Both the position numbers and the translations under genes were made by a program. The notes under the pieces were generated by a model. That model made no database searches and was not told the DNA's origin. It saw only the letters and a list, made by a program, of their open reading frames with translations. 64,000 nt of DNA from Pseudomonas sp. A34-9 (GTDB lineage Bacteria; Pseudomonadota; Gammaproteobacteria; Pseudomonadales; Pseudomonadaceae), in assembly GCF_029543085.1 (NCBI RefSeq), contig NZ_CP119967.1:3436501-3500500 (forward strand), written 5' to 3'. Positions 1 to 64,000 of the stretch are shown one piece after another (the stretch's first letter is position 1; every line of letters starts with the position of its first letter).

Positions 1-195
1 GCATTGAACAACGGCACTGCGTTCCCGAACCTGGACAGCGCCGAGCAATTGATCGAACTCGGTTATGGCTACCAGGCGACGCCTTGGCTGACGCTGCGCC
101 CGAATGTGCAGTACATCATTGAGCCCGGCGCGTTTTCCGGGCAGGACATCGATAATGCGTTGGTGTTTGGACTGCAAGTGAAAGCGGCGCTCTAA
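1..195 (+). CDS. OprB-family carbohydrate porin, C-terminal end (partial)
   Basis: The reading frame is open from the first base, so this is the 3' end of a larger gene that begins before the window. The last 64 residues alternate polar and hydrophobic residues as in outer-membrane beta strands. They carry the pattern of the OprB/carbohydrate-selective porin C-terminus: a GYGYQATPWLTLRPNVQYI segment, then an IEPG turn, then a final strand ending QVKAAL. OprB porins pass glucose and other sugars across the outer membrane. The last residue is Leu rather than the usual Phe. A strong terminator follows 20 bp after the stop codon. The family call rests on a short fragment, so the exact substrate is unknown. 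Confidence 0.72.
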   Translation, partial: ALNNGTAFPNLDSAEQLIELGYGYQATPWLTLRPNVQYIIEPGAFSGQDIDNALVFGLQVKAAL

Positions 196-214
196 GCCCC
201 CCATAAAAGGCAAT

Positions 215-244
215 AAAAAACCCGGTTCGAATGCCGGGTTTTTT
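215..244 (+). terminator. Rho-independent terminator after the porin gene
   Basis: A GC-rich stem (ACCCGG/CCGGGT-type arms around TTCGAATG) is flanked by an A-tract on the left and a T-tract on the right. It can therefore work in both directions, for the porin and for the small minus-strand gene that ends at 257. Confidence 0.85.
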
Positions 245-256
245 ATGGGCTTTGTA

Positions 257-457
257 TTATTTCGGCTCGGGATGTTCGCTCGAGACAGAGTTGTTGGCAT
301 CGACATCGCTCATGTCTTCATCGACCGGCGAATCGTCGTCCGCCGGCAGCGGCACTTCAGGTTCATCGTGTCGCGGATCATGGCCGGTCTCGTTGTCCGT
401 AGTGCGGGTGACTGGCTGCTGCGAGATGTTGCCCTGCGCTTTCTCATCAATGTCCAT
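257..457 (-). CDS. Small acidic hydrophilic protein, function unknown
   Basis: This 66-residue protein is strongly acidic (many Asp and Glu, with a DDDSPVDEDMSDVD stretch) and rich in Pro, Ser and Asn. It has no signal peptide, membrane segment or recognisable domain and is probably intrinsically disordered. The start is supported by a good ribosome binding site (AGGAGA, about 6 bases upstream of the ATG). It ends next to the bidirectional terminator shared with the porin gene. I do not recognise the family. It is accepted as real because of the start signal, the terminator and the Pseudomonas-like codon use. Confidence 0.6.
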   Translation of the reverse strand: MDIDEKAQGNISQQPVTRTTDNETGHDPRHDEPEVPLPADDDSPVDEDMSDVDANNSVSSEHPEPK

Positions 458-635
458 GCTGGCTCTCCTGCTGAAGCACGGAAGTTCCGCGCATAAATGT
501 CAGAGACGATCCGTCATCGCGAGTGCCAGCCAGTGGACGAATGGCAGCACTCCATGGCTTTGGCCATGAACAATATTCTGTCGTGAATCGCCCAAAAAGA
601 AGCCAGGGCATAAAGCCCTGGCAGACAGAAAAAGA

Positions 636-881
636 TCACTTTTTCTTTTTAGCCGGCTTATCAGCCTTCTTCGTATCCTTGGCCTTCTCAGGCTTGCTGT
701 CCGTTTTTTTCGCGGACTTCTTGGGCTCGGCATCTTTCTTCTTGTCTTTCTTGTCGGAAGACTTTGAAAGCGCCGAAGCCGCCGCTGATTTCTTCTCAGG
801 TGATGACTTCTTGTCTTTCAAATCCTTGCTGGCTTTCGAAGCGTCACCTTTGTCTTTGCTTTTCTTTTCGTCTTTAGCCAC
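636..881 (-). CDS. Lysine-rich histone-H1-like protein, function unknown
   Basis: About 81 residues consist almost entirely of Lys, Asp, Ser, Ala and Glu, with repeated KKS, KDKK and KPAKKKK-type motifs. This resembles the low-complexity tails of bacterial histone-H1-like or AlgP-like proteins, so nucleic-acid binding is plausible but not shown. GTG at 881 is preferred over GTG at 890 because the GAGAGG ribosome binding site sits 8 bases before 881 and would overlap the earlier codon. The polar composition rules out a membrane protein. It lies beside the acidic protein at 257-457 on the same strand but in its own transcription unit. Confidence 0.6.
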   Translation of the reverse strand: MAKDEKKSKDKGDASKASKDLKDKKSSPEKKSAAASALSKSSDKKDKKKDAEPKKSAKKTDSKPEKAKDTKKADKPAKKKK

Positions 882-1204
882 GTTGACCACCTCTCGGAGT
901 GTGCCGTTATTGACACAGCGCCTGTGCGATTGACCACAAGCTAATCATTAGGCGAGCAGGCCTCTGAGCGGTTCAGATTATTTTGAGGCATCAGCAACAA
1001 GCCAAATGAAGTGGCGCCGGCTGTCGCCAGCGCCACCCGCACCCCGCGCGCTAGATTCGCGTGCTCACTGATCTGCTGGTCGAGTACTTCGGCGAATCTC
1101 CGCACCTCGCGGCGCAGCCGCTGTCACAGCACGATGAAGCGCCGGCCTCTGGTTGAGGGTTCCATTGGGAGCTTTTTTGCTGACGCCATGACAGGGGAAA
1201 CGAA
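882..1204. other. Intergenic stretch, no convincing gene
   Basis: This gap separates the lysine-rich gene from alaE. It should hold the alaE promoter, but I cannot pick clear -35/-10 boxes. A short GTG-initiated plus-strand frame at 1061-1159 encodes 32 codons of protein-like composition (ending QHDEAPASG). It has no upstream ribosome binding site and may be a remnant. I see no hairpin or repeat of note. Confidence 0.5.
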
Positions 1205-1666
1205 GTGACGCAACGCCTGCAACCGCCAACGCGTCGGACTGCATTTATCGCAGACACCACGGCGCTGATCCTGTTTTTCACCACCACCGGCATCATCAAT
1301 GAGCGTTTCATTGCCGGCATGACGTGGGATCAGGTTCTGCACGCGCGCCTTCTGGGTGCAGCGCTGATGGTTCCGGTCGCGCGACCTTACGGTATCTGGC
1401 GCGATTGGGTGATGACGCGCGCAGGTCAGGGCCGGGTGTCGAGATTGATATGGGACAGTATTGCCCTGGTCAGCTTTCAAGTGCCGATCTATGCGGCGAT
1501 CATTGCCTTCAGTGGCGCATCGGGAGCAGGACTGGTGCGCGGCACGCTGGGTGCGGCCGTGATGATGCTGGTTCTGGGGCGGCCTTATGGAGCGTTTCTT
1601 AATGGGGTGCGGAGGCTGTTTGGCTTGCCTCCGGGTGGAGACAAGCCGATGTCGTTGAATGGTTGA
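1205..1666 (+). CDS. alaE: L-alanine exporter AlaE
   Basis: This 153-residue inner-membrane protein matches the AlaE family in length (about 150) and layout. It has an N-terminal RRTAFIADTTALILFF helix, then an INERFIAGMTWDQVLHARL segment, the conserved ARPYG-x-WRD loop, two further hydrophobic segments, and a GRPYGAFLNGVRRLF motif near the end. AlaE exports L-alanine using the proton gradient and prevents toxic accumulation from dipeptides. The GTG start is preceded by AGGGGAA at good spacing. It is monocistronic here; the next plus-strand gene lies more than 120 bp away. Regulation is not visible from the sequence. Confidence 0.9.
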   Translation: MTQRLQPPTRRTAFIADTTALILFFTTTGIINERFIAGMTWDQVLHARLLGAALMVPVARPYGIWRDWVMTRAGQGRVSRLIWDSIALVSFQVPIYAAIIAFSGASGAGLVRGTLGAAVMMLVLGRPYGAFLNGVRRLFGLPPGGDKPMSLNG

Positions 1667-1790
1667 GTGGCTGTTATCGGCCAAGAGCGGTCAGTCATGA
1701 TCGACTGTTATCGACCCTTAGAGGACGTTGTCAGTGCACTGAGTAACTAGTAAAAAGGTCATCTCCAGTTCTAGGTGCTGAAACGAATTT

Positions 1791-2087
1791 ATGATTACTG
1801 GCTATGGTCAACGCGTTTGTAATCGTTGCGGCGAGTCAATTACTGCTTATTGTCCATCAACTGAAACGCTAGCAATCATTGGGATTTTCCACGGAAAAGG
1901 TGATCGGGTAGTAGTAGATGAGATAGTCCGCAGAGAAAATATTGATCCGGATGTTGTCTGGGAGTATTTCCACCATCGGATGAATTCTCTGTGCGAGCAA
2001 AAGCTTGCCCAGTGCTCATTCTGTGGAGGTCAGTTGAGGACTTGGCGCGCGCGTCAATGCATGCACTGCTTTAGAGACTGGCACTGA
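1791..2087 (+). CDS. Small zinc-ribbon-like protein, function unknown
   Basis: This 98-residue protein has two pairs of CxxC-type knuckles: CNRC near residue 10, then CSFCGGQ and CMHC in the last 25 residues. That suggests one or two structural zinc sites. The central part (about 25-65) is mixed alpha/beta with VVVDEIVRRENIDPDVVWEYFHHR. The gene sits in a stretch visibly more AT-rich than its neighbours, with no operon partner, suggesting horizontal origin or a remnant of an accessory locus. I do not recognise a family. A role as an immunity-type or regulatory protein is possible but unsupported. Confidence 0.55.
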   Translation: MITGYGQRVCNRCGESITAYCPSTETLAIIGIFHGKGDRVVVDEIVRRENIDPDVVWEYFHHRMNSLCEQKLAQCSFCGGQLRTWRARQCMHCFRDWH

Positions 2088-2321
2088 TACACAGCGATTA
2101 TCGAGCTGAGCTTTCATGTTCTGAATTGCATTCTGACGATTTCTGACTGATCGCTTCTGGTCGGAAGCAGTCCACTGCCAACGGCTGCTCTTGGCCGTTT
2201 GCTGCCTGTCACAAAGGGCAGCAGTCGACCCAAAGCTGCCGATCAGCACAGGCAGTAAATAGCCACAATCAGACATCCGTGACGGGTAGCATTCAGCTCG
2301 AAGTAGCCTCCCGCACGGTAG

Positions 2322-2615
2322 TTACGTCAGCTTTTCAATCAAAATCGAGGTGGCTGTGATCGTTATATCTCCAAAATCACCTTCAAGGGATAGAACATTA
2401 TCAAGGATGTTTATCCCTTCAAGCTCTCCGAGTTCACTGGTGTTTTGAACGTTAAGAGCGCCAAGCCTGATAGTTAGCTCAGTGCCATCCGCGTTCCATG
2501 CCATCAGCTTATTTCTGGACCCGTCATCCAGTCTGACAACCATCTCGAAATAGCGATGGGCTTGGTCCACTGTGATCGATAAGACACTGCTTTCTTCAAG
2601 TGCGTGAACATCCAT
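2322..2615 (-). CDS. Hypothetical small beta-rich protein
   Basis: This is a 97-residue protein without signal peptide or membrane segment. Alternating hydrophobic and polar residues throughout (for example SVLSITVDQAHRYFEMVVRL and GDFGDITITATSILIEKL) suggest a small beta-sandwich or barrel. The ATG at 2615 is favoured over the upstream TTG because AAGAAG lies 8 bases before it. Base composition is lower in GC than the surrounding genes, like the zinc-ribbon gene 230 bp away. I do not recognise the family. Small orphan beta proteins of this kind in Pseudomonas islets are sometimes immunity proteins, but no toxin gene adjoins it. Confidence 0.5.
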   Translation of the reverse strand: MDVHALEESSVLSITVDQAHRYFEMVVRLDDGSRNKLMAWNADGTELTIRLGALNVQNTSELGELEGINILDNVLSLEGDFGDITITATSILIEKLT

Positions 2616-2844
2616 GATGAAGCTTCTTTTGTTCAAATCCGCATCCTACTACAGGCCGCTATAGGCGAATGCATGCGTCTGAAATGAAGGTCCGCTTCTG
2701 GCCGAAAGCAGCCGTTCTCAACCACCAGCGTTCGGCCAAAAGCGGTAAGCGTCTGCTGAAAAGTTGGACGGGTTGCATCCTTCTTCTAACAAGCGCTCTG
2801 CAAGCTCGTGTGAATTCATTACATTCAAGAAATTGCCCTCGCCC

Positions 2845-4191
2845 TCACAAATACCACCGATACTCCCGCGCCCCAATCTCCTGCATAAACGCCAAATGAT
2901 CCTGCCGTTTATTCTCACAATAAACATCCACAAACTCTGCGCCCATGCCCTCACGCAACAGCGGCTGATGCTGCATCGCCCGCACGGCCTCGAACATCTC
3001 CTTGGGAAAATCAATCCCGCTGTTGCGGTCTTCATTCAGCGGCGCAATCGGCTCTTTGGCCGATTGCAGCCCATGCTCCAGCCCCACCAGAATCGCCGCC
3101 AACACCAGATACGGATTGGCATCCGCCCCCGCCAGCCGATATTCAACCCGCAAATTCTTCGCGTCCGACTCGGGAATTCGCAGGCATGCATCGCGATCCT
3201 CAAATCCCCAACTAGCCTTGGTCGCCGTATTCACCGTGCCGCCCAATCGGCGCATCGAGTTCTGGTTCGGGGCGAAGATCGGCATGCTGTGCGGCAGTAA
3301 TTCCAGGCAACCTGCAACTGCGTGGCGCAACGGTTGCTGCTGGTTCGCAGCCAACAGGTTATGGCCATCAGCGTCGTTCAAACTGACATGCACATGCATG
3401 CCGCTGCCCGGATGCTGCAAGTACGGCTTGGCCATGAAACTGGCGCGATAGCCGTGTTTAAGCGCAACCCCGCGGGTGCTGCGGCAGAACAACGCGGCCC
3501 AATCCGCTGCACGCAAGCCGTCGTCGAGATGGCCGAAGTTGATTTCAAACTGGCCGGGACCGAGTTCTGCGGTGATCACCGTGGCGTCGATACCTTGCGC
3601 CCGCGTCGCTTCGACCATGTCATCCAGCACCGGCGCGAAGCGTGAAAGACGCTCGATGTGCAAGTTCGGTTGATCATCAGCATCGTCGGTCAGGTCGTCA
3701 CGAGGAAATTGCGGCAGACCGTCGCGCAGCTTTTTGTCGAACAGATAAAACTCCAGCTCGAACGCCACCACCGGATGAATGCCTTTGTGCGCCAGACGCT
3801 TGAGTACCTGCGCGAGGACTTCACGGGGTTCGAATTCGATCGGCTTTTCAGTGCCATCCGAGGTAATCAGCATCTGCCCCAGCGGCTGCGCTTCCCACGT
3901 CACCGGCTTCAGCGTGCCCGGCACGAGGCGGCGCACGGCATCCGGGTCGCCATCGTTGAAGCAGTAATCGCCAATTGGAAACAAACCGCCCTGCACGCCC
4001 AGCAACACACAGTTCTGCGGCAATTTCAGGGTGCTGCCAGCGGCAACTTTTTCGAGCATGTCCACCGGATAACGCTTGCCGTAAAAGTGCCCGGGAATGT
4101 CCAGGGAAATCAGGTCGACATAACGCACCTCGGGGTAGCGTTGGCGAAAGGCTCGCACTTCAGCGAGCAGGTCAGCGCAGACAGCGTCCAT
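2845..4191 (-). CDS. Glutamine-synthetase-family ligase (gamma-glutamylputrescine synthetase type)
   Basis: The product (448 residues from the chosen start) has the glutamine-synthetase fold. The AFELEFYL metal-binding motif is near residues 143-150, GPGQFEIN near 211-218, GSGMHVHVS near 262-270, and an SWGFEDRDACLRIP segment matches the PuuA/GlnA3-like branch rather than true GlnA. Such enzymes join glutamate to putrescine or other amines with ATP in the cytoplasm, the first step of the gamma-glutamyl route. ATG at 4191 is preferred to ATG at 4200 because AAAGGA sits 7 bases before it. It is the last gene of an operon after the PuuB-like oxidase and the cupin regulator, 21 bp downstream of the regulator. 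The amine substrate is not certain. Confidence 0.85.
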   Translation of the reverse strand: MDAVCADLLAEVRAFRQRYPEVRYVDLISLDIPGHFYGKRYPVDMLEKVAAGSTLKLPQNCVLLGVQGGLFPIGDYCFNDGDPDAVRRLVPGTLKPVTWEAQPLGQMLITSDGTEKPIEFEPREVLAQVLKRLAHKGIHPVVAFELEFYLFDKKLRDGLPQFPRDDLTDDADDQPNLHIERLSRFAPVLDDMVEATRAQGIDATVITAELGPGQFEINFGHLDDGLRAADWAALFCRSTRGVALKHGYRASFMAKPYLQHPGSGMHVHVSLNDADGHNLLAANQQQPLRHAVAGCLELLPHSMPIFAPNQNSMRRLGGTVNTATKASWGFEDRDACLRIPESDAKNLRVEYRLAGADANPYLVLAAILVGLEHGLQSAKEPIAPLNEDRNSGIDFPKEMFEAVRAMQHQPLLREGMGAEFVDVYCENKRQDHLAFMQEIGAREYRWYL

Positions 4192-4212
4192 CGTGTTCAT
4201 CCTTTGTTGTGA

Positions 4213-4770
4213 TCAGGTATAGACCCAGAGCACGCGGGTGAGCTGCTCGGTGAGGTTGCCGTAGCGGCAGCGGGTATGACTGTCGAATTGAAAGCTGTCG
4301 CCGGCCTTCAAGGTGGTCGGTTCTTCGTCGTCGCCCAACCACAACGTCAGCTCGCCTTCGAGGACGTAACCGCCCTGCTCCGAGCTGTCGGTCAGATGGC
4401 GGTCGCCGCTGCTGGCGCCGGCTTCGAGATGACTTTCGAGCATCGAGAACGATGCGCGAATCTGCGGCGACACCAGAATGTCGGTGATGCCGTTGGCGTA
4501 ATACAACGTGCGGCGCTCGGCCGGACGCGTCACCCAAGGCAGTTCCTTGGGCTTGGGCAGGCTGTAGAAATAGGTGGTCGGCACGCCAAAGGTTTCACTG
4601 ATCGCGGTCAGATCTGCCACGGTCGGCCGCGACAAGCCGCGCTCGACCTGCGAGAGAAAACCCACCGAACGGCCGATCTTGTCGGCCAGCTCCTTGAGGG
4701 TCCACTTCTTGTGCTTGCGCAGGTCGTGGATAAGGATCGCCAGCGCGGCGATTTCTTCTTGCTTGTTCAT
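4213..4770 (-). CDS. HTH-cupin transcriptional regulator (PuuR-like)
   Basis: This 185-residue protein has an XRE-type helix-turn-helix at about residues 11-66 (WTLKELADKIGRSVGFLSQVERG) and a C-terminal cupin barrel at about 110-183 (GYVLEGELTLWLGDDE, GDSFQFDSHTRCRYGN). This is the domain order of PuuR, which represses the putrescine-utilisation genes and releases DNA when an amine is bound. It lies between the oxidase (13 bp gap) and the ligase (21 bp gap) in one operon, so it probably autoregulates. The 12-bp-arm inverted repeat at 6082-6111 in front of the operon is the obvious candidate operator. The start codon was chosen from the domain boundary. Confidence 0.85.
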   Translation of the reverse strand: MNKQEEIAALAILIHDLRKHKKWTLKELADKIGRSVGFLSQVERGLSRPTVADLTAISETFGVPTTYFYSLPKPKELPWVTRPAERRTLYYANGITDILVSPQIRASFSMLESHLEAGASSGDRHLTDSSEQGGYVLEGELTLWLGDDEEPTTLKAGDSFQFDSHTRCRYGNLTEQLTRVLWVYT

Positions 4771-4783
4771 GGTCAATGTCTCA

Positions 4784-6073
4784 TCAAATGCTGTCGCGCA
4801 GTCGGTACCAGGCCTTGCCGATGGCTTCCAGCGGTGCGGCGAGGTATTTGCCGCCGGGGAAACGGCCATTGCTCAGGCCCTTATACAACGCCAGTTCATC
4901 GCCATCGCCAAGAATCGCATCCGACACCGCGCGCGCGGCGGCCAATGTCGGCAGAACGCCGTGGCCCGAGTAGCCTTGCAGCCAATAACGATTGCCCGCG
5001 CCGCCGACATCGGGTGTGCGGTTCATCGTCAAGTCGATATGCCCGCCCCAGGCAAACTCGATGCCGACGCCTTTGAGCTGCGGGAACACCCGCTCCAGAA
5101 ACGGCCGCGTCGCTGCCGCAATGTCCTTGGGCATGCCGCCCAGATAGGTGCAACCGCCACCGAACAACAAACGGTTGTCCGGCGTGCGCCTGAAGTAATC
5201 GAGAACGAACTGGTTGTCGGTCACGCAGACATTGCGCGGCAACAGCGCGCTGGCCTGCTCGGGCGTCAGTGGGGCGGTGGCCACCTGGTAAGTGCCCACC
5301 GGCAGAATGCAGCTGGACAGTTGCGGGTCGAGTTCATCGAGATAAGCGTTGCACGCCAGCACCAGCACATCGGCGCGAACCGAACCGCGCTCGGTGTTGA
5401 CCCGGAAACCGTCGCTCTCTTCCTGATAACTCAACGCTTTGCTTTGTTCATGAATACGCCCGCCGGCTCGCTCGATGGCGTCCGCCAGGCCCAGTGCCAG
5501 TTTAAGTGGATTGAGGTGCGCGCCTTCAGGGTCATAGAGCCCGGCCTGATAGCGATCGGTGGCCACCCATTCCGGCAGTTGTTCCCGAGCAATGAACTGC
5601 AACACATCGTGGCCCCACTTGTGGCTGGCCTCGTGTTGCCATTCGCTGAGCAGACTGACCCGCCGAGGCATCACCGATGTCCACAGATGCCCGGGCCGAT
5701 AATCGATGTCGAAGCCGTGACGATCCGGCATTTCACGCAACTCCCGGGCGGCCCAACGCATGCCGTCCCATAAGCGTTTCGCCCGCTCATGACCGAGTGC
5801 AGCTTCCAGCGGCGGCATGTCACACGACCAGCCGAGAATGGCCTGCCCGCCATTACGCCCCGACGCCGCCCACGCCACGCGACTGGCTTCGAGTACCGTC
5901 ACGCGCTTGCCAGCCAAGGCGAGACGCAGCGCCGTGTGCAGGCCACTGAAACCGGCGCCGATGATCACCACGTCGGTGTCATGGTCACCTTCCAGCACAG
6001 CCCGATGGCGCAGGATATCGGCGCAACTGTGGGCGTAATAGCTGTCGACGTGCTGGCTGGATTGCAGGAACAT
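4784..6073 (-). CDS. puuB: FAD-dependent gamma-glutamylputrescine oxidase-like protein
   Basis: This 429-residue flavoprotein matches PuuB across its length. The SYYAHS N-terminus is followed by a Rossmann GAGFSG motif at 39-44 and the acidic end VLEAS at about 62. A GRNGGQ motif typical of DAO/PuuB oxidases follows, then DIDYRPG, and a C-terminal NRYWLQGYSGHG FAD-binding stretch. PuuB oxidises gamma-glutamylputrescine to the aldehyde with release of ammonia and peroxide. ATG at 6073 is preferred to ATG at 6085 because GAGG lies just before it and because the earlier codon falls inside the operator-like palindrome. It is the first gene of the operon with the regulator and the GS-like ligase. 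Confidence 0.85.
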   Translation of the reverse strand: MFLQSSQHVDSYYAHSCADILRHRAVLEGDHDTDVVIIGAGFSGLHTALRLALAGKRVTVLEASRVAWAASGRNGGQAILGWSCDMPPLEAALGHERAKRLWDGMRWAARELREMPDRHGFDIDYRPGHLWTSVMPRRVSLLSEWQHEASHKWGHDVLQFIAREQLPEWVATDRYQAGLYDPEGAHLNPLKLALGLADAIERAGGRIHEQSKALSYQEESDGFRVNTERGSVRADVLVLACNAYLDELDPQLSSCILPVGTYQVATAPLTPEQASALLPRNVCVTDNQFVLDYFRRTPDNRLLFGGGCTYLGGMPKDIAAATRPFLERVFPQLKGVGIEFAWGGHIDLTMNRTPDVGGAGNRYWLQGYSGHGVLPTLAAARAVSDAILGDGDELALYKGLSNGRFPGGKYLAAPLEAIGKAWYRLRDSI

Positions 6074-6081
6074 TCGCGACC

Positions 6082-6111
6082 TCATGAAATTATCTTTTTA
6101 TAATTTCATGA
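6082..6111. promoter_or_regulatory. Perfect inverted repeat, candidate operator of the PuuB-PuuR-ligase operon
   Basis: Arms TCATGAAATTAT (6082-6093) and ATAATTTCATGA (6100-6111) are exact reverse complements around the 6-base spacer CTTTTT. The site lies 9 bases upstream of the preferred puuB start, in an AT-rich patch of a GC-rich region. It has no T-tract placement suited to a terminator for either side. The most economical reading is a dimeric repressor site, presumably for the cupin regulator encoded in the operon. Confidence 0.65.
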
Positions 6112-6157
6112 AAATCTACAGAATAAATTTCACGCCGGCAACCCGCAGATGTCCCGA

Positions 6158-8455
6158 TCAAAAATCGTAGCGCGCCGTCATGCCGAGTGTTCGGGAGGTG
6201 CCCAACACCCCTGTGTACGCACCGTTGGGTGAATTCCACAGCGTGGTGTAGTAGGTCTTGTCGAAAGCATTCTTCAACCACAACGACACGTCCCACTGGC
6301 CCTTGCCCCAATCACCGCGCACACCGCTGGACAGGTTCACCAGCCCGTAACCGGGCAACTGCGCGTAACGGGAGTCATCGACGGTGCCGACCGCATGGGA
6401 GCGCCACGCGTAGCTGCCGTTGACGTAGGGTTGCAGGCCATTGTGCAGGCTCCATTGGTAACTGGCGTTAGTGTTGAAAACCCATTTCGACGCGCCGACC
6501 ACCGCGTGACCACTCAGGTCGCAGGCAGCCGGAGCGCCGGGACGCAAGGCAACTTCTGCCGGGCACGGCGCATCCTCGTAAGACAGATAGCGCACATCAT
6601 TGAAGGCGCCGTTGAGGTTGATGGTCAGGCCCGCGACTGGCCGCCAACTGCTGTCGACTTCCAGACCCCGGCTGCGCACCGTGCCGGCGTTGGTCAGGTA
6701 ACTGCTCAGACTGGCGTCATCGTAGGCATTGGTCTGATAGCCGTGCACCACTGTCCAGAACAGGTTGGCATTGAGCAACAGACGCTGATCGAGCAGCGTG
6801 GTTTTGATGCCAAGTTCGGCGTCGTTGGCCCGTTCACTGCCGATCAACAGTGAGTCGGCCCCCGCGACCGGCGCACTGGCGACACTGAGGTTGACCCCGC
6901 CAGATTTCTCGCCGTGAGACAGCGAGGCATACGCCAGTACCTGATCGTTGACGTGCCAGGCCAGACTGGCCAGCGCCGAAGGGCTGAAGCTGTAGAGGCT
7001 CAAATCACCGGAATCGTAAGCACCCAGGCGCCCTGCTCTGGCGGCGGCTGCCGCGCCGCTGACGTTGGCACCTGCGACGGGTGCGTTGCGTGTGACTTGC
7101 GCCTGTTTGCGCTCATAGGTACCGCGCGCGCCGAGGCTGAAATCCAGTTGTGGCGTCAGGTGCCAGGTGCCTTGGGCAAACGTGGCAAAACTGTCGGTGT
7201 CGACATCGCCATGGCCAATACTGATGACGTTGTTCAGCGCGCCTTGCGGGGTGCCATTCCAGGTGTCGGCCAACGGCCCGTAGTCGGTGAAAACCTTGTT
7301 GCTCATTTCCTGGCGAAAGTAATACGCGCCCAGCACGTAATCGAAGTGTTCGCCGACCGGCGAGGCCAGGCGAATCTCCTGCGAGTATTGCTTGTCGCGC
7401 GCTGATTGCCCGACGTTGTCCATCACATCGACGTTCAGCTCATCGTCGTTACGCGGCGTGAAATCCCACCAGCGATAAGCGCTGATCGATGTCAGCGTGT
7501 AATCGCCGCTCAGCGTCCAGTTCGCCTCCAGCGACGTGCCGCCCTGAAACACCGTGACATTCTGATCGGCGTCGAGGTTGACCCGACGTCCTTCGACCAA
7601 CGTCGCGCCGACGGCGGCGGCGCGTTGTTCATAGCGGTTGACGCCATTGACGGTCGTTCCGGTGCTGAACAGCGAGCGCGTGCCGGCACTGGAATCTTCC
7701 TCGTGGTAATCGGCCAGCCAGCGCAGATTGAAATCGGCATTGGGCTCGAACAGCAGTTGCCCACGAACGCCCTGACGCGTGCCGCCGCCGAGGGTATGGC
7801 CGTCATATTGGTTGTTCACGTAACCATTTTCGTGGGTCTTGTACGCCGCGATACGGCCAGTCAGCGTGTCATTGAGCGGACCGGAAAAACTGGCCTGGTT
7901 TTGCGAATAACCGTCCTCGCCCACCGAAGTGGCGAAGCTGCCTTGCGGCGTCGTTGAAGGCCGGCGCGTGGTGATGTTCAACACGCCGGCCGTGGTGTTC
8001 TTGCCGAACAAGGTGCCTTGCGGGCCGCGCAGCAGTTCGATCTGCTCGATGTCGAGCAAATCCATCACCGCCATACCGGGACGACCGAGATAGACGTTAT
8101 CCAGATAAATCCCGGCGCTGCCTTCCAGGCCGTCGCTGGCCGGGTTGTTGCCCAAGCCGCGAATCGACAGGCTCGATTGCCGGGCGTGCATGAACGCGAC
8201 GTTGACGCTCGGCATCGCCTGCTGCAGATCCTGCAAGCGGTACAGGCGTTGTTCCTCCAGAGTCTGCGCGCCCAGCACGCTCATCGCCGTGGGCACTTGC
8301 TGTGCGTCCTCGCTACGGCGCCGGGATTCCACCGTGACCGTTTGCAGAACATCGTTATTGTTGGGTAAATCACTGGCGGTGGCCGGCAGCAGCGGCATTA
8401 ACCAGCACAAACCCAAGGTGCCAGCGCAAACGTTGCGCGAATAAAGAAGTTTCAT
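6158..8455 (-). CDS. TonB-dependent outer-membrane receptor (SftP-like, possible sulfate-ester receptor)
   Basis: The 765-residue precursor begins with a signal peptide of about 28 residues ending ATAS. A TonB-box-like VTVES segment comes next, then a plug domain (LQDLQQAMPSVNV, RGLGNNP, GIYLDNVYLGRPG, LLRGPQGTLFGKNTTAGVLNI), and then a 22-strand barrel ending in Phe (GMTARYDF). The plug is of the type found in many non-siderophore receptors. ATG at 8455 has AGGA upstream. It is the last gene of an operon with a sulfonate-type binding protein and an arylsulfotransferase-like protein. By analogy with SftP of P. putida, that context suggests uptake of sulfate esters or sulfonates. The ligand is inferred from context only. 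Confidence 0.78.
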   Translation of the reverse strand: MKLLYSRNVCAGTLGLCWLMPLLPATASDLPNNNDVLQTVTVESRRRSEDAQQVPTAMSVLGAQTLEEQRLYRLQDLQQAMPSVNVAFMHARQSSLSIRGLGNNPASDGLEGSAGIYLDNVYLGRPGMAVMDLLDIEQIELLRGPQGTLFGKNTTAGVLNITTRRPSTTPQGSFATSVGEDGYSQNQASFSGPLNDTLTGRIAAYKTHENGYVNNQYDGHTLGGGTRQGVRGQLLFEPNADFNLRWLADYHEEDSSAGTRSLFSTGTTVNGVNRYEQRAAAVGATLVEGRRVNLDADQNVTVFQGGTSLEANWTLSGDYTLTSISAYRWWDFTPRNDDELNVDVMDNVGQSARDKQYSQEIRLASPVGEHFDYVLGAYYFRQEMSNKVFTDYGPLADTWNGTPQGALNNVISIGHGDVDTDSFATFAQGTWHLTPQLDFSLGARGTYERKQAQVTRNAPVAGANVSGAAAAARAGRLGAYDSGDLSLYSFSPSALASLAWHVNDQVLAYASLSHGEKSGGVNLSVASAPVAGADSLLIGSERANDAELGIKTTLLDQRLLLNANLFWTVVHGYQTNAYDDASLSSYLTNAGTVRSRGLEVDSSWRPVAGLTINLNGAFNDVRYLSYEDAPCPAEVALRPGAPAACDLSGHAVVGASKWVFNTNASYQWSLHNGLQPYVNGSYAWRSHAVGTVDDSRYAQLPGYGLVNLSSGVRGDWGKGQWDVSLWLKNAFDKTYYTTLWNSPNGAYTGVLGTSRTLGMTARYDF

Positions 8456-8559
8456 CGGTGATTCCTGGAGCGGCTTCACGCCGCTCTTCGAGAGGAGTCG
8501 ATACTTCGCTGCGCGTGGCTTGCGTGAGCGTGATCGTTGCGGTGGATGTCAGAAAGTGT

Positions 8560-9678
8560 TCAGTCACGCAGCCAGGGCAGGTCTGTGCGCTGATAACGGT
8601 GGGCACGGAATATGGCGTTGTTTTCGCCCGGCAAATAACCTCGCGAGGCCGCATCGGGGTACGTGGCGAAGTGCGGATTGACGTACTCCCAGACCACTTC
8701 ACCGGCCGGCGTGACCTCGAATAACCGGCCGAAATTGGCCTCGGTGATCAGCGTATTGCCGTTGTGCAAACGCTGCGCTCCGCCCATGAACGGGGTGAAA
8801 AACGCATACCCCGGGGTATCGGCGTATTGCCATTCGATGCGTTGCGTCGACGGGTTGATTTCGAGTATGCGCGAGTGCGGCATGCTCACGTGCGGGCGGA
8901 AGATGCCGTTGTCGAACACCAGCACGTTGCCGTTTTCCAGTTCACTCGGGCAATGCTGCTGCGCGACCAGATCGTGGCCCAATCGCCACAGCACTTCACC
9001 ACTGCCGCGCTGTACAGCGATGACTGAAGAAACACTGCGCAGGCTGAGGATCACCTTGCCGTCACGGCCCGGTGTGACCGCGTTGGTCATTGGCCAATGG
9101 TGGCGTTCAAAGCATTCGTGCAGCGGATAGTCTTCAGGTCGCAAATGTTCCCAACTGCGCCATTCCCAAACCACATTGCCTTGGCGATCAACCTCCTTGA
9201 CCACGTCGGCATAAATCACCCCGCCGGGCGCCTCGCTGCCGGGAATGCCGCCCACCACACGCCGGGCCAAATCGGCACTCAACGGCTCGGCGGTGGTGTA
9301 AAGCAGATGGCCGTTGTCCAGCCATTGCGCATCATGGTGGTGAAGCAGATCGGTGTGTTCCCAGACCACCTCGCCTGCCGGCGTCACTTCGCTGAACGCG
9401 CCGCCATGCCACACCGACCAGCCCGGAAACAGATCCGGTGAGTCCGGATGGTTGCCGTTGTAGCCGAGGTTACCGTTGCGCAGGATCACCGCGTCGCGGC
9501 CAGGGCGCTGAGGCAGTTTCCAGCGATGGACGACCTCGCCGTCGAGATCGACCAGGAACACATGGCCATCTGCTGTTTGTGGCGCGAACAGCGTGTAGCC
9601 GCCAGCGCTGCGGGCATGATCTACAGCAATCAGGCCGGTTTTGCGGCGCTTGAGCGTGGTGGCTTCGAGGTTAGACAT
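8560..9678 (-). CDS. Arylsulfotransferase (ASST)-like beta-propeller protein
   Basis: This 372-residue protein is built of repeated propeller blades with the signature GEVVHRWKLP, GEVVWEHTD, GNVVWEWRSWEH, GEVLWRLG and GEVVWEYVNPH, the hallmark of the ASST/arylsulfotransferase family. HHHDAQWLDNGHLLY and LHNGNTLITE blade motifs carry conserved His and Asn residues. Periplasmic ASSTs transfer sulfate between phenolic groups, but this protein shows no signal peptide and may be cytoplasmic. It sits between the binding-protein gene (61 bp gap) and the TonB receptor gene (about 104 bp gap) on the same strand. That supports a role in organosulfur use. Catalytic activity is not proven by the motifs I can see. 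Confidence 0.75.
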   Translation of the reverse strand: MSNLEATTLKRRKTGLIAVDHARSAGGYTLFAPQTADGHVFLVDLDGEVVHRWKLPQRPGRDAVILRNGNLGYNGNHPDSPDLFPGWSVWHGGAFSEVTPAGEVVWEHTDLLHHHDAQWLDNGHLLYTTAEPLSADLARRVVGGIPGSEAPGGVIYADVVKEVDRQGNVVWEWRSWEHLRPEDYPLHECFERHHWPMTNAVTPGRDGKVILSLRSVSSVIAVQRGSGEVLWRLGHDLVAQQHCPSELENGNVLVFDNGIFRPHVSMPHSRILEINPSTQRIEWQYADTPGYAFFTPFMGGAQRLHNGNTLITEANFGRLFEVTPAGEVVWEYVNPHFATYPDAASRGYLPGENNAIFRAHRYQRTDLPWLRD

Positions 9679-9739
9679 GGCTTTTCTCCGGGCGTGTAAA
9701 AACCTGCCGCCAGCAACGCGGCAAGATGAACTGGATGGG

Positions 9740-10735
9740 TTATGGGTGGTTTGGCAGTAAAGCGTTGAAGCGATCGTCGAAGATCTGCCCGACCTGCAGC
9801 GGCCGTGGAATCAGACGTTCGCTGGCGAACAGGTCGGCCAGACGCTGCTGCGAAGTGATGACTGACGACTCGATCGGCACGTAGTGAAGATCCTGATGCG
9901 CGAGCATTTCTTGCACCAGCGAGACGGGCAGCCGCGTGGTTTGCGCGAACACCTCAGCCCATTCTTGAGGGTGCGCAGTGGCCCAGGCTTGCGCGCGGGC
10001 CAGCCTGGCGAGCAGGTCGCCCAACGGCCCTGTCCGCTGCGGATCATTCAGTGCCTGCAGGCTGGCAACCGTGAAATTCAGCCCGGTTTCCGGCCAGGCG
10101 CTGCCATCGACCAGCACCCGTGCACCGCGTGAAGTGGCCTGGCCGACAAAGGGATACCACACCGCCCAGGCATCGAGCTTGCCGCTGGCAAACGCATTTT
10201 GCGCATCCACCGGACTGACGTAGGCAATGTTCACCTCGCGGGGTGTGAGGCCGGCTCGCTGCAGCGCTGCCAGTAACAAGTAATGGCCGCTGCTGCCCTT
10301 GGCCACAGCGATGCGCTGGCCTTTCAGGTCGGCGACCTGGCGGACGCCGGAACCTTCGGGAACCAACAGCGCATTGTTGTTTTGCGCGCCGCTCGCCACG
10401 CCGACAATGCGCACATCGAACCCGCCAGCCTGAGCGAACACCGGCGGTGCATTGCCCACGACACCGGCATCGATCGCCCCGGCGCTCAAGGCTTCGAGCA
10501 TCGTCGTCCCGGCCAGAAACGGGTGCCACGACAGCGCATAAGCGATGCCTTGGTCTTCCCCCGCTGCCTGTAACAAGGCCTGAGTCAAACCGCTCTGATC
10601 GCCGACTTTCAATGCGCTGTCGGCCGCTGCCGCCGAATGCGTCAGCAGCAACGTGGCAGCGCACAGCAGCGCCCGCAGGTACAACGCGACGTGTCGGGTG
10701 AGCGGGTGCTTGGCAGCAGAAGGATTTACCGGCAT
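9740..10735 (-). CDS. Periplasmic substrate-binding protein, aliphatic sulfonate/taurine/sulfate-ester type
   Basis: This is a 331-residue ABC-transporter binding protein of the SsuA/TauA/AtsR (NMT1-like) fold. A Sec signal peptide ends near residue 38 (HSAAAA). The motifs VVGNAPPVFAQAGGFDVRIVG, a hinge LLVPEGSGVRQVADLKGQRIA, GSSGHYLLLAALQRAG and DAWAVWYPF are characteristic. GAGGG lies 8 bases before the ATG. It heads an operon with the ASST-like protein and the TonB receptor, but no permease or ATPase gene follows, so it must share those from elsewhere. A GlxA-type regulator is divergently transcribed. The substrate is inferred to be an organosulfur compound. Confidence 0.8.
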   Translation of the reverse strand: MPVNPSAAKHPLTRHVALYLRALLCAATLLLTHSAAAADSALKVGDQSGLTQALLQAAGEDQGIAYALSWHPFLAGTTMLEALSAGAIDAGVVGNAPPVFAQAGGFDVRIVGVASGAQNNNALLVPEGSGVRQVADLKGQRIAVAKGSSGHYLLLAALQRAGLTPREVNIAYVSPVDAQNAFASGKLDAWAVWYPFVGQATSRGARVLVDGSAWPETGLNFTVASLQALNDPQRTGPLGDLLARLARAQAWATAHPQEWAEVFAQTTRLPVSLVQEMLAHQDLHYVPIESSVITSQQRLADLFASERLIPRPLQVGQIFDDRFNALLPNHP

Positions 10736-10818
10736 TGTCGTGCCCTCGTTTTTGCGTTGAACCCAGTATGTCGAGGCCCGCCGTGCCGCTCCATGCCAAA
10801 CACCCCTCCTTTACTGCC

Positions 10819-11886
10819 ATGTCGGACACCCCGCCGCTGCCGTCGCGCACGGTCGTGGTGCTGGCCTTCGATGATCTATTGCTGCTCAATGCGGCCGGCC
10901 CGCTGGAGGTATTCGCAGCGATACCGCGCGTATTGGGCGGCACCTTCATTGGCCAGCCGCCCTATCGGCTGTTGGTGGCGTCGCCACAGGGCGGCCAAGT
11001 CACGTCGATTTCAGGCATCAGCGTGGCGACCTGCTCACTGGCGCAGATCGACCAGATAGCCCCGGTGATCGATACCTTGATCGTCGCCGGTGGCCCCGGA
11101 ATGGCCGTGCTGGAAGCCGATGAACATGCCTGTGACTGGTTGCGCGGTCGCGCGCCACAGATCCGTCGCCTCTGCTCGATTGGCACCGGCAGCTTTGCGC
11201 TGGCCGCCGCCGGGTTGCTCGATGGTCGTGAGGTGGTCACCCACTGGAAATTCGCCGCTGAACTGCAGGCGCGCTACCCGGCAGTACGCTGTCAGAGCGA
11301 TGCGCTGTACCTGCATGACGGCAACCTGTGGACCTGCGGCGGTGCCACCGCTGGCATTGATCTGGCACTCGGTCTGGTTGAACAAGACCTCGGCGCGCAC
11401 GCGGCACTGTCGCTGGCGCGTTATTTCACGGTGTTCCTCTGGCGCGGCGCGGAGCAGCCGCAACTGAGCGCTTCGCTCAACGCTCAGTCCAACGCTTTGC
11501 GCACCGATCCGGACGGGCGACTGGCGCGTCTGCACGCGTGGATTGCGGCTAATCTGAATGGCGATTTGCGCGTCGAGCGGCTGGCTGAACAGTTCGGCAT
11601 GAGCCCACGGCATTTTGCCCGCGCCTATGTCGCCGCCACCGGGAAAACCCCGGCGCAAGCGGTGGAGGATCTGCGCCTGGAAACGGCCACCCGATTACTC
11701 AAAACCACCAGCGAGCCGATCAAACGGATTGCCGAAACGGCGGGGTTTGGCCGCGAGGAACGGATGCGCCGTGCCTTCCAGAAGCATTTGGGCATCAGCC
11801 CTCACGGCTACCGCAGCGAAATGAAAGCGGCTACCGCGGGTGCGCCGCAGCCGTTGGGCATTGCGCTGGCGGGGCTGGCCCGGTAG
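10819..11886 (+). CDS. GlxA-family transcriptional regulator (DJ-1/PfpI plus AraC HTH)
   Basis: The 355-residue protein joins a DJ-1/PfpI amidotransferase-like sensor domain (about 10-180) to a C-terminal AraC/XylS domain (about 235-335). The sensor contains VVVLAFDDLLLLNAAGPLEV, VAGGPGMAVLE and SIGTGSFALAAAGLL. The AraC domain contains VERLAEQFGMSPRHFARAY and IAETAGFGREERMRRAFQKH. The nucleophile-elbow position reads GTGS rather than the usual cysteine form, as in other GlxA regulators that lost catalysis. ATG at 10819 fits the family start, although ATG at 10768 is also in frame and neither has a strong ribosome binding site. Divergence from the organosulfur operon suggests it controls that operon. 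Confidence 0.82.
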   Translation: MSDTPPLPSRTVVVLAFDDLLLLNAAGPLEVFAAIPRVLGGTFIGQPPYRLLVASPQGGQVTSISGISVATCSLAQIDQIAPVIDTLIVAGGPGMAVLEADEHACDWLRGRAPQIRRLCSIGTGSFALAAAGLLDGREVVTHWKFAAELQARYPAVRCQSDALYLHDGNLWTCGGATAGIDLALGLVEQDLGAHAALSLARYFTVFLWRGAEQPQLSASLNAQSNALRTDPDGRLARLHAWIAANLNGDLRVERLAEQFGMSPRHFARAYVAATGKTPAQAVEDLRLETATRLLKTTSEPIKRIAETAGFGREERMRRAFQKHLGISPHGYRSEMKAATAGAPQPLGIALAGLAR

Positions 11887-11891
11887 CTCGA

Positions 11892-13076
11892 TCAATGCTG
11901 GAGCGCATAGCGCCGACAATGTTCCAAATAGCCTTTTTCATGATTGCCGACCAATTGCACAACACTGGTCCACAGCCACGAAGGCGCATCCAGACGTTTC
12001 GACCGGCAGGTTTGCAAGTCCGCCATCCACTCGGATCGGGTGGCCAGATCCATTTGCCGGGCATGCGCCACGCCGACGACTCGCGCCAGGTAGCCGGCCG
12101 CGAGCATCGCATCGCGCTGACTCAGCTGATCCAGTTCCAGCTTCATGTCCTGCGGCAGTAATTCCCGGACGAAAAAGCCGTGGTCGAGCATGCGTGTCGC
12201 CAGCATCCGATTGCCCAGCCCAGGAGACAGAAACCGCGCGCCTTCGACCACGCGTTTGCCATTGTCGCGGGGCATGGCCGCTCGGGCGGCGCGCGGTGCC
12301 GCAGCACCGACGGCTTCTTTGATATCGAGCAGGCAATATTCCTCATCGTCGCCCTTGCCCACGCCCAGCAGCACGGCGTAACGCTTCAACCCCAGCGAAC
12401 TACAGCCTTTTACCCAATACGCCGAGTCGAGCATTTTCACTCGATCATCCTTGGAGCGGCCCTTCAAGGAAGTCACCAGCGTATGGATTTCGGGGGTGGC
12501 ACAGAGCGTTTTCAACGCCGCGCGTTCATCGCGTGAAAGCGTCCAGAACTGTTTGCCCAATGGAATGGTTGGCTTGGTGTTCTCGATGCGCTCTTCGGCC
12601 AAATGCTTCCAGGTGCGCTGCACGGCGCTGCGCATCCCGGCTTTGACTTGTGCCGGCCGCGGCGGATCTTCATCAAGATTGCCGGCAAAGGCTTGCTCGT
12701 AGCCGCGCATCATTTCTTCCAGCATGCGTGCGGTCGCCACGCCCGGCAGGTCTGAGCCGCGTGCTGCCGTCGCGAGTGACAGCGCCAGACGCACCAGATC
12801 ATGCACCGGGTTGCCGATCACGGTCTGGTCAAGGTCACGGATATGAATATCGATCTGCCCTTTGAGATCCCCGGTCGGGCCCAGATTGCCGGCATGACAA
12901 TCGCCGCAGATCCACACCGGCGGGCCTTTTGGCAGGCTGCGGCCCGGCTGGCTGTGCAGCCACTCGTAAAACTGCACGGTGCTGCCGCGCACATAGGCGT
13001 GCGCGGATCGGGCCATCTTCAGATTGCGCAGTTGCGACAGCGGTTCAAGTCGGGCGGAAGGACGCGGGGTTTTCAT
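11892..13076 (-). CDS. DUF2252 family protein
   Basis: The 394-residue protein matches DUF2252, a family with a kinase-like fold. The ICGDCHAGNLG motif at 57-66 resembles the HGDxHxGN catalytic loop of aminoglycoside phosphotransferases. HIRDLDQT at about 78-85 sits where the metal-binding Asp would be. Further conserved blocks are KGCSSLGLKRYAVLLGVG and a long helical C-terminus. No signal peptide or membrane segment is visible. It converges with the GlxA regulator (5 bp between stops) and is monocistronic. Its biochemical role is unknown. Phosphotransfer is suggested by the fold only. Confidence 0.8.
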   Translation of the reverse strand: MKTPRPSARLEPLSQLRNLKMARSAHAYVRGSTVQFYEWLHSQPGRSLPKGPPVWICGDCHAGNLGPTGDLKGQIDIHIRDLDQTVIGNPVHDLVRLALSLATAARGSDLPGVATARMLEEMMRGYEQAFAGNLDEDPPRPAQVKAGMRSAVQRTWKHLAEERIENTKPTIPLGKQFWTLSRDERAALKTLCATPEIHTLVTSLKGRSKDDRVKMLDSAYWVKGCSSLGLKRYAVLLGVGKGDDEEYCLLDIKEAVGAAAPRAARAAMPRDNGKRVVEGARFLSPGLGNRMLATRMLDHGFFVRELLPQDMKLELDQLSQRDAMLAAGYLARVVGVAHARQMDLATRSEWMADLQTCRSKRLDAPSWLWTSVVQLVGNHEKGYLEHCRRYALQH

Positions 13077-13168
13077 GGACGCTTCTTATGCGGGATGTGA
13101 CCTGTTGACCGCTCGCGACGCACGAATGTTTCAAAGTGTTTCAGAGAAATTCGTAAAAGCTATTCGCT

Positions 13169-14497
13169 CTAGAGTGGCAGTTCTACGCACGCCAGTAACC
13201 CTCCAGCGTGGCGGTTGCTCAGCGTCAACTCGCCCCCCTGCTCGCGCGCAATCGCCCGCGCCGCCGACAGCCCCAGGCCTACGCCCCCGGTGTCGCGGTT
13301 GCGCGAAGCCTCCAGACGAAAGAACGGATCGAACACCCGCTCCAACGCCGCTTCGGGAATACCGGGGCCTTCGTCGCTGACCTCGATACGAATCGAATAC
13401 TCGTCACGCGTCAACGCAATGGCCGGACGCTGCGCATACTTCAACGCATTTTCCAGCAGATTGACGATCACCCGTTTGATCCCCAGCGGCCGGCCTTCGT
13501 ACACCAGATGCGCCGGGCCATCGAAATCGACATTGATGTGTTGATCGCGGTAATCGTCGACGATGGTTTGCAGCAGCTCCGACAGATCGAACGCAGTGGT
13601 CTGCTCGCGGTGCGTGTCCTCGCGAAAAAACGCCAACGCAGCGTTGATCATCGACTGCATCTCCTCAACGTCACGAATCAGTTTGCCCTGATGATCGAGG
13701 TCTTCCATGAACTCACTGCGCAAACGCATGCGTGTCAGCGGTGCGCGTAAATCGTGGGAGATGGACGCCAGCATGTGCGTGCGCTCGGCGATGAAGTGCT
13801 GGATCTGCGCCTGCATGGTGTTGAAGGCGATGATCGCCTGGCGAATTTCGTCGGGGCCTTCGAGCTTGATCGGCGGTGCGCGTAGATCGGTGCCGAAGCG
13901 TCTGGCGGCACGCGTGAAACGCTGCAACGGATTGGCCAGTTGCCGGGTGGCGACCCAGGCGACGAGCAATGTGGCAATCAGTCCCAACGCGATGACGATC
14001 GCGATACGCACGCCAAATTCCAGACCCCAACTGCGCTCCGGCGGGATAAATGACAACCAGCTGCCATCGACCAATTGCACGACGGCGGCGTAATGCGCCT
14101 GGGGATTACCGTTCGGCCAGTCGCCTGGGCTGAACACCTCGATTTTTCGATCATTGCCCAGCAGTTGCTGCAGCACCGGCACCCGGCTCGCTGGCAGGCG
14201 AAGCCCGTCATTGGGCAGGCCGAAGTCCGCACGCTGCGCTTTCCACGTCACGTGCAGCATGGCGCTGCTCGCCGCTGCGGCCAGTTGCGGGCGCAGGTTG
14301 GCCGGGGCCGCTTCGATCACCCGCGAGGTCGCGGCAATCTGCTCTAGCAGGCCGGTGCGTTCAATCGGTGGCCGCGCCCAGATGCCGGCGACTTGCACGA
14401 ACAGCGCATTCAATGCCAACGAAGCGACCATCGCCGCCACGATGGTCAGGGCGATGTGCCGGCGCAGGGTGTCGCCGCGCAACAGTCGGCGGATCAT
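13169..14497 (-). CDS. Sensor histidine kinase (EnvZ/OmpB type)
   Basis: The 442-residue inner-membrane kinase has a first membrane helix at about 14-38, a periplasmic sensor region to about 160, and a second helix at 163-183. A HAMP linker follows, then the dimerisation/phosphoacceptor motif SISHDLRAPLTRMRLR with His248. The ATPase domain carries NLLENALKYA (Asn350), DEGPGI (375-380), FDPFFR and GVGLGLS (405-411). Its start codon overlaps the stop of the response regulator gene by one base (TGATG), so the two are translationally coupled. The signal is unknown; the periplasmic domain shows no recognisable fold. Confidence 0.9.
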   Translation of the reverse strand: MIRRLLRGDTLRRHIALTIVAAMVASLALNALFVQVAGIWARPPIERTGLLEQIAATSRVIEAAPANLRPQLAAAASSAMLHVTWKAQRADFGLPNDGLRLPASRVPVLQQLLGNDRKIEVFSPGDWPNGNPQAHYAAVVQLVDGSWLSFIPPERSWGLEFGVRIAIVIALGLIATLLVAWVATRQLANPLQRFTRAARRFGTDLRAPPIKLEGPDEIRQAIIAFNTMQAQIQHFIAERTHMLASISHDLRAPLTRMRLRSEFMEDLDHQGKLIRDVEEMQSMINAALAFFREDTHREQTTAFDLSELLQTIVDDYRDQHINVDFDGPAHLVYEGRPLGIKRVIVNLLENALKYAQRPAIALTRDEYSIRIEVSDEGPGIPEAALERVFDPFFRLEASRNRDTGGVGLGLSAARAIAREQGGELTLSNRHAGGLLACVELPL

Positions 14498-15216
14498 CAG
14501 CGGCTGACCTTGGCGGTGAACAGATAGCCGCCGTTGCGCACCGTACGAATCAGGTCCGGGCGCTTGCTGTCCGGTTCAATCTTGCGGCGCAGGCGGCTGA
14601 CTTGCACATCGATGCTGCGATCAAAGGCGTCATGGCCGTGGCCGTGGGTCAGGTCGATCAACTGTTCGCGGGTAAGAATGCGCTGCGGGTGATCGAGGAA
14701 CACCACCAGCAAATCGAACTCGCCACCGGACAGCGGAATCATCACGTTCTCCGGTGAGCGCAGTTCGCGACAGGTGATGTCCAGATGCCAACCGGCGAAA
14801 CCGATCACCGGCCGCGACGGTTCGACCGGATTGCGCTGTTCAGCGGCGCGGCGCTGCAAGGCACGTACGCGTGCGAGCAGTTCCTGTGGGGCGAACGGCT
14901 TGGTCAGGTAATCGTCTGCACCCAGTTCCAGCCCGACAATGCGATCGCTCAGCTCGGCCATGGCCGTGAGCATGATGATCGGAATGCCCAACTGCGCGCG
15001 CACTTTCTGGCACAGGCTCAGGCCGCTTTCGCCGGGCATCATCACATCAAGAATGATCGTGTCCGGACGGTTCTGCGCGATCGCTGCCCACATGGCCTCG
15101 CCGTGCGGCGCCACGTCGACTTCATAAGCGTGCTGAACGAAGAACTTCTTCAGCAGCGCGAGGATTTCCACGTCGTCGTCGACGAACAGCAGTCTGCTCA
15201 CAGTCACAGGATCCAT
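14497..15216 (-). CDS. OmpR-family response regulator
   Basis: The 239-residue regulator has a receiver domain (phosphoacceptor Asp57 in IILDVMMPGESG, LTA at about 83, and Lys in LTKPFAP). A winged-helix OmpR/PhoB DNA-binding domain follows, with LSGGEFDLLVVFLDHP, REQLIDLTHG and VSRLRRKIEPD. It is cytoplasmic and acts with the histidine kinase downstream. Two start choices exist: the ATG at 15216 with weak upstream GGGTG, and a GTG at 15201 preceded by GGATCC. The divergent small gene at 15364 is a candidate target because the two share a 147-bp control region. Confidence 0.9.
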   Translation of the reverse strand: MDPVTVSRLLFVDDDVEILALLKKFFVQHAYEVDVAPHGEAMWAAIAQNRPDTIILDVMMPGESGLSLCQKVRAQLGIPIIMLTAMAELSDRIVGLELGADDYLTKPFAPQELLARVRALQRRAAEQRNPVEPSRPVIGFAGWHLDITCRELRSPENVMIPLSGGEFDLLVVFLDHPQRILTREQLIDLTHGHGHDAFDRSIDVQVSRLRRKIEPDSKRPDLIRTVRNGGYLFTAKVSR

Positions 15217-15363
15217 GCACCCAAAAAAGCCAATCTAAAGCCATTTCGCCGCCCGGGTCATTTATTTCAATCGAGCAACATTTCTACCCGCCAGACATCA
15301 AGCGGACATTCTCTGGCAAAACCTCGCGGGCATTCTGCAGCCATTCCAATCCAGGGGGTTCGC

Positions 15364-15684
15364 ATGAAGCTATTGAACGACAACCATTGCGCCGAGGGGC
15401 ACAACAGCAATCGTCCCTTGATCCTCAGCCAGCGCACTGCCGCGCTCGGCCCTGATACACCGATTGTGTTTCAGGAGTCGTGCCTGAGCGTGTCCGGCGA
15501 TCAGAGCCGCATCGTCCTGCGCCGCTACTTCGAGCAGTTCAGCCCGACCAATGCGCACTGGGTCGAATACGTCCACAGTATTGCCGCCGCCGACCTCATC
15601 GCATGGATCATGCGCCACGGCCAGTTGCACATCGAATGCTCGGACAGCGTCACGACACAACACCACAAGGGAACCCGGTCATGA
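15364..15684 (+). CDS. Conserved hypothetical small protein, coupled to a downstream lipoprotein
   Basis: This is a 106-residue soluble protein with no signal peptide. A central SRIVLRRYFEQFSPTNAHWVEY and an amphipathic C-terminal AADLIAWIMRHGQLHIEC suggest a compact alpha/beta fold. A GGGGG ribosome binding site precedes the ATG at 15364. Its stop codon overlaps the start of the next gene (ATGA at 15681-15684). It is divergent from the two-component regulator gene and may be its target. I do not recognise a family. Confidence 0.65.
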   Translation: MKLLNDNHCAEGHNSNRPLILSQRTAALGPDTPIVFQESCLSVSGDQSRIVLRRYFEQFSPTNAHWVEYVHSIAAADLIAWIMRHGQLHIECSDSVTTQHHKGTRS

Positions 15685-15842
15685 GAAGCCCTTGCCTGAT
15701 GACGCTGCTCTGTACGACGTCAATGAGCCTGTCCGGGTGCAGCAGCAATAACGTCGAACCGACGGGGTTTCTGCATGATTATTTGCAGCACACGGGATCT
15801 GCCGATCAATGCGTTGGATATCGTTGTTCGCTGACGAATTAG
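15681..15842 (+). CDS. Small lipoprotein, translationally coupled
   Basis: This 53-residue product has an N-terminal signal peptide ending in a lipobox (SLSGC, Cys about residue 20). A mature peptide of about 34 residues containing SSNN and three further residues of Cys/Tyr character (DQCVGYRCS) follows. It starts inside the stop codon of the preceding gene (ATGA overlap), so its translation should depend on that gene. A lipid-anchored envelope peptide beside a two-component system suggests an accessory or stress-sensing role, which is inference only. It is easily missed because a longer frame starting upstream masks the true start. Confidence 0.6.
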   Translation: MRSPCLMTLLCTTSMSLSGCSSNNVEPTGFLHDYLQHTGSADQCVGYRCSLTN

Positions 15843-15859
15843 GTGTTATTTAAAAAGAC

Positions 15860-15889
15860 AGATCAAAAGATCGTTCGATCTTTTGATCT
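15860..15889. repeat. Perfect 14-bp-arm palindrome (REP tail)
   Basis: AGATCAAAAGATCG and CGATCTTTTGATCT flank a TT loop. The GATCTTTTGATC tail is the same one that ends the REP elements elsewhere in the window. It marks the left border of the duplicated DUF6124 unit and could also end transcription of the small lipoprotein gene. Confidence 0.7.
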
Positions 15890-15980
15890 AAACAGACACG
15901 TTTAAAAGACACCTTCAGACACGGGTTCAAGGCTACGCATCCTTGCGTAATTGCCTACAGCTACGCCAGAATCCGCCGGC

Positions 15981-16239
15981 TTGTGCGCCTTGGGGCCGGG
16001 TTCTATTGTGGTTCGGTCGCTGACGAATCAGCGATCGGGTTTCGCAGCCCGGACCAATCAAGGCGCACAGCGCTCCCGATCGTTGCTCTCAGGATTTATT
16101 GCAACGGTGCTTCATGGCGGCTGTGCGCGGGATACCTTCGGGTATGCCGGGTTCCTTGATTCCCGGTCTGCGAACCTGCGTACAGTTGCCACCTCTCTTC
16201 GTTTCGCAGCGAAATGTGGCGGCTCCAACAATCAAGGAG
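15981..16239 (+). promoter_or_regulatory. Structured leader, copy 1: candidate attenuator-like translational switch
   Basis: Four segments can pair in competing ways. Segment 1 (TGTGCGCCTTG, 15982-15992) is complementary to segment 2 (CAAGGCGCACA, 16059-16069). Segment 2 (TTCGCAG at 16041-16047 and AATCAAGG at 16056-16063) is complementary to segment 3 (CCTTGATT at 16154-16161 and CTGCGAA at 16168-16174). Segment 3 is equally complementary to segment 4 (TTCGCAG at 16203-16209 and AATCAAGGA at 16230-16238). Segment 4 contains the AAGGAG ribosome binding site of the gene at 16247. Inside lies a UUCG hairpin (ATACC/GGTAT, 16132-16145). An upstream hairpin CGCTGA/TCAGCG sits at 16018-16033. Pairing 3:4 would hide the ribosome binding site and pairing 2:3 would free it. 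Confidence 0.6.
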
Positions 16240-16246
16240 CTTCACC

Positions 16247-16606
16247 ATGATCAAACCAACGCCAAACCCGCCCGAAACCGACCTCACCTCCCCCTACGAA
16301 TCCCTCGATTCGAAAAAGCTAAACGACGCCGCCGACCGCGCCCTCGATCACTACCTCTGCCCGCCCGGGTCGACGCCACCGCCCCGTAGAACCCGCAGGA
16401 TGTACGCCGTTACCGCGGACTTCAAAAACGAGGAGCTGCTGGCCGATGCCTTTGAAACCCTCGCCTCGGCAAGAACCATCGCCAATGACTTCGCCCATCT
16501 CATGCCTGCTTCGCAGCGTCGAACGCTGTTGGGCATTGCGCAACTGATCATGCTCGGGGAACTGGCGGTGAATCGGGTACTGGATAATTTGCAGGTGCCG
16601 AGTTGA
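16247..16606 (+). CDS. DUF6124 family protein, copy 1
   Basis: This 119-residue cytoplasmic protein belongs to the small Pseudomonas-specific family now called DUF6124 (often DUF3077-related). It has a Pro-rich N-terminus (IKPTPNPPETD), then SPYESLDSKKLNDAADRALDHYLCPP, then a helical half containing NEELLADAFETLASARTIANDFAHLM and SQRRTLLGIAQLIMLGELAVNRVLDNL. No function is known. AAGGAG lies 7 bases before the ATG and can be masked by the leader. Copy 2 encodes the same protein except for the final residue (Ser here, Gly there). The nucleotide differences are otherwise mostly synonymous. Confidence 0.85.
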   Translation: MIKPTPNPPETDLTSPYESLDSKKLNDAADRALDHYLCPPGSTPPPRRTRRMYAVTADFKNEELLADAFETLASARTIANDFAHLMPASQRRTLLGIAQLIMLGELAVNRVLDNLQVPS

Positions 16607-16654
16607 AGCCGGGACTGTAAACACTGGCTGAGTTATTCATTAACCCTCTGGCCC

Positions 16655-16720
16655 CTTCGCGAGCAAGCTCGCTCCCACGGTTGATCGCGTTCCAATGTGG
16701 GAGCGAGCCTGCTCGCGAAG
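16655..16720. repeat. Inverted pair of REP elements
   Basis: CTTCGCGAGCAAGCTCGCTC and its inverted partner GAGCGAGCCTGCTCGCGAAG surround a short spacer. This is the P. fluorescens-type REP doublet. It recurs at 17627-17692 as part of the duplicated unit and in related form at 22416-22520. Confidence 0.85.
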
Positions 16721-16752
16721 ACTGGCGTGTAAGCAACGCAATTCCATCAGAC

Positions 16753-16796
16753 AAAAAAAGCCCCGCCACCCCGTGCAATCGGGATGGCGGGTTTTG
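16753..16796 (+). terminator. Rho-independent terminator of DUF6124 copy 1
   Basis: CCCGCCA and TGGCGGG arms with an inner CCCG/CGGG pair are preceded by seven A residues and followed by TTTT. The same structure occurs after copy 2. Confidence 0.8.
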
Positions 16797-16817
16797 TCGT
16801 TTTCGCGAGGCAAGATC

Positions 16818-16890
16818 AGCAGATCGCAGCCTTCAGCAGCTCCTACATGGACCAGTGTAGGAGCTGCCGAAGGCTGTGATCTTTTGATCT
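16818..16890. repeat. Inverted REP pair (second type) at the duplication junction
   Basis: AGATCGCAGCCTTCAGCAGC and an inverted copy (TGTAGGAGCTGCCGAAGGCT, then GATCTTTTGATCT) face each other across ATGGACCAG. The left half also ends copy 2 of the duplication and the right half begins it, so the element marks the junction of the tandem duplication. Confidence 0.75.
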
Positions 16891-16981
16891 AAACAGACGC
16901 GTTTAAAAGACACCTTCAGACACGGGTTCAAGGCTACACATCCTTGCGTAATTGCCTACGGCTACGCCAGAATCCGCCGGC

Positions 16982-17211
16982 TTGTGCGCCTTGGGGCCGG
17001 GTTCTATTGTGGTGCGGTCGCTGACGTTTCAGTGATCGGGTTTAGCAGCTCGGCAATTCTCAAGGCGCGCGAGTTTCGCCATTACGTTATGGCGGCTTTG
17101 CGTGGGGCACTTCGGTGCGCCGGGATCCTTGAGCCTGGTCTGCTAACCCGCGTACAGCCGCCACCTCTTCGTTTAGCAGCGATGGTTGACGGCTCCGTTT
17201 TTCTCAAGGAG
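16982..17211 (+). promoter_or_regulatory. Structured leader, copy 2: same switch with changed pairing segments
   Basis: The layout matches copy 1, but the pairing segments differ together. TTAGCAG (17042-17048), CTGCTAA (17140-17146) and TTAGCAG (17173-17179) replace TTCGCAG, CTGCGAA and TTCGCAG. CTCAAGG (17059-17065), CCTTGAG (17127-17133) and CTCAAGG (17203-17209) replace ATCAAGG, CCTTGAT and ATCAAGG. The internal hairpin is GCAC-TTCG-GTGC (17107-17118) in place of ATACC-TTCG-GGTAT. Segment 1 is unchanged and still pairs with segment 2 through G-U pairs. The third CTCAAGGAG contains the ribosome binding site of the gene at 17219. Such compensatory change in three partners supports real base pairing. 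Confidence 0.6.
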
Positions 17212-17218
17212 CTTCACC

Positions 17219-17578
17219 ATGATCAAACCAACGCCAAACCCGCCCGAAACCGACCTCACCTCCCCCTACGAATCCCTCGATTCGAAAAAGCTCAACGACG
17301 CCGCCGACCGCGCCCTCGATCATTACCTCTGCCCGCCCGGGTCCACGCCACCTCCCCGTAGAACCCGCAGGATGTACGCCGTCACCGCGGACTTCAAAAA
17401 TGAGGAGCTGCTGGCCGATGCCTTTGAAACCCTCGCCTCGGCAAGAACCATCGCCAATGACTTCGCCCATCTCATGCCTGCTTCGCAGCGTCGAACGCTG
17501 TTGGGCATTGCGCAACTGATCATGCTCGGGGAACTGGCGGTGAATCGGGTACTGGATAATTTGCAGGTGCCCGGTTGA
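17219..17578 (+). CDS. DUF6124 family protein, copy 2
   Basis: This 119-residue protein is identical to copy 1 except for the last residue (Gly instead of Ser). Silent differences are scattered through the gene (for example in the codons for Asp-His-Tyr and Pro-Gly-Ser-Thr), so the two copies are under protein-level constraint. The gene, its leader, the REP pair and the terminator all belong to a tandem duplication. AAGGAG lies 7 bases before the ATG inside leader segment 4. The function of the family is unknown. Having two copies under different leader variants suggests that dosage or condition-specific expression matters. Confidence 0.85.
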   Translation: MIKPTPNPPETDLTSPYESLDSKKLNDAADRALDHYLCPPGSTPPPRRTRRMYAVTADFKNEELLADAFETLASARTIANDFAHLMPASQRRTLLGIAQLIMLGELAVNRVLDNLQVPG

Positions 17579-17626
17579 GGCCGGGACTGTAAGCACTGGC
17601 TGAGTTCTTCAGTAACCCTCTGGCCC

Positions 17627-17692
17627 CTTCGCGAGCAAGCTCGCTCCCACGGTTGATCGCGTTCCAATGTGGGAGCGAGCCTGCTCGCGAAG
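17627..17692. repeat. Inverted pair of REP elements (copy in the duplicated unit)
   Basis: This doublet is essentially identical to that at 16655-16720, with the same GGTTGATCGCGTTCCAAT spacer. It was evidently carried along in the duplication. Confidence 0.85.
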
Positions 17693-17724
17693 ACTGGCGT
17701 GTAAGCAACGCAATTCCATCAGAC

Positions 17725-17768
17725 AAAAAAAGCCCCGCCACCCCGTGCAATCGGGCTGGCGGGTTTTT
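17725..17768 (+). terminator. Rho-independent terminator of DUF6124 copy 2
   Basis: CCCGCCA/TGGCGGG arms are followed by TTTTT. It differs from the copy 1 terminator by an A-to-C change in the inner loop region. Confidence 0.8.
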
Positions 17769-17939
17769 CCTTTTCGCGAGGCAAGATCAGCAGATCGCAG
17801 CCCTAGAGAAGCGTCTACAGGGAAAAAAAGCAGTTAGCGGTGAATTATTTCGTGTCCTCATGTATCTGAGCCAAAGAGCACGCGCCATCAAATAGATGGC
17901 ATCTACGCGGCAAGATGGATTAGTAAAGAGAATACGCGG

Positions 17940-19445
17940 ATGAAATCACGTAAAAACAGCGTCAAACCGATCGGCCTGAAAGACATCACCATCGTCGACG
18001 ACGCCAAGATGCGCAAAGCCATTACGGCCGCCGCACTCGGCAATGCCATGGAATGGTTCGACTTCGGGGTCTACGGCTTTGTCGCCTATGTGCTCGGCAA
18101 GGTGTTTTTCCCGGGCGCCGATCCGGGCACGCAAATGATCGCCGCACTGGCGACGTTCTCGGTGCCGTTCCTGATTCGGCCGTTGGGTGGGCTGTTCTTC
18201 GGCGCACTGGGCGACAAGTACGGGCGGCAGAAAGTCCTCGCCGCGACCATCGTGATCATGTCGCTGAGCACCTTCGCCATCGGCCTGATTCCGTCTTATG
18301 CCTCGATTGGCATCTGGGCACCGATTCTGCTGTTATTGGCAAAAATGGCCCAAGGCTTCTCGGTGGGCGGCGAATACACCGGCGCGTCGATCTTCGTCGC
18401 CGAATATGCGCCGGACCGTAAACGCGGGTTTCTCGGCAGTTGGCTGGATTTCGGTTCGATTGCCGGTTTCGTTCTCGGTGCCGGCGTGGTGGTGTTGATT
18501 TCTTCGACGCTGGGTGAGGCGAAATTCGAAGAATGGGGCTGGCGCCTGCCGTTCTTCCTTGCCCTGCCGCTGGGCATGATCGGCCTCTACCTGCGCCACG
18601 CTCTGGAAGAAACCCCGGCGTTCCAGCAGCACGTCGAAAAACTCGAGCAAGGTGATCGCGAAGGCCTCGCCGGCGGACCGAAAGTCTCGTTCAAGGAAGT
18701 CGCGACCAAGCACTGGCGCAGCCTCATGACCTGCGTCGGCGTGGTGGCCGTGACTAACGTCACTTACTACATGCTGCTCACTTACATGCCGAGTTACCTG
18801 TCGCACAACCTGCACTACAGCGAAAACCGTGGCGTGCTGATCATCATCGCGATCATGGTGGGCATGTTGTTCGTGCAACCGGCCATTGGCTTCATCAGCG
18901 ACAAGATCGGCCGCAAGCCCTTTATCGTCGTCGGCAGCATCGGTTTGTTCATTCTGGCGATTCCGGCGTTCATGCTGATCAACAGCGGCAAGATCGGCCT
19001 GATCTTCGCAGGCTTGCTGATGTTGGCCGTGCTGCTCAACTTTTTCATCGGCGTGATGGCCTCGACCTTGCCAGCAATGTTCCCCACGCACATCCGCTAC
19101 AGCGCCCTGGCCGCGGCCTTCAACATTTCGGTGCTGATTGCCGGTTTGACCCCGACTGTCGTCGCCTGGTTGGTGGAAAGCACCAACGACCTGTACATGC
19201 CGGCTTATTACCTGATGGTCATTGCCGTGGTCGGCCTGGTTACTGGCGTGACCATGAAAGAAACCGCCAACAAACCACTGCGTGGCGCGGCACCGGCGGC
19301 TTCCGACCTGGAAGAAGCGAAAGAGTTGTTGCAGGAGCATCACGACAACATCGAGCAGAAGATCGAAGACATCGACGCTGAAATTGCTGAACTGGAAGCC
19401 AAACGCAAGAATCTGGTGCAGCAGCATCCGCGGATCAACGAATAA
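17940..19445 (+). CDS. proP: ProP-like proline/betaine:H+ symporter (MFS)
   Basis: This 501-residue, 12-helix major facilitator is of the metabolite:H+ symporter group. The GNAMEWFDFGVYG motif in helix 1, GGLFFGALGDKYGRQKVL in loop 2-3, GFSVGGEYTGASIFVAEYAP, and the matching ISDKIGRKPFIVV loop in the second half are typical. The C-terminus carries a charged heptad region (about 445-495) that should form the antiparallel coiled coil which tunes ProP to osmotic strength. It imports proline, glycine betaine and other compatible solutes. The upstream region holds a small GCCATC/GATGGC hairpin (17884-17900) but no clear ribosome binding site beyond GAG. Confidence 0.88.
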   Translation: MKSRKNSVKPIGLKDITIVDDAKMRKAITAAALGNAMEWFDFGVYGFVAYVLGKVFFPGADPGTQMIAALATFSVPFLIRPLGGLFFGALGDKYGRQKVLAATIVIMSLSTFAIGLIPSYASIGIWAPILLLLAKMAQGFSVGGEYTGASIFVAEYAPDRKRGFLGSWLDFGSIAGFVLGAGVVVLISSTLGEAKFEEWGWRLPFFLALPLGMIGLYLRHALEETPAFQQHVEKLEQGDREGLAGGPKVSFKEVATKHWRSLMTCVGVVAVTNVTYYMLLTYMPSYLSHNLHYSENRGVLIIIAIMVGMLFVQPAIGFISDKIGRKPFIVVGSIGLFILAIPAFMLINSGKIGLIFAGLLMLAVLLNFFIGVMASTLPAMFPTHIRYSALAAAFNISVLIAGLTPTVVAWLVESTNDLYMPAYYLMVIAVVGLVTGVTMKETANKPLRGAAPAASDLEEAKELLQEHHDNIEQKIEDIDAEIAELEAKRKNLVQQHPRINE

Positions 19446-19567
19446 ACAATCCGCCCTTGTGGCTGGGGAGCAAGTTCCCTGGCCACAAAGTCATTCGGGG
19501 TTCCAAGTCTGCGCCCCGGGATTTTTATCAGCTAGCCTTGATTGCTGAGCGTCATCAAGGAGCTGTC

Positions 19568-20161
19568 ATGTTCAAGTTCATCAAAACCACAGTGATCGGC
19601 GGACTGCTATTTATTTTGCCGTTGGTGCTGATCTTCATCCTGATCGAAAAAGCCATTCACCTGCTGCGCGGACCGATGCAAAAGCTGCTGCCGATGTTCG
19701 AAGGTCATGATGTGGCGGGCGTGACCGTGGTGACGCTGGCCACGCTGCTGGGCCTGATCGTGCTGTGTTTTCTCGCAGGACTTCTGGCCAGGACCTCGGC
19801 GGCGGCCCGGGCGATTGAAGCCACCGAAGACAAAGTGCTGAGCAATCTGCCGGGTTATCAGTTGCTCAAGGACACCACGGCGCGGTTTGCCGGCATGGAG
19901 CACGCCGATGGGACGAAGGTCGGCATGATCGCCGTAGAGCAAGGCTGGCGACTGTGTCTGGTGGTGGACAGCAGCGACGACTGGCTTACGGTGTTCATGC
20001 CTGATGGCGGCACTTCCGGCGGCACGGCTGGGGAAGTTCGCTTGCTGCGCGCCTCTGAGGTAATCATGACCGACCTGTCATGGCTGGGACTGGCAGCAGG
20101 ATTGCGTCGGGGCGGACGCGGTTTACTGGAGCAGATGCAACCATGGTTGCCGAAAACCTGA
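19568..20161 (+). CDS. DUF502 family membrane protein
   Basis: This 197-residue protein has two N-terminal membrane helices (about 8-28 and 50-76), then a cytoplasmic or periplasmic beta-rich domain with LPGYQLLKDTTARFAGM and VGMIAVEQGWRLCLVVD. The pattern matches the DUF502 family. The ATG is preceded by AAGGAG. A REP-derived sequence in front of it (19455-19490) separates it from proP, so the two are probably independently transcribed. No function has been assigned to the family. Confidence 0.75.
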   Translation: MFKFIKTTVIGGLLFILPLVLIFILIEKAIHLLRGPMQKLLPMFEGHDVAGVTVVTLATLLGLIVLCFLAGLLARTSAAARAIEATEDKVLSNLPGYQLLKDTTARFAGMEHADGTKVGMIAVEQGWRLCLVVDSSDDWLTVFMPDGGTSGGTAGEVRLLRASEVIMTDLSWLGLAAGLRRGGRGLLEQMQPWLPKT

Positions 20162-20216
20162 TCTCTGGATGTTGAAGACCCTGTGGCGAGGGAGCTTGCT
20201 CCTTCGCTACGGTTGA

Positions 20217-20843
20217 TCACTGATCGTTTGGCTTCTGCACCCTGCTTAGAATTCCATGGCAGATCAGCCCCAGCACACTGCGCATATGCCGGGCATGCGC
20301 TTCTCGATCCGGCGCCACTTCGGTCGCCAGTCGAATAAACGCCATGTTTGCGTACTGATTGAACAACGTCGCTGCGACGTCGATATCGACGGACTCGCGC
20401 ACCTTGCCCTGCGCCTGAAAATGCGTCAGCAGCGCTTTGGTCTCTTCGATCACCGCCGCGTTCCAGGGGCTCAACGCCTGCGCCATCTCCCCCGTGAGCA
20501 GAAACGGCGCCAACTCGCGCCACAGCGAAGCCGGCATGGCATGCAGTTGGTAGTCGGTCATCAGCCCTTCGAACTCGCACAGCGCCTCCAGCGGATCGCT
20601 GTCGTCATCAAGATTGGCGCGGGCGTCGCGCATGGCCTGCTCGTCCGGTTGCTTGAGCAATGCCAGCAGAATCTCCTGTTTGCCGCCGAAGTAGTTGGTC
20701 ACCGTCGGCGCGGAAACCGCCGCTGCATTGGCGATCTGCTCGAGCGTGGTCGCGCCGAAGCCGTTGCTGATAAACAGCTCCAGTGCCGCCTGCGCAATGA
20801 CTTCCCTGCGCTGTTCCTTTTGCCGCTCTCTGAGTCCGCTCAT
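20217..20843 (-). CDS. TetR-family transcriptional regulator
   Basis: The 208-residue repressor has a typical TetR helix-turn-helix in its first third (VIAQAALELFISNGFGATTL, VSAPTVTNYFGGKQEILLAL), followed by a helical ligand-binding domain. ATG at 20843 has a weak AGG; a TTG 24 bases upstream is an alternative. It is divergent from the SpuC-like aminotransferase gene across about 157 bp of AT-rich DNA (TTTTTCTACCGACAAATATT and similar). It is therefore the likely regulator of that gene, perhaps responding to an amine or amino acid. Confidence 0.85.
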   Translation of the reverse strand: MSGLRERQKEQRREVIAQAALELFISNGFGATTLEQIANAAAVSAPTVTNYFGGKQEILLALLKQPDEQAMRDARANLDDDSDPLEALCEFEGLMTDYQLHAMPASLWRELAPFLLTGEMAQALSPWNAAVIEETKALLTHFQAQGKVRESVDIDVAATLFNQYANMAFIRLATEVAPDREAHARHMRSVLGLICHGILSRVQKPNDQ

Positions 20844-21000
20844 GTCGTGCCTGCTGTGCCTTGCCAATGTGCTTCAGCCTACGGATATCTTTTTCTACCG
20901 ACAAATATTTTCTTTACAAAAATATTTTTAAGTGACAAAACTTTACTCGTGCAGCGCAGCACCGAACGCACTCATTTGCCCTTTGCTCTGGAGATCCGCC

Positions 21001-22383
21001 ATGTCCGCCGAATTCGATTCGACCCGCAGTACCCGCGATTACCAAGCCTCTGACGCCGCTCACCACATCCACGCGTTCGTTGATCAGAAGGCCCTCAACG
21101 AGGAAGGCCCGCGGGTGATGGTCAGCGGTGATCGGCTGGCGTTGTGGGACAACGATGGCAATCGTTACCTGGACGGCATGTCCGGCCTGTGGTGCACCAA
21201 CCTCGGTTACGGACGCAAGGATCTCGCCGCTGCCGCGACCGCGCAGCTGGAACAACTGCCCTACTACAACATGTTCTTCCACACCACTCACCCGGCGGTA
21301 ATCGAACTGTCCGAGCTGCTGTTCAGCCTGCTGCCCAGGCACTACAGCCACGCGATCTACACCAACTCCGGCTCTGAAGCCAACGAGGTGCTGATCCGCA
21401 CCGTGCGCAAGTTCTGGCAAGTGATGGGCAAGCCCGAGAAGAAAATCATGATCGGCCGCTGGAACGGTTACCACGGCTCGACGCTGGCCGCGACGGCGCT
21501 GGGCGGTATGAAATTCATGCACGAAATGGGCGGCACCATTCCCGATGTGGCGCATATCGATGAACCGTACTGGTTCGCCCACGAAGGCAACCTCAGCCCG
21601 GAAGAATTTGGCCTGCAAGCGGCGCGGCAACTGGAACACAAGATTCTCGAACTGGGCGCCGACAAGGTCGCCGCGTTCGTCGCCGAACCGTTCCAGGGCG
21701 CGGGCGGCATGATCATTCCGCCGGCGACGTACTGGCCGGAAATTCAGCGCATCTGCCGTCAATACGATGTGTTGCTGTGTGCTGACGAGGTGATTGGCGG
21801 GTTCGGCCGCACCGGTGAATGGTTCGCGCATCAGGCGTTCGGTTTTGAACCCGACACGCTGTCGATCGCCAAGGGCCTGACCTCTGGTTACATCCCCATG
21901 GGTGGCCTGATTCTGTCGCGGCGCATGGCCGAGGCGCTGGTGGAAAAAGGTGGCGTGTTTGCCCACGGCCTGACGTATTCCGGGCACCCGGTGGCTGCCG
22001 CCGTGGCGATTGCCAACCTCAAGGCCTTGCGCGATGAGGGTGTGGTCACTCAGGTGAAAACCGACACCGGCCCGTACCTGCAAAACTGCCTGCGCGAAGT
22101 GTTTGGCAACCACCCGTTGGTGGGTGAGATTCAGGGTGTCGGGCTGGTGGCGGCGTTGCAGTTCGCTGAAGACAAGGCCACGCGCAAGCGTTTTGCCAAC
22201 GAGAACGACATCGCCTGGCGCTGCCGCACGATCGGCTTTGAGGAGGGTTTGATCATTCGCTCGACGTTGGGCCGGATGATCATGGCCCCTGCCCTGATTG
22301 CCAACCGTGCGGAGCTTGATGAGCTGATCGACAAGACGCGGATTGCGGTGGATCGCACGGCGCGTGAGTACGGGGTGCTGTGA
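21001..22383 (+). CDS. Class III aminotransferase, putrescine/polyamine-pyruvate type (SpuC-like)
   Basis: This is a 460-residue PLP enzyme of the omega-amino-acid:pyruvate aminotransferase group. Signatures are TNSGSEANEVLIRTVRKFW for phosphate binding, GRWNGYHGSTLA, the LLCADEVIGGFGRTGEWFA segment with the PLP-contacting Asp, and SIAKGLTSGYIPMGG with the Schiff-base Lys291. Length and motifs fit SpuC of P. aeruginosa and the many paralogues in P. fluorescens. It moves the amino group of putrescine or similar amines to pyruvate, giving the aldehyde. GGAG precedes the ATG. TetR control is likely. Substrate choice among polyamines, GABA and beta-alanine cannot be read from the sequence. Confidence 0.82.
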   Translation: MSAEFDSTRSTRDYQASDAAHHIHAFVDQKALNEEGPRVMVSGDRLALWDNDGNRYLDGMSGLWCTNLGYGRKDLAAAATAQLEQLPYYNMFFHTTHPAVIELSELLFSLLPRHYSHAIYTNSGSEANEVLIRTVRKFWQVMGKPEKKIMIGRWNGYHGSTLAATALGGMKFMHEMGGTIPDVAHIDEPYWFAHEGNLSPEEFGLQAARQLEHKILELGADKVAAFVAEPFQGAGGMIIPPATYWPEIQRICRQYDVLLCADEVIGGFGRTGEWFAHQAFGFEPDTLSIAKGLTSGYIPMGGLILSRRMAEALVEKGGVFAHGLTYSGHPVAAAVAIANLKALRDEGVVTQVKTDTGPYLQNCLREVFGNHPLVGEIQGVGLVAALQFAEDKATRKRFANENDIAWRCRTIGFEEGLIIRSTLGRMIMAPALIANRAELDELIDKTRIAVDRTAREYGVL

Positions 22384-22415
22384 TCGGCTGAAGTGATGGG
22401 TTGGCCGGGCTGACG

Positions 22416-22520
22416 CCTTCGCGAGCAAGCTCGCTCCCACATTTGGAATGCATTCCACTTTGACTGCCTGGTTGCAAATTTGGAATGCAACCCCTGTGGG
22501 AGCGAGCTTGCTCGCGAAGG
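22416..22520. repeat. Inverted REP pair between the aminotransferase and amidase genes
   Basis: CTTCGCGAGCAAGCTCGCTC at the left and GGGAGCGAGCTTGCTCGCGA at the right enclose about 55 bp. The spacer holds two TTTGGAATGCA-type direct repeats. The 306-bp gap 22384-22689 has nothing else evident except the amidase ribosome binding site region. Confidence 0.85.
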
Positions 22521-22689
22521 GGCCGTCCGGAGAGAAACTCGGTGTGAGATCAATACCGTCGATTACTCAGCGCGCCGCTTGGTGTTAAATAGGCGCCAGT
22601 CTTAACCTTGTCGCTTATAGCTGTGCAACGAGAACCGATATGAACACCCCTTCCAAGAAAAACACCCCAATTCCAACAGCGGTGAACGC

Positions 22690-24393
22690 ATGATCGAAGT
22701 CACCGAAGTTTCCATTGCCCAACTGCGTGCCGCGCTTGAGTCCGGCCAGACCACTTCGGTCGAGCTGGTGCAGGCTTATCTGGCGCGTATCGATGCCTAC
22801 GACGGCGCCGACACCGCTACAGCGCTGAATGCCGTAGTCGTGCGCAATCCTGAAGCGTTGGACGAGGCACGGGCCTCCGATGCCCGTCGCGCCAAAGGCG
22901 AAACCCTGAGCCCGCTCGATGGCATTCCTTACACCGCCAAAGACAGCTATCTGGTCAAGGGCCTGACCGCCGCGTCCGGCAGCCCGGCCTTCGCTGATCT
23001 GGTTGCCTATCGCGATGCCTTCACCATCGAACGCCTGCGCGCCGCCGGGGCGATCTGCCTGGGCAAGACCAACATGCCGCCGATGGCCAATGGCGGTATG
23101 CAACGCGGCGTCTACGGTCGCGCCGAAAGTCCTTACAACGCCGATTACCTGACCGCGCCGTTTGCCTCCGGCTCGTCGAACGGTGCCGGCACCGCCACCG
23201 CCGCCAGTTTCGCTGCATTCGGTCTGGCTGAAGAAACCTGGTCGAGCGGGCGTGGCCCGGCGTCGAACAATGGCCTGTGCGCCTACACCCCGTCGCGCGG
23301 GGTGATCTCGGTGCGCGGCAACTGGCCGTTGACCCCGACCATGGACGTGGTCGTGCCTTACGCGCGGACCATGGCTGACCTGCTTGAAGTCCTCGACATC
23401 GTCGTGGCCGAAGACCCGGACACCCGTGGCGACCTCTGGCGCCTGCAACCGTGGGTGCCGATCCCGAGCGTCAACGAAGTGCGCCCCGCCGCTTACGCCG
23501 ATCTGGCCGCCGACGCCAAAGCGCTGGCCGGTAAACGTTTCGCCGTACCGCGCATGTTCATCAATGCCGACTCTGAAGCCGGCACCAGCGAAGCACCGGG
23601 CATCGGTGGCCCGACCGGGCAACGCATCAACACCCGCGCCTCGGTGATCGACCTGTGGCAGCAGGCGCGCCAGGCCCTCGAAGCCGCCGGTGCCGAAGTC
23701 ATCGAAACCGATTTCCCGCTGGTCTCCAACTGCGAAGGCGATCGTCCCGGCGCGCCCACCGTGTTCACCCGTGGCCTGGTCTCGAAAGAGTTCCTCCACC
23801 ATGAACTGTGGGACCTGACTGCGTGGGCGTTCGACGACTTCCTGCAAGCCAACGGCGACCCGAAACTCAATCGTCTGGTCGACGTCGACGGGCCGAAAAT
23901 CTTCCCGCACGAACCGGGCACGCTGCCTAACCGTGAGGGCGATCTGGTGGCGGGGATGGACGAATACGTGCGCATGGCCGAGCGCGGCATCACGCCGTGG
24001 AATGAAATCCCGACTGTGCCTGACGGCTTGCGTGGCCTGGAACAGACCCGACGCATCGACCTCGAAGACTGGATGGACACACTCGGCCTCGACGCTGTGC
24101 TGTTCCCGACTGTTGCCGATGTCGGCCCGGCGGACGCCGATGTCAACCCTGAGTCGGCCGACATCGCCTGGAGCAACGGCATCTGGGTGGCCAACGGCAA
24201 CCTCGCGATCCGCCACCTCGGCGTACCGACCGTGACCGTGCCGATGGGTGTGATGGCCGACATCGGCATGCCGGTCGGCCTGACCTTCGCCGGCCGCGCC
24301 TACGACGACTCGAACCTGCTGCGCCTGGCCGCCGCGTTTGAATCGACTGGCAGCAAACGCCAGATCCCGCCGCGTACGCCGCCGCTGACGTAA
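22690..24393 (+). CDS. Amidase (amidase-signature family)
   Basis: This 567-residue hydrolase of the amidase-signature superfamily has the catalytic Lys84 in GIPYTAKDSY, the cis-Ser in SGSSNGAGTA (Ser162) and the nucleophile region AEETWSSGRGPAS (Ser186). The canonical GGSSGG and TGGSIR motifs are altered here (GSSNGA and TWSSGR), although the three catalytic residues remain. It should cleave C-N bonds of small amides, and no signal peptide is visible. It is preceded by GGTGAACGC-ATG and followed by a long inverted repeat. The substrate is unknown. Proximity to OprD and amine genes suggests a nutritional role. Confidence 0.82.
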   Translation: MIEVTEVSIAQLRAALESGQTTSVELVQAYLARIDAYDGADTATALNAVVVRNPEALDEARASDARRAKGETLSPLDGIPYTAKDSYLVKGLTAASGSPAFADLVAYRDAFTIERLRAAGAICLGKTNMPPMANGGMQRGVYGRAESPYNADYLTAPFASGSSNGAGTATAASFAAFGLAEETWSSGRGPASNNGLCAYTPSRGVISVRGNWPLTPTMDVVVPYARTMADLLEVLDIVVAEDPDTRGDLWRLQPWVPIPSVNEVRPAAYADLAADAKALAGKRFAVPRMFINADSEAGTSEAPGIGGPTGQRINTRASVIDLWQQARQALEAAGAEVIETDFPLVSNCEGDRPGAPTVFTRGLVSKEFLHHELWDLTAWAFDDFLQANGDPKLNRLVDVDGPKIFPHEPGTLPNREGDLVAGMDEYVRMAERGITPWNEIPTVPDGLRGLEQTRRIDLEDWMDTLGLDAVLFPTVADVGPADADVNPESADIAWSNGIWVANGNLAIRHLGVPTVTVPMGVMADIGMPVGLTFAGRAYDDSNLLRLAAAFESTGSKRQIPPRTPPLT

Positions 24394-24405
24394 CGCTTTT
24401 AAAAC

Positions 24406-24494
24406 TGTAGGAGTGAGCCTGCTCGCGATAGCGGTGTGTCAGTTAAATTTATCGAGACTGACACACCGCTATCGCGAGCAGGCTCACTCCTACA
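24406..24494. repeat. Long perfect inverted repeat (38-bp arms), REP-type hairpin
   Basis: Arms at 24406-24443 and 24457-24494 are exact reverse complements around a 13-base spacer. They begin TGTAGGAGTGAGCCTGCTCG, so they are an enlarged version of the P. fluorescens REP palindrome. It follows the amidase stop by 12 bp and may also halt transcription. Confidence 0.85.
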
Positions 24495-24594
24495 AGGGTT
24501 TGTGTGATGCCGTTCATTGAGCACATCCGCTCAATCTCCCGCGCTGTAAACACTTGATCATCCCAGCCATCTTAATTGCTGCTGGCCACTGACC

Positions 24595-25890
24595 ATGATC
24601 GACCGCGCCCCCCTGCGTTTCACCCTCCTCGCGCTGCTCTGCAGTCTGAACACAACCGCCCACGCCAGCGGTTTTTTCGACGATGCCAAAAGCGACGTGC
24701 TCAGCCGCAACTTCTTTCTGAGCAATGACTATCGCTCGCCTTCACCCTCCGGCAAAAACTATAAACAAGAGTGGGCTCAAGGGCTTATCGGTACTTTCTC
24801 ATCTGGATTCACATCCGGCACAGTCGGTTTCGGCATCGATGCCCACGCCTTCGCCGGGCTGAAACTGGACGGTGGCAAAGGGCATTCCGGGACCGGTCTG
24901 CTGCCAGTCGACAGCGACGGTCGCAGCGAAAACGACTATTCCAGCGCGGGCGGCGCGCTCAAGTTGAAAGCCTCGCGCACCACCCTCGCCTTCGGTGAAA
25001 TGACCGTCGAAACCCCGGTGTTCGACACGTCCGACAAACGCTTGCAACCGGAGTACGCCACAGGCTTTCTGCTCAACAGCGCCGAGTTCGACCACCTCAA
25101 TCTGGTGGCCGGGCATTTCACCGCGTTCAAGAACCAAGACAGCTCATCCGGCAAAGGCGATTTCTACGGCTATGGCGCCAATACCGAGGCCGGCGGGATC
25201 AGTTTTCTTGGCGCCGACCTGTTCACCGACAGTCCAGTGGGCGGCGCGTTGTATGCCTCGGATCTCAGCGACACTTGGCACCAGTACTACGGCAATCTGC
25301 ATTTCAAACAATCGGGTTTATTGCTCGACGCCAACCTCTACCATACCCGCGACACCGGTCGAGCACTGGCAGGTGCCATCGATAACACCGCGTTCAGCCT
25401 GTCCGGAAAGTACGCCTTCGGCCCCCACGCGGTCATGCTCGGCTGGCAACGGATCAACGGCGACACGCCGTTCGACTTCGTCGGTGGCGACTCGATCTAC
25501 CTCGCCAACTCGATCAAATACGCCGATTTCAACGGCGCCAACGAACGTTCCTGGCAAGCGCGCTACGACCTCGATCTCGGCGCCTTCGGCATTCCCGGTC
25601 TGAACTTCATGACTCGCTACGTCTCCGGCAGCCACATCGACGGCACCCACGCGCCAGAGGGCGGCGCCTACAACCCGTTCGATCCTGACAGTGGCCGTTA
25701 CCAGCCACAGCAGGGCGACGGCGGCAAGCATTGGGAGCGCGATATCGATATGAAGTACGTCGTCCAGTCGGGCGCGGCAAAGGATCTGTCGGTGCAGGTA
25801 TCGCATGTCTCGCACCGGGCCAATGCGGCGCAGGCCGGTGATGACATCGACCGGATCTACGTAGTCGTCCAGTACCCCTTGAGTTTCTGA
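24595..25890 (+). CDS. OprD-family outer-membrane porin
   Basis: The 431-residue precursor has a signal peptide ending at about residue 24 (TTAHA). The OprD N-terminal block SGFFDDAKSDVLSRNFFLSN and YKQEWAQGLIGTFSSGFT follows, then beta strands with characteristic NRRLQPEYATGF-like and FNGANERSWQARYDLDLG segments, and a C-terminal VVVQYPLSF ending in Phe. OprD porins take up amino acids, peptides or small carboxylates. It lies alone between the amidase and the siderophore receptor. The specific substrate cannot be assigned. The upstream 38-bp inverted repeat isolates it from the amidase. Confidence 0.85.
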   Translation: MIDRAPLRFTLLALLCSLNTTAHASGFFDDAKSDVLSRNFFLSNDYRSPSPSGKNYKQEWAQGLIGTFSSGFTSGTVGFGIDAHAFAGLKLDGGKGHSGTGLLPVDSDGRSENDYSSAGGALKLKASRTTLAFGEMTVETPVFDTSDKRLQPEYATGFLLNSAEFDHLNLVAGHFTAFKNQDSSSGKGDFYGYGANTEAGGISFLGADLFTDSPVGGALYASDLSDTWHQYYGNLHFKQSGLLLDANLYHTRDTGRALAGAIDNTAFSLSGKYAFGPHAVMLGWQRINGDTPFDFVGGDSIYLANSIKYADFNGANERSWQARYDLDLGAFGIPGLNFMTRYVSGSHIDGTHAPEGGAYNPFDPDSGRYQPQQGDGGKHWERDIDMKYVVQSGAAKDLSVQVSHVSHRANAAQAGDDIDRIYVVVQYPLSF

Positions 25891-26033
25891 CAGCACGCGG
25901 TCGACCGTAGGCGTGAGCCCGGCATTGAAACATCTTCAAATAACAATATTTCTCGTTTGACACTAAATCCCCGCCGTCCCCCTCGTCTTTGAACAAACGG
26001 AATTTTTCCCTCAAAGACAAGGAGTCGGCTGCG

Positions 26034-28262
26034 ATGTTCGCGCCCATTACCCGTTCCATGACCCTCACCATAGGCCTGTGCAGCGCTGCATTCAGCGCCG
26101 ATCTGCTAGCTGAAACCGAAGCTGAAAAACCGTCGCAGCCTGCTAACACAGCGCTTCAGCTGGCGGCGACCAACGTCAGCGCGCAAGGCCTGGGCAGCAC
26201 CACCGAAAACACCGAGTCCTACACCACCGGCGCCATGAGCACAGCGACGCGGCTGAACCTGTCGATCAAGGAAACCCCGCAATCGGTGTCGGTGATCACC
26301 CGTCAGCAGATGGATGATTTCAAACTCGGTACATTGTCCGAGGCGATGCGCCAGACCACGGGCGTGGTGGTGCAGCATCTGGATTCGGATCGGGTCAGCT
26401 ATTCGTCGCGCGGTTATGCGATCAACAACTTCCAGATCGACGGGATGCTCAACACCTTCGATCGCATGAAGTCCGATTCCGACACCATCATTTACGACCG
26501 TATCGAGGTGGTGCGCGGTGCCACGGGGCTGACCACGGGGGCCGGTGATCCCTCGGCGACCATCAACATGGTGCGCAAGCGTCCGACTGCGCAATGGCAG
26601 GCGCTGGCCGGGGTCAGTGGCGGCAGCTACGACAATTATTACAGCTACGTCGATGTCGGCGGGCCGCTGGCTTTCGACGGACGCTTGCGCGGGCGGACGG
26701 TGTTGGCCTATCGCGACAACCAGTCGATCAAAGACAAATACGCGCTGCAACGGGAAGTCGGTTATGGCGTGCTGGAAGCCGATCTGACCGACTCTACCGT
26801 GCTGGCGGTCGGTTACGACTATCAGAACAAACATGTGCAAGGCTCGTCCTGGGGCACTGTGCCCTACTGGAATGCCGATGGCAGCAAGGCCGGCCTGGGA
26901 CGTTCGACCAACATGGCGACGTCGTGGAGTTCCTGGCCGCTGCAAGACAAAACCGCATTCGCCACCCTTGATCAGCAACTGGCCGGCGGCTGGCGTCTGA
27001 AAGCGGCGTACACCCACCGCGACAGCGCGAGCGACGGCAAGGTCTATTACGGCGGTGCCGGTTTCCCCGAGGCCGACCGTAGCGGCATGCTCGCTTACAC
27101 CTCGCACATGATCGGCACGCAGAAAATGCAGGCGTATGACTTCAACGTCTCCGGCCCCTACGCGTTGCTGGGTCGTGAGCACGAAATGATGTTCGGCTAC
27201 GGAGAAGCTGAGCGCCGTTCGAACTCGCCGTACACCATTGCCGGCGCACGACCGAGCGATTACGGGAAAATCCGCGACTGGAAATACATGGGCGATATCG
27301 CCAAATTCAGCGATACCATCACCGACCTCACCGGTTCCAAAGACAATACCCGACAAAAAGCCGGCTACATCGCCACGCGCCTGAGCCTGACCGATGAACT
27401 GCACGCGGTGCTGGGCAGTCGCTACGGCAGTTGGGAGGCGTCCAGCACCAGCAACCGTTACGACGCCAACCGGCAACTGACCGAGGTCGATCACACGAGC
27501 CAGAAACAGAACGACGTCTGGACCCCTTATGCCGGTCTGTTGTACGACCTGACCCCGGAATACACGGCGTACGTCAGTTACACCGACATCTTCAAACCCC
27601 AGGGCAACCGCGACAAGAACCGTAAATACATCGACCCCGTGGTCGGCAAAAACTATGAAGTGGGCGTCAAAGGCAGTTTGCTCGAGGAACGCCTGAACCT
27701 GTCCACGGCGCTGTTCTGGAGTAAACAGGACAATGTCGCCGAACTCGACAACTCGGTCCCGGCGGATCCGGTGACCCGCGAGCAGTTCTACAAATCCGGA
27801 GGCAAGGGCAACAAGGTCAACGGCTTTGAGGCTGAAGTGTCCGGCGAAATCCTGCAGGGCTGGAACATGACCGCCGGTTACACCTATACCCACTCGGTCA
27901 ACGGCGACAGCGAGCGCACCAACACCAATCAGCCGATGAACCTGTTACGCGTCTCTACGGCGTACCGTTTGCCGGGCGAATGGCAGGCGCTGACCGTCGG
28001 CGGCGCGGTGAACTGGCAAAGCGATGTGTATGGCACGTCGAGCCGACCGGTTGGCGGCGACACAGAGCAGGCGCGCATCAACCAGAGCGCCTACACCGTG
28101 GTCAACCTGATGTCGCGCTACGCGTTCGATCGACACCTGTCGGCGTCGCTGAACGTCAACAACCTGTTCGACAAGAAGTATTACGACAACGTCGGCTTCT
28201 ATAACGGCGTGTATTGGGGCGATCCGCGCACGGTGACGCTGAGTCTCGACTGGAAGCTCTGA
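26034..28262 (+). CDS. TonB-dependent siderophore receptor
   Basis: This is a 742-residue outer-membrane receptor of the FpvA/FoxA/FhuE branch. A signal peptide (about 26 residues) comes first, then a short N-terminal linker, then a plug with LNLSIKETPQSVSVITRQQM, MRQTTGVVVQHLDSDR, SSRGYAINNFQIDGM and VVRGATGLTTGAGDPSATIN. The 22-strand barrel ends VTLSLDWKL. No FecA-like signalling domain is present, so it does not appear to signal through a sigma/anti-sigma pair. AAGGAG lies upstream of the ATG. A convincing Fur box was not found in the AT-rich 25935-25985 stretch. A small secreted-protein gene follows. Confidence 0.87.
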   Translation: MFAPITRSMTLTIGLCSAAFSADLLAETEAEKPSQPANTALQLAATNVSAQGLGSTTENTESYTTGAMSTATRLNLSIKETPQSVSVITRQQMDDFKLGTLSEAMRQTTGVVVQHLDSDRVSYSSRGYAINNFQIDGMLNTFDRMKSDSDTIIYDRIEVVRGATGLTTGAGDPSATINMVRKRPTAQWQALAGVSGGSYDNYYSYVDVGGPLAFDGRLRGRTVLAYRDNQSIKDKYALQREVGYGVLEADLTDSTVLAVGYDYQNKHVQGSSWGTVPYWNADGSKAGLGRSTNMATSWSSWPLQDKTAFATLDQQLAGGWRLKAAYTHRDSASDGKVYYGGAGFPEADRSGMLAYTSHMIGTQKMQAYDFNVSGPYALLGREHEMMFGYGEAERRSNSPYTIAGARPSDYGKIRDWKYMGDIAKFSDTITDLTGSKDNTRQKAGYIATRLSLTDELHAVLGSRYGSWEASSTSNRYDANRQLTEVDHTSQKQNDVWTPYAGLLYDLTPEYTAYVSYTDIFKPQGNRDKNRKYIDPVVGKNYEVGVKGSLLEERLNLSTALFWSKQDNVAELDNSVPADPVTREQFYKSGGKGNKVNGFEAEVSGEILQGWNMTAGYTYTHSVNGDSERTNTNQPMNLLRVSTAYRLPGEWQALTVGGAVNWQSDVYGTSSRPVGGDTEQARINQSAYTVVNLMSRYAFDRHLSASLNVNNLFDKKYYDNVGFYNGVYWGDPRTVTLSLDWKL

Positions 28263-28445
28263 CCTGCCCCTTCGACGCGGTGCTCTGGACTTGATGTGCA
28301 CCGCGTCTGTCAGTTATCGCGTCGCAACATGCCGCAAAACCTCAACTTAACCGGCGTTAACCCGGTGTTAATTCATGCCATCCAGACTCTCTTCCGAGAT
28401 CTGTTTCATGGACGAACGGCTCCCACTTGTTCAGTAGGAGGCACC

Positions 28446-28655
28446 ATGAAAATCACCACCGCAATTGTTGCCGGGCTGTTTGCCCTGGGTTCTGCCAGCG
28501 TCTTTGCCGAAGGCGGCGCTGAGCGTATGCGTTATTACTACAACAACTTCCCGGTTCACCACGCCCAGAGCGCGCAGCAGAGCGACGCCAACGCAAAAGA
28601 AATTCGCGTTCCCGCCGACCAGACGGCGCAAGTGACCGAGTCTTACCGCGACTGA
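28446..28655 (+). CDS. Small secreted protein of unknown function
   Basis: The 69-residue precursor has a clear Sec signal peptide (KITTAIVAGLFALGSASVFA) and a mature region of about 48 residues. The mature part has MRYYYNNFPVHH near its start and a polar, Gln- and Ala-rich remainder. AGGAGG lies 5 bases before the ATG and a strong terminator follows. It is downstream of the siderophore receptor but 180 bp away, so it probably has its own promoter. I do not recognise its function. Similar short periplasmic peptides are common in Pseudomonas. Confidence 0.75.
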   Translation: MKITTAIVAGLFALGSASVFAEGGAERMRYYYNNFPVHHAQSAQQSDANAKEIRVPADQTAQVTESYRD

Positions 28656-28716
28656 GATTGACCGAGCAACCGATGGACCTTCCCTGGCTCCGCTCTGGCC
28701 CGGGAGAAGACAGTTT

Positions 28717-28742
28717 GGCGCCCTGATTGGGGCGCCTTTTTT
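28717..28742 (+). terminator. Rho-independent terminator
   Basis: A GGCGCCC/GGGCGCC-type stem around TGATT is followed by six T residues. It ends the small secreted-protein transcript. Confidence 0.85.
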
Positions 28743-28789
28743 ATGGGCATTGAGTTAGGTGTTCGGCTTTCTACCGTGGCGAATTCGCC

Positions 28790-28938
28790 CCTCACCCCAG
28801 CCCTCTCCCCAAGGGAGAGGGAGCTGATTTGTGTGCTCTTCAAAACTTGAGTTCGGCTCGATATTTCAGGTCGGCGTATTTACTCCAATCAACTCGGTCA
28901 GTCCCCTCTCCCTCTGGGAGAGGGTTAGGGTGAGGGCC
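28790..28938. repeat. Dispersed ~100-bp repeat family, copy 1 (minus orientation) with a partial inverted half
   Basis: A GTTCGGCTCGATATTTCAGG / TCGGTCAG / CCCTCTCCC / GGGAGAGGG / TTAGGGTGAGGG arrangement is shared, in order, with 41565-41670. The opposite orientation occurs at 51866-51955. The left part (28790-28822) is a short inverted copy of the terminal CCTCACCC...GGGAGAGGG palindrome. Confidence 0.65.
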
Positions 28939-28940
28939 TT

Positions 28941-29438
28941 CTAGGCCTGCAGATTCTTGATCCAGAACAGCATGCGCCCGTGATTCGGGTCGAACATCCC
29001 CGGCGCGAAGCCGAACTTGCTGTAGGCGTTCTGCGCGACGGCGTTGCCTTCCAGCACTTCGAGGGTGATCTTGCAGCAGCCGCGCTGGCGAGAGATTTCC
29101 TCGACTTTCTGCAGCATTTTCTGACTCAGGCCGAGGCCGCGAAACTTCCCCACCACCGCCACGTCGTGGATGTTGACCAATGGCTTGCAGGCAAACGTGG
29201 AGAACCCTTCAAAGCAGTTCACCAGCCCCGCCGGTTCCCCCCCGACAAAGGCCAACACGCTGAATGCATACGGGCGTCGGGCCAGTTCTTCGGGCAGTCG
29301 ACGCAACATGTCAGGGTCGAGCGAATGACCGCCGCCCATGGGGTCTTCTGCGTAATGATTGAGCACGATACCGATGGCCTCGGCGTGCGTTGGATTGCTG
29401 TAACTGGCTTGAAGCACAAGAATCTCTGCGGAATCCAT
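28941..29438 (-). CDS. GNAT-family N-acetyltransferase
   Basis: This 165-residue acetyltransferase has GNAT motif A (NIHDVAVVGKFRGLGLSQKM, with the acetyl-CoA-binding RGLGLS loop) followed by the CKITLEVLEGNAVAQNAYSKFGF motif B. ATG at 29438 is chosen because GGGGA sits 7 bases upstream. The long frame extending to 29540 lacks a start signal. It ends directly against a dispersed repeat. The substrate is unknown; it could be a small metabolite or protein N-terminus. It is monocistronic and soluble. Confidence 0.8.
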   Translation of the reverse strand: MDSAEILVLQASYSNPTHAEAIGIVLNHYAEDPMGGGHSLDPDMLRRLPEELARRPYAFSVLAFVGGEPAGLVNCFEGFSTFACKPLVNIHDVAVVGKFRGLGLSQKMLQKVEEISRQRGCCKITLEVLEGNAVAQNAYSKFGFAPGMFDPNHGRMLFWIKNLQA

Positions 29439-29536
29439 TTCCATCCCCGAACACACAAAAGCCCCGGCGCGCAAAGTGCGTGCTGAAAGGCTGTCTGACC
29501 TTAGCGCGAGTGTGGACCGGCCGACAATCGTAAAGA

Positions 29537-29609
29537 TCAAAAGATCGCAGCCTGCGGCAGCTCCTGCACACGATTACCTGTAGGAGCTGCCGCAGGCTGC
29601 GATCTTTTG
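29537..29609. repeat. Inverted REP pair (GATCGCAGCCTGCGGCAGCTCC type)
   Basis: AAAGATCGCAGCCTGCGGCA and the inverted TGCCGCAGGCTGCGATCTTT halves face each other across about 20 bp, between the GNAT and DinB genes. The same element recurs singly at 34561-34609 and as pairs at 37400-37499 and 63850-63935. Confidence 0.85.
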
Positions 29610-29614
29610 CTTTG

Positions 29615-30196
29615 TCAGTGTCCCCAGATCAATTCCTCGGTCCAGCCAAGTTCAGCAAAATCTTCAGCACGCAGCTCACTTTCTCCGACACAAAAGAACT
29701 CATCCAGTTGCGGCGGCTTCACTGCGGTATCGCTGAGCATCGCATGCACCTGGCCCCGGTGATGAATCTGGTGTTCAAACAGGTGCGACAGCATGCGCAA
29801 ACGGCTGTCGTGCTGCGGCGTGTCGCGGGCGATGGTGACGATCCGGGCCAGATCGGCATCGCGCAGTTGCTCGCAATAGGCGATCAGGCGTTGATCAACG
29901 TGCGCCTGCTCTTGGCGCAGTTGCGGGCCGTCAGTGAACGGCTCATCGACGTTGAAAAACACATAGCAGTCGGGATGCGGCTCAGCCCCGCGCAGCTCGC
30001 GTTCCAGTGCATCGACGTAGAACCAGTCGCAGGTGAGGATGTGATTGAGGGTCAGACGAATGCTCGGGAAGAAACTCACCCTGGGGGCGGCCAGATCTGC
30101 CGCACCGAGCTGGCTCCAGGCCTTGGCCAGACGATGATTGGCCCAGGCATTCTGGTAAGCCATCGTCAACAGGTGATGGGAAAGCGGTTGGCTCAT
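29615..30196 (-). CDS. DinB/DUF664-like four-helix-bundle protein
   Basis: This 193-residue protein has the DinB superfamily pattern: a four-helix bundle with metal-binding histidines in LTLNHILTCDWFY (His near residue 52) and SHLFEHQIHHRGQVHAML (around 139-146). An initial AYQNAWANHRLAKAW helix is also present. Relatives include DNA-damage-inducible proteins and thiol-dependent transferases acting on bacillithiol or mycothiol, so a metal-dependent role is likely but unspecified. It starts 17 bp downstream of zapE and may be cotranscribed with it. The ATG at 30196 fits the family start. Confidence 0.8.
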   Translation of the reverse strand: MSQPLSHHLLTMAYQNAWANHRLAKAWSQLGAADLAAPRVSFFPSIRLTLNHILTCDWFYVDALERELRGAEPHPDCYVFFNVDEPFTDGPQLRQEQAHVDQRLIAYCEQLRDADLARIVTIARDTPQHDSRLRMLSHLFEHQIHHRGQVHAMLSDTAVKPPQLDEFFCVGESELRAEDFAELGWTEELIWGH

Positions 30197-30213
30197 GTCG
30201 GCGCCCTCTTCAC

Positions 30214-31329
30214 TCAAGTTTCGGCAAAGCGCTGCAGTTGCATCTCCTGCAAACGACTGAGGGTGCGGCGGAACGGGAATTCCAGGTAACCCTCGGTGTA
30301 CAGCGCATCCATTGGCACTTGCGCCTCGATGTACAGCGGTACTTTGCGGTCATAGCACTCGTCGACCAACGCGATGAAGCGCCGCACGCCATCATCGTGA
30401 ACCGACAATTGCGGCAGCTCGCGGTCACCTGCAACGACCCGCTGCGCGCCATCTTCAGTGCCGCGCGCGATGCGCCCTTCGCGTTTTTGGGCGCTGAGGT
30501 TCGGCACCTCGCTCAACAGAATAGCCGTGTAGCGATCGCACAGCGCGATGAAATCCATGGCGGCGAACGGCTGCTCGCAGAGATCCGCATAGCGACACCA
30601 CAACACCGATTCGCTGGCCTGCACTACGTGCAACTGACGATGACCGACCGACACCGGTTCGCTGCTGGCGGGCTGTCCGGCGGTCAACGCCTGAAAGACT
30701 TCTTCCAGCGCGCTGGCCGGGGATGTGGCGACAAAGTAGCGTTGCAGGCCGGCCCCCGGATGCAAGCGATGATCCTCGGCACCATTCACCGCCACCACCT
30801 GCATATGCGCCTTGATCGCGGCAATTGCCGGTACGAAGCGATCGCGGTTGAAGCCATCGGCGTACAAATCATCCGGCGGCAGGTTGGACGTGCAGACGAT
30901 GACCACGCCTTCGTCGAACATCACCTGAAACAGCCGACCGAGAATGATCGCGTCACCGATGTCGTTGACGAACAGCTCATCGAAACACAGCACCCGCACC
31001 TCGGATGCCAGCTCCCTGGCCAGCGCGCGCAACGGATCGGCAATCCCGGTCAACTGGAACGAACGCTGATGCACCCAGCCCATGAAATGATGAAAGTGTT
31101 GGCGTCGCGCCGGTACGCGCAGGCTCTGATAGAACTGATCCATCAGCGACGTCTTGCCGCGCCCGACCGGGCCCCACAGGTAAACGCCGGTGACCGAACG
31201 GGCACCGGCGTGCAGCGCTTCATGGCATTTTTGCAGTGCCCAGACCGCGTGTTCCTGAGCTTCATCCTGGATGAAGCCCTTGTGTTGAACGGCGTGTTGC
31301 CAGGCGCTGAGGGGGGAGTCGAAAGTCAT
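30214..31329 (-). CDS. zapE: Cell-division-associated ATPase ZapE (AFG1-like)
   Basis: The 371-residue protein of the AFG1/ZapE family has a Walker A GPVGRGKT at 53-60, a Walker B VLCFDELFVNDIGDA, a sensor segment VVIVCTSNLPPDDLYADG, and the C-terminal EVPNLSAQKREGRIARG block typical of ZapE. ZapE binds and destabilises FtsZ polymers in E. coli. The ATG at 31329 is chosen from the family alignment; the frame extends upstream to 31443 without a start signal. The DinB-like gene follows 17 bp downstream. The length fits ZapE (about 365-375). Confidence 0.88.
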   Translation of the reverse strand: MTFDSPLSAWQHAVQHKGFIQDEAQEHAVWALQKCHEALHAGARSVTGVYLWGPVGRGKTSLMDQFYQSLRVPARRQHFHHFMGWVHQRSFQLTGIADPLRALARELASEVRVLCFDELFVNDIGDAIILGRLFQVMFDEGVVIVCTSNLPPDDLYADGFNRDRFVPAIAAIKAHMQVVAVNGAEDHRLHPGAGLQRYFVATSPASALEEVFQALTAGQPASSEPVSVGHRQLHVVQASESVLWCRYADLCEQPFAAMDFIALCDRYTAILLSEVPNLSAQKREGRIARGTEDGAQRVVAGDRELPQLSVHDDGVRRFIALVDECYDRKVPLYIEAQVPMDALYTEGYLEFPFRRTLSRLQEMQLQRFAET

Positions 31330-31449
31330 GCGCGGCAGTATGCCACGATGCTTACAGGGAAATATCCAGGCGGGCGATTTTCCCTGCTCGTTCAACCGGA
31401 ACGTGTAGCGCAGCGTGTCAGTAACGAACAGTTTGACTGACACGCTGCA

Positions 31450-31475
31450 TTCGCGAGCAGGCCCGCTCCCACTGG
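31450..31475. repeat. Single REP element
   Basis: TTCGCGAGCAGGCCCGCTCC is a half-palindrome of the window's common REP type, without an inverted partner nearby. Confidence 0.7.
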
Positions 31476-31490
31476 AATATGTTGCGCCGG

Positions 31491-32450
31491 TTAAATATCC
31501 ACTTTGTGTCGGGCGGCGTAGAGGCAGAGCATTTCCATCGCCAGTGTGGCGGCGGCCAATGAGGTGACTTCGGCGTGGTCGTAGGCCGGAGCGACTTCGA
31601 CCACGTCCATCCCGACCAGATTGATCCCGCGCAAACCACCGAGAATCTCCAGCGCCTGCACGGTGCTCAAGCCCCCGCAGACAGGCGTTCCGGTGCCGGG
31701 AGCGAACGCCGGATCCAGACAGTCGATGTCAAACGTCAAGTACACCGGGTTATCGCCAACCCGGGCGCGGATCGCTTCGACAATCGCTTCGCAGCCACGG
31801 CGATGCACCTGTCGGGCGTCCAGCACCTGAAAACCCATGTGATCGTCATTGGTCGTGCGCAAGCCGATCTGAACCGAACGCGCCGGATCGACCAGACCTT
31901 CGCGCGCCGCGTGCCAGAACATGGTGCCGTGATCGACGCGTTTACCCTCTTCGTCCGGCCAGGTGTCGCTGTGCGCATCGAAATGAATCAGCGACAGCGT
32001 GCCGTGCTTGCGCGCATGGGCCTTGAGCAGCGGATAACTGATGAAGTGATCGCCGCCAAACGTGAGCATGGCGCTGCCGGCATTGAGAATCTGTTCGGCG
32101 TGGGCTTCGATGCTTTCCGGGACGGTGTGTGGCGAGCCGTAATCGAAATCGCAGTCGCCGTAATCAATGACCGCCAGATGATCGAACGGGTCAAACGTCC
32201 ACGGCCAGTGGCGTTCCCAGGCGATTCCGGTGGAGGCGGCGCGAATCCCCCGTGGCCCGAAACGTGCGCCGGGGCGATTGCTGGTGGCCGTGTCGAACGG
32301 CACGCCGCTGACCGCGACATCGACGCCGCGCAGGTCACGGCTGTAACGCCGGCGCATGAAACTGGTGATGCCGGCGTAGGTGCTTTCGGCGGCGGTGCCA
32401 TAAAGGCTGTCACGGGTCAGGGCCTGGTCGTTTTGCATGGGCGCATCCAT
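31491..32450 (-). CDS. Agmatinase / guanidinobutyrase-type ureohydrolase
   Basis: The 319-residue binuclear-manganese ureohydrolase has all metal motifs: FGGDH (131-135), HFDAHSD (156-162) and DIDCLDPAFAPGTGTP (241-256). The family hydrolyses agmatine to putrescine plus urea, or guanidinobutyrate to GABA. AGGAG precedes the ATG. The gene follows a PotF-like binding-protein gene (16 bp gap), with a LysR regulator divergent from the pair. This matches guanidino-compound loci such as gbuA-gbuR of P. aeruginosa, so guanidinobutyrase is a real alternative to agmatinase SpeB. Confidence 0.88.
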   Translation of the reverse strand: MDAPMQNDQALTRDSLYGTAAESTYAGITSFMRRRYSRDLRGVDVAVSGVPFDTATSNRPGARFGPRGIRAASTGIAWERHWPWTFDPFDHLAVIDYGDCDFDYGSPHTVPESIEAHAEQILNAGSAMLTFGGDHFISYPLLKAHARKHGTLSLIHFDAHSDTWPDEEGKRVDHGTMFWHAAREGLVDPARSVQIGLRTTNDDHMGFQVLDARQVHRRGCEAIVEAIRARVGDNPVYLTFDIDCLDPAFAPGTGTPVCGGLSTVQALEILGGLRGINLVGMDVVEVAPAYDHAEVTSLAAATLAMEMLCLYAARHKVDI

Positions 32451-32466
32451 CGTGGTGCTCCTGTTG

Positions 32467-33558
32467 TTATTGGTGGCTACGGAAAGTGGTCCACAGACGC
32501 GTGCGCTGACGCATGTCCTTGAGGCTCATGCTGCGATCGGCATAGAGCCGCGCGCGCACCTCGCTCGGTGGGTAGATGTCGGGATCGTTGCGCACGGCTT
32601 CATCCACCAATGGCGTGGCGGCCTGGTTGGCGGTGGCAAAAAACAGCGTGTTGGTCAGTTCGGCCACCGAGTCCGGCCGCAGCATGAATTCAATGAACGC
32701 CCGCGCAGCTTCGGGGTGCGGCGCATCTTTGGGGATGGCCAGATTGTCTTGCCACACCAGCGTGCCCTCCTTGGGAATGCGATACGCCACTTCGAAGGGT
32801 TTATTGGCCTTGTGCGCTTGATCAGCGGCCATGCTCGCGTCGCCGTTGTACGTCAGCGCAAGGCACACGTTGCCGCTGGCCAGGTCATTGATCTGCCGGC
32901 CGGTGGCGACGTAGAGCACCGACGGCTGAAGTTTCTGCAACAACGCTTCGGCGGCGGCCAGATCGTTCTTGTCCGTGCTGTAGGGATCTTTACCCAGGTA
33001 ATGCAGGGCCAGTCCGATGACCTCTTGCGGCGAATCGAGGATCGCGATGCCGCAGTCTTTCAGCTTGCTGGCGTTCTCGGGCTTGAACAGCAGATCGAGG
33101 CTGTTCAGCGGCACATCGGGCAAGCGCTGCTTCACCGCCTCAACGTTCATTCCCAGACCCAAGGTGCCCCAGGTGTACGGCACACCGTAGCGATTACCGG
33201 GGTCGACGGCGGCCATTTTTTCCAGCAAGTCCGGATCAAGGTTGGCGTAGCCCTTGAGGCCTTCGTGGGGGATTTCTTTCAACGCACCCGCCGCGAGTCC
33301 TCGCGCCAGAACGCTGGACGACGGCACCACCACGTCATAGCCGCTACCACCGGTGAGCAACTTGGTCTCCAGCACCTCGGAGGTGTCGAAGGTGTCGTAA
33401 CGCACATGGATACCGGTTTCCTGCTCGAACCGTTGCAGGGTTTGCGGCGGCACGTAATCGGCCCAGCTGTAGAGATTTAGCATGTTGTCCTCGGCCTGAG
33501 CCTGAAGAGCCACGGACAACAGCAGCGCGGGGAAACACAGCTTGAACACGAGAGCCAT
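32467..33558 (-). CDS. Polyamine/agmatine ABC transporter periplasmic binding protein (PotF/SpuD-like)
   Basis: This 363-residue binding protein has a signal peptide ending near AQAEDN. PotF/SpuD landmarks follow: LNLYSWADYVPPQTLQRFEQ, YDVVVPSSSVLARG, VPYTWGTLGLGMN and ALTYNGDASMA, which surround the ligand. The ATG at 33558 is preceded by AGGTG. It is the first gene of an operon with the ureohydrolase. No permease or ATPase gene is present, so it presumably supplies a Spu/Pot permease encoded elsewhere. The ligand could be agmatine, putrescine or a guanidino compound, given the gene pairing. Confidence 0.82.
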   Translation of the reverse strand: MALVFKLCFPALLLSVALQAQAEDNMLNLYSWADYVPPQTLQRFEQETGIHVRYDTFDTSEVLETKLLTGGSGYDVVVPSSSVLARGLAAGALKEIPHEGLKGYANLDPDLLEKMAAVDPGNRYGVPYTWGTLGLGMNVEAVKQRLPDVPLNSLDLLFKPENASKLKDCGIAILDSPQEVIGLALHYLGKDPYSTDKNDLAAAEALLQKLQPSVLYVATGRQINDLASGNVCLALTYNGDASMAADQAHKANKPFEVAYRIPKEGTLVWQDNLAIPKDAPHPEAARAFIEFMLRPDSVAELTNTLFFATANQAATPLVDEAVRNDPDIYPPSEVRARLYADRSMSLKDMRQRTRLWTTFRSHQ

Positions 33559-33657
33559 GACGAACACCTGACCGGAGGAAGTGGTTGCAGGATGCGCGGT
33601 TCGATACATTAGAAAAATAGCCGAATAATTATCCTGACTTTATCCCGGAGTAATGTG

Positions 33658-34551
33658 ATGTTGGGTCAACTGCACGACGTGGATTTGCAACTGTTGCGCC
33701 TGTTTGTACGGGTGGTCGAGTGCGGTGGTTTCAGTGCAGCCCAAGGGGATCTGGGCCTGAGCCAGTCGAGCATCAGCCAGCAAATGGCCAAACTGGAAAC
33801 CCGCCTCGGCTATCGCCTGTGCAGTCGCGGCAAGGGCGGTTTCAGTGTCACGCCCAAGGGTGAGCAGTTGCTGATCGCGGTGCGCACGTTGTTTGAATCG
33901 ATTGAAACGTTCCGCCATCAATCCAACGGTGTTGCCGGACGCTTGATCGGTGAAGTGCGCCTGGGGATCTCCGAGTCGGTCGATCAGTCGGTGTTGCAGC
34001 GAGTGGCGCTGGCGATCCGACGCTTTCGCGAGCGCGACGAGTCTGTACGCATCGAACTGATCAGTGCCATGCCCGGCGAAATGGAACGGCTGCTGTTGCA
34101 GCAGCGACTGGATCTGGCGATCGGCTATTTCTCGCAAGTGCAAAGTGCCTTCGACTATCGCCAGTTGTTCAGCGAAACCCAGCATTTGTACTGCGCTGCC
34201 GGCCATCCCTTGTTTACCGATGTAGCGCCGAGTGATGCCGCCCTGCAGGCCTGCGACCGAGTCGATCACCCCTATCGGTTTTTGCGCAGCGACGAACCGT
34301 TTCAGGGCAAGGTCTGCTCGGCGCGGTCGGAGCAGGTTGAAGGCACGCTGACCTTTATTCTGTCCGGCAAACATGTCGGTTATCTGCCGGATCACTATGC
34401 GCGCAGCTGGCAAGCCAAGGGCCTGCTGCGGCCAATCCGCGAGGGCGAGTTGAGTTTCGAGGTGGCGTTTCATCTGGCCCGGCATCGGGCGCAGGTGCCG
34501 GGGGATGCGCAAAAAGCCTTTGAAGAGGATCTGCTCGCAGCGTTCTCCTGA
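33658..34551 (+). CDS. LysR-family regulator, divergent from the agmatinase operon
   Basis: This 297-residue LysR-type regulator has an N-terminal winged helix (LQLLRLFVRVVECGGFSAAQ, LSQSSISQQMAKLETRLGYRL) and a periplasmic-binding-protein-like effector domain from about residue 90. It is divergent from the PotF-like/ureohydrolase operon across a 99-bp AT-rich control region, the usual LysR arrangement, so it probably activates that operon in response to the guanidino or amine substrate. A position similar to GbuR of P. aeruginosa supports this. The ATG at 33658 is one of two adjacent in-frame starts (GTG at 33655). Confidence 0.85.
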   Translation: MLGQLHDVDLQLLRLFVRVVECGGFSAAQGDLGLSQSSISQQMAKLETRLGYRLCSRGKGGFSVTPKGEQLLIAVRTLFESIETFRHQSNGVAGRLIGEVRLGISESVDQSVLQRVALAIRRFRERDESVRIELISAMPGEMERLLLQQRLDLAIGYFSQVQSAFDYRQLFSETQHLYCAAGHPLFTDVAPSDAALQACDRVDHPYRFLRSDEPFQGKVCSARSEQVEGTLTFILSGKHVGYLPDHYARSWQAKGLLRPIREGELSFEVAFHLARHRAQVPGDAQKAFEEDLLAAFS

Positions 34552-34560
34552 GACATCTCC

Positions 34561-34609
34561 CTGTAGGAGCTGCCGCAGGCTGCGATCTTTTGCTCTTAAA
34601 AGATCGCCA
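34561..34609. repeat. Single REP element
   Basis: TGTAGGAGCTGCCGCAGGCT followed by GCGATCTTTTGCTC and a short inverted AAAAGATCGC. It lies after the LysR gene and before the permease gene. Confidence 0.75.
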
Positions 34610-34768
34610 CCTCGTTTCACTCGACAGCGCCTGCACCGGCGTTTACCGCTAGCGGCCAATAAAACCTGACCTTTCAGGCAGTTATTGCTCGTTGCCCTCG
34701 CCGCCCTCTTCCGGCATCCTGCGCCTCCATTTTCTGACCCGGCCCCGCCTCGCGGCGCGCAAAACACC

Positions 34769-36235
34769 ATGACCGCCTCTGAAAAAGCCCCGCGCAACAA
34801 CGACCTGATCTATGGTCTCAACGACCGCCCGCACCTGACCGCCACCGTATTTGCCGCGCTGCAACACGTGTTGGCGAGCTTCGTCGGCATTATCACCCCG
34901 ACCCTGATCATGGGCGGCGCCCTCGGTCTGCATAGTGAAATCCCCTACCTGATCAGTATGGCGCTGTTCGTTTCCGGCCTCGGCACCTTCGTCCAGGCCA
35001 AGCGCTTCGGCCCGGTCGGTTCGGGATTGTTGTGCCTGCAAGGCACCAGTTTTTCCTTTATCAGCGTGATTCTCAGCGCCGGTTTCATGGTCAAGGCGCG
35101 CGGTGGCGGCACCGATGAAATTCTCTCGACGATCTTCGGCGTGTGTTTTTTCGCCGCGTTCATCGAAGTGGTGCTGAGTCAGTTCATCGGCAAACTGCGC
35201 ATGCTGATCACCCCGGTGGTCACCGGCACCATCATCACGTTGATGGGCCTGTCGCTGATCAAAGTGGCAATGACCGACATTGCCGGCGGTTTCGGCGCGC
35301 CGGATCTGGGGGCTGCCAGCCATCTCTTTCTGGCAGCGCTGGTGATCGGCACCATCGTCGTGCTGAACCGCGTCGACGTGCCGTTTCTGCGCCTGGGCGC
35401 GATCGTTATCGGCCTCACTCTGGGTTATGTGGTTGCGTGGCTGATGGGCACCGTGGATTTCGCCTCGATGCCCGAGGTGCCGCTGGTCAGCGTGCCGGTG
35501 CCGTTCAAGTACGGTTTCAACTTCGACTGGGTGGCGTTCGTGCCGGTGGCGGTGATTTTCCTCGTGTCGCCGCTGGAAGCTGCCGGTGACCTGACAGCCA
35601 ACTCGATGATCTCCCGGCAACCGGTCAAAGGCCCGCTGTACATCCGCCGAATCAAATCCGGCCTGCTCGCCGACGGCCTCAACTCGGCGATGGCTGCCGT
35701 GTTCAACAGCATGCCAATGGTGACCTTCGCGCAGAACAACGGCGTGATTCAGCTCACCGGCGTGGCCAGCCGCTACGTCGCCTTCTTCATTGCCGGTCTG
35801 CTGGTGCTGCTGGGGCTGTTCCCGATGATCGGCGCGGTGCTGCAGTTGATGCCCAAACCGGTACTGGGTGGCGCCGAACTGGTGATGTTCGGCACCGTCG
35901 CGGTGGCCGGCATCAAGATCCTTGCCGAGGCGGGCCTGCATCGGCGCAACATGCTGATCGTGGCGATTTCGCTAGGCATGGGCCTGGGCATTGCGGCGGT
36001 CCCGGAAGTGTTGCGCGAGCTGCCGCAAGCGCTGCGCAACATCTTCGAATCGCCGATCACCGTCGGTGCGTTGTGCGCTATCGTGCTGAACATCTTTCTG
36101 CCGGAAGAATTCATCGAGCTGGAAGAAGACGATTTCGACCCGGAAGCTTCTATTCTTCAGGTCATGGAAAACCCGGACATGCCGGCCAAAGGTGAACCTG
36201 CTCCGGCGGCGGCTGTCGCACAGTTGAACCGCTAA
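34769..36235 (+). CDS. NCS2-family xanthine/uracil permease
   Basis: This 488-residue permease has about 14 membrane segments. NCS2 landmarks are GSGLLCLQGTSFSF in helix 3, SPLEAAGDLTANS carrying the substrate-contacting Glu in helix 8, and the NAT signature QNNGVIQLT in helix 10. The family imports purines (xanthine, uric acid) or uracil with protons. The sequence resembles the xanthine/uracil branch (UacT/XanP-like) more than UraA, but substrate is not certain. The ATG at 34769 is chosen because the upstream extension is Pro/Ala-rich and lacks homology. A terminator follows the stop by about 20 bp. Confidence 0.82.
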   Translation: MTASEKAPRNNDLIYGLNDRPHLTATVFAALQHVLASFVGIITPTLIMGGALGLHSEIPYLISMALFVSGLGTFVQAKRFGPVGSGLLCLQGTSFSFISVILSAGFMVKARGGGTDEILSTIFGVCFFAAFIEVVLSQFIGKLRMLITPVVTGTIITLMGLSLIKVAMTDIAGGFGAPDLGAASHLFLAALVIGTIVVLNRVDVPFLRLGAIVIGLTLGYVVAWLMGTVDFASMPEVPLVSVPVPFKYGFNFDWVAFVPVAVIFLVSPLEAAGDLTANSMISRQPVKGPLYIRRIKSGLLADGLNSAMAAVFNSMPMVTFAQNNGVIQLTGVASRYVAFFIAGLLVLLGLFPMIGAVLQLMPKPVLGGAELVMFGTVAVAGIKILAEAGLHRRNMLIVAISLGMGLGIAAVPEVLRELPQALRNIFESPITVGALCAIVLNIFLPEEFIELEEDDFDPEASILQVMENPDMPAKGEPAPAAAVAQLNR

Positions 36236-36253
36236 CGTCTGGCCTTTGATAGA

Positions 36254-36287
36254 AAGGGCTGAGCCGGTGACGGTTCAGCCCTTTTTT
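36254..36287 (+). terminator. Rho-independent terminator of the permease gene
   Basis: AAGGGCTGA and TCAGCCCTT arms with a GCC/GGT inner pair enclose GGTGAC, followed by six T residues. Confidence 0.85.
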
Positions 36288-36302
36288 GTTGAGAGACTGT
36301 TT

Positions 36303-36776
36303 ATGCGCCGTTTTCAAGCCGTCATTCTGTCACTGCTCCTGCTGTCCCTCAGCGCCTGTGCGCTATTCCCCAACCGTGATCCGGTGAACATCAACGTGGT
36401 CGGCCTGGAGCCGTTGCCGAGTCAGGATCTGGAAGTGCGCTTCGCCCTGAAAATTCGCGTACAGAACCCCAATGAGACGGCCATCGACTACAACGGCATC
36501 GCCCTGGATCTGGAGGTCAACGGCCATTCGCTGGCCTCGGGCGTGAGCGATCAGAGCGGTTCGATCCCGCGTTTTTCCGAAACCATTGTCAGCGTGCCGG
36601 TGAGCATTTCCGCGTTCTCGGTCCTGCGCCAGACGCTGGGGCTGAGCCAGACGCAAACCCTCAATAACCTGCCCTACGTGCTGCGCGGCAAGCTTGCCGG
36701 CGGTCTGTTTGGCACCATGCGCTTCGTCGACAGCGGCAAGCTCAGCCTGCCCAAGGCCACTGCCGCTACCTGGTAA
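36303..36776 (+). CDS. LEA14-like (WHy domain) lipoprotein
   Basis: This 157-residue protein has a lipoprotein signal peptide (AVILSLLLLSLSACAL, lipobox SLSAC with Cys at about 19). A single LEA_2/WHy domain follows: VNINVVGLEPLPSQDLEVRF, IRVQNPNETAIDYNGIALDLEVNG and SGSIPRFSETIVSVPV. WHy domains occur in desiccation and stress proteins and fold as a beta-sandwich. The protein should be lipid-anchored in the outer or inner membrane. It starts 16 bp after the permease terminator and is monocistronic. Its specific role is unknown. Confidence 0.85.
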   Translation: MRRFQAVILSLLLLSLSACALFPNRDPVNINVVGLEPLPSQDLEVRFALKIRVQNPNETAIDYNGIALDLEVNGHSLASGVSDQSGSIPRFSETIVSVPVSISAFSVLRQTLGLSQTQTLNNLPYVLRGKLAGGLFGTMRFVDSGKLSLPKATAATW

Positions 36777-36829
36777 AAATGCGCTAGCCTGCTTCGTTCC
36801 TGAAAGACACTCATGGAGGCTGCAGGTTT

Positions 36830-37375
36830 ATGGAAGACACACCGACGCTGTACACCGAACGACTGATCCTGCGCCCATTGCAATTGACCGATGCCGAGTC
36901 CGTGCAACGCGAATTTGCGCATTGGGACGTGGTGCGATATCTGAATGCGGCCGTGCCATGGCCGTACCCGGACGATGGCGCCCTCACCTATCTGCGCGAC
37001 ATTGCCTTGCCGGCGGTGGCGGCCGGCAAGGAATGGCATTGGACGATTCGTCTCAAGTCCGCACCTGAACAGTTGATCGGCAATATCAGCCTGATGGATC
37101 AAGCGGACAACCATCGCGGTTTCTGGCTGGCGCCGGCGTGGCAAGGTCAGGGGTTTATGACCGAGGCGAGCGCAGCGGTGACCGATTACTGGTTCAACGT
37201 ACTTCAACGGCCAGTGATGCGCGTGCCCAAAGCAGCGCCGAACCTGGGCTCTCGCAGGCTCTCGGAGCGCGCCGGGATGCGCTTGATTCGGACCGATGAA
37301 GACGATTTCGTCGGTGGGCGTTTTCCTCGGGAGATTTGGGAAATCACCCGCGAAGAGTGGCTAAAGCACCACTGA
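36830..37375 (+). CDS. RimJ/RimL-type GNAT N-acetyltransferase
   Basis: The 181-residue protein starts with the TERLILRPLQLTDAESVQ block of RimJ/RimL-like acetyltransferases. It contains a GFWLAPAWQGQGFMTEA acetyl-CoA-binding motif and ends with SRRLSERAGMRLIR. The family acetylates ribosomal-protein N-termini or small amines. GGAGG lies close before the ATG. It follows the lipoprotein gene by 53 bp on the same strand but a shared transcript is not certain. The substrate is unknown. Confidence 0.82.
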   Translation: MEDTPTLYTERLILRPLQLTDAESVQREFAHWDVVRYLNAAVPWPYPDDGALTYLRDIALPAVAAGKEWHWTIRLKSAPEQLIGNISLMDQADNHRGFWLAPAWQGQGFMTEASAAVTDYWFNVLQRPVMRVPKAAPNLGSRRLSERAGMRLIRTDEDDFVGGRFPREIWEITREEWLKHH

Positions 37376-37399
37376 TTTCCAGACACACCACCAATCCAA

Positions 37400-37499
37400 T
37401 GTAGGAGCTGCCGGAGGCTGCGATCTTTTGATTTTGATCTTGAAAAGCAAAAGCAAAAGATCGTCCGATCGCGGCCCGAGCCTTCGGCAGCTCCTACAG
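37400..37499. repeat. Inverted REP pair with a truncated insert
   Basis: TGTAGGAGCTGCCGGAGGCT at the left and AGCCTTCGGCAGCTCCTACA at the right. The middle carries GATCTTTTGATTTTGATCTT and AAAAGATCG repeats, suggesting several partial REP copies between the acetyltransferase and the nitrilase. Confidence 0.8.
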
Positions 37500-37518
37500 G
37501 GGTCACGAAGACAGTGGG

Positions 37519-38442
37519 TTATGTGTTAAAGCGCACACCCGGTTTTGCCCGTTCATCCACGCTCAACTCAAACACATCCGGCCGCGCATAATGGCCGACC
37601 ACATCGTAGTCATAACGTGCGCGCACCAGTTCATCGGTGTCGATTTCAGCCGTGAGCAACCCCGCCTCCCCGCGCAACGGCCCCGCCAGCACATCGCCCA
37701 TCGGCCCGACGATCACGCTGCCGCCGGCAATCAGCGGGCGATCCGCTGGCCAATTGGCGATTTCCACGCCCAGTTCATTCGGCGAGGCCTGCACCTGGCA
37801 CGCACTGACTACAAAGCAGCGGCCTTCATGGGCGATGTGGCGCATGCTGACCTGCCACATTTCCCGCTCGTCCACAGTCGGTGCGCACCACACTTCAATG
37901 CCTTTGGCATACATCGCCGTGCGCAGCAGCGGCATCATGTTTTCCCAGCACACCACGGCGCCGAGCTTGCCAACCCGGGTGTCGAACACCGGCAAAGTCG
38001 AGCCGTCGCCCTTGCCCCAGATCAACCGTTCGGTGCCGGTGGGCATCAGTTTGCGGTGTTTGCCGACGAGGCCGGCCTGCGGGTCGAAATACAGCGCGGT
38101 GCAATACAGCGTGCTGCCGGAGCGTTCGATCACACCGATCACCAGATTGGCCCCGGTGCGCGCCGACAGATCGGCCAGTGCTTGCGTCTCGGGCCCCGGC
38201 ACGTCGATCGCATTGGCGAAGTAACGGGCATAGGCTTCACGCCCCTCGGGCAGGCGATAACCTAATTGTGTGCCGAAACCCTCGCCTTTCGGATAACCGC
38301 CCAACAGGGCTTCCGGCATCACTACCAGCGCCGCACCGGACTCGCTGATCGCGCCTTCCCAACTCAAAATCTGTTCCAGAGTGGCAGCTTTGCCGTCGGG
38401 CAATGCGCCGATTTGCAGCGCAGCAACAATCGATTTGGCCAT
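37519..38442 (-). CDS. Nitrilase (carbon-nitrogen hydrolase)
   Basis: The 307-residue enzyme has the complete nitrilase triad: Glu44 in [11 protein letters not shown], Lys131 in [16 protein letters not shown] and Cys165 in [10 protein letters not shown]. The length and the CWENMMPL context fit true nitrilases (EC 3.5.5) rather than amidase-type relatives. It hydrolyses nitriles to acids and ammonia. AAGGAAT lies about 8 bases before the ATG. A LysR regulator is divergent from it across 84 bp and is its likely controller. The natural substrate could be an arylaceto- or aliphatic nitrile. Confidence 0.85.
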
Positions 38443-38526
38443 GGCGGGGATTCCTTAAGGTTCAGTGGTTGCTGATTCTGCGGCGCCACGCGATCATGAA
38501 TAAAGCCCCGATCACTGCTGAATGAT

Positions 38527-39435
38527 ATGAGCCAAATGAATATCGCCACGATCGACCTCAACCTGCTGAAAGTCTTTGAAGCCCTGCATGAAGAGTCCAG
38601 CGCCAGCCGCGCGGCGTTGCGTCTGGGCGTCACGCAATCGGCCGTCAGTGCGGCGTTGCGCCGGTTGCGCGAGTTTTACGGCGATCAATTGTTCGTGCGC
38701 ACCGGGCGTGGGCTGGCACCGACGCTCAAAGCCAATCAATTGAAACCGGTGGTCAGCGACGCGCTGAACAAATGCCGGCAGACTCTGGCGATGGTCGACC
38801 CGACGGCCAATCAATACGATGGCCGCTCGGTCACGCTGGGGTTGTCGGATGACTTCGAGATTGCCTACGGCCGTCGCCTGATCGAGGAAATTGCCCGCAG
38901 CGCACCGAGGCTGCGGGTGATCTTCCGACAGACTCACAGCCAGATCGTCGCCCGCGCGCTGATGGAGCGCAGCATCGATCTGGCGATTACTGCCGGTGGC
39001 TTTGCCGAGCGCTTGCTCAGCCGTCAGGTGTTGGGCGAAGGTGGCTATGCGTGTCTGGTCGATCCGGCGAGCCTTGCGCCCGGCCAGCAGCAGATTGATC
39101 TTGAGGCGTTCGTTGCCCGCGAGCACATTCTGGTGTCGTCCGGCGGGTTTATCGGGATTACCGATGAGGGGTTGGCGGCGCTGGGCCGGAGCCGACGGGT
39201 GTGCGCCTCGACCACGCATTTCGCCGCGCTGCCGTATCTGCTCAAGGGCAGCCGGGCGGTGGCGACGATTCCGACGCATGCCGCCGAGAGCATCGCAGCA
39301 CTCAGCGGTCTGGCGCTGCTGCCCTGCCCGCTGCAGTTGCCGCGGTATCCGGTCGAACTGGGCTGGCGCACCAGCACGCAGATCGATCCGGTGGTGGTCA
39401 AAGTGCGTGAAGCGATTGCCGCGACGTTCAGGTGA
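38527..39435 (+). CDS. LysR-family regulator, divergent from the nitrilase gene
   Basis: The 302-residue LysR-type regulator has its winged helix at the N-terminus (LNLLKVFEALHEESSASRAA, VTQSAVSAALRRLREFYGDQ) and an effector domain beyond residue 90 (VTLGLSDDFEIAYGRRL). It faces the nitrilase gene, and the shared 84-bp spacer should contain its operator. No strong ribosome binding site precedes either of the two in-frame ATG codons (38527 and 38536). The domain pattern resembles regulators of the NodD/PcpR branch. The inducer is unknown. Confidence 0.85.
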   Translation: MSQMNIATIDLNLLKVFEALHEESSASRAALRLGVTQSAVSAALRRLREFYGDQLFVRTGRGLAPTLKANQLKPVVSDALNKCRQTLAMVDPTANQYDGRSVTLGLSDDFEIAYGRRLIEEIARSAPRLRVIFRQTHSQIVARALMERSIDLAITAGGFAERLLSRQVLGEGGYACLVDPASLAPGQQQIDLEAFVAREHILVSSGGFIGITDEGLAALGRSRRVCASTTHFAALPYLLKGSRAVATIPTHAAESIAALSGLALLPCPLQLPRYPVELGWRTSTQIDPVVVKVREAIAATFR

Positions 39436-39439
39436 GGCG

Positions 39440-39694
39440 TTACTTGTTGGCGGCCATCAGTCGATTGACTTCACTGCGAACCATGTTGGCGAACTCCGGC
39501 GGCGACATGCCGTCCAGTTCCGCGCGGACCCACTCAGCCCATTTGCCTTTGCGCTTGCCGCGCTCGCCGAACAAACGCGCGGCTTCGCCTTTGGCTTTGC
39601 CCAGATTGTTCTGCCAGAGTTCGAACAGACGGGATTTCTCGTCTTCCAGCGCGGCGCGCTCTGCGAGTGATTTGTCGGCCAGATTGAAACTCAT
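39440..39694 (-). CDS. Conserved hypothetical protein, 84 residues
   Basis: This is a small soluble, highly charged helical protein (AERAALEDEKSRLFELWQNN, KAKGEAARLFGERGKRKG, PPEFANMVRSEVNRLMAANK). No signal peptide, membrane segment or metal motif is visible. AGGA lies about 8 bases before the ATG at 39694. It ends 4 bp from the stop of the LysR gene (convergent). I do not recognise a named family. The composition suggests a protein- or nucleic-acid-binding helical bundle. Confidence 0.65.
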   Translation of the reverse strand: MSFNLADKSLAERAALEDEKSRLFELWQNNLGKAKGEAARLFGERGKRKGKWAEWVRAELDGMSPPEFANMVRSEVNRLMAANK

Positions 39695-39848
39695 GGGGAA
39701 TTATCCTGCTGCGTAAAATGGCGACATCTTACACGCTCGGCAGAAATCTCCCGCGCAGGTTTTTCTTTCTGGCCTAAATTCAGTGCAACTTTTCCGTAAG
39801 CGCCACACTCCATTGATCACTGTCCATTCAACTGCAAGGAGTCACCCA

Positions 39849-40166
39849 ATGGCCCGTAAATCCGCCGTGCAAGCCGCCGAAGATCAAATCAAGGATCAGG
39901 CCTTCAGCGAACTTCAGGCTCTGATCGAAGAGTCCGACAAACTGCTCAAGAGCAGCGCCTCACTGGTCGGCGAAGAAGCGGAAACGCTGCGCGGACAAAT
40001 CGCCCTGAAACTGCAACAGGCTCTGGATTCCGTGTCGAGCGTGCGTGATCGCACCAAACCGGCGGTCGATGCCACTGAAAGCTACATTGGCGGCCATCCG
40101 TGGCAGACCGTGGCAATCTCCGCCGGTTTCGGTCTGGTGGTCGGCTTGCTGCTCGGCCGTCGCTGA
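39849..40166 (+). CDS. DUF883 (ElaB/YgaM/YqjD-type) ribosome-associated membrane protein
   Basis: The 105-residue protein has a long N-terminal amphipathic helical region (about 10-80) and one C-terminal membrane helix ending GLVVGLLLGRR. This is the DUF883/YqjD layout. In E. coli such proteins are tail-anchored in the inner membrane and bind ribosomes in stationary phase under RpoS control. AAGGAG lies 8 bases before the ATG. The IS3-family element begins 7 bp after the stop codon and separates the gene from the terminator at 41493, which may alter its mRNA end. Confidence 0.85.
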   Translation: MARKSAVQAAEDQIKDQAFSELQALIEESDKLLKSSASLVGEEAETLRGQIALKLQQALDSVSSVRDRTKPAVDATESYIGGHPWQTVAISAGFGLVVGLLLGRR

Positions 40167-40204
40167 TTCAAAGTGTCTAGTCCTGAAATAGGTTTACACC
40201 TGTT

Positions 40205-41011
40205 TCACCCCAACGCCCGATGCACCGCATCGGGCGTTTTGTATTTTAAGGACAGGTGCGGGCGTTCCTGGTTGTAGATCAGGATCGCTTGTCGCACCAT
40301 TTGCTCCGCTTGCGCCAAGTCTGTCGGCCGGTGGAGTAATAGTTCTGTTTTCAAGATGCCGTTGACCCGCTCTGCCAAGGCGTTTTGGTAGCAGTCGTAG
40401 CCATCCGTCATCGAACACGTGATGCCATGCTTGGCGTGGAGCTTTTGATACAGCGCCGAGCAGTACTGGACTCCTCGATCCGAGTGGTGGACCAGTTTCT
40501 GACGTGTTCGACGTGCCTTTAACGCCATGCGTAAGGCTTGGGCCACCGAGTCGGCATGCAGGCTGCCATGCACGTGATAACCGACAATTTTTCTTGAGAA
40601 GGCATCTGTGACCAGGCTCAGGTAGACCGGATCGTCACGCTGGGTGGACAGGTAAGTAATATCGGCCACCCAGACCTGTTCCGGACCGGTTGCAACGACT
40701 TGCTGCGGACCTGGCTTTAGCAGATTGGGATGGCAGCGAAAGTGATGATGGCTGTCGGTCGTCTTGTGATAGGCCCGTTTCCTGCGAACCAACTGCCGGT
40801 GCTCGCGCAGCACTTCAAACAAGCGATCCCGGCCAACATGCAACTCAGGTTTCTCACGCTCCGCGTGCATCAATGACTGGAGCTTGCGTGCGCCAATGCA
40901 GGGTTGGCGCACTCGGATTGCCTGCACAAACTTGATGAGTTTCTGATCTTGATCGACTCGCGCCCGATAGACGCGATCACGCTTGTAAAAGGCTTGGCGA
41001 CTGATCCCCAT
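40205..41011 (-). CDS. IS3-family transposase OrfB (DDE integrase core)
   Basis: This 268-residue reading frame holds the HTH_21 segment (RVDQDQKLIKFVQAIR, IGARKLQSLMH) and the rve integrase core. The catalytic triad is DITYL, HHSDRGVQYCS and the Glu in ALAERVNGILKTE. After the -1 shift the fusion protein reads RQVVAQTQTLSVSRACQF before the OrfB methionine. The active transposase is therefore probably the OrfAB fusion. Independent OrfB initiation at 41011 has no strong ribosome binding site. Confidence 0.9.
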   Translation of the reverse strand: MGISRQAFYKRDRVYRARVDQDQKLIKFVQAIRVRQPCIGARKLQSLMHAEREKPELHVGRDRLFEVLREHRQLVRRKRAYHKTTDSHHHFRCHPNLLKPGPQQVVATGPEQVWVADITYLSTQRDDPVYLSLVTDAFSRKIVGYHVHGSLHADSVAQALRMALKARRTRQKLVHHSDRGVQYCSALYQKLHAKHGITCSMTDGYDCYQNALAERVNGILKTELLLHRPTDLAQAEQMVRQAILIYNQERPHLSLKYKTPDAVHRALG

Positions 41012-41034
41012 AAACTGGCAAGCCCTGCTGACAC

Positions 41035-41430
41035 TCAGGGTTTGGGTTTGCGCAACGACTTGCCGGGCCGCTTTTTTACAATGGATACGCCGTAGTCATT
41101 CTTCAAGACATCAACCACATCTTCAAAGAATTTGGCTTTCTGATTTGCTAGTGCCAGTTGCTCCTCAAGCTCTTTGATTCTCTGCTCGGGGGTCAAAGGC
41201 AAAGTTGGCTCGTCCATCGGTCGAGTCCTCTGCGTACGAATGGAGGCGCCTTGGCTCCAATCTTGTCGACCATGCTTGCGTAACCAGACCAACACCGTCG
41301 ATCGACCCTGAATCCCATAACGCCGTTGAGCCTCTTTATAACTCAACTCGCCTTTTTCTACTTGGTCGACAACCGACAATTTAAAAGTCAGCGTGTAATC
41401 GCGCTGACTACGTTTTGCGCCCGTATCCAT
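41035..41430 (-). CDS. IS3-family transposase OrfA (HTH)
   Basis: The 131-residue OrfA has an N-terminal helix-turn-helix (TLTFKLSVVDQVEKGELSYK, RYGIQGRSTVLVWLRKHG) and a leucine-zipper-like coiled coil (TPEQRIKELEEQLALANQKA). It binds the terminal repeats and regulates transposition. Near its end VKKRP is encoded by GTA-AAA-AAG, which includes the A6G slippery heptamer used for -1 frameshifting into orfB. Its coding start is 27 bp from the right inverted repeat. Confidence 0.9.
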   Translation of the reverse strand: MDTGAKRSQRDYTLTFKLSVVDQVEKGELSYKEAQRRYGIQGRSTVLVWLRKHGRQDWSQGASIRTQRTRPMDEPTLPLTPEQRIKELEEQLALANQKAKFFEDVVDVLKNDYGVSIVKKRPGKSLRKPKP

Positions 41431-41492
41431 TGCACCTTCCTGATAAAAAGCCAGAAGGTGTAAACCTTATCCAGGACGAGACAAAGACGAAA

Positions 41493-41524
41493 AAAAAGGC
41501 GAACCCGCTGGGTTCGCCTTTTTT
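41493..41524. terminator. Bidirectional terminator displaced by the insertion sequence
   Basis: AAAGGCGAACCC and GGGTTCGCCTTT arms with a GCT loop are flanked by A8 and T6 tracts. It lies immediately beyond the insertion. It probably originally ended the DUF883 transcript and may also serve the minus-strand reductase gene. Confidence 0.85.
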
Positions 41525-41564
41525 ATGCCTGCGTGATTTAGGCGACTCCAGGCTTGCAAAACCT

Positions 41565-41670
41565 GAGTTCAGCTCGATCTTTCACGTCGGCGCACATCCC
41601 CCATTCACCGCGGTCAGACCCCTCTCCCTCGGGGCGGTCCGACGTTTCGGGAGGGCCAGGGTGAGGGGCT
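41565..41670. repeat. Dispersed ~100-bp repeat family, copy 2 (minus orientation)
   Basis: GAGTTCAGCTCGATCTTTCA / GTCGGCG / CGGTCAGACCCCTCTCCCTC / CCAGGGTGAGGGGC has the same block order as 28851-28938. About 12 bp are altered and the terminal palindrome is damaged. Confidence 0.6.
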
Positions 41671-41682
41671 TTCGATCTTTGA

Positions 41683-42723
41683 TCATGCTCCCGCCAGTCC
41701 ACGCAACTGCGCCAATGTCTGCTCATCCAGCACAATGCCCTCAGCCAACGATTTGCTCCGCTGCCAATGCCGACGATCCCCCGGCAAACGCTTGAGGCCG
41801 ACGCCGTGCATCTGGCGCACCAGTTCGCCACTGCGTTCGGCAAAACCCTGCCCGGCGGCCTTGCTCGGATCGATGACGATCAACAATTGCCCGGTCCACG
41901 GCGTTTTCGCCCCGGGATGATCGGACCAATCGAACTCGAAGGAAAAGTTGCCTCCCGTCAGCGCCGCCGCCATTAGCTCGACCATCATCGACAGCGCCGA
42001 GCCTTTATGACCGCCGAACGGCAGTAACGCGCCGCCTTCAAGAATCGCTTTGGGGTCCTGGGTCGGCTGACCGAGGCTGTCCACGCCCATCCCGGCCGGC
42101 AGCCGCTCACCTTTGCGCGCGGCGATCTGCACGTCGCCATGGGCGATCGCGCTGGTGGCCAGGTCGAAGACTATCGGCGCGGCGCCGGCTCGTGGGGCGG
42201 CGAACGCAATCGGGTTGGTGCCGAACAGCGGCCGGTCAGCGCCATGGGGCACCACGCAGGTCATGCTGTTGACCACGCTCAGCGCCACCAGCCCCTCGTC
42301 GGCGAAAGGCTCGACGTCCGGCCACAGCGCGGCGAAGTGATGCGAGTTGCGAATCGCCAACACGGCAATCCCGGCGCTTCGCGCCTTCTCCACCAACAAC
42401 GGCCGAGCGGCGGCCAGTGCCGGTTGCGCGAAACCGTTGCCGGCATCGACACGGACAAATCCCGAGGCGACATCTTCGACTTGCGGCACGGCGCGGCCGT
42501 TGACCCAGCCGCTTTTCAGGGTCGAGACATACCCGGGAATGCGAAACACGCCATGGCTATGGGCACCGTCACGCTCGGCGCCGGCACAGTTGGCGGCCAG
42601 CACTTGCGCGACTTCGGCGGAGGTGCCGTGGCGCAGAAAAATCGTTTCAAGCAGTTGCGTCAGCGCTTCAAGAGACAACGAGGACGAGACAGCAGAGGAC
42701 ACCTGATCGTGTGGCGCAGACAT
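41683..42723 (-). CDS. Malate/L-lactate dehydrogenase family; probable delta1-piperideine-2-carboxylate reductase (DpkA-like)
   Basis: The 346-residue NAD(P)H-dependent oxidoreductase of the Ldh_2 family has the ERDGAHSHGVFRIPGYV block with the catalytic His and Arg. FDLATSAIAHGDVQIAARKG and LPFGGHKGSALSMMVELMA also match. In Pseudomonas this family contains DpkA, which reduces cyclic imines in D-lysine, proline and hydroxyproline metabolism; ureidoglycolate or malate dehydrogenases are alternatives. TGGAG lies upstream of the ATG at 42723. It is monocistronic and divergent from the large toxin gene. Confidence 0.78.
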   Translation of the reverse strand: MSAPHDQVSSAVSSSLSLEALTQLLETIFLRHGTSAEVAQVLAANCAGAERDGAHSHGVFRIPGYVSTLKSGWVNGRAVPQVEDVASGFVRVDAGNGFAQPALAAARPLLVEKARSAGIAVLAIRNSHHFAALWPDVEPFADEGLVALSVVNSMTCVVPHGADRPLFGTNPIAFAAPRAGAAPIVFDLATSAIAHGDVQIAARKGERLPAGMGVDSLGQPTQDPKAILEGGALLPFGGHKGSALSMMVELMAAALTGGNFSFEFDWSDHPGAKTPWTGQLLIVIDPSKAAGQGFAERSGELVRQMHGVGLKRLPGDRRHWQRSKSLAEGIVLDEQTLAQLRGLAGA

Positions 42724-42951
42724 CTGAAGCTCCAGAATGATTATTGGAGGGAACAACAGCGTATGGACGACTTGCTCACCGATTAACCATGGCGGAGCTG
42801 TCGGCTGTCAACCCTTCGATCATTCGGGAGTGACTGACGCCCTTCCCTGCATATTTCAACTCGGCGTGTGCGGTAACTATGTACCGCCTGTGCACGGAAC
42901 TGCGTACCTATTCTTGAGCCCCCCGCCCAAGGCGCCTGCATTCAGAGCTCG

Positions 42952-45900
42952 ATGATGTCTAGCCCCACTGCACCTTTACTCTTCCCCGACATTCTCAAAT
43001 CCCCAGGCCTGCATAACGACTTCCGTCAAGCCCACGGCCTGAACAGCAAGGATTTCCCTTGGCTCGCTCATGTGCAACTGGCAACCCATGCGCTGCGCAG
43101 CGAACAAACCCCACCCATGCTGGCCGAACGCATTCTGTTAAACGCCGACAAGCAATTGGCTGTGCCGCTGGCCGGCAGTTTTATTCTCAGCGCCGGGCCG
43201 GATGACCAGGGCGTGTTTCTCTACACCCCCTACGATGGCCTGAAAAAATACGCTGATCACGAGGCGCTGACCGAGGCCTTGCAAACGCGCCTGGACAACG
43301 CTGACGAAAAGGATGATCTGTTCGCCTTTCTCACCGTGTCGCTGCGCAAAGAGTTAGTAGAAAAACGCGGTATTACCCAGACCCGGGAGACGATCGAAGG
43401 CGATGTGTTCGACGATCAAACTGCCGCGATCAACCAATCTCAGGACACCTGCGCGCGCGACCTGCTGGATGAACTCAAACGCCTGCCTTCGCTGACCACC
43501 CTGCTGGAAAAGATTCTCGATGAACTGCTCGAACCTCACTTCGCCGGTTTGCAGCAGTCGCGCACCCGGGTCAGTTTTTTCGCCGAAACCGATCCACTCT
43601 CCGGGGATGTCAGGCAATGGGTCGATTCGCTGTCGCTCAGTGAAGCGCTACTGCTGTACTTCCGTCATCAAGGCTGGCCGCGTGGTCAGACAGCTGAATT
43701 TTCCCATGCCGCCCGCTCTGGCCGGGAGGCTGACCAGATCGCTTGGGCGCATGCGATCAAGTCCGCAGCGGGAAAACTTGCCATGCTGTTGTTTCGACAG
43801 CTCGAGGCCTACTGGAATGCCGCCTCATTCGAGGGCTCGCCCAGACGCGCATTCTTCAGCCAGACACTGCAGGATCAGGTGCGTGCGGATTTGATGATCA
43901 AGCGCGAAACGGAAATCCTCTCCGCCGCTGAGTTCAACGCATTGCACTGCTTGATTCGGGAACCGAATGTCGCTTTCCAGCGACCCACCTTCGAAACCGT
44001 GTGCTTGCGCGAGGACACCGCCTATGTCGAGTTGGCCGGCTCGCTGATGATCAACCATGACAACGCCTATCTCTACACCCCCACTCAAGGCTTTCAGGTC
44101 CTCACCAACTACGCCGATCTGAAACAGACGTTGACCGCCAAACTCAATGCCGCCGGACATGAGGACGAGCTATACGGCCTCATGAGCCTTGAGGAACGCA
44201 ATCGCTATCTTGGTTTCGCCAACGCCCAGGTGGCCGGTGAACACATCGGCGGCGAGATCATTACGACGCTGTTTGAGGCAATCCTCACCAAACAACGCCA
44301 GAACGTTGAATACGCCTTGCAGCTCTTGCGCCAAAGCGAACGCACGACTGACATCCATGCGCTTTTCGACAAGGCGCTGGATATCCGCGCAATGATTCAC
44401 GAGCGCCTGCTCAAGCTTGACGTCAACGAACGCTGGAGCACCCGCCCGTTGTTTTCCAGCGCACCACCCTCCTCAATCGTGCAGGCCGACAAGGCTGGAC
44501 AATTGGCGACAAAGCTGGAACGCACCCTGGAGAATCTCACCAGCCACTTTAAAGACCAGCCGACCACCAGCAGCACTGAGCAACGCGCCTTTCTCGAAGG
44601 TATTCGATGGAAACTGGCGCAGGCCTTCGAGGACGGTGTGCGTGGTGAGGCACAGATGAGAAACCTCAGCGGATCCTGGCTGACGGCCGAGCGAACAATC
44701 GTCGAAGCGGTGTTCAACGCAAAACACGCAACACGCATGGATCGCCAGTCCGTCAATGGCTTCCGGCCGGATGCCTGGTCGCTCACCCTCACCCGCACAG
44801 GCCAAAGTGAAGTGATGTCGCTTGCCCACTGCGTACTCCTGACCGAACGCGGAGGCATGGATGTCGAGCATTCCGGGCGTGCCATTCTGTGGACCCCAGC
44901 CATGGGCCTGGAATCGTTCGACGACATCGCCATTGCGCAAAAGCAGCTGCAACGGCGGCTCGACGACAACAATCAGAATCAGACACTGCTGGAAAATCTG
45001 CCACCGAAGCAACGCCCACTCGATCAGCAATACATCCTGGGTACCTTCCAACTGATTGAAGGCAATGTGATGAACGATCGCATGCAATCGGCCATTGAAC
45101 ATTTCCTCGACCATTGTCAGGTGTTACGCGTTTGCATCAAGGACAAGGACACACTCGCAAACTTCCTGAGTCAGATGAAAAACACCGTCATCGATACCAA
45201 CTTGCGCCGGACCATTGAACTCGCGTGGGCCATCGTCCGTCGTCTCGACTATCCAGACTGGTTGCGCATGGCCCCGGTTACCGAACAACGCACGCAACTC
45301 GCCCTGCTGGATGAACTGCGACGCAGCTTTATCGATGGCAAGGATTTTCTCGAAGGCATACCTGCGTTAACCACCCATGTCGAGGACACGCTGAAGACCC
45401 TGCTCGACGCCAGATTCCCGAACAAAAGACTCAAGCCGCAGGAGATTCAGATCACCCCGAATCTGACGCTGGCCGGTCCATCCTGCAGTTTGCTCGATTT
45501 TGCCTTGCATCACTACAACATCGTGCAGGGCACCGGTTTCAAGGTTGCCTCGAACACAGCCACCGCGTTACCGAAGAACCTCAATCAGTCTGCCGTGCAG
45601 CAACTGTTGCAATCCCTCGATATCACCACCACCTACACGCAGAAAGTGACCGAAGCGCTGTCAGCTGACAGCGACTCGGCACGCCTCAGCAAAACACGCT
45701 TTTTACGTCAGGTGCCCTGGCAGTTGATGCAGCACGCGCACTCGTTGAAGTTGCAGCAACAGCTGTCGGAAAACGGGTATGACTACATTTGCCAGGTTCT
45801 GGACATGCCGGACGGGGTGGCGCGTGCGACGGTAAAGGACGCCCACGCCATTGTTTGCCCGCTGTCATCGATCAAGGCCACAGGCGGCACTGTTGTCGAC

Positions 45901-47817
45901 GCCCTCGGACTTTATGTGATCGGGCCGGGTCCGGGACAAACAGGCCCACGGGTGCTCTACGCGCCTTACTCCAAATACGTTTTTCGCGAATTCGATACTG
46001 AAGCGCAGTTGATCGATGCGTTTAATACACCGGGGCATTTCCAGGACTTGATCATTCGACGCTTGCCCTCAGGGCAACAGGCAGGCTTCAAGAATCTTTT
46101 GAAAACAACGATCGGCAAACCTGCTGAAATCAAGCTGCAAAGCACTGCCATCAACGGCAATCTACTGGAGCGGTTGCACAAGGACACGCTCAGCCTGCTG
46201 CCACAGTTGCTCAGTTGCCAGCCGCAGATCAATGCGCAATCCGACTGGGAAGCGGCGAAGTTTCTATTCAGCCACGGTGTGCGTCTGGTTCCGTACCTGT
46301 TGCAGGGGAAACTCGCCTCATTGTTTTTTCTCTGGAAGAGTTACCAGGACTTCAAAGAGTCTGCCGAAGATTTGCAGGAACATCATTGGGCGAACGCCCT
46401 GAAAAGCTTCATCACAGGAGCGATCTCCCTGTTCAGTCTGGGCCGTTTATCCTGGGAAACAGAAGTGCAGGAGGAAACAGCCGAATTTGCGCAGGCGCCT
46501 GGATCGACGGCTGGCGAAAACGGCGGGAACCCAATGGTAAAAGCCGCTCGCTGGGCAAAAGTCGCACCCGTTACGGACTCTCGCATTAATCTGCAACGCT
46601 TTGAAACCACCACCGCTCTCGAGAAGCTGAAGCTTGAGAACAACAAACTTGTTTATGGGGATTCGTCGACGGGACAAAAATACGCGGCGATTGCCGGCAA
46701 GGTCTATCCGGTGATCCAGTCTGAAAAAACCTGGTATTTGCGTATAAAAAACGCGGGCCAAGGGCCGGCGCTGGCACAGAAGAACTCAAGACTTGTGGTT
46801 GCCGGCGCCGACAAGTCGGCTCGTCGTTGCCGGTCAAAGCAACGCAACCGCGCGCAAACCGACATCGAGCGCAGCCGCTCGATAATGATGTATGTCCAGG
46901 CCAAAGGGATGGCCCAAATCAATCGGCGCTATCCCGCCCGAGCCTTCGTGATACAGCAAGCTGTCAGTCGGGCGAGAGACTATGCGCTGAATTGCCTGCA
47001 CAACTTCGTCATACATCGCGACAACCTGGGTGGCACTCGAGTTGAAACAGTACTCAAAGATTTTTTCGAAGTAGCGCAAATCCCCCCCAGGCTACTCAGA
47101 AGATTCGAACAGGTGATCATCCCCCTTTGCCGTGAGTTGACTGATCCAACAGATGACTTGCTCTATACGGAACGCTTTTTCGCAGGCCTGAATGCGCGCT
47201 TTGGCGACGATACGGTTGCATTTGTTTTCAAGGGAGACAGGCGAAGGGTCGTCCACTTCACCGAACTCTTTTTTAATCCGGGGATGCATGCCTACACTGC
47301 TTATCTGCCGCCCAGGTTCAATGTTGACTCTCATGCTCGCGCGGTCACGCTGTTCCATGAACTTTCGCATCTAGTCTCCGACAGCGAAGATTTCGTCTCC
47401 GTAGAGGCGATGGCGCCATTTCCCCATCTTATCGATACATCAACCGCGAACGGGCAACTTCTCAAAGCTGATATTGAACAGTTGCGTAAGTCCTTGTCCC
47501 GCTCCACCCCACTTTCGCAGTTGTTCGCGGAGAAGAGTCAGAACGGGGTGTGGGTGGGGCTGGATCAGTTGCCGGAGCGCGCCAATGATTACAAGAAAAT
47601 TCTCAGCCTGACAAAAACCACAAATCTTGCAGATGCACGTAAAGCCTTTCGCAGTGCCGTCTCTGATGAAGCACGCGTTGATGTGATGCTGGCCAACGCC
47701 GACTCGATCGCGTTGCTCATCAGCGAAATGGGCCAGACGCTGGACCCGCCTCCGGTCCACATCCCTTTACCGGCGCCAACTTCAAGCCAGACGGGCTCCT
47801 TATCTGCCTTGCCTTGA
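42952..47817 (+). CDS. Large DUF6543/dermonecrotic-toxin-type protein with C-terminal HExxH metallopeptidase-like domain
   Basis: The 1621-residue protein has no signal peptide. Four copies of a module of the form LAGSFIL...LYTPYDGLKKYADHEAL recur near residues 70, 360, 621 and 962. Hydrophobic helices lie around 1106-1165. A short beta module (LQRFETTTALEKL to YAAIAGKVYPVI, about 1214-1262) of the type that precedes variable toxin tips in this Pseudomonas family follows. The last 300 residues contain TLFHELSHLVSDSEDF, with His1469, Glu1470 and His1473 forming a zinc-protease motif. The likely role is a secreted or injected polymorphic toxin that cleaves a host or competitor protein. No immunity gene or secretion gene adjoins it. 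The start is one of two adjacent ATGs with weak upstream signal. Confidence 0.75.
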   Translation: MMSSPTAPLLFPDILKSPGLHNDFRQAHGLNSKDFPWLAHVQLATHALRSEQTPPMLAERILLNADKQLAVPLAGSFILSAGPDDQGVFLYTPYDGLKKYADHEALTEALQTRLDNADEKDDLFAFLTVSLRKELVEKRGITQTRETIEGDVFDDQTAAINQSQDTCARDLLDELKRLPSLTTLLEKILDELLEPHFAGLQQSRTRVSFFAETDPLSGDVRQWVDSLSLSEALLLYFRHQGWPRGQTAEFSHAARSGREADQIAWAHAIKSAAGKLAMLLFRQLEAYWNAASFEGSPRRAFFSQTLQDQVRADLMIKRETEILSAAEFNALHCLIREPNVAFQRPTFETVCLREDTAYVELAGSLMINHDNAYLYTPTQGFQVLTNYADLKQTLTAKLNAAGHEDELYGLMSLEERNRYLGFANAQVAGEHIGGEIITTLFEAILTKQRQNVEYALQLLRQSERTTDIHALFDKALDIRAMIHERLLKLDVNERWSTRPLFSSAPPSSIVQADKAGQLATKLERTLENLTSHFKDQPTTSSTEQRAFLEGIRWKLAQAFEDGVRGEAQMRNLSGSWLTAERTIVEAVFNAKHATRMDRQSVNGFRPDAWSLTLTRTGQSEVMSLAHCVLLTERGGMDVEHSGRAILWTPAMGLESFDDIAIAQKQLQRRLDDNNQNQTLLENLPPKQRPLDQQYILGTFQLIEGNVMNDRMQSAIEHFLDHCQVLRVCIKDKDTLANFLSQMKNTVIDTNLRRTIELAWAIVRRLDYPDWLRMAPVTEQRTQLALLDELRRSFIDGKDFLEGIPALTTHVEDTLKTLLDARFPNKRLKPQEIQITPNLTLAGPSCSLLDFALHHYNIVQGTGFKVASNTATALPKNLNQSAVQQLLQSLDITTTYTQKVTEALSADSDSARLSKTRFLRQVPWQLMQHAHSLKLQQQLSENGYDYICQVLDMPDGVARATVKDAHAIVCPLSSIKATGGTVVDALGLYVIGPGPGQTGPRVLYAPYSKYVFREFDTEAQLIDAFNTPGHFQDLIIRRLPSGQQAGFKNLLKTTIGKPAEIKLQSTAINGNLLERLHKDTLSLLPQLLSCQPQINAQSDWEAAKFLFSHGVRLVPYLLQGKLASLFFLWKSYQDFKESAEDLQEHHWANALKSFITGAISLFSLGRLSWETEVQEETAEFAQAPGSTAGENGGNPMVKAARWAKVAPVTDSRINLQRFETTTALEKLKLENNKLVYGDSSTGQKYAAIAGKVYPVIQSEKTWYLRIKNAGQGPALAQKNSRLVVAGADKSARRCRSKQRNRAQTDIERSRSIMMYVQAKGMAQINRRYPARAFVIQQAVSRARDYALNCLHNFVIHRDNLGGTRVETVLKDFFEVAQIPPRLLRRFEQVIIPLCRELTDPTDDLLYTERFFAGLNARFGDDTVAFVFKGDRRRVVHFTELFFNPGMHAYTAYLPPRFNVDSHARAVTLFHELSHLVSDSEDFVSVEAMAPFPHLIDTSTANGQLLKADIEQLRKSLSRSTPLSQLFAEKSQNGVWVGLDQLPERANDYKKILSLTKTTNLADARKAFRSAVSDEARVDVMLANADSIALLISEMGQTLDPPPVHIPLPAPTSSQTGSLSALP

Positions 47818-47827
47818 CGACTGGAAT

Positions 47828-47862
47828 AAAAAAATACGCCGGCGGGAAGCCGGCGCATTTTT
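47828..47862. terminator. Bidirectional terminator between the toxin and PepSY genes
   Basis: CGCCGGC and GCCGGCG arms around GGGAA are flanked by A7 and T5 tracts, in the convergent gap. Confidence 0.85.
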
Positions 47863-47881
47863 ACAAGCAGCATTCGGGTTG

Positions 47882-48151
47882 TTAATCCTTCTGATCACGC
47901 AACACATTGCCCGACGCCCCGTCGATACGGAACTCGTAAACAACACCATCGGCCTTGCGTCCTTCACCCTCCCAATAGCCATCGTTATCAGCCTCGATCT
48001 TGTAGATCTCGACATAGCCTGCTTTAGTCTTGGCCGTTTCGATGGCTTTTTCGATGGTAATCCAGCCGGCGCCCGGTTTGTCGGCAAAGGCTGCGCCCGC
48101 CGCCATCAAAGAGGCAGTGGCAAGCAATGCGGCGAAAGTCTTTCTGATCAT
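47882..48151 (-). CDS. PepSY-domain secreted protein
   Basis: The 89-residue precursor has a Sec signal peptide (IRKTFAALLATASLMAAGAAFA). A single PepSY domain follows, with ITIEKAIETAKTKAGYVEIY, WEGEGRKADGVVYEFRIDGA and GNVLRD. PepSY proteins act as peptidase inhibitors or regulators at the cell surface, and in proteobacteria often sit near metal or two-component systems. GGAGTG lies 7 bases upstream of the ATG at 48151. It diverges from an orphan FecR gene across 152 bp. An inhibitory role toward the nearby HExxH toxin is tempting but unsupported. Confidence 0.82.
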   Translation of the reverse strand: MIRKTFAALLATASLMAAGAAFADKPGAGWITIEKAIETAKTKAGYVEIYKIEADNDGYWEGEGRKADGVVYEFRIDGASGNVLRDQKD

Positions 48152-48303
48152 TTTTTCACTCCATTTATGGATAGTGGTCTTGGTCGTCCTGCTTTTTGGG
48201 TGCCTGAGCGAAAAATAAGTTCCACTTTGATGGGTAAATGCCATGACGCATGTTCTCGGCAACTTGCCGACAAGGTTAGAATGTGCGAAATCAGGACGAG
48301 TCA

Positions 48304-49305
48304 ATGACCCAAGACACCCTCTCGGAAGCGGAATATGATGCGATCACCGATGCCGCCGCGCATTGGTGCATGCGTGTGCACGCCGCCGACTGCACGGACT
48401 CAGAGCGTCGCGCATTCAGGCAATGGCACGACGCACATCCACTGCATGCTTTCGAATATGAAGCCATGCTGGAAATCTGGGACGTGGCTGAACACTTGCC
48501 TCGCCCGGAATCTGCGTCAGTCGTGCCAGTGCCTCGACCTTCGCGCTCATGGCGTCAATTCGCTGTTGCAGCCGGTGTCTGTGCGCTCGCCCTGCCACTG
48601 GCCGCTTACACTGGCTGGAACCTGGGCTGGCTGCCCGACAGCTATCAGCATTACGCCGCCACCAATGATGTCCGGCAGGTTACGCTGAGTGATGGCAGTC
48701 AGATCGAACTGAACCTGAACACCGACCTGACCTTCAGCAATTACAAGGACGAACGCCGGGTTACCCTGAAAAAAGGTGAAGCTTTCTTTACCGTCAGTCA
48801 CGACACGGCCCACCCGTTTGTCGTCCGCGCAGGCGAAGGCAAGATTCGAGTCACGGGAACACGCTTCAACGTCTGGATGTATCAGGATCAAGTGCGCGTG
48901 AACCTGATCGAAGGTTCGGTGCTGGTCACCAGCAATCGTTCATTACCAGGCGATGGCTTGCGCCTTGGCCCGTCGATGCAGGCACGCTACAAGCCAGGCG
49001 ATTACATGCCGCAGATCAGCCAGACCTACGCCAGCGACACTTCACTGGCGTGGCGCAATGGCAAACTTGTGCTGGATAACCTGGCGTTGAGCGAAGCACT
49101 GCCACTGATCAACCGTTATCTGAGCAATCCACTCGAACTGGCTGATAACAACACCGGTTCGATTCGCGTGGGTGGCATCTACAACATCAAAGAGTTGAGC
49201 AACCTGGCCAACAGCCTGCCCAAGGTGCTGCCGGTCTACCTGAGCCGTAACAAGGAAGGTAACCCGGTGATCAACTCGATGCCGCAACAGCCGCCAAAAA
49301 GCTGA
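48304..49305 (+). CDS. FecR-family anti-sigma/sigma-regulator without adjacent sigma gene
   Basis: The 333-residue single-pass membrane protein has an N-terminal DUF4880 domain (AAAHWCMRVHAADCTDSERR, HDAHPLHAFEYEAM), one membrane helix at about 78-98, and a periplasmic FecR domain (VTLSDGSQIELNLNTDLTFS, GEAFFTVSHDTAHPFVVRAG). A C-terminal STN-interacting-like segment completes it. FecR proteins relay siderophore-receptor signals to an ECF sigma factor, usually encoded directly upstream. None is present here. AGGACGAG precedes the ATG. It converges with pvdQ and could be an FpvR-like regulator of pyoverdine genes, which is inference. Confidence 0.82.
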   Translation: MTQDTLSEAEYDAITDAAAHWCMRVHAADCTDSERRAFRQWHDAHPLHAFEYEAMLEIWDVAEHLPRPESASVVPVPRPSRSWRQFAVAAGVCALALPLAAYTGWNLGWLPDSYQHYAATNDVRQVTLSDGSQIELNLNTDLTFSNYKDERRVTLKKGEAFFTVSHDTAHPFVVRAGEGKIRVTGTRFNVWMYQDQVRVNLIEGSVLVTSNRSLPGDGLRLGPSMQARYKPGDYMPQISQTYASDTSLAWRNGKLVLDNLALSEALPLINRYLSNPLELADNNTGSIRVGGIYNIKELSNLANSLPKVLPVYLSRNKEGNPVINSMPQQPPKS

Positions 49306-49336
49306 AGGCCGCGTCCCTTGCAGGATGCGGCCTTCA
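49303..49336. terminator. Hairpin between convergent fecR-like and pvdQ genes
   Basis: TGAAGGCCGC and GCGGCCTTCA arms (10 bp, perfect) enclose 14 bases and overlap the fecR stop codon. No T-tract follows, so it is a weak or Rho-assisted terminator, or simply a convergent barrier. Confidence 0.55.
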
Positions 49337-49361
49337 GGCTCGATGCGATGAACGCTGGTAC

Positions 49362-51707
49362 TTATTGAGCGGCGACTTTCCCCGCCTTGTCCAACGTCTC
49401 GTGAACAGTCTGCACCTGATACTGCGGATCAGCCTGAATCTGCTGCTCGGTGAACGGCAGCACACTCCACTGCTTCTTCGAGAACGCCTCGGTCTGATCC
49501 CGTGAATACTTCGATGCCGGATCGCTCGACAGCGAGAACGCCAGCAGCCCCTGGGCGTGCGGGCCCTTGTCGTCAAAGGTCACGACTTGCAGGTAGCTGG
49601 TGCCACTGACCACTTCGAGTTTGCCGTCCTCACGAGGCACGCTCTGGATGGCGTTGTAGATCCCGAGAGCAGCCGGCCCGCCGTGAATCGGCGTCTGTTG
49701 CCCGCCGCTGCTGACCACCTGGATATCACCCCAGCGAGTTTGCGGGGTGAGGCCCATTTTTGTACTCGACTCGACCGACGCCAACATGGCCTCACGCAAC
49801 GCCTTGGCCACCGCTGGCTGCTCGACGGCCAGGCCACGCGGAGTGTGTTGCGCATCCTTGGGATCGAACGCCACGCGCCAGACATCCGGCGAAGCCTGCA
49901 ACGCCTGCATGATGTTCTGGAAGTGCACCAGGCCCACGCCCGAATCGAGATTGGCGCGGCCATCCCAGGCCTTGAGGCTGACGCACACCGGTTTAAGGGC
50001 CTGAGCATCGGCGCCGAGGTCAGCAGCACAGAACTTCAACAGATCCGGCACCACCTGCGTCGCCAGGTACACCTGGTCGTCCATCACCATTTGCTGCAGA
50101 TCCTTCACCGCCAACGGCCCTTTCTTGCTCAGGGTGCTCAAACGATCCAGAGCAAACCGGGCGCGCAAGCCCAGCGGCTGGCCATCCTGACTGATCAACG
50201 GCGAGAAACCGGTGAGCGGCTGCGCCGGGTTGGCCAGCCATGCCGAGTCATTGGAGTGCTGGACAAAGTCCTTGCGCAGCAGTTGCGGCAGTTGGCTGGC
50301 GGCATAAATGCCTTTCTGCGCAGCTTGTGGGTCGATGTCCCACGCGCAGGCACTGTTGGAGCCGTCCAGCACGATCAGTTGTGTGCCGATACGCGGATCG
50401 CTGCACTTGGCCAGTTTCTCGGCGTTGACGTTCGGCACCACCGACAGGTTCATGTACAGCGTCTGGCCTTTGTCATCGACAGCCAGGGTGTTGACCCACG
50501 GAATACCCTGAATCTTGTGCACCGAATCCTGCAGCTGCGAAAGTGTGGACGCCTGATTCATCGTGTACCACTGGTTCAGCACCCGATCATTGTCGAGGTT
50601 GGCGTCGCGCAGGCTGTAGGCGAACTGATTGTCCCAGTCGAGCTTGCCCGGCCATTGCACAATCGGCCCGAATTGCGAGCTGTAGACATCGCGCGAGACC
50701 GGCACCACTTGCCCGTCGGCCTGTTTCACCTGCACGGTGACGGTCTGCTTGTTCAACGGCAGAGATTTGCCATCGAGCAGATAACGGGTGGCATCCTTCG
50801 GATCGAGTTGCAGACGATAGAGCGTGAAGTGTTTCGACGAATCGACCGTGTGCGTCCAGGCCAGGTGCTGATTGAAGCCGATATTGATCATCGGCAGGCC
50901 TGGCAAGGCGGCGCCCATGACGTCGAGTTTGCCGGGAATGGTCAGGTGCATCTGATAGAAGCGCATGCCGCCGACCCAAGGAAAGTGGGGGTTAGCCAGC
51001 AGCATCCCGCGGCCGTTGACCGAGCGTTCACTGCCCACTGCGACAGCGTTACTGCCACGGTCCAGGGCAAAGCGTTGCTGACGTGCGTCAGCCAACTGCC
51101 AGGCCTGCACGTTTTGTGCGATTGCGGCGCTCGCATGCGGCGGTGTAGCACCGGCCAAGGCCTCGGCGAACTGGCCGACACCGCCCTCGACCAACAGACG
51201 GCGGGTCAGCTTCACCAGATCTTGCGGTGCAATATCTCGCACCCACTCGCCCTGACACTGTTGCGGCAAGCCTTGCGGACGGCGCTCGGCCAGATAACGG
51301 TTGTAGCCGGCGGCAAAGCCCTCGACCAGATCACGCACCTGCGCAGGCTGCGCCTGCCAGAAATCGCTGACCGCTTCAGGCGTATTGAGCCAGGTAAAGA
51401 ACACGTCGCTGACGCGGTTTTCGCGTTGTTCGACGGTGAACTGATCCGGGCCGAAGTAACGGGAACGCTGGCCATTGACCGTCACGATCTCGTTGGCCAA
51501 CAGGCACAGATTGTCCTGGGCATAGGCATAACCGATGCCAAAACCCAGCCCGCGCTCGTCTTGGGCGCGGATATGCGGCACGCCAAAAGCAGTGCGGCGA
51601 ATATCGGCGCTGACATCCGTGGCCGGGCTGAACGCATGGGCCGAACCACTCAAGCCAAAAACCACGCCGGCCAAGGTCAGTCCGGTTAACTGTCTGGAAA
51701 TTATCAC
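49362..51707 (-). CDS. pvdQ: Acyl-homoserine-lactone acylase / pyoverdine maturation acylase PvdQ
   Basis: The 781-residue Ntn-hydrolase precursor has a signal peptide ending at AHA (about 25) and an alpha chain with [20 protein letters not shown]. The autocleavage site is [12 protein letters not shown], where Ser219 becomes the N-terminal nucleophile of the beta chain. Signature blocks are [40 protein letters not shown] and [16 protein letters not shown]. PvdQ removes the myristoyl or myristoleoyl chain from pyoverdine precursors in the periplasm and can hydrolyse long-chain acyl-homoserine lactones. GTG at 51707 with AGGAG upstream is preferred over the earlier frame start. A PA2384-like Fur-fold regulator nearby matches the P. 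aeruginosa neighbourhood. Confidence 0.92.
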
Positions 51708-51865
51708 GCTCGCTCCTGATCGACATGCCAAAGAGCGGATCTGACGCTGACGCGGACCCGCCCTGGAAACACCCACGCGTCCACGCGCAATGAGCCTGTC
51801 GAAGAAACGAAGTCAGAGGAAAAAATTTAGTGCCGCATGCAATACCCAAAAACGCAAAATCAAAA

Positions 51866-51955
51866 GCCCCTCACCCTAGCCCTCTCCCGGAGGGAGAGGG
51901 AACTGACCGAGGTGATTGCGAGAGGTACGCCGACTTGAAATACCGAGCCGAACCC
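51866..51955. repeat. Dispersed ~100-bp repeat family, copy 3 (plus orientation)
   Basis: CCCTCACCCTAGCCCTCTCC, GGAGGGAGAGGGAACTGACC and GACTTGAAATACCGAGCCGA correspond block for block to the reverse complement of the copy at 28851-28938. Confidence 0.65.
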
Positions 51956-51978
51956 GGCTTTGAAAAGCCCACAAATCG

Positions 51979-52124
<146 letters not shown>

Positions 52125-52139
52125 GCAGACCGCATGCTC

Positions 52140-52560
52140 TTCCACCACTCAACAGGATGAGCGTTAGCTCGACTGCAGCTCTTGATCTTGCCGTGCCGGC
52201 CCCTTCGGCAGGCTGAGTGGAGGGATTGATCCGGGGGTGGGAGCGCAGCGACCGTTTGGCGCAGCCAAACACAGCGAGAGGAGGTGCAGCGAAGCAAACC
52301 GTAGGCGCTGCCCCCGGATCAATCCCGTAACGAAGGAACCCCGAGCCCCAGCGAGCGGGCCGAACGTCGGGGCCCAGCCTTTTGCTTACTTTTCGGCGTC
52401 TGGAAAAGTGAGTCGCTGTAAGAGCGAAACCGCCAGCCGCAGCACCCGAAGCAACGGATATTCCCCCAAAACCCCAAGAGCATGGTCGGCCCAAAGGCCG
52501 CCACGCCCAAAGCAACCAAACCAAATCACAGGGAAAAGACAAATCCCCGACAAATTTTCT
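52140..52560. repeat. P. fluorescens-type intergenic repeat element with nested palindromes
   Basis: The 16-bp perfect arms GGGATTGATCCGGGGG (52222-52237) and its complement (52311-52326) enclose a 7-bp GTTTGGC/GCCAAAC hairpin (52254-52270). GC-rich sequence with TTTTGCTTACTTTTCGGCGT and AGTGAGTCGCTGTAAGAGCG follows. No open frame has coding character. From memory such segments recur in the intergenic regions of this group; copy number needs a genome search. Confidence 0.6.
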
Positions 52561-52654
52561 ACATTTTTTCTTTCATGATTTGTCGTGCTGATACGTCTTG
52601 TTTAGAGAGAGCAAAAAAACCTTTCCCGATCAGGCTCTGAAAAGGAGTAATCGC

Positions 52655-53032
52655 ATGTACAACTCGCAACTACCAACGGACGGTAGCCAGGCCCCCAAAG
52701 GAGTTTCCATGAGCCCCCACGCGAGCGATTTCGGGCAGCGCGTCGAGCGTCACGGCAACGAACGCATCCGTTTGCTGCTGAAAAGTTTCGGGCTGCGCAC
52801 CAGCCTGATTCGTCTGAAAGTCATTGATGCCCTACTGGTCGCAGCACAAAGCGAGCGGCGTCTGGGCGTGCGCGGCGTCCACAGTCAATTGCTGGACCTG
52901 GATATTCCGCTGTCCTTCCTCAGTGTGCGCGAAGTGCTGAAGCGTCTGTGCGCCGAAGGGGTGATCACCTTCAATGAAGACAAGAGCTACAGCCTGCATC
53001 CACAGGCTGCGGCCGTCCTCAACAACGATTGA
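52655..53032 (+). CDS. Fur-fold winged-helix regulator (PA2384-like)
   Basis: The 125-residue protein is dominated by a winged-helix region (ERIRLLLKSFGLRTSLIRLK, VRGVHSQLLDLDIPLSFLSV, REVLKRLCAEGVITFNEDKS) resembling the DNA-binding half of Fur/Zur. It lacks the Fur metal-binding dimerisation domain. Two start codons each have an AAGGAG site: ATG 52655 (7 bases after) and ATG 52709 (5 bases after, giving 107 residues). It is divergent from pvdQ, from which the repeats separate it. In P. aeruginosa PA2384, an iron-starvation regulator with similarity to Fur, adjoins pvdQ, so a role in iron-responsive control is likely. Confidence 0.75.
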   Translation: MYNSQLPTDGSQAPKGVSMSPHASDFGQRVERHGNERIRLLLKSFGLRTSLIRLKVIDALLVAAQSERRLGVRGVHSQLLDLDIPLSFLSVREVLKRLCAEGVITFNEDKSYSLHPQAAAVLNND

Positions 53033-53050
53033 AGCGTGCGGCAAACGCCG

Positions 53051-53239
53051 TCAAGGCTTGACCTTGCGGCGCATGACGCCGTTGATCACCACCACAATCA
53101 CCGCCACACCGATGGCGACGAACTGGAAGGTCTTCTCCGAAATCATTCCGGCATTTTGCAGCCAGGACAGGCCAAGCATGATGGCCAGGACCGACACGGC
53201 GATCAGAATCGAATAAATCAAGCGTTGCTTGTGGGTCAT
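53051..53239 (-). CDS. Small inner-membrane protein, two helices
   Basis: This 62-residue protein has two membrane helices (LIYSILIAVSVLAIMLGLSW and FVAIGVAVIVVVINGVMRR) joined by a short polar loop, plus a positively charged C-terminus. AGGAAG lies about 6 bases upstream of the ATG. It is convergent with the Fur-fold gene (18 bp between stops). No function is known. Small two-helix proteins of this kind are common and often stress-linked, which I cannot show here. Confidence 0.7.
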   Translation of the reverse strand: MTHKQRLIYSILIAVSVLAIMLGLSWLQNAGMISEKTFQFVAIGVAVIVVVINGVMRRKVKP

Positions 53240-53398
53240 TACGGCTTCCTGAAACGTTGAAAATGTATCCGGTTTGTATCCGTTTGCATGCCATGCACAT
53301 ACCGTTCTACGGGGATGCGCCGCGGCAATCGGGGTCTCATGTTACAGCCGATGAAGAGTTTTGGCTTCATGACGGCGTAACCATGAGGAATTTTCAAA

Positions 53399-53539
53399 AT
53401 GCTGCGTCGAATCACCTGGCTGATTCCCGTTCTTGCCCTGCTGACCCTGAGTGGCTGCATCATCTTCCCCCACGGCGGCTGGCATGGCGATCACCACCGT
53501 TATTACCAGGGTGGCCCTGGTTATTACCAACATCGCTAG
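53399..53539 (+). CDS. 46-residue lipoprotein with His/Tyr/Gly-rich tail
   Basis: This short gene starts ATG CTG CGT CGA, with GAGGAATTTTCAAA before it. It encodes a signal peptide (RRITWLIPVLALLTLSGC, lipobox TLSGC with Cys20) and a 26-residue mature part with HGGWHGDHHRYYQGGPGYYQ. The His-rich tail could bind a metal ion. A terminator follows about 78 bp after the stop. I do not know its function. It is short enough to be missed by ordinary gene finding. Confidence 0.68.
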   Translation: MLRRITWLIPVLALLTLSGCIIFPHGGWHGDHHRYYQGGPGYYQHR

Positions 53540-53616
53540 AACAGGATTGTTCGCCCTGCCCGCTTGCCCATGAACAGATTGAGGCAGGAAATCAACAAGC
53601 CCGATCAACTTCAAAC

Positions 53617-53650
53617 AAAGCCCGCCCTGTTGCGGGCTTTTCTGTTTTTT
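53617..53650 (+). terminator. Rho-independent terminator
   Basis: AAAGCCCGC and GCGGGCTTT arms around CCTGTT are followed by T-rich TTCTGTTTTTT. Confidence 0.85.
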
Positions 53651-53815
53651 GCCGACGACTTCTGCCGCGCATTTGAAATTCGCCTGCTACGCAAAGCGGA
53701 CTGACTAAACAAGTTGCAAGCATTTGAAATCTAATGTCGCAGCAAAAGAATAGGTCGCATCAGCCTCTGCAACTAGTCTCTGGCAACTTTCTTCTACTCT
53801 CTAAATGGGACGTTT

Positions 53816-55063
53816 ATGCAGAGAACACTTATAAGAATCGGGCCGCGACAAGTACTCGGGTTTTGTTTGGCACTCAGCGCTTTTGAACTTCTGACGTATA
53901 TGGCAAGTGACTTGATCATGCCAGCCATGTTGGCCGTGACAACAGAACTTCAGGCCGATGTACGACATGTTCCCAACGCGTTCAATCTGTATCTGATTGG
54001 CGGAGTCTGTCTGCAATGGCTGATTGGGCCGCTGTCCGATCAATGGGGCCGGCGGCGGGTACTGTTGGTCGGCTGCGCATTGTTTGCGGTGGCCTGCGCA
54101 AGTGCATTTGCCACCCAGAGCATTGAAACCTTCAATCTGCTGCGACTGCTGCAAGGCATGGGCCTGGGTTTCGTGGTCGCGGTCAGTTATCCCGCCCTTC
54201 AGGAAGTATTCTGCGAGGCCGATGCGGTGCGCTTGATGGCGCTGCTCGGCAATATCGCCCTGCTTTCACCGCTGATGGGGCCGCTACTGGGCATTGTCTT
54301 GTTGAAATGGCTGTCTTGGCGCGAACTGTTTCTGGGCCTCGGTTTCGCCGCAGCAATGGTCTGGCTGGGGCTTTGCGTCTGCATGCCGGAAACGGTCGGG
54401 GTCACTCGCCGCGATGGGCAAGTACAGGCCGCCGTACGGTTTTCCTGGCGCCAGACCGGTCAACGCTACCGAGCCCTCTTGAGTAATCGTCGCTTCCTCG
54501 CTGCCAGTCTCGCACTGGGGTTCATGAGCCTGCCGCTGATTGCCTGGATCGGCCTGGCACCGTTGCTGTTGATCCAGTTGCTCGGGCTGACGCCGCTGGA
54601 ATATGCCTTGTGGCAGATTCCGGTTTTTTCCGCCGTTATCACCGGCAATCTGATCCTCGACCGCTTGCTGGTTATGCATTCTTTGTCGCGGTTGATCCGA
54701 TTGGCGCTCTGGCCTTTTTGTCTGGGCCTTGGGGCGTTGATTGCCTGTGCGCTGGCCGGTGCTGGACTGGGCGCAGTGGTTGCCAGTCTGGCGCTGTACG
54801 CGGTCGGACTGGGCATGAGCAACGCTGCGCTGTATCGGCTGGCGCTGTTTGCTAGCGACGACAGCAAGGGGTTGGTCTCGGCGCTGGCCGGCATGATTTC
54901 GATTGCTGTGATGGGGCTCGGCGGCTCACTGATTGCCGCCATCGGCGGTGGCGCCCGCCTCGAACTCTTCGCACTCTGCGCTGCCTTCAGCGGCCTGATG
55001 TGCCTGCCCCTGTTGCACGGTTTGTTGCAACGCAGACCTCCCGACTGTGCCTCTGCTCAATAA
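53816..55063 (+). CDS. MdfA/Cmr-like MFS drug:H+ antiporter
   Basis: This 415-residue, 12-helix major facilitator is of the DHA1 group. Helix 1 carries AFELLTYMASDLIMPAMLAV with Glu24 and Asp32, matching the proton- and drug-coupling acidic pair of MdfA. The GPLSDQWGRRRVLLV loop is the MFS A-motif. It exports lipophilic or cationic compounds. It is the first gene of a plus-strand cluster (11 bp before the LuxE-like gene) and is likely the product exporter or self-resistance pump for the downstream aldehyde/amide-forming genes. No ribosome binding site of note precedes the ATG at 53816. Confidence 0.85.
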   Translation: MQRTLIRIGPRQVLGFCLALSAFELLTYMASDLIMPAMLAVTTELQADVRHVPNAFNLYLIGGVCLQWLIGPLSDQWGRRRVLLVGCALFAVACASAFATQSIETFNLLRLLQGMGLGFVVAVSYPALQEVFCEADAVRLMALLGNIALLSPLMGPLLGIVLLKWLSWRELFLGLGFAAAMVWLGLCVCMPETVGVTRRDGQVQAAVRFSWRQTGQRYRALLSNRRFLAASLALGFMSLPLIAWIGLAPLLLIQLLGLTPLEYALWQIPVFSAVITGNLILDRLLVMHSLSRLIRLALWPFCLGLGALIACALAGAGLGAVVASLALYAVGLGMSNAALYRLALFASDDSKGLVSALAGMISIAVMGLGGSLIAAIGGGARLELFALCAAFSGLMCLPLLHGLLQRRPPDCASAQ

Positions 55064-55074
55064 AGGAATATTGA

Positions 55075-56205
55075 ATGAATCACTTCCCCGCCAGCGATGC
55101 GCTTTGCGCATTGCCACACCCCTATTGCCCGGATTCCGTGCCAGCCGGCCTGCTCGATCAGGCCATGACCGAGATCAGTCGTTTTCATTGCCAGCACACT
55201 CCCGGCTACGAACATTGGCTGAACGCCAACGGCCTCGATGTGCAGGATCTGGACAGCCTCGATGACTGGTCCCGGTTACCGCCGATTCTGGCCAATTTTT
55301 TCAAGCAGCAACTGTTGCTCAGCTCCACCGGGGAAAATGCCCTGGAACTGACATCGTCCGGCACCAGCGGGCAAAAAAGCCGCATGCGCTATGACTCGCG
55401 CAGTCTGTCGGCCGCGCAGTTCATGGTCGAGCGAATCTTTAGTCATTACGGTTGGCATTGCGCGGATACGCCGTGCAACTACCTGCTACTGAGCTACGAA
55501 CCGCAGGGAGCGATCACACTGGGGACGTCCTACACCGATCAATTCCTCTGCCGCTTTGCGCCCGTCAATCGCGTTGTCTACGCCTTGCGCTGCAACGGCG
55601 ATGGCCACCAGTTCGACGTGTTCGGGGTCATCGCGGCCCTGCAAGCGTTCGCTGAAGAAGGCCTGCCCGTGCGCATTTTCGGCTTCCCGGCGTTTCTTTG
55701 GCAGACCTTGCAGCAGATGCAGGCCACCGGCGTGCCTGCACTGAAACTGCCGAGTGATTCACTGGTGTTTTTCGGCGGTGGCTGGAAAACCCTCGCCAGC
55801 GAGGAAATTCCAAAACAACAACTGTATGGGCGCATCGCCCGGCAACTGGGCATTGAAGTGTCGCGGTGCCGCGACGGTTACGGCGCGGTCGAGCACGCGG
55901 TGCCCTACATCGAATGTGCCCGGCATCATTTTCATGTCCCCGTTTACGCAAGGGCTTACGTGCGCAATCCGCAGGACTTTGCCATCCAGCCTTACGGTCA
56001 GCAAGGCTTGTTGGGATTCGTCTCGCCCTACATCTCGTCCAGCCCGGCGCACGCGGTGGTGATGAGCGATCTGGCGACGCTGCATCCCGGGTCGAGTTGT
56101 GATTGCGGCCTCGCCAGTGACTGGTTCGAACTGCACGGTCGCGCGGGCACTACGGCCGGTAGAAGCTGTGCGATGGCCGCGTCCGAATTGCTGGGGGGGC
56201 ACTGA
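55075..56205 (+). CDS. LuxE-like acyl-protein synthetase
   Basis: The 376-residue adenylate-forming enzyme of the LuxE family has an ATP-binding loop TSSGTSGQKSRMRYD (93-107) and a conserved FRYDGYGAVEHAVPYIEC-like block. The C-terminal tail GRSCAMAASELL has Cys365 at the position of the acyl-accepting cysteine of LuxE. LuxE activates a fatty acid with ATP and passes it, as a thioester on its own cysteine, to LuxC. It starts 11 bp after the exporter gene and its stop is 1 bp before the LuxC-like gene start, so the genes are tightly coupled. No LuxAB luciferase or LuxD thioesterase is present. The acyl substrate is unknown. Confidence 0.82.
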   Translation: MNHFPASDALCALPHPYCPDSVPAGLLDQAMTEISRFHCQHTPGYEHWLNANGLDVQDLDSLDDWSRLPPILANFFKQQLLLSSTGENALELTSSGTSGQKSRMRYDSRSLSAAQFMVERIFSHYGWHCADTPCNYLLLSYEPQGAITLGTSYTDQFLCRFAPVNRVVYALRCNGDGHQFDVFGVIAALQAFAEEGLPVRIFGFPAFLWQTLQQMQATGVPALKLPSDSLVFFGGGWKTLASEEIPKQQLYGRIARQLGIEVSRCRDGYGAVEHAVPYIECARHHFHVPVYARAYVRNPQDFAIQPYGQQGLLGFVSPYISSSPAHAVVMSDLATLHPGSSCDCGLASDWFELHGRAGTTAGRSCAMAASELLGGH

Positions 56206-56206
56206 A

Positions 56207-58603
56207 ATGTACCTGATCAACGGAGAACTGCACGCAGACGTCGATCTCGACAACGCACTGGCGCTGCTGCATCAAGCCTTGCCGCAACACCTGAATACGC
56301 CGCTAGACAGCGCTACCGTACTGACTGCCGCCGCACATTTTGCCCAGCAATTGCACAGCGCCGAGCTGCCGCTGGACGATGAGCAACGCCAGGCTCTGAT
56401 CGACTTCTGTCAGCCTCACGCCTTGCAACGCAAGCTTGCGCGCGAACTCGGCGATCAGGCTGAATCGCTGCGACGTATCGATTATCAGCAATCGCGCTTT
56501 GAGCGCTGGAGTCCGCTGGGCCTGGTGCTCCACGTCACGCCGGCCAACTCACCGCTGCTGGCGTGCTGCGCGATGATTGAAAGTCTCTTGGCCGGCAACA
56601 TCAACTGGCTCCGGCCCAGCAGCAGTGACCCAGGCCTGACGGCGCGCCTGCTGCACACCCTGGTGCAAGGCGACCCCAGCGGCAAGTTGCGCCATTACGT
56701 CGCGGTGTTACCAGTGGCGACAGCGCAGATCGGCCGTTTGTGCAAAATGGCCAACGGCGTTTCGGCGTGGGGTGGCGAAGCGGCGCTGCACGCGATCCGC
56801 CAACAGTTGCCGCCCGGATGTCGCTGGATCGACTGGGGGCACCGCATCAGTTTTGCCTACCTGACGCCGCAAGCGGCCTCGGCAAAGGCACTCGACGCGC
56901 TGGTCGATGAGGTCTGCCGACTGGATCAGCAAGCCTGCTCCAGCCCGCAATGGTTGTTGGTCGACAGCGACGATCCCGCCGTTTTACAAGCAATCGGCAG
57001 CGAATTGGCCAAGGCGTTCGAGCGCCGCGCCGGGCAATGGCCGGCACTGATCCCGACGGCTCAGGAGGCCAGCGAAATCACTGCCCGCACCCTGATGACG
57101 CGTCTGAGCAAGAGTTTTTCCGAGGTGACGGCGCAGGTCTGGAGCGCACCGGGATGGCGGGTGATCTGGAGCCATGATCAGTCGCTTGCGCCCTCGCCGC
57201 TGTTTCGCACGGTATTGCTCAAACCTCTGCCGCGTGCGCGACTTACACAAAACCTGCTGCCCTGGCGCAACGTTTTACAGAGCTGTGCACTGATGTGCAG
57301 CGAAGCGCAGATCGGTGCATTGTCGCGAACATTGATTGCCGCCGGCGTCAGCCGAATTGCGCCCATTGAGGCAATCCATGATGGCTACGAGGGCGAACCT
57401 CACGACGGCGTCTATGCGCTGCAACGTCTGAGCCGGCGGGTGTCGGTCAGCGTCGCCCCGACGCAGTTGCCTACCCACGTGAGCCTCGACCAGCCACCTT
57501 GCAAGCCGACGCTGGCGGGCCTGGCGATTACCGACAAAGAAGCGTTTATCGCGCGACCGACGACAGCCGCGGCGCAATTGTTTTTCCGCTCTGGCGGCAG
57601 CAGCGGCACACCGGCGCTGGCGGGATACAGCTACGACGATTTTCAACGGCAAATGCGCGCGACGGCCGACGGCTTGTTTGCGGCGGGTCTCGATCCGAGC
57701 CGCGACAAAGTGATGAACCTGTTCTTCAGTGGCGGTTTGTACGGCGGCTTCTTCAGTTTTGCCAAAGTCCTGGAAACGCTGGGTGCCAGCCACCTGCCAA
57801 TGGGTGCTCCCGCCGACGATGACTACCGCGATATCGCACAAGTCATCATCGAGCAACAGGTCACCGTACTGATCGGCATGCCCAGCACCCTGCATCGCTT
57901 GTTCCTCAACGAACAGCAACGTCTGAGCCGTTATGGCGCCGTCAAAAAAGTCTTTCTCGGCGGTGAACACATCAGTGATCAGTGCCGCGAACTGTTGCAG
58001 CGCTGTGGCGTTGCCAGCATCCGCTCGGCGGTGTACGGCAGTGTCGATGCCGGCCCCTTCGGGCATGCCTGCGCCGCGACCGGCGACGGTGTGTTTCATC
58101 TGATGGACGCGATCCAGCATCTGGAAATCGTTGCGCTGGAGGAGGACGTGCCTGTCGTTGGCAATGAAGTCGGCCGTTTACTGTTCACCTCCACAGCCCG
58201 CGAAGGTCAGCAGGTACAGCGTTATGACGTCGGCGACACGGGGCGCTGGGTGCCCGGCGATTGCGCGTGCGGGCTGAGTTCCCCGCGTTTCGAGCTGCTG
58301 CAACGGCACGGCAGACTGCTGCGTATCGGCACCGATTTCATCTGCCTGAACGAACTCGCCAAGCACCTGCAAGCACCGTTTCAGTTGCACCTCGATCACG
58401 CCCCTGACGGCCTCGAACGCCTGCAGATTCGCAGCCCCGCTGCCCCCGCAGACATTCTCCGCCGACTGCAAGGCTACGCAACGCTGGCGACCCTCGTGCG
58501 AACCGGGCTGCTCACCGTGCAAGCGCATACCTGCGAGCCGCAACAGTTCGACAGAAACAGGCATAGCGGAAAGATACCGGCAGTGGTCGACGCTCGCCGC
58601 TAA
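56207..58603 (+). CDS. LuxC acyl reductase fused to a PaaK-like adenylation domain
   Basis: The 798-residue protein has two parts. Residues 1 to about 430 match LuxC (fatty-acyl reductase, aldehyde-dehydrogenase-like): SPLGLVLHVTPANSPLLACC, NINWLRPSSSDP, the catalytic DQQACSSPQW with Cys244, and the C-terminal GVSRIAPIEAIHDGYE block. Residues about 440-798 match phenylacetate-CoA ligase-type adenylating enzymes with the phosphate loop SGGSSGTP at 462-469, VFLGGEHIS, and SAVYGSVDAGPFG. A single chain could thus adenylate one acid and reduce an acyl group to an aldehyde. GGGGGGC precedes the ATG. I know of no characterised fusion of exactly this kind. Confidence 0.8.
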   Translation: MYLINGELHADVDLDNALALLHQALPQHLNTPLDSATVLTAAAHFAQQLHSAELPLDDEQRQALIDFCQPHALQRKLARELGDQAESLRRIDYQQSRFERWSPLGLVLHVTPANSPLLACCAMIESLLAGNINWLRPSSSDPGLTARLLHTLVQGDPSGKLRHYVAVLPVATAQIGRLCKMANGVSAWGGEAALHAIRQQLPPGCRWIDWGHRISFAYLTPQAASAKALDALVDEVCRLDQQACSSPQWLLVDSDDPAVLQAIGSELAKAFERRAGQWPALIPTAQEASEITARTLMTRLSKSFSEVTAQVWSAPGWRVIWSHDQSLAPSPLFRTVLLKPLPRARLTQNLLPWRNVLQSCALMCSEAQIGALSRTLIAAGVSRIAPIEAIHDGYEGEPHDGVYALQRLSRRVSVSVAPTQLPTHVSLDQPPCKPTLAGLAITDKEAFIARPTTAAAQLFFRSGGSSGTPALAGYSYDDFQRQMRATADGLFAAGLDPSRDKVMNLFFSGGLYGGFFSFAKVLETLGASHLPMGAPADDDYRDIAQVIIEQQVTVLIGMPSTLHRLFLNEQQRLSRYGAVKKVFLGGEHISDQCRELLQRCGVASIRSAVYGSVDAGPFGHACAATGDGVFHLMDAIQHLEIVALEEDVPVVGNEVGRLLFTSTAREGQQVQRYDVGDTGRWVPGDCACGLSSPRFELLQRHGRLLRIGTDFICLNELAKHLQAPFQLHLDHAPDGLERLQIRSPAAPADILRRLQGYATLATLVRTGLLTVQAHTCEPQQFDRNRHSGKIPAVVDARR

Positions 58604-58645
58604 AAGGCCAACATCGTCCATTACCAAAACAATTAAAGAGACACC

Positions 58646-59947
58646 ATGAACACAACACTTGAACTGAACCAGTTACTCGCCTTCGCCCGCGAACACTCAA
58701 CGTATTACGCCAGACATTGGCAAGACTTCGCGCCGCAGATCAGCACACTGGATGAACTTCCGCCCATTGATCCGCAACAATACTGGGCCAGCAGCGATAA
58801 CTTCGAGCAATGGCCAGTACTGACTTCAACAGTCGAACGCGCACTGGTGTTCAAGACCGGTGGTACAACCAGCGCGGGTAAACTTTCGGTATTCACCCGT
58901 GAGGAATGGCAGACACTTGTGCGCGACTTCGGTCGCCATCTGGCGAGCCAACTCAATCCGGGAGACCGGGTTGCCAATCTGTTTTTTGTCGGCGATCTGT
59001 ATGCCAGTTTCATCTTTATTCACGACGCCTTGGCACACGAAACGTCGGGTATTACCGAATACCCCTTCACCGGCGACGTCGACTTTACGGTGCTGGCTGA
59101 CTCCATCCGCCAGCACCGGATCAATGTGCTGGCCGGCGTGCCTGCGCAATTGCTGACGTTCGCCAGCGTGCTGGAGCGCCGGGGGCAAACCCTGGCCGAG
59201 GTCGACAGCGTGCTTTACGGCGGCGAAAGCCTGTTCGCCGGGCAATTGCAGATGTTGCGCCGAGTGTTCCCCGGCGCACGGATCGCTTCCATCGGCTACG
59301 CCAGTGTCGACGCGGGGCTCATCGGCGCCACAAGCCGCGATTGTGCCTTGGGCGAACACCGCATGCTCGCCAGCCACAGCGTGCTGGAAATTATCGATGA
59401 GCACACCGGTGAAGTGATTGAAGAATGCGATCGCACCGGGCGTCTGCTGATCACCAACCTCACCCGCCGGCTGATGCCATTGATCCGTTATCCCGTGGGT
59501 GACCTCGCCTGCTGGCGAGAACCGGCCACGGCGCCCATGCGCAAGTTTGCCTTGATGGGTCGCAGCATGGGCAGTCAGCGCGTACGGGTCAGCAGCCTGA
59601 CCCTGCTGATCGAAGACATCCACACAATCATTCAGCGCAACACCGTCAGCGACGACTGGCAACTGGTCATCAGCCAATCGGCAAACATCGATATCTTGTG
59701 CCTGAAATGGGTGCCCGAGGCGTTGAAACCCGAGACGACGCAGATCAGCACAGCCTTGCAAAACGGCTTGATCGAGCATTATCCGCTGATCGCGCAACTC
59801 TGCGCTGATGGCCAACTTGAGCTGCAGGTCGCCCATTGCACAGCCGATGAACTTGCTCGCCATCCGCGCTCCGGCAAACGCCAACGCGTCGTCGATCGTC
59901 GCGACTACGGCACCCCACGTCCGGAGCAACGCCCATGGACAACGTGA
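58646..59947 (+). CDS. PaaK-like AMP-binding enzyme (phenylacetate-CoA ligase family)
   Basis: This 433-residue adenylate-forming protein has the phosphate loop KTGGTTSAGKLSVFTREEW (about 70-88), the IGYASVDAGLIGA block and the TGRLLITNLTRRLMPLIRYP / VGDLACW region of the PaaK family. It activates a carboxylic acid, possibly aromatic, as an acyl-AMP or acyl-CoA. It follows the LuxC-PaaK fusion by 42 bp and overlaps the GNAT gene by 13 bp. The partner adenylation domain in the fusion is distinct in sequence, so the cluster may activate two different acids. Confidence 0.82.
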   Translation: MNTTLELNQLLAFAREHSTYYARHWQDFAPQISTLDELPPIDPQQYWASSDNFEQWPVLTSTVERALVFKTGGTTSAGKLSVFTREEWQTLVRDFGRHLASQLNPGDRVANLFFVGDLYASFIFIHDALAHETSGITEYPFTGDVDFTVLADSIRQHRINVLAGVPAQLLTFASVLERRGQTLAEVDSVLYGGESLFAGQLQMLRRVFPGARIASIGYASVDAGLIGATSRDCALGEHRMLASHSVLEIIDEHTGEVIEECDRTGRLLITNLTRRLMPLIRYPVGDLACWREPATAPMRKFALMGRSMGSQRVRVSSLTLLIEDIHTIIQRNTVSDDWQLVISQSANIDILCLKWVPEALKPETTQISTALQNGLIEHYPLIAQLCADGQLELQVAHCTADELARHPRSGKRQRVVDRRDYGTPRPEQRPWTT

Positions 59948-60873
59948 CGCTGCGCAGCTATCGCCGCTCCGATGCCGGAGCGGTCAGCCGTCTGTTCCGG
60001 GAAACCTATGGTGACCATTACGTCCAGCCGCACGTGTATTTGCCGTTGATGATCAACCAGAACCACGGCGATGGAAGATGGCATTCACTGGTGGCGGAAT
60101 CCGGCAAAAAAATCCTCGGCCACGCCACGTTGTGCCGAAATGCCGGATCACAGACTGCGGAACTGGCATTGAGCGTGGTACATCCGTCGACACGCGGGCA
60201 GAACATCGCCACCCAATTGGGCATTCGCTTATTGATCCATGCGCAAGCGCTGGGTTGCCATGGTGTGACCATCAAACAGGTGACGCAGCACGCCTATACC
60301 CAGCGCATGGCTGACCGGCTCGGCTTTTGCAGCACCGGGTTATTGCTCGACTATGTACCCTCGCCGTTTGGCGATGCACTGCCGGAGTCTATCGTCATCG
60401 GCTACACCCCTATCGATGGCTACCGCCGCCCGCTCCCGGCATTGCCATGGCCGCAAAGCTGTCGCGAACTCATGGAGCATTTGTGCGAGGTACACGGGAT
60501 GCAGGAAAAAGAAGCACCCTGGGTGGGGCCGCCGATGCATGTCGAACACGCTTTCGGGCGTTATGACGTGATGCTGAAAAAACTCGATAGCGGTTTGCTC
60601 AAACAGTTACGACAACTGCCGGGGCACTGGATGATCTCGATCAGACTCAGGCTGGCAACGGGTTTCGCCAGCGCCGTGGACAGCCTCGCGGCGATGGGTT
60701 TCGTCTTCACCGGGATTGCCCCGAATGAACGTTGCGCGGGATGGCTGGCGTTGTTTCATCGCGGTTATCGGTCACGTACGCTGGAGTTGCGTTGCCCGCA
60801 CATCCAGCGCCTGCATGATCAGGCGCAACAGCACGTCGCCGCACGCGCCAGCGAGGCGTCGCCGCTGTCTTGA
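59935..60873 (+). CDS. GNAT-family acyltransferase, two-part
   Basis: The 312-residue protein has a GNAT fold in its first half (LSVVHPSTRGQNIATQLGIR with the acyl-CoA-binding RGQNIA loop, then VTQHAYTQRMADRLGF). A C-terminal half of about 150 residues has no domain that I can name. It begins 13 bp inside the end of the PaaK-like gene, implying coupled translation. In this cluster it may transfer an acyl group from the PaaK product to an amine, but that is inference from position. A perfect hairpin follows about 23 bp after its stop. Confidence 0.75.
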   Translation: MDNVTLRSYRRSDAGAVSRLFRETYGDHYVQPHVYLPLMINQNHGDGRWHSLVAESGKKILGHATLCRNAGSQTAELALSVVHPSTRGQNIATQLGIRLLIHAQALGCHGVTIKQVTQHAYTQRMADRLGFCSTGLLLDYVPSPFGDALPESIVIGYTPIDGYRRPLPALPWPQSCRELMEHLCEVHGMQEKEAPWVGPPMHVEHAFGRYDVMLKKLDSGLLKQLRQLPGHWMISIRLRLATGFASAVDSLAAMGFVFTGIAPNERCAGWLALFHRGYRSRTLELRCPHIQRLHDQAQQHVAARASEASPLS

Positions 60874-60895
60874 ACAAAAAGCCTGCACAGCGACC

Positions 60896-60919
60896 AGCCC
60901 GTTCAAGGTTGAACGGGCT
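60896..60919. terminator. Hairpin at the end of the lux-like cluster
   Basis: AGCCCGTTCAA and TTGAACGGGCT are perfect 11-bp arms around GG. No T-tract follows, so termination may need Rho. It lies between convergent genes. Confidence 0.6.
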
Positions 60920-60932
60920 ACGACGGTGGGGC

Positions 60933-61460
60933 TCAAGCCTTGGCTTTGACGCCCTCGTCGACGGGCTTGGCGGCGTTGCCTTCACCGTAGGTTTTCAAGT
61001 TCTGCAAGACATAGATCGCTTTCTTGAATTCGGGAATCAGGTTCTTGCCGTAAGCGTTGCCATTGAGCCCATTGGCCTGGATGGCATCGAGTTGGGTGGC
61101 GAAATACTCCAGCGCATTGAATTTCGCATCGACATCTTTGGTCACGCCGAAACGGTCGAATTTGTCGCCTGCGTTCATCAACGTGAACGAAGTAATCTCG
61201 GAGATCAGCCCGCGGCCACGCAGAAACGCGCTCAGGTTACCCAGTTGTTTGACCGACACATTCGCAGGATCAAAACCCTTGATCTGCTTGCGCAAACCCT
61301 GCTTGTCCATTTCGGCGGTATTCAGCGCGTTGGGATCGTTGCCGACCATGGTCAGCATCTGCTGCACCTTGACGCTCTGCGCCACCTGTTTTTTTGCGCC
61401 GGTGTTACGAACCAGAACCCCTGCCTTGCTCTCCCAACCACCGACAATACCGATCGTCAT
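60933..61460 (-). CDS. Hypothetical soluble protein, 175 residues
   Basis: AGGGAG lies 8 bases before the ATG at 61460, which is preferred to the longer frame. The protein has no signal peptide. It starts TIGIVGGWESKAGVLVRNTG and is largely helical (VQQMLTMVGNDPNALNTAEM, LRKQIKGFDPANVSVKQLGN, VLQNLKTYGEGNAAKPVDEG). The composition is polar, with several Gly/Asn-rich turns, and no motif of a known family is evident. It is convergent with the GNAT gene and divergent from the chemoreceptor gene. I do not recognise its function. Confidence 0.6.
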   Translation of the reverse strand: MTIGIVGGWESKAGVLVRNTGAKKQVAQSVKVQQMLTMVGNDPNALNTAEMDKQGLRKQIKGFDPANVSVKQLGNLSAFLRGRGLISEITSFTLMNAGDKFDRFGVTKDVDAKFNALEYFATQLDAIQANGLNGNAYGKNLIPEFKKAIYVLQNLKTYGEGNAAKPVDEGVKAKA

Positions 61461-61842
61461 GAGAAGACTCCCTGTGAGATGACCATAAAAATATCCGTGC
61501 CAAGCACCATTAATGGGCGCGAGTATCGGCGGGCGAACTGATGGCACCAACCTATTTCTGCACTTTTTTACAATTCTTGTACATTCTCGATACAAAAGCC
61601 AAATGCCACGCAGATCCTGCCTCAGAGCTGTCATCACCATGAAATGAAAACCGCGATTACCCACGTTCGCCTGCGCTGATCAGCGCTTGTGTATCGATGC
61701 TGATACCGACCAGTCATCGGCACCTGCACTTTTTAGGACGTGAGTACCTAAAGCTTCCCGTCGCAACGACGATACGCTGTGGATACCCGCACTGTTTTAA
61801 CCCTGCCCCCTAATAAGAAACGCTGCTCAAGGACCGGTCTCC
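61461..61842. other. Intergenic region upstream of the chemoreceptor gene
   Basis: This 382-bp gap is AT-rich around 61561-61600. A TACAA-TTC-TTGTA palindrome (61569-61581) is followed by TACAA at 61591-61595, and a CGTCG/CGACG hairpin lies at 61759-61771. These are possible operator or promoter sites. I cannot assign -35/-10 boxes with confidence. Confidence 0.4.
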
Positions 61843-63834
61843 ATGCCCGCATTCCGTACTATTCAGGCTCGCTACACGCTGTTTCTGGTTCTGTTTATCC
61901 TGCTGTTGTCGGTATTGACCGTGGTCGGCATCAGCCAGTTGGTCGCGCCGAAACTGCGCCATACCGAAGAACAAGTGGTGCTCAACCGCATCGCCGAAGT
62001 CGCCGAGCAGATTCAGGGCGAGTTGAACAAAGTGCAGGCGCAACAGCGCAGCATCACCCAGACCATCCCGCTGCTCGACAGCGCCGCCATCGACACGGTG
62101 CTGCCAGGCCTGGTGGATCAATACGGCGAGTTGAAGGTTTTCGGCGGCGGGATCTGGCCGCTGCCGGGGCAGCGAGAGGCCGGGCGCAATAAATTCAGTA
62201 CGTTCTGGCACCGTGACGCATCGGGCAAACTGGCCGTGAACACGTTCTGGAACAGTGACGCGGCCCCCAACTATTACGACCAGAGCTGGTACAAGGGCGG
62301 CATGGCCACACCGCGTGGCCAATGCGCCTGGGCGGCGGCTTATAAGGATGATGCCAGCGCCGAGCCGCGCACCAACTGCGCCATGGCCATCCAGAAAAAC
62401 GGCAGCGCCTGGGGTGTTTCGACCATCGACGTGACCCTCGGCTTCTTCAATGATCTGGTGGCGCGCAAGGAGAAAGACCTCAACGCCGAAATGCTGATCA
62501 TCGAAGCCGACGGCAAGATCATCAGTAACAGCTCGCGCATCAGTGGCCCGATCGTGCTGAAAAACATCAGCGAACTGGCCGCCACGTCGACGTTCGCCAG
62601 CCAGGTAAAAAACGGCCTGCAGAACCGTGATCAAGCGCAACGCATCGAGTTCGACAACAACGGTGAAGCCAGCACCTTCTTCATGCGTCCGATTGAAGGT
62701 ACGCCTTGGTTCCTCGCCACCGCCCTGCCGACAAAAATGCTCACGGCGCAGCGTGATGACGTCCTCAGCACCTTGAGCCTGTTGCAGATTCCGCTGGTGA
62801 TTCTGCTGGTGCTGTTGCAGGTCTACGCGATTCGCCAATTGGTGCAGCGCATGAAAGCGTTGAAAGCCAACATCGATTTGCTGTCCAGCGGCGATGCCGA
62901 CCTGACCCGCCGCATTACCATCCGCGCCGAAGATGAACTCGGGGCCATCGGTCACTCGGTCAACACCTTTATTGCCTACCTGCAAAACATGATCGGCGAA
63001 GTGACCCAGGCCACCGGCGCCATGGCGTCCAGCCTCGACAACCTGCAACGCACCTCGGCACACACCAGCCAGATTCTGCTGCGTCACGCCTCGGAAACCG
63101 ATCAGACCGTTACTGCCATCACCGAGATGAGTTCGACGGCAGAAAGCGTGGCGCAGAATGCCGCCGAAACCGCCGCATTCACCCAGCGCGCCAATGAAAA
63201 CGCCGACCGCTCCCGCGTGGTGGTGGGCGAAGCGACCAACAGCGTGGTGGCGCTGATCGATGAAGTGGCCAGCGCTACGCACAAAGTCGAAAACATGCAG
63301 CAGGACGCTCAGCGCATCACCGAAATCCTCGGGGTGATCGGTGCGATTGCCGGGCAGACCAACCTGTTGGCGCTCAACGCCGCGATCGAAGCAGCACGGG
63401 CCGGTGAGCAGGGCCGAGGTTTTGCCGTGGTCGCCGACGAAGTCCGCGCCCTCGCCGCACGCACCCAGGCCAGCACCTCGGAAATCAACGAGATGCTGAC
63501 GCGCCTGACTCAGGGCGTGAGTTCTTCGGTCAACGCCATGGAAAACACCCAGGCCAGTTGCCAGTCCGCCGCCGACGCCACCGCCCGGGTCAATTCGGGT
63601 CTGGATGAGATGGCCGGTTCGGTCAGCCACATCAACAGCCTCAGCACCCAGATCGCCACCGCCGCCGAGCAACAAAGTGCCGTGACCGAAGAGATCAACC
63701 GCAGCATGGTGCAGATCCGTCACATGGTCGATGAACTGGTGCAGAGCGGCAAAGCCAGCGAACTGAATACTCACCAGTTGCTGGAAGCCAACAGCCGGGT
63801 GAGCGCGATCATGGGGCGTTTCAAAGTCCGCTGA
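61843..63834 (+). CDS. Methyl-accepting chemotaxis protein with periplasmic PDC/dCache-type sensor
   Basis: The 663-residue chemoreceptor has membrane helices at about 11-32 and 302-325. The large periplasmic sensor contains [28 protein letters not shown] and [10 protein letters not shown], as in dCache domains that bind amino acids, amines or organic acids. A HAMP region follows, then a cytoplasmic hairpin with the conserved tip [33 protein letters not shown] sequence near 490-535. Methylation-site helices flank the tip. It should control flagellar swimming through CheA/CheW. AAGGA lies about 10 bases before the ATG. The ligand is unknown, though amines fit the surrounding catabolic genes. 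Confidence 0.88.
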
Positions 63835-63849
63835 CTCACCCTGATCCGC

Positions 63850-63935
63850 TGTAGGAGCTGCCGCAGGCTGCGATCTTTTGATCTTGTCTTTTAAAAACAA
63901 AGTCAAAAGATCGCAGCCTTCGGCAGCTCCTACAG
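63850..63935. repeat. Inverted REP pair at the right edge
   Basis: TGTAGGAGCTGCCGCAGGCT and AGCCTTCGGCAGCTCCTACA face each other across GATCTTTTGATCTTGTC and related AT-rich sequence. It is the same family as 29537-29609. Confidence 0.85.
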
Positions 63936-64000
63936 TGGGATCGCATGCAACCTGACAGATTTGTCATCTCACGCTCAGCAACCTGTCAGCCTTGATCTAC

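Follow-up and report, generated by a model that had tools for sequence, protein, structure and literature searches.

C4-type antisense RNA leaders of tandem DUF6124 genes in Pseudomonas sp. A34-9 are part of a large, diversely coded chromosomal set

The 64,000-nucleotide stretch of Pseudomonas sp. A34-9 DNA analyzed here (the window) carries two tandem DUF6124 genes whose coding regions are nearly identical, as a preliminary description stated (8 of 360 nt differ), each preceded by a leader in which short matched strings change together between the copies. That description had four leader segments pairing alternatively as 1:2, 2:3 or 3:4. Every leader string it gave for the two copies is present in the sequence, and both arms of an internal UUCG hairpin are indeed changed between them (Table 1). 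This raises the question of what kind of RNA these leaders encode and how it might act on the genes behind it. We computed family membership, pairing triads and their covariation, insulation between codes, and copy number across the genus.

Family identity of the two leaders

Both leaders are a C4 antisense RNA (RF01695) preceded by an a1/b1 target element (c4-a1b1, RF03163; listed in Weinberg et al. 2010, PMC2864571), so the earlier suggestion that the layout may lack a named Rfam family is not borne out. Segments 2, 3 and 4 correspond to the a1/b1, a'/b' and a2/b2 elements of C4. In each copy a'/b' is complementary to a2/b2, with b2 at the ribosome binding site, and to a second, upstream site, a1/b1 (the RF03163 match is above the gathering score in copy 1 and below it in copy 2). 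Across the 41 C4 RNAs of the A34-9 chromosome, 17 of the 23 stem pairs have changed on both sides at least once, and GG is invariant at the 5' stem end (41/41); a GG motif has been described at the RNase P cut site (PMC5320573).

Only C4 and c4-a1b1 were above threshold in the window, with no ligand-binding Rfam family among the matches, which argues against a riboswitch of a known class. IsrK (RF01394) stayed below its gathering score of 50 in both copies (35.3 bits at 16016-16099, and 21.1 bits). Neither copy has a T-run before C4, and a terminator scan of 15700-17700 found no plus-strand terminator-like site; the likeness to trp-type attenuation is not supported, since both copies lack a T-run terminator. 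MicroRNA-family matches at 16812-16892 were far under their thresholds and were set aside, this region being a plain inverted repeat.

Table 1. Features of the two leader-gene cassettes, in window coordinates.
Feature	Position	Strand	Basis or remark
Copy 1 candidate sigma70 promoter	-35 TTGTGC 15981-15986; 17 bp; -10 TATTGT 16004-16009	+	promoter-like scoring
Copy 1 segment 1	15978..16003	+	complementary to a1 3' flank and b1; overlaps candidate promoter
Copy 1 c4-a1b1 (RF03163)	16003..16055	+	53.8 bits, gathering 46.7
Copy 1 hairpin inside c4-a1b1	16015-16036	+	
Copy 1 a1 TTCGCAG	16041-16047	+	in second hairpin loop of c4-a1b1
Copy 1 b1 ATCAAGG	16057-16063	+	sequence
Copy 1 C4 antisense RNA (RF01695)	16110..16196	+	83.0 bits, gathering 45, E 8.5e-15
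Copy 1 UUCG hairpin within C4	16132-16145	+	sequence
Copy 1 b' CCTTGAT	16154-16160	+	sequence
Copy 1 a' CTGCGAA	16168-16174	+	sequence
Copy 1 a2 TTCGCAG	16203-16209	+	sequence; complementarity statistics
Copy 1 b2 ATCAAGG, over Shine-Dalgarno	16231-16237	+	sequence; complementarity statistics
Copy 1 DUF6124 gene, 119 aa	16247..16606, start codon 16247	+	PF19619, E 4.1e-18
Copy 2 segment 1 and candidate promoter	16979..17010; -35 16982-16987, -10 17005-17010	+	promoter-like scoring
Copy 2 c4-a1b1	17004..17056	+	RF03163 41.3 bits, below gathering 46.7, E 1.6e-8
Copy 2 a1 TTAGCAG	17042-17048	+	sequence
Copy 2 b1 CTCAAGG	17059-17065	+	sequence; directly 3' of c4-a1b1 match
Copy 2 C4 antisense RNA (RF01695)	17085..17168	+	68.9 bits, gathering 45
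Copy 2 UUCG hairpin	17107-17118	+	sequence
Copy 2 b' CCTTGAG	17127-17133	+	sequence
Copy 2 a' CTGCTAA	17140-17146	+	sequence
Copy 2 a2 TTAGCAG	17173-17179	+	sequence
Copy 2 b2 CTCAAGG, over Shine-Dalgarno	17203-17209	+	sequence
Copy 2 DUF6124 gene, 119 aa	17219..17578, start codon 17219	+	PF19619, E 4.1e-18

As a phage immunity RNA, C4 has been known chiefly from P1 and P7. There, in a layout of a1/b1 and a2/b2, RNase P processes it to a length of about 77 nt, and it targets the phage antirepressor operon, ant/icd; antirepressors are the classic C4 targets. The P1/P7 C4 RNA is described as processed and acting on target mRNAs (PMC5320573), and the different codes of P1 and P7 give different specificity (PMC5320573, PMC12197685). 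The A34-9 leaders share with P1/P7 the C4 fold, the a'/b' elements and a target at the ribosome binding site. They differ in having DUF6124 rather than ant/icd as target, the latter being a feature of P1/P7 and not of the RNA family, in numbering 41 on a single chromosome with 40 b' loops, and in the extra segment 1 of class-1 cassettes.

Each copy is very likely a C4-type antisense cassette that represses DUF6124 translation, with a1/b1 as competitor. The cassette would run from the promoter through a1/b1 and the C4 RNA to a2/b2 at the ribosome binding site and the DUF6124 gene, antisense RNA and target being carried on one transcript. The C4, predicted to fold into three helices with b' in a loop and a' single-stranded, would probably be excised by RNase P. 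Pairing of a' with a2 and b' with b2 would keep the ribosome off the DUF6124 mRNA; this block would act in trans, perhaps in cis as well. The upstream a1/b1 would compete for a'/b', so that DUF6124 could be translated where the 2:3 pairing wins. Processing, trans action, translational block and release by a1/b1 are carried over here from the P1/P7 and IsrK systems.

The IsrK/orf45/anrP locus of Salmonella Gifsy-1 is similar in its leader sRNA region, its downstream complementary region and the repressed translation of a small gene, but the short form of IsrK ends at an intrinsic terminator, and none is seen in the window copies; the term "C4 antisense" occurs 0 times in the IsrK paper (PMC4825925). 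The P4 CI RNA is likewise processed and pairs with upstream and downstream copies (pairing with seqA and seqC is described; PMC4825925), but it acts on transcription termination, and the P4 CI-type family is unmatched in the window.

Codes and insulation of the chromosomal C4 set

In the A34-9 chromosome the Rfam search found 41 C4 RNAs, all above the gathering score, and 37 c4-a1b1 matches, 21 of them above it. There are 38 DUF6124 genes, of which 33 are directly paired with a C4 and 5 have none directly upstream. A Bro-N anti-repressor lies behind one C4 (c6303337), and the genes downstream of other C4s include Bro-N, AntA and DUF3077. Reading frames of about 120 aa are retained in most of the DUF6124 copies; at c6097747 an ATG-started frame of 50 aa was not found at the expected place.

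Complementarity within cassettes greatly exceeds that between them. The pairing of a'+b' with a2+b2 averages -24.0 kcal/mol over the 41 cassettes (the starts of 4 were set by hand, and that of c6097747 is not ATG), versus -14.83 (sd 0.48) for permuted partners, the lowest of 10000 permutations, which ignore cassette kinship, being -16.70. Exact matches of at least 6 nt join a' to a2 in 41/41 cassettes, a' to a1 in 37/41, b' to b2 in 34/41 (the match is shorter in the other 7) and b' to b1 in 32/41, compared with 9-14% for permuted partners, kinship again being ignored. These statistics support 2:3 and 3:4 pairings that exclude each other, segment 4 containing the ribosome binding site. They also extend to many copies the triple covariation first described for two, which comes near to the check proposed in that description. 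The accompanying claim that the leader differences are not random drift holds insofar as the pairing is beyond chance. However, the C4 scaffold of copy 2 is also found in cassettes c3527213 and c1892989 and in a relative's cassette at the same site, so the difference between the copies may partly stem from a swapped C4 block instead of point mutations.

The 41 C4s carry 40 different b' loops (boundaries set by a simple stem finder), and both arms match in 34/41 cognate targets versus 6/1640 non-cognate pairs. Insulation is not absolute, since c1892989 and c3527213 have an identical code; by duplex energy, the top-ranked target is not the cognate one for 10/41 C4s, and 12/41 targets have a better-scoring foreign C4. 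C4 acting in trans would demand different codes, which would account for the near-orthogonal codes of about forty paralogous cassettes in this one genome. Forty codes with almost no cross-matching speak more for antisense RNAs that act in trans and are insulated from one another than for a switch confined to cis, and this insulation gives indirect support to the predicted trans repression by C4.

The Group 1 sRNAs of Acinetobacter baumannii are comparable in forming many chromosomal C4-like copies with a variable a' region, apparently processed from longer transcripts (PMC5320573). The available text of that study names no bacterial target for them, whereas a matching a2 lies directly downstream of all 41 A34-9 C4s, with DUF6124 as the gene for 33. 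The new aspect looks to be the scale and coding of the C4 set, the RNA family itself being already known.

Segment 1, the candidate promoter and predicted folds

Segment 1 falls outside RF03163, since the 53-nt model begins at the candidate -10 element, and it may lie outside the transcript, overlapping the predicted promoter. In each of the 41 A34-9 cassettes the best promoter-like site is 5-8 nt 5' of the a1 hairpin, with a mean score of 6.91 versus 5.20 (sd 0.71) in mononucleotide shuffles. The candidate -35 starts with TTG in 33/41, the spacer is 17 in 34/41, and the candidate -10 carries A as its second and T as its sixth letter in 41/41, both being letters that the score favours. The copy 1 candidate was not reported by a stricter scanner.

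The proposed 1:2 pairing stands for only part of the set. Its covariation is strong in class 1 (-26.59 versus -22.64 permuted, sd 0.45, 0/5000; n=59 non-redundant cassettes, kinship ignored). It is weaker in class 3 (z -4.5), in non-class-1 A34-9 cassettes (z -2.7) and in other cassettes of the genus (z -3.8); the 14 cassettes of class 2 (z -0.1) and the 17 from other genera (z 0.5) show none.

Minimum-energy folding of copy 1 from 16016, which leaves out segment 1, predicts that a1/b1 pairs with a'/b' (-101.1 kcal/mol, z -4.5). When the folded sequence starts at 15979 and so includes segment 1, the prediction contains 1:2 and the native C4 (-130.6, z -5.6). Copy 2 behaves in the same way. Release of C4 is thus not guaranteed, as the fold without segment 1 disrupts it. 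Over 24 class-1 A34-9 cassettes, the predicted fraction of native C4 pairs rose from 0.36 to 0.68 when segment 1 was included (p 0.004). A foreign segment 1 gave 0.63, close to the 0.68 obtained with the cassette's own (p 0.31), and in 8/24 cassettes the fraction stayed at or below 0.19 despite their own segment 1. A specific switch role for segment 1 is not supported by these foldings, in which it outperforms none or a shuffled one, but not a foreign one.

Distribution, alternative readings and meaning

At least one C4 was found in 138/149 genomes of the genus, per-genome copy numbers in these surveys being lower bounds (up to 27, 38, 30 or 21 candidates scored). A C4 lies 46-58 nt upstream of DUF6124 in 77/79 loci from named Pseudomonas genomes, and the remaining 2 begin at or near contig ends; these loci lean to close relatives, as they derive from the best 80 of 550 relatives. 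Fetched loci were searched with a model built from the 41 A34-9 C4s, and Rfam was run on 10 of them.

With an E-value cutoff of 0.001, DUF6124 has 2998 clustered relatives. Its structure model (mean pLDDT 74, pTM 0.46) contains a C-terminal helical hairpin (residues 61-83 and 88-114), with no match below E 1 in a PDB fold search or below E 0.67 in a PDB sequence search. At the limits used, PHROGs, NCBIfam and PADLOC gave no match to the window protein, nor did the plasmid collection searched; a phage record collection gave one match, with a C4 upstream of it. A title and abstract search of one open literature library found no paper on C4-controlled DUF6124 genes.

The exclusive pairings would also suit a cis-only bistable leader that chooses between the 2:3 and 3:4 folds, like structures A and B of IsrK-orf45, and yields no free antisense RNA, with segment 1, if transcribed, tipping the choice by sequestering segment 2. 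The predicted refolding of both copies and the predicted gain in native C4 on adding segment 1 are consistent with this, as are IsrK-locus mutants described as having two alternative structures that differ in translation (PMC4825925). Such a leader needs no private code, however, and leaves the 40 b' codes and their rarity of cross-matching unexplained; a foreign segment 1 folds nearly as well, several cassettes stay disrupted, and segment 1 may be untranscribed. We consider it rather unlikely, and retain from the earlier switch interpretation the RNA leader and its exclusive pairings. Termination control of the P4 CI or IsrK type, in which C4:a1/b1 pairing would govern whether the gene is reached by transcription, is improbable. 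The two-sided pairing of P4 CI is a precedent, a T-run precedes C4 in 8/41 A34-9 and 18/88 named-strain cassettes, and a full-length isrK match (RF01394) occurs at 5 of 10 other loci scanned (L076, L187, L195, L204 and L205), but the window copies have neither T-run nor terminator-like site, a result that bears on intrinsic and not on factor-dependent termination.

A phage/host conflict module would make C4 the immunity RNA and DUF6124 an effector of superinfection exclusion, defence or addiction, with a resident C4 silencing incoming cassettes that share its code, and chromosomal copies representing captured immunity types. In viral contigs a C4 lies at most 150 nt upstream in 64/79 DUF6124 loci; in 8 others the distance is 520-546 nt. 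Of two contigs viewed in detail, one has its cassette downstream of a Dsr1-like SIR2 protein and upstream of tail genes (L278), and the other has it between tail genes on a contig that also encodes a methyl-directed restriction enzyme, a PD-T4-10_B match and a RelA/SpoT-like protein (L292). Among 67 neighbour ORFs, hand-picked and without a control region, PADLOC matched mREase_II (4), AriA (4), PtuA (3) and AbiLi (3), and Pfam Abi_C (3) and putAbiC (2), where one protein may match several models. Against this, A34-9 C4s match viral targets in 10/1800 pairs (0.56%; 9/45 viral types) and named-strain C4s in 17/2025 (0.84%), little above the 0.37% of non-cognate A34-9 pairs and below the 48/1980 among viral types themselves, and DUF6124 has no PADLOC match. 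A chromosomal library aimed at incoming phage targets is not supported by these rates, and the wider conflict reading is a doubtful, if possible, one. We give little credence to a selfish or neutral repeat, that is, prophage immunity remnants spread by duplication and now without function. The copy number at the site of the tandem genes (2 in A34-9, 1 and 0 in two close relatives), the DUF6124 genes that lack a direct C4 and the frame not found at c6097747 would suit it, but three-way complementarity is preserved over dozens of diverged copies, stems show compensatory change and most frames are intact.

Beyond the C4 antisense reading of each copy, a tentative view is that the genus maintains a domesticated array of dozens of insulated C4 switches, exchanged between phage and chromosome and guarding DUF6124/DUF3077 effectors, with start-site control through segment 1 in the main class. 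If the segment 1 reading is true, an antisense repressor becomes a start-site-controlled switch in which C4 is either free or trapped by a1/b1. In the A34-9 C4 set, many antisense RNAs and their targets, each pair nearly orthogonal to the others, form a library made by nature. It lends itself to two questions: how few bases suffice to keep two regulators apart, and how the code of an RNA can change with three partners still matched. The large DUF6124 family, in turn, gains a regulatory setting and, in phage conflict, a first pointer to function.

Identity of the leaders and their genomic inventory

The two tandem leaders in the window are a C4 antisense system, a regulatory element of known kind. 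The preliminary description had divided each leader into four segments pairing 1:2, 2:3 or 3:4, with the ribosome binding site in segment 4, and had linked no named Rfam family to this layout. The leader strings it cited are present in both copies where it placed them, but Rfam does name these leaders, as C4 antisense RNA and c4-a1b1. In C4 terms, a1/b1 corresponds to segment 2 and a2/b2 to segment 4, where b2 indeed covers the Shine-Dalgarno sequence; segment 3 corresponds to a'/b', which belong to C4 itself. Both downstream genes belong to PF19619 (DUF6124), and 3' of each lies a REP-like inverted repeat (CTTCGCGAGCAAGCTCGCTCCCAC / GTGGGAGCGAGCCTGCTCGCGAAG; 16650-16722 and 17622-17694) that was duplicated along with the genes. 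The neighbours between 11892 and 20161 are ordinary chromosomal genes, including those for a DUF2252 protein, a two-component sensor and regulator (minus strand) and a transporter.

Features of the DUF6124 region (window coordinates)
Feature	Position	Evidence or remark
c4-a1b1 (upstream target element of C4), copy 1	16003-16055	Rfam, 53.8 bits, above gathering score
C4 antisense RNA, copy 1	16110-16196	Rfam, 83 bits
c4-a1b1, copy 2	17004-17056	Rfam, 41.3 bits, below gathering score, E 1.6e-8
C4 antisense RNA, copy 2	17085-17168	Rfam, 68.9 bits
Transporter with Osmo_CC domain	17940-19445	Neighbour in the window

The genome that contains the window (6.54 Mb, single contig) has 41 matches to C4, each of which exceeds the gathering score, and 37 to a1b1, 21 of them above it. 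The consensus of the 41 C4s is the C4 fold, with two-sided, pair-keeping changes in at least one sequence at 17 of 23 pairs, and all 41 begin with an invariant GG, like the RNase P site described in PMC5320573. This genome has 38 DUF6124 genes; for 33 of them a same-strand C4 lies no more than 500 nt upstream, and two of the other five lie directly behind another DUF6124 gene. The remaining eight C4s stand ahead of small genes of other kinds, namely one for a DUF3077 protein, one for a Bro-N anti-repressor (PHROGs match 'anti-repressor Ant') and six without a Pfam family. Upstream of the DUF6124 gene at 6360553-6360741 there is an a1b1 match (6360324-6360376) and no C4 was found; this may be a cassette from which the antisense RNA has been lost.

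Pairing codes and origin of the two copies

Exact matches of at least 6 nt join a' to a2 in 41/41 cassettes of this genome, a' to a1 in 37/41, b' to b2 in 34/41 and b' to b1 in 32/41, compared with 9-14% for permuted partners under the same criterion. These cassettes hold 40 distinct b' loops. The mean duplex energy of a'+b' with its own a2+b2 is -24.0, versus -14.83 (sd 0.48) for permuted pairs; by this measure the cassette's own target ranks first for 31/41 C4s and its own C4 is best for 29/41 targets. When both arms are required, 34/41 cognate but only 6/1640 non-cognate pairs match, two of the six representing the identical pair c1892989/c3527213, cassettes elsewhere in the genome. According to PMC5320573, P1 and P7 deviate by 4 nt, which is enough to restrict. 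As a leader acting only in cis needs no private code, we infer from these near-private codes, as indirect evidence, that the C4s may act in trans.

The two window copies are nearly identical in flanks and coding regions (8/360 coding nt differ), as originally described. The C4 of copy 2 is nearly the same as those of c3527213 and c1892989 except in the b' loop. At the site of the two copies, one close relative (G011) has a single cassette and another (G019) has none. The G011 C4 differs from that of copy 2 at 8/84 positions, 7 of them within the b' loop, and its b1 and b2 are changed to match. The b' loop of copy 2 is also found in a named strain (L143), so that transfer of a code from one cassette to another is no less likely an origin than new mutation.

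Segment 1 and the candidate promoter

Segment 1 overlaps a candidate promoter of copy 1 (-35 TTGTGC, 15981-15986; -10 TATTGT, 16004-16009), and position 1 of the isrK model aligns at 16016, where a start from this promoter would fall. The best promoter-like site lies 5-8 nt upstream of the a1 hairpin in 41/41 cassettes of the genome, its -35 beginning TTG in 33. Simple promoter conservation could be considered for segment 1, but covariation of segments 1 and 2 in the cassettes of this genome counts against it (-22.57 versus -18.40 for permuted partners, sd 0.56, 0/10000). By promoter type, the 1:2 covariation is strong in class 1, defined by CAGAATCC upstream (z -8.8, n=59 non-redundant; z -6.6, n=44 outside this genome), and weaker in class 3 (z -4.5, n=57), whereas the signal is absent in class 2 (z -0.1, n=14) and in other genera (z 0.5, n=17). 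Cassettes outside class 1 give z -3.8 in the genus (n=24) and z -2.7 in this genome (n=16). Covariation therefore supports the 1:2 pairing.

A switching role for segment 1 is a hypothesis from folding. In the predicted fold of a copy 1 transcript that includes segment 1, this segment pairs with segment 2 and C4 is free, while in that of a transcript without it C4 is trapped on a1/b1; predictions for copy 2 are parallel. Across the 24 class-1 cassettes of this genome, the native C4 fraction is 0.36 without segment 1, 0.68 with their own, 0.63 with a foreign and 0.48 with a shuffled one; the difference between own and foreign is not significant, and in 8/24 the fraction is at most 0.19 despite their own segment 1. 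Upstream of the -35, class 1 also has a conserved block (15930-15980 in the window: CCTTGCG, TTGCCTAC, CTACGCCAGAATCCGCCGGC and repeated CTAC motifs), a candidate regulator site or second promoter.

Distribution, downstream genes and viral contigs

C4 (RF01695) was found in 138/149 genomes of the genus, this one included, with at most 27 candidates scored per genome; DUF6124 is present in 118 and DUF3077 in 116. In an order-level sample of 194 genomes, C4 was found in 29 and DUF6124 in two, namely the present one and a second member of the same genus. In named Pseudomonas records (best 80 of 550 relatives), C4 lies 46-58 nt upstream of 77/79 DUF6124 loci, and the two exceptions are in records that start 2 and 130 nt before the DUF6124 match. 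At other loci the genes behind C4 encode Bro-N or AntA antirepressors, DUF3077 proteins, variants of DUF6124 or a 52-54 aa protein that recurs. A relationship between DUF6124 and DUF3077 is suggested by one protein that matches the former at 1.3e-14 and the latter weakly, at 0.0012, below the cut-off. The 52-54 aa protein (RAMALAALHANSSLATRL.RYN.HM.KARALE-like) lies directly behind C4 at L077, L079, L085, L091, L092, L095, L098, L099, L102 and c5298990 of this genome; the one copy tested has no Pfam match, and its gene is possibly an icd-like small gene. Directly upstream of C4, isrK (RF01394) and c4-a1b1 (RF03163) overlap at L076:1603-1704, L187:1603-1702 and L195:1381-1476. In the Rfam results C4 and c4-a1b1 both belong to clan CL00128 and isrK has no clan; given the overlap, the IsrK-orf45-anrP and C4 systems appear to share a single architecture.

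Viral contigs yielded 79 loci with DUF6124; C4 lies at most 150 nt upstream in 64, at 520-546 nt in eight and is absent from seven, two of which begin at a contig end. At least 4.9 kb of contig flanks 33/79 on both sides; many loci lie near contig ends and could be host flank. Five viral contigs carry two loci each, ~17-18 kb apart (L281/L301, L294/L313, L303/L314, L295/L316, L288/L310), with C4 directly upstream in 10/10. The L278 cassette has a Dsr1-like SIR2 protein upstream and tail genes downstream, and that of L292 is flanked on both sides by tail genes, accompanied by a methyl-directed restriction enzyme, a PD-T4-10_B match and a RelA/SpoT-like protein. Among 67 hand-chosen ORFs of 253 listed (24/28 loci), all from the neighbourhood of the cassettes, matches to defence models included mREase_II (4), AriA (4), PtuA (3) and AbiLi (3), and three matched Pfam Abi_C; these counts are per model, and a single protein may match more than one. 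A role of DUF6124 in phage conflict is our leading guess. No description of such an amplified, insulated chromosomal C4 setting was found in the literature searched.
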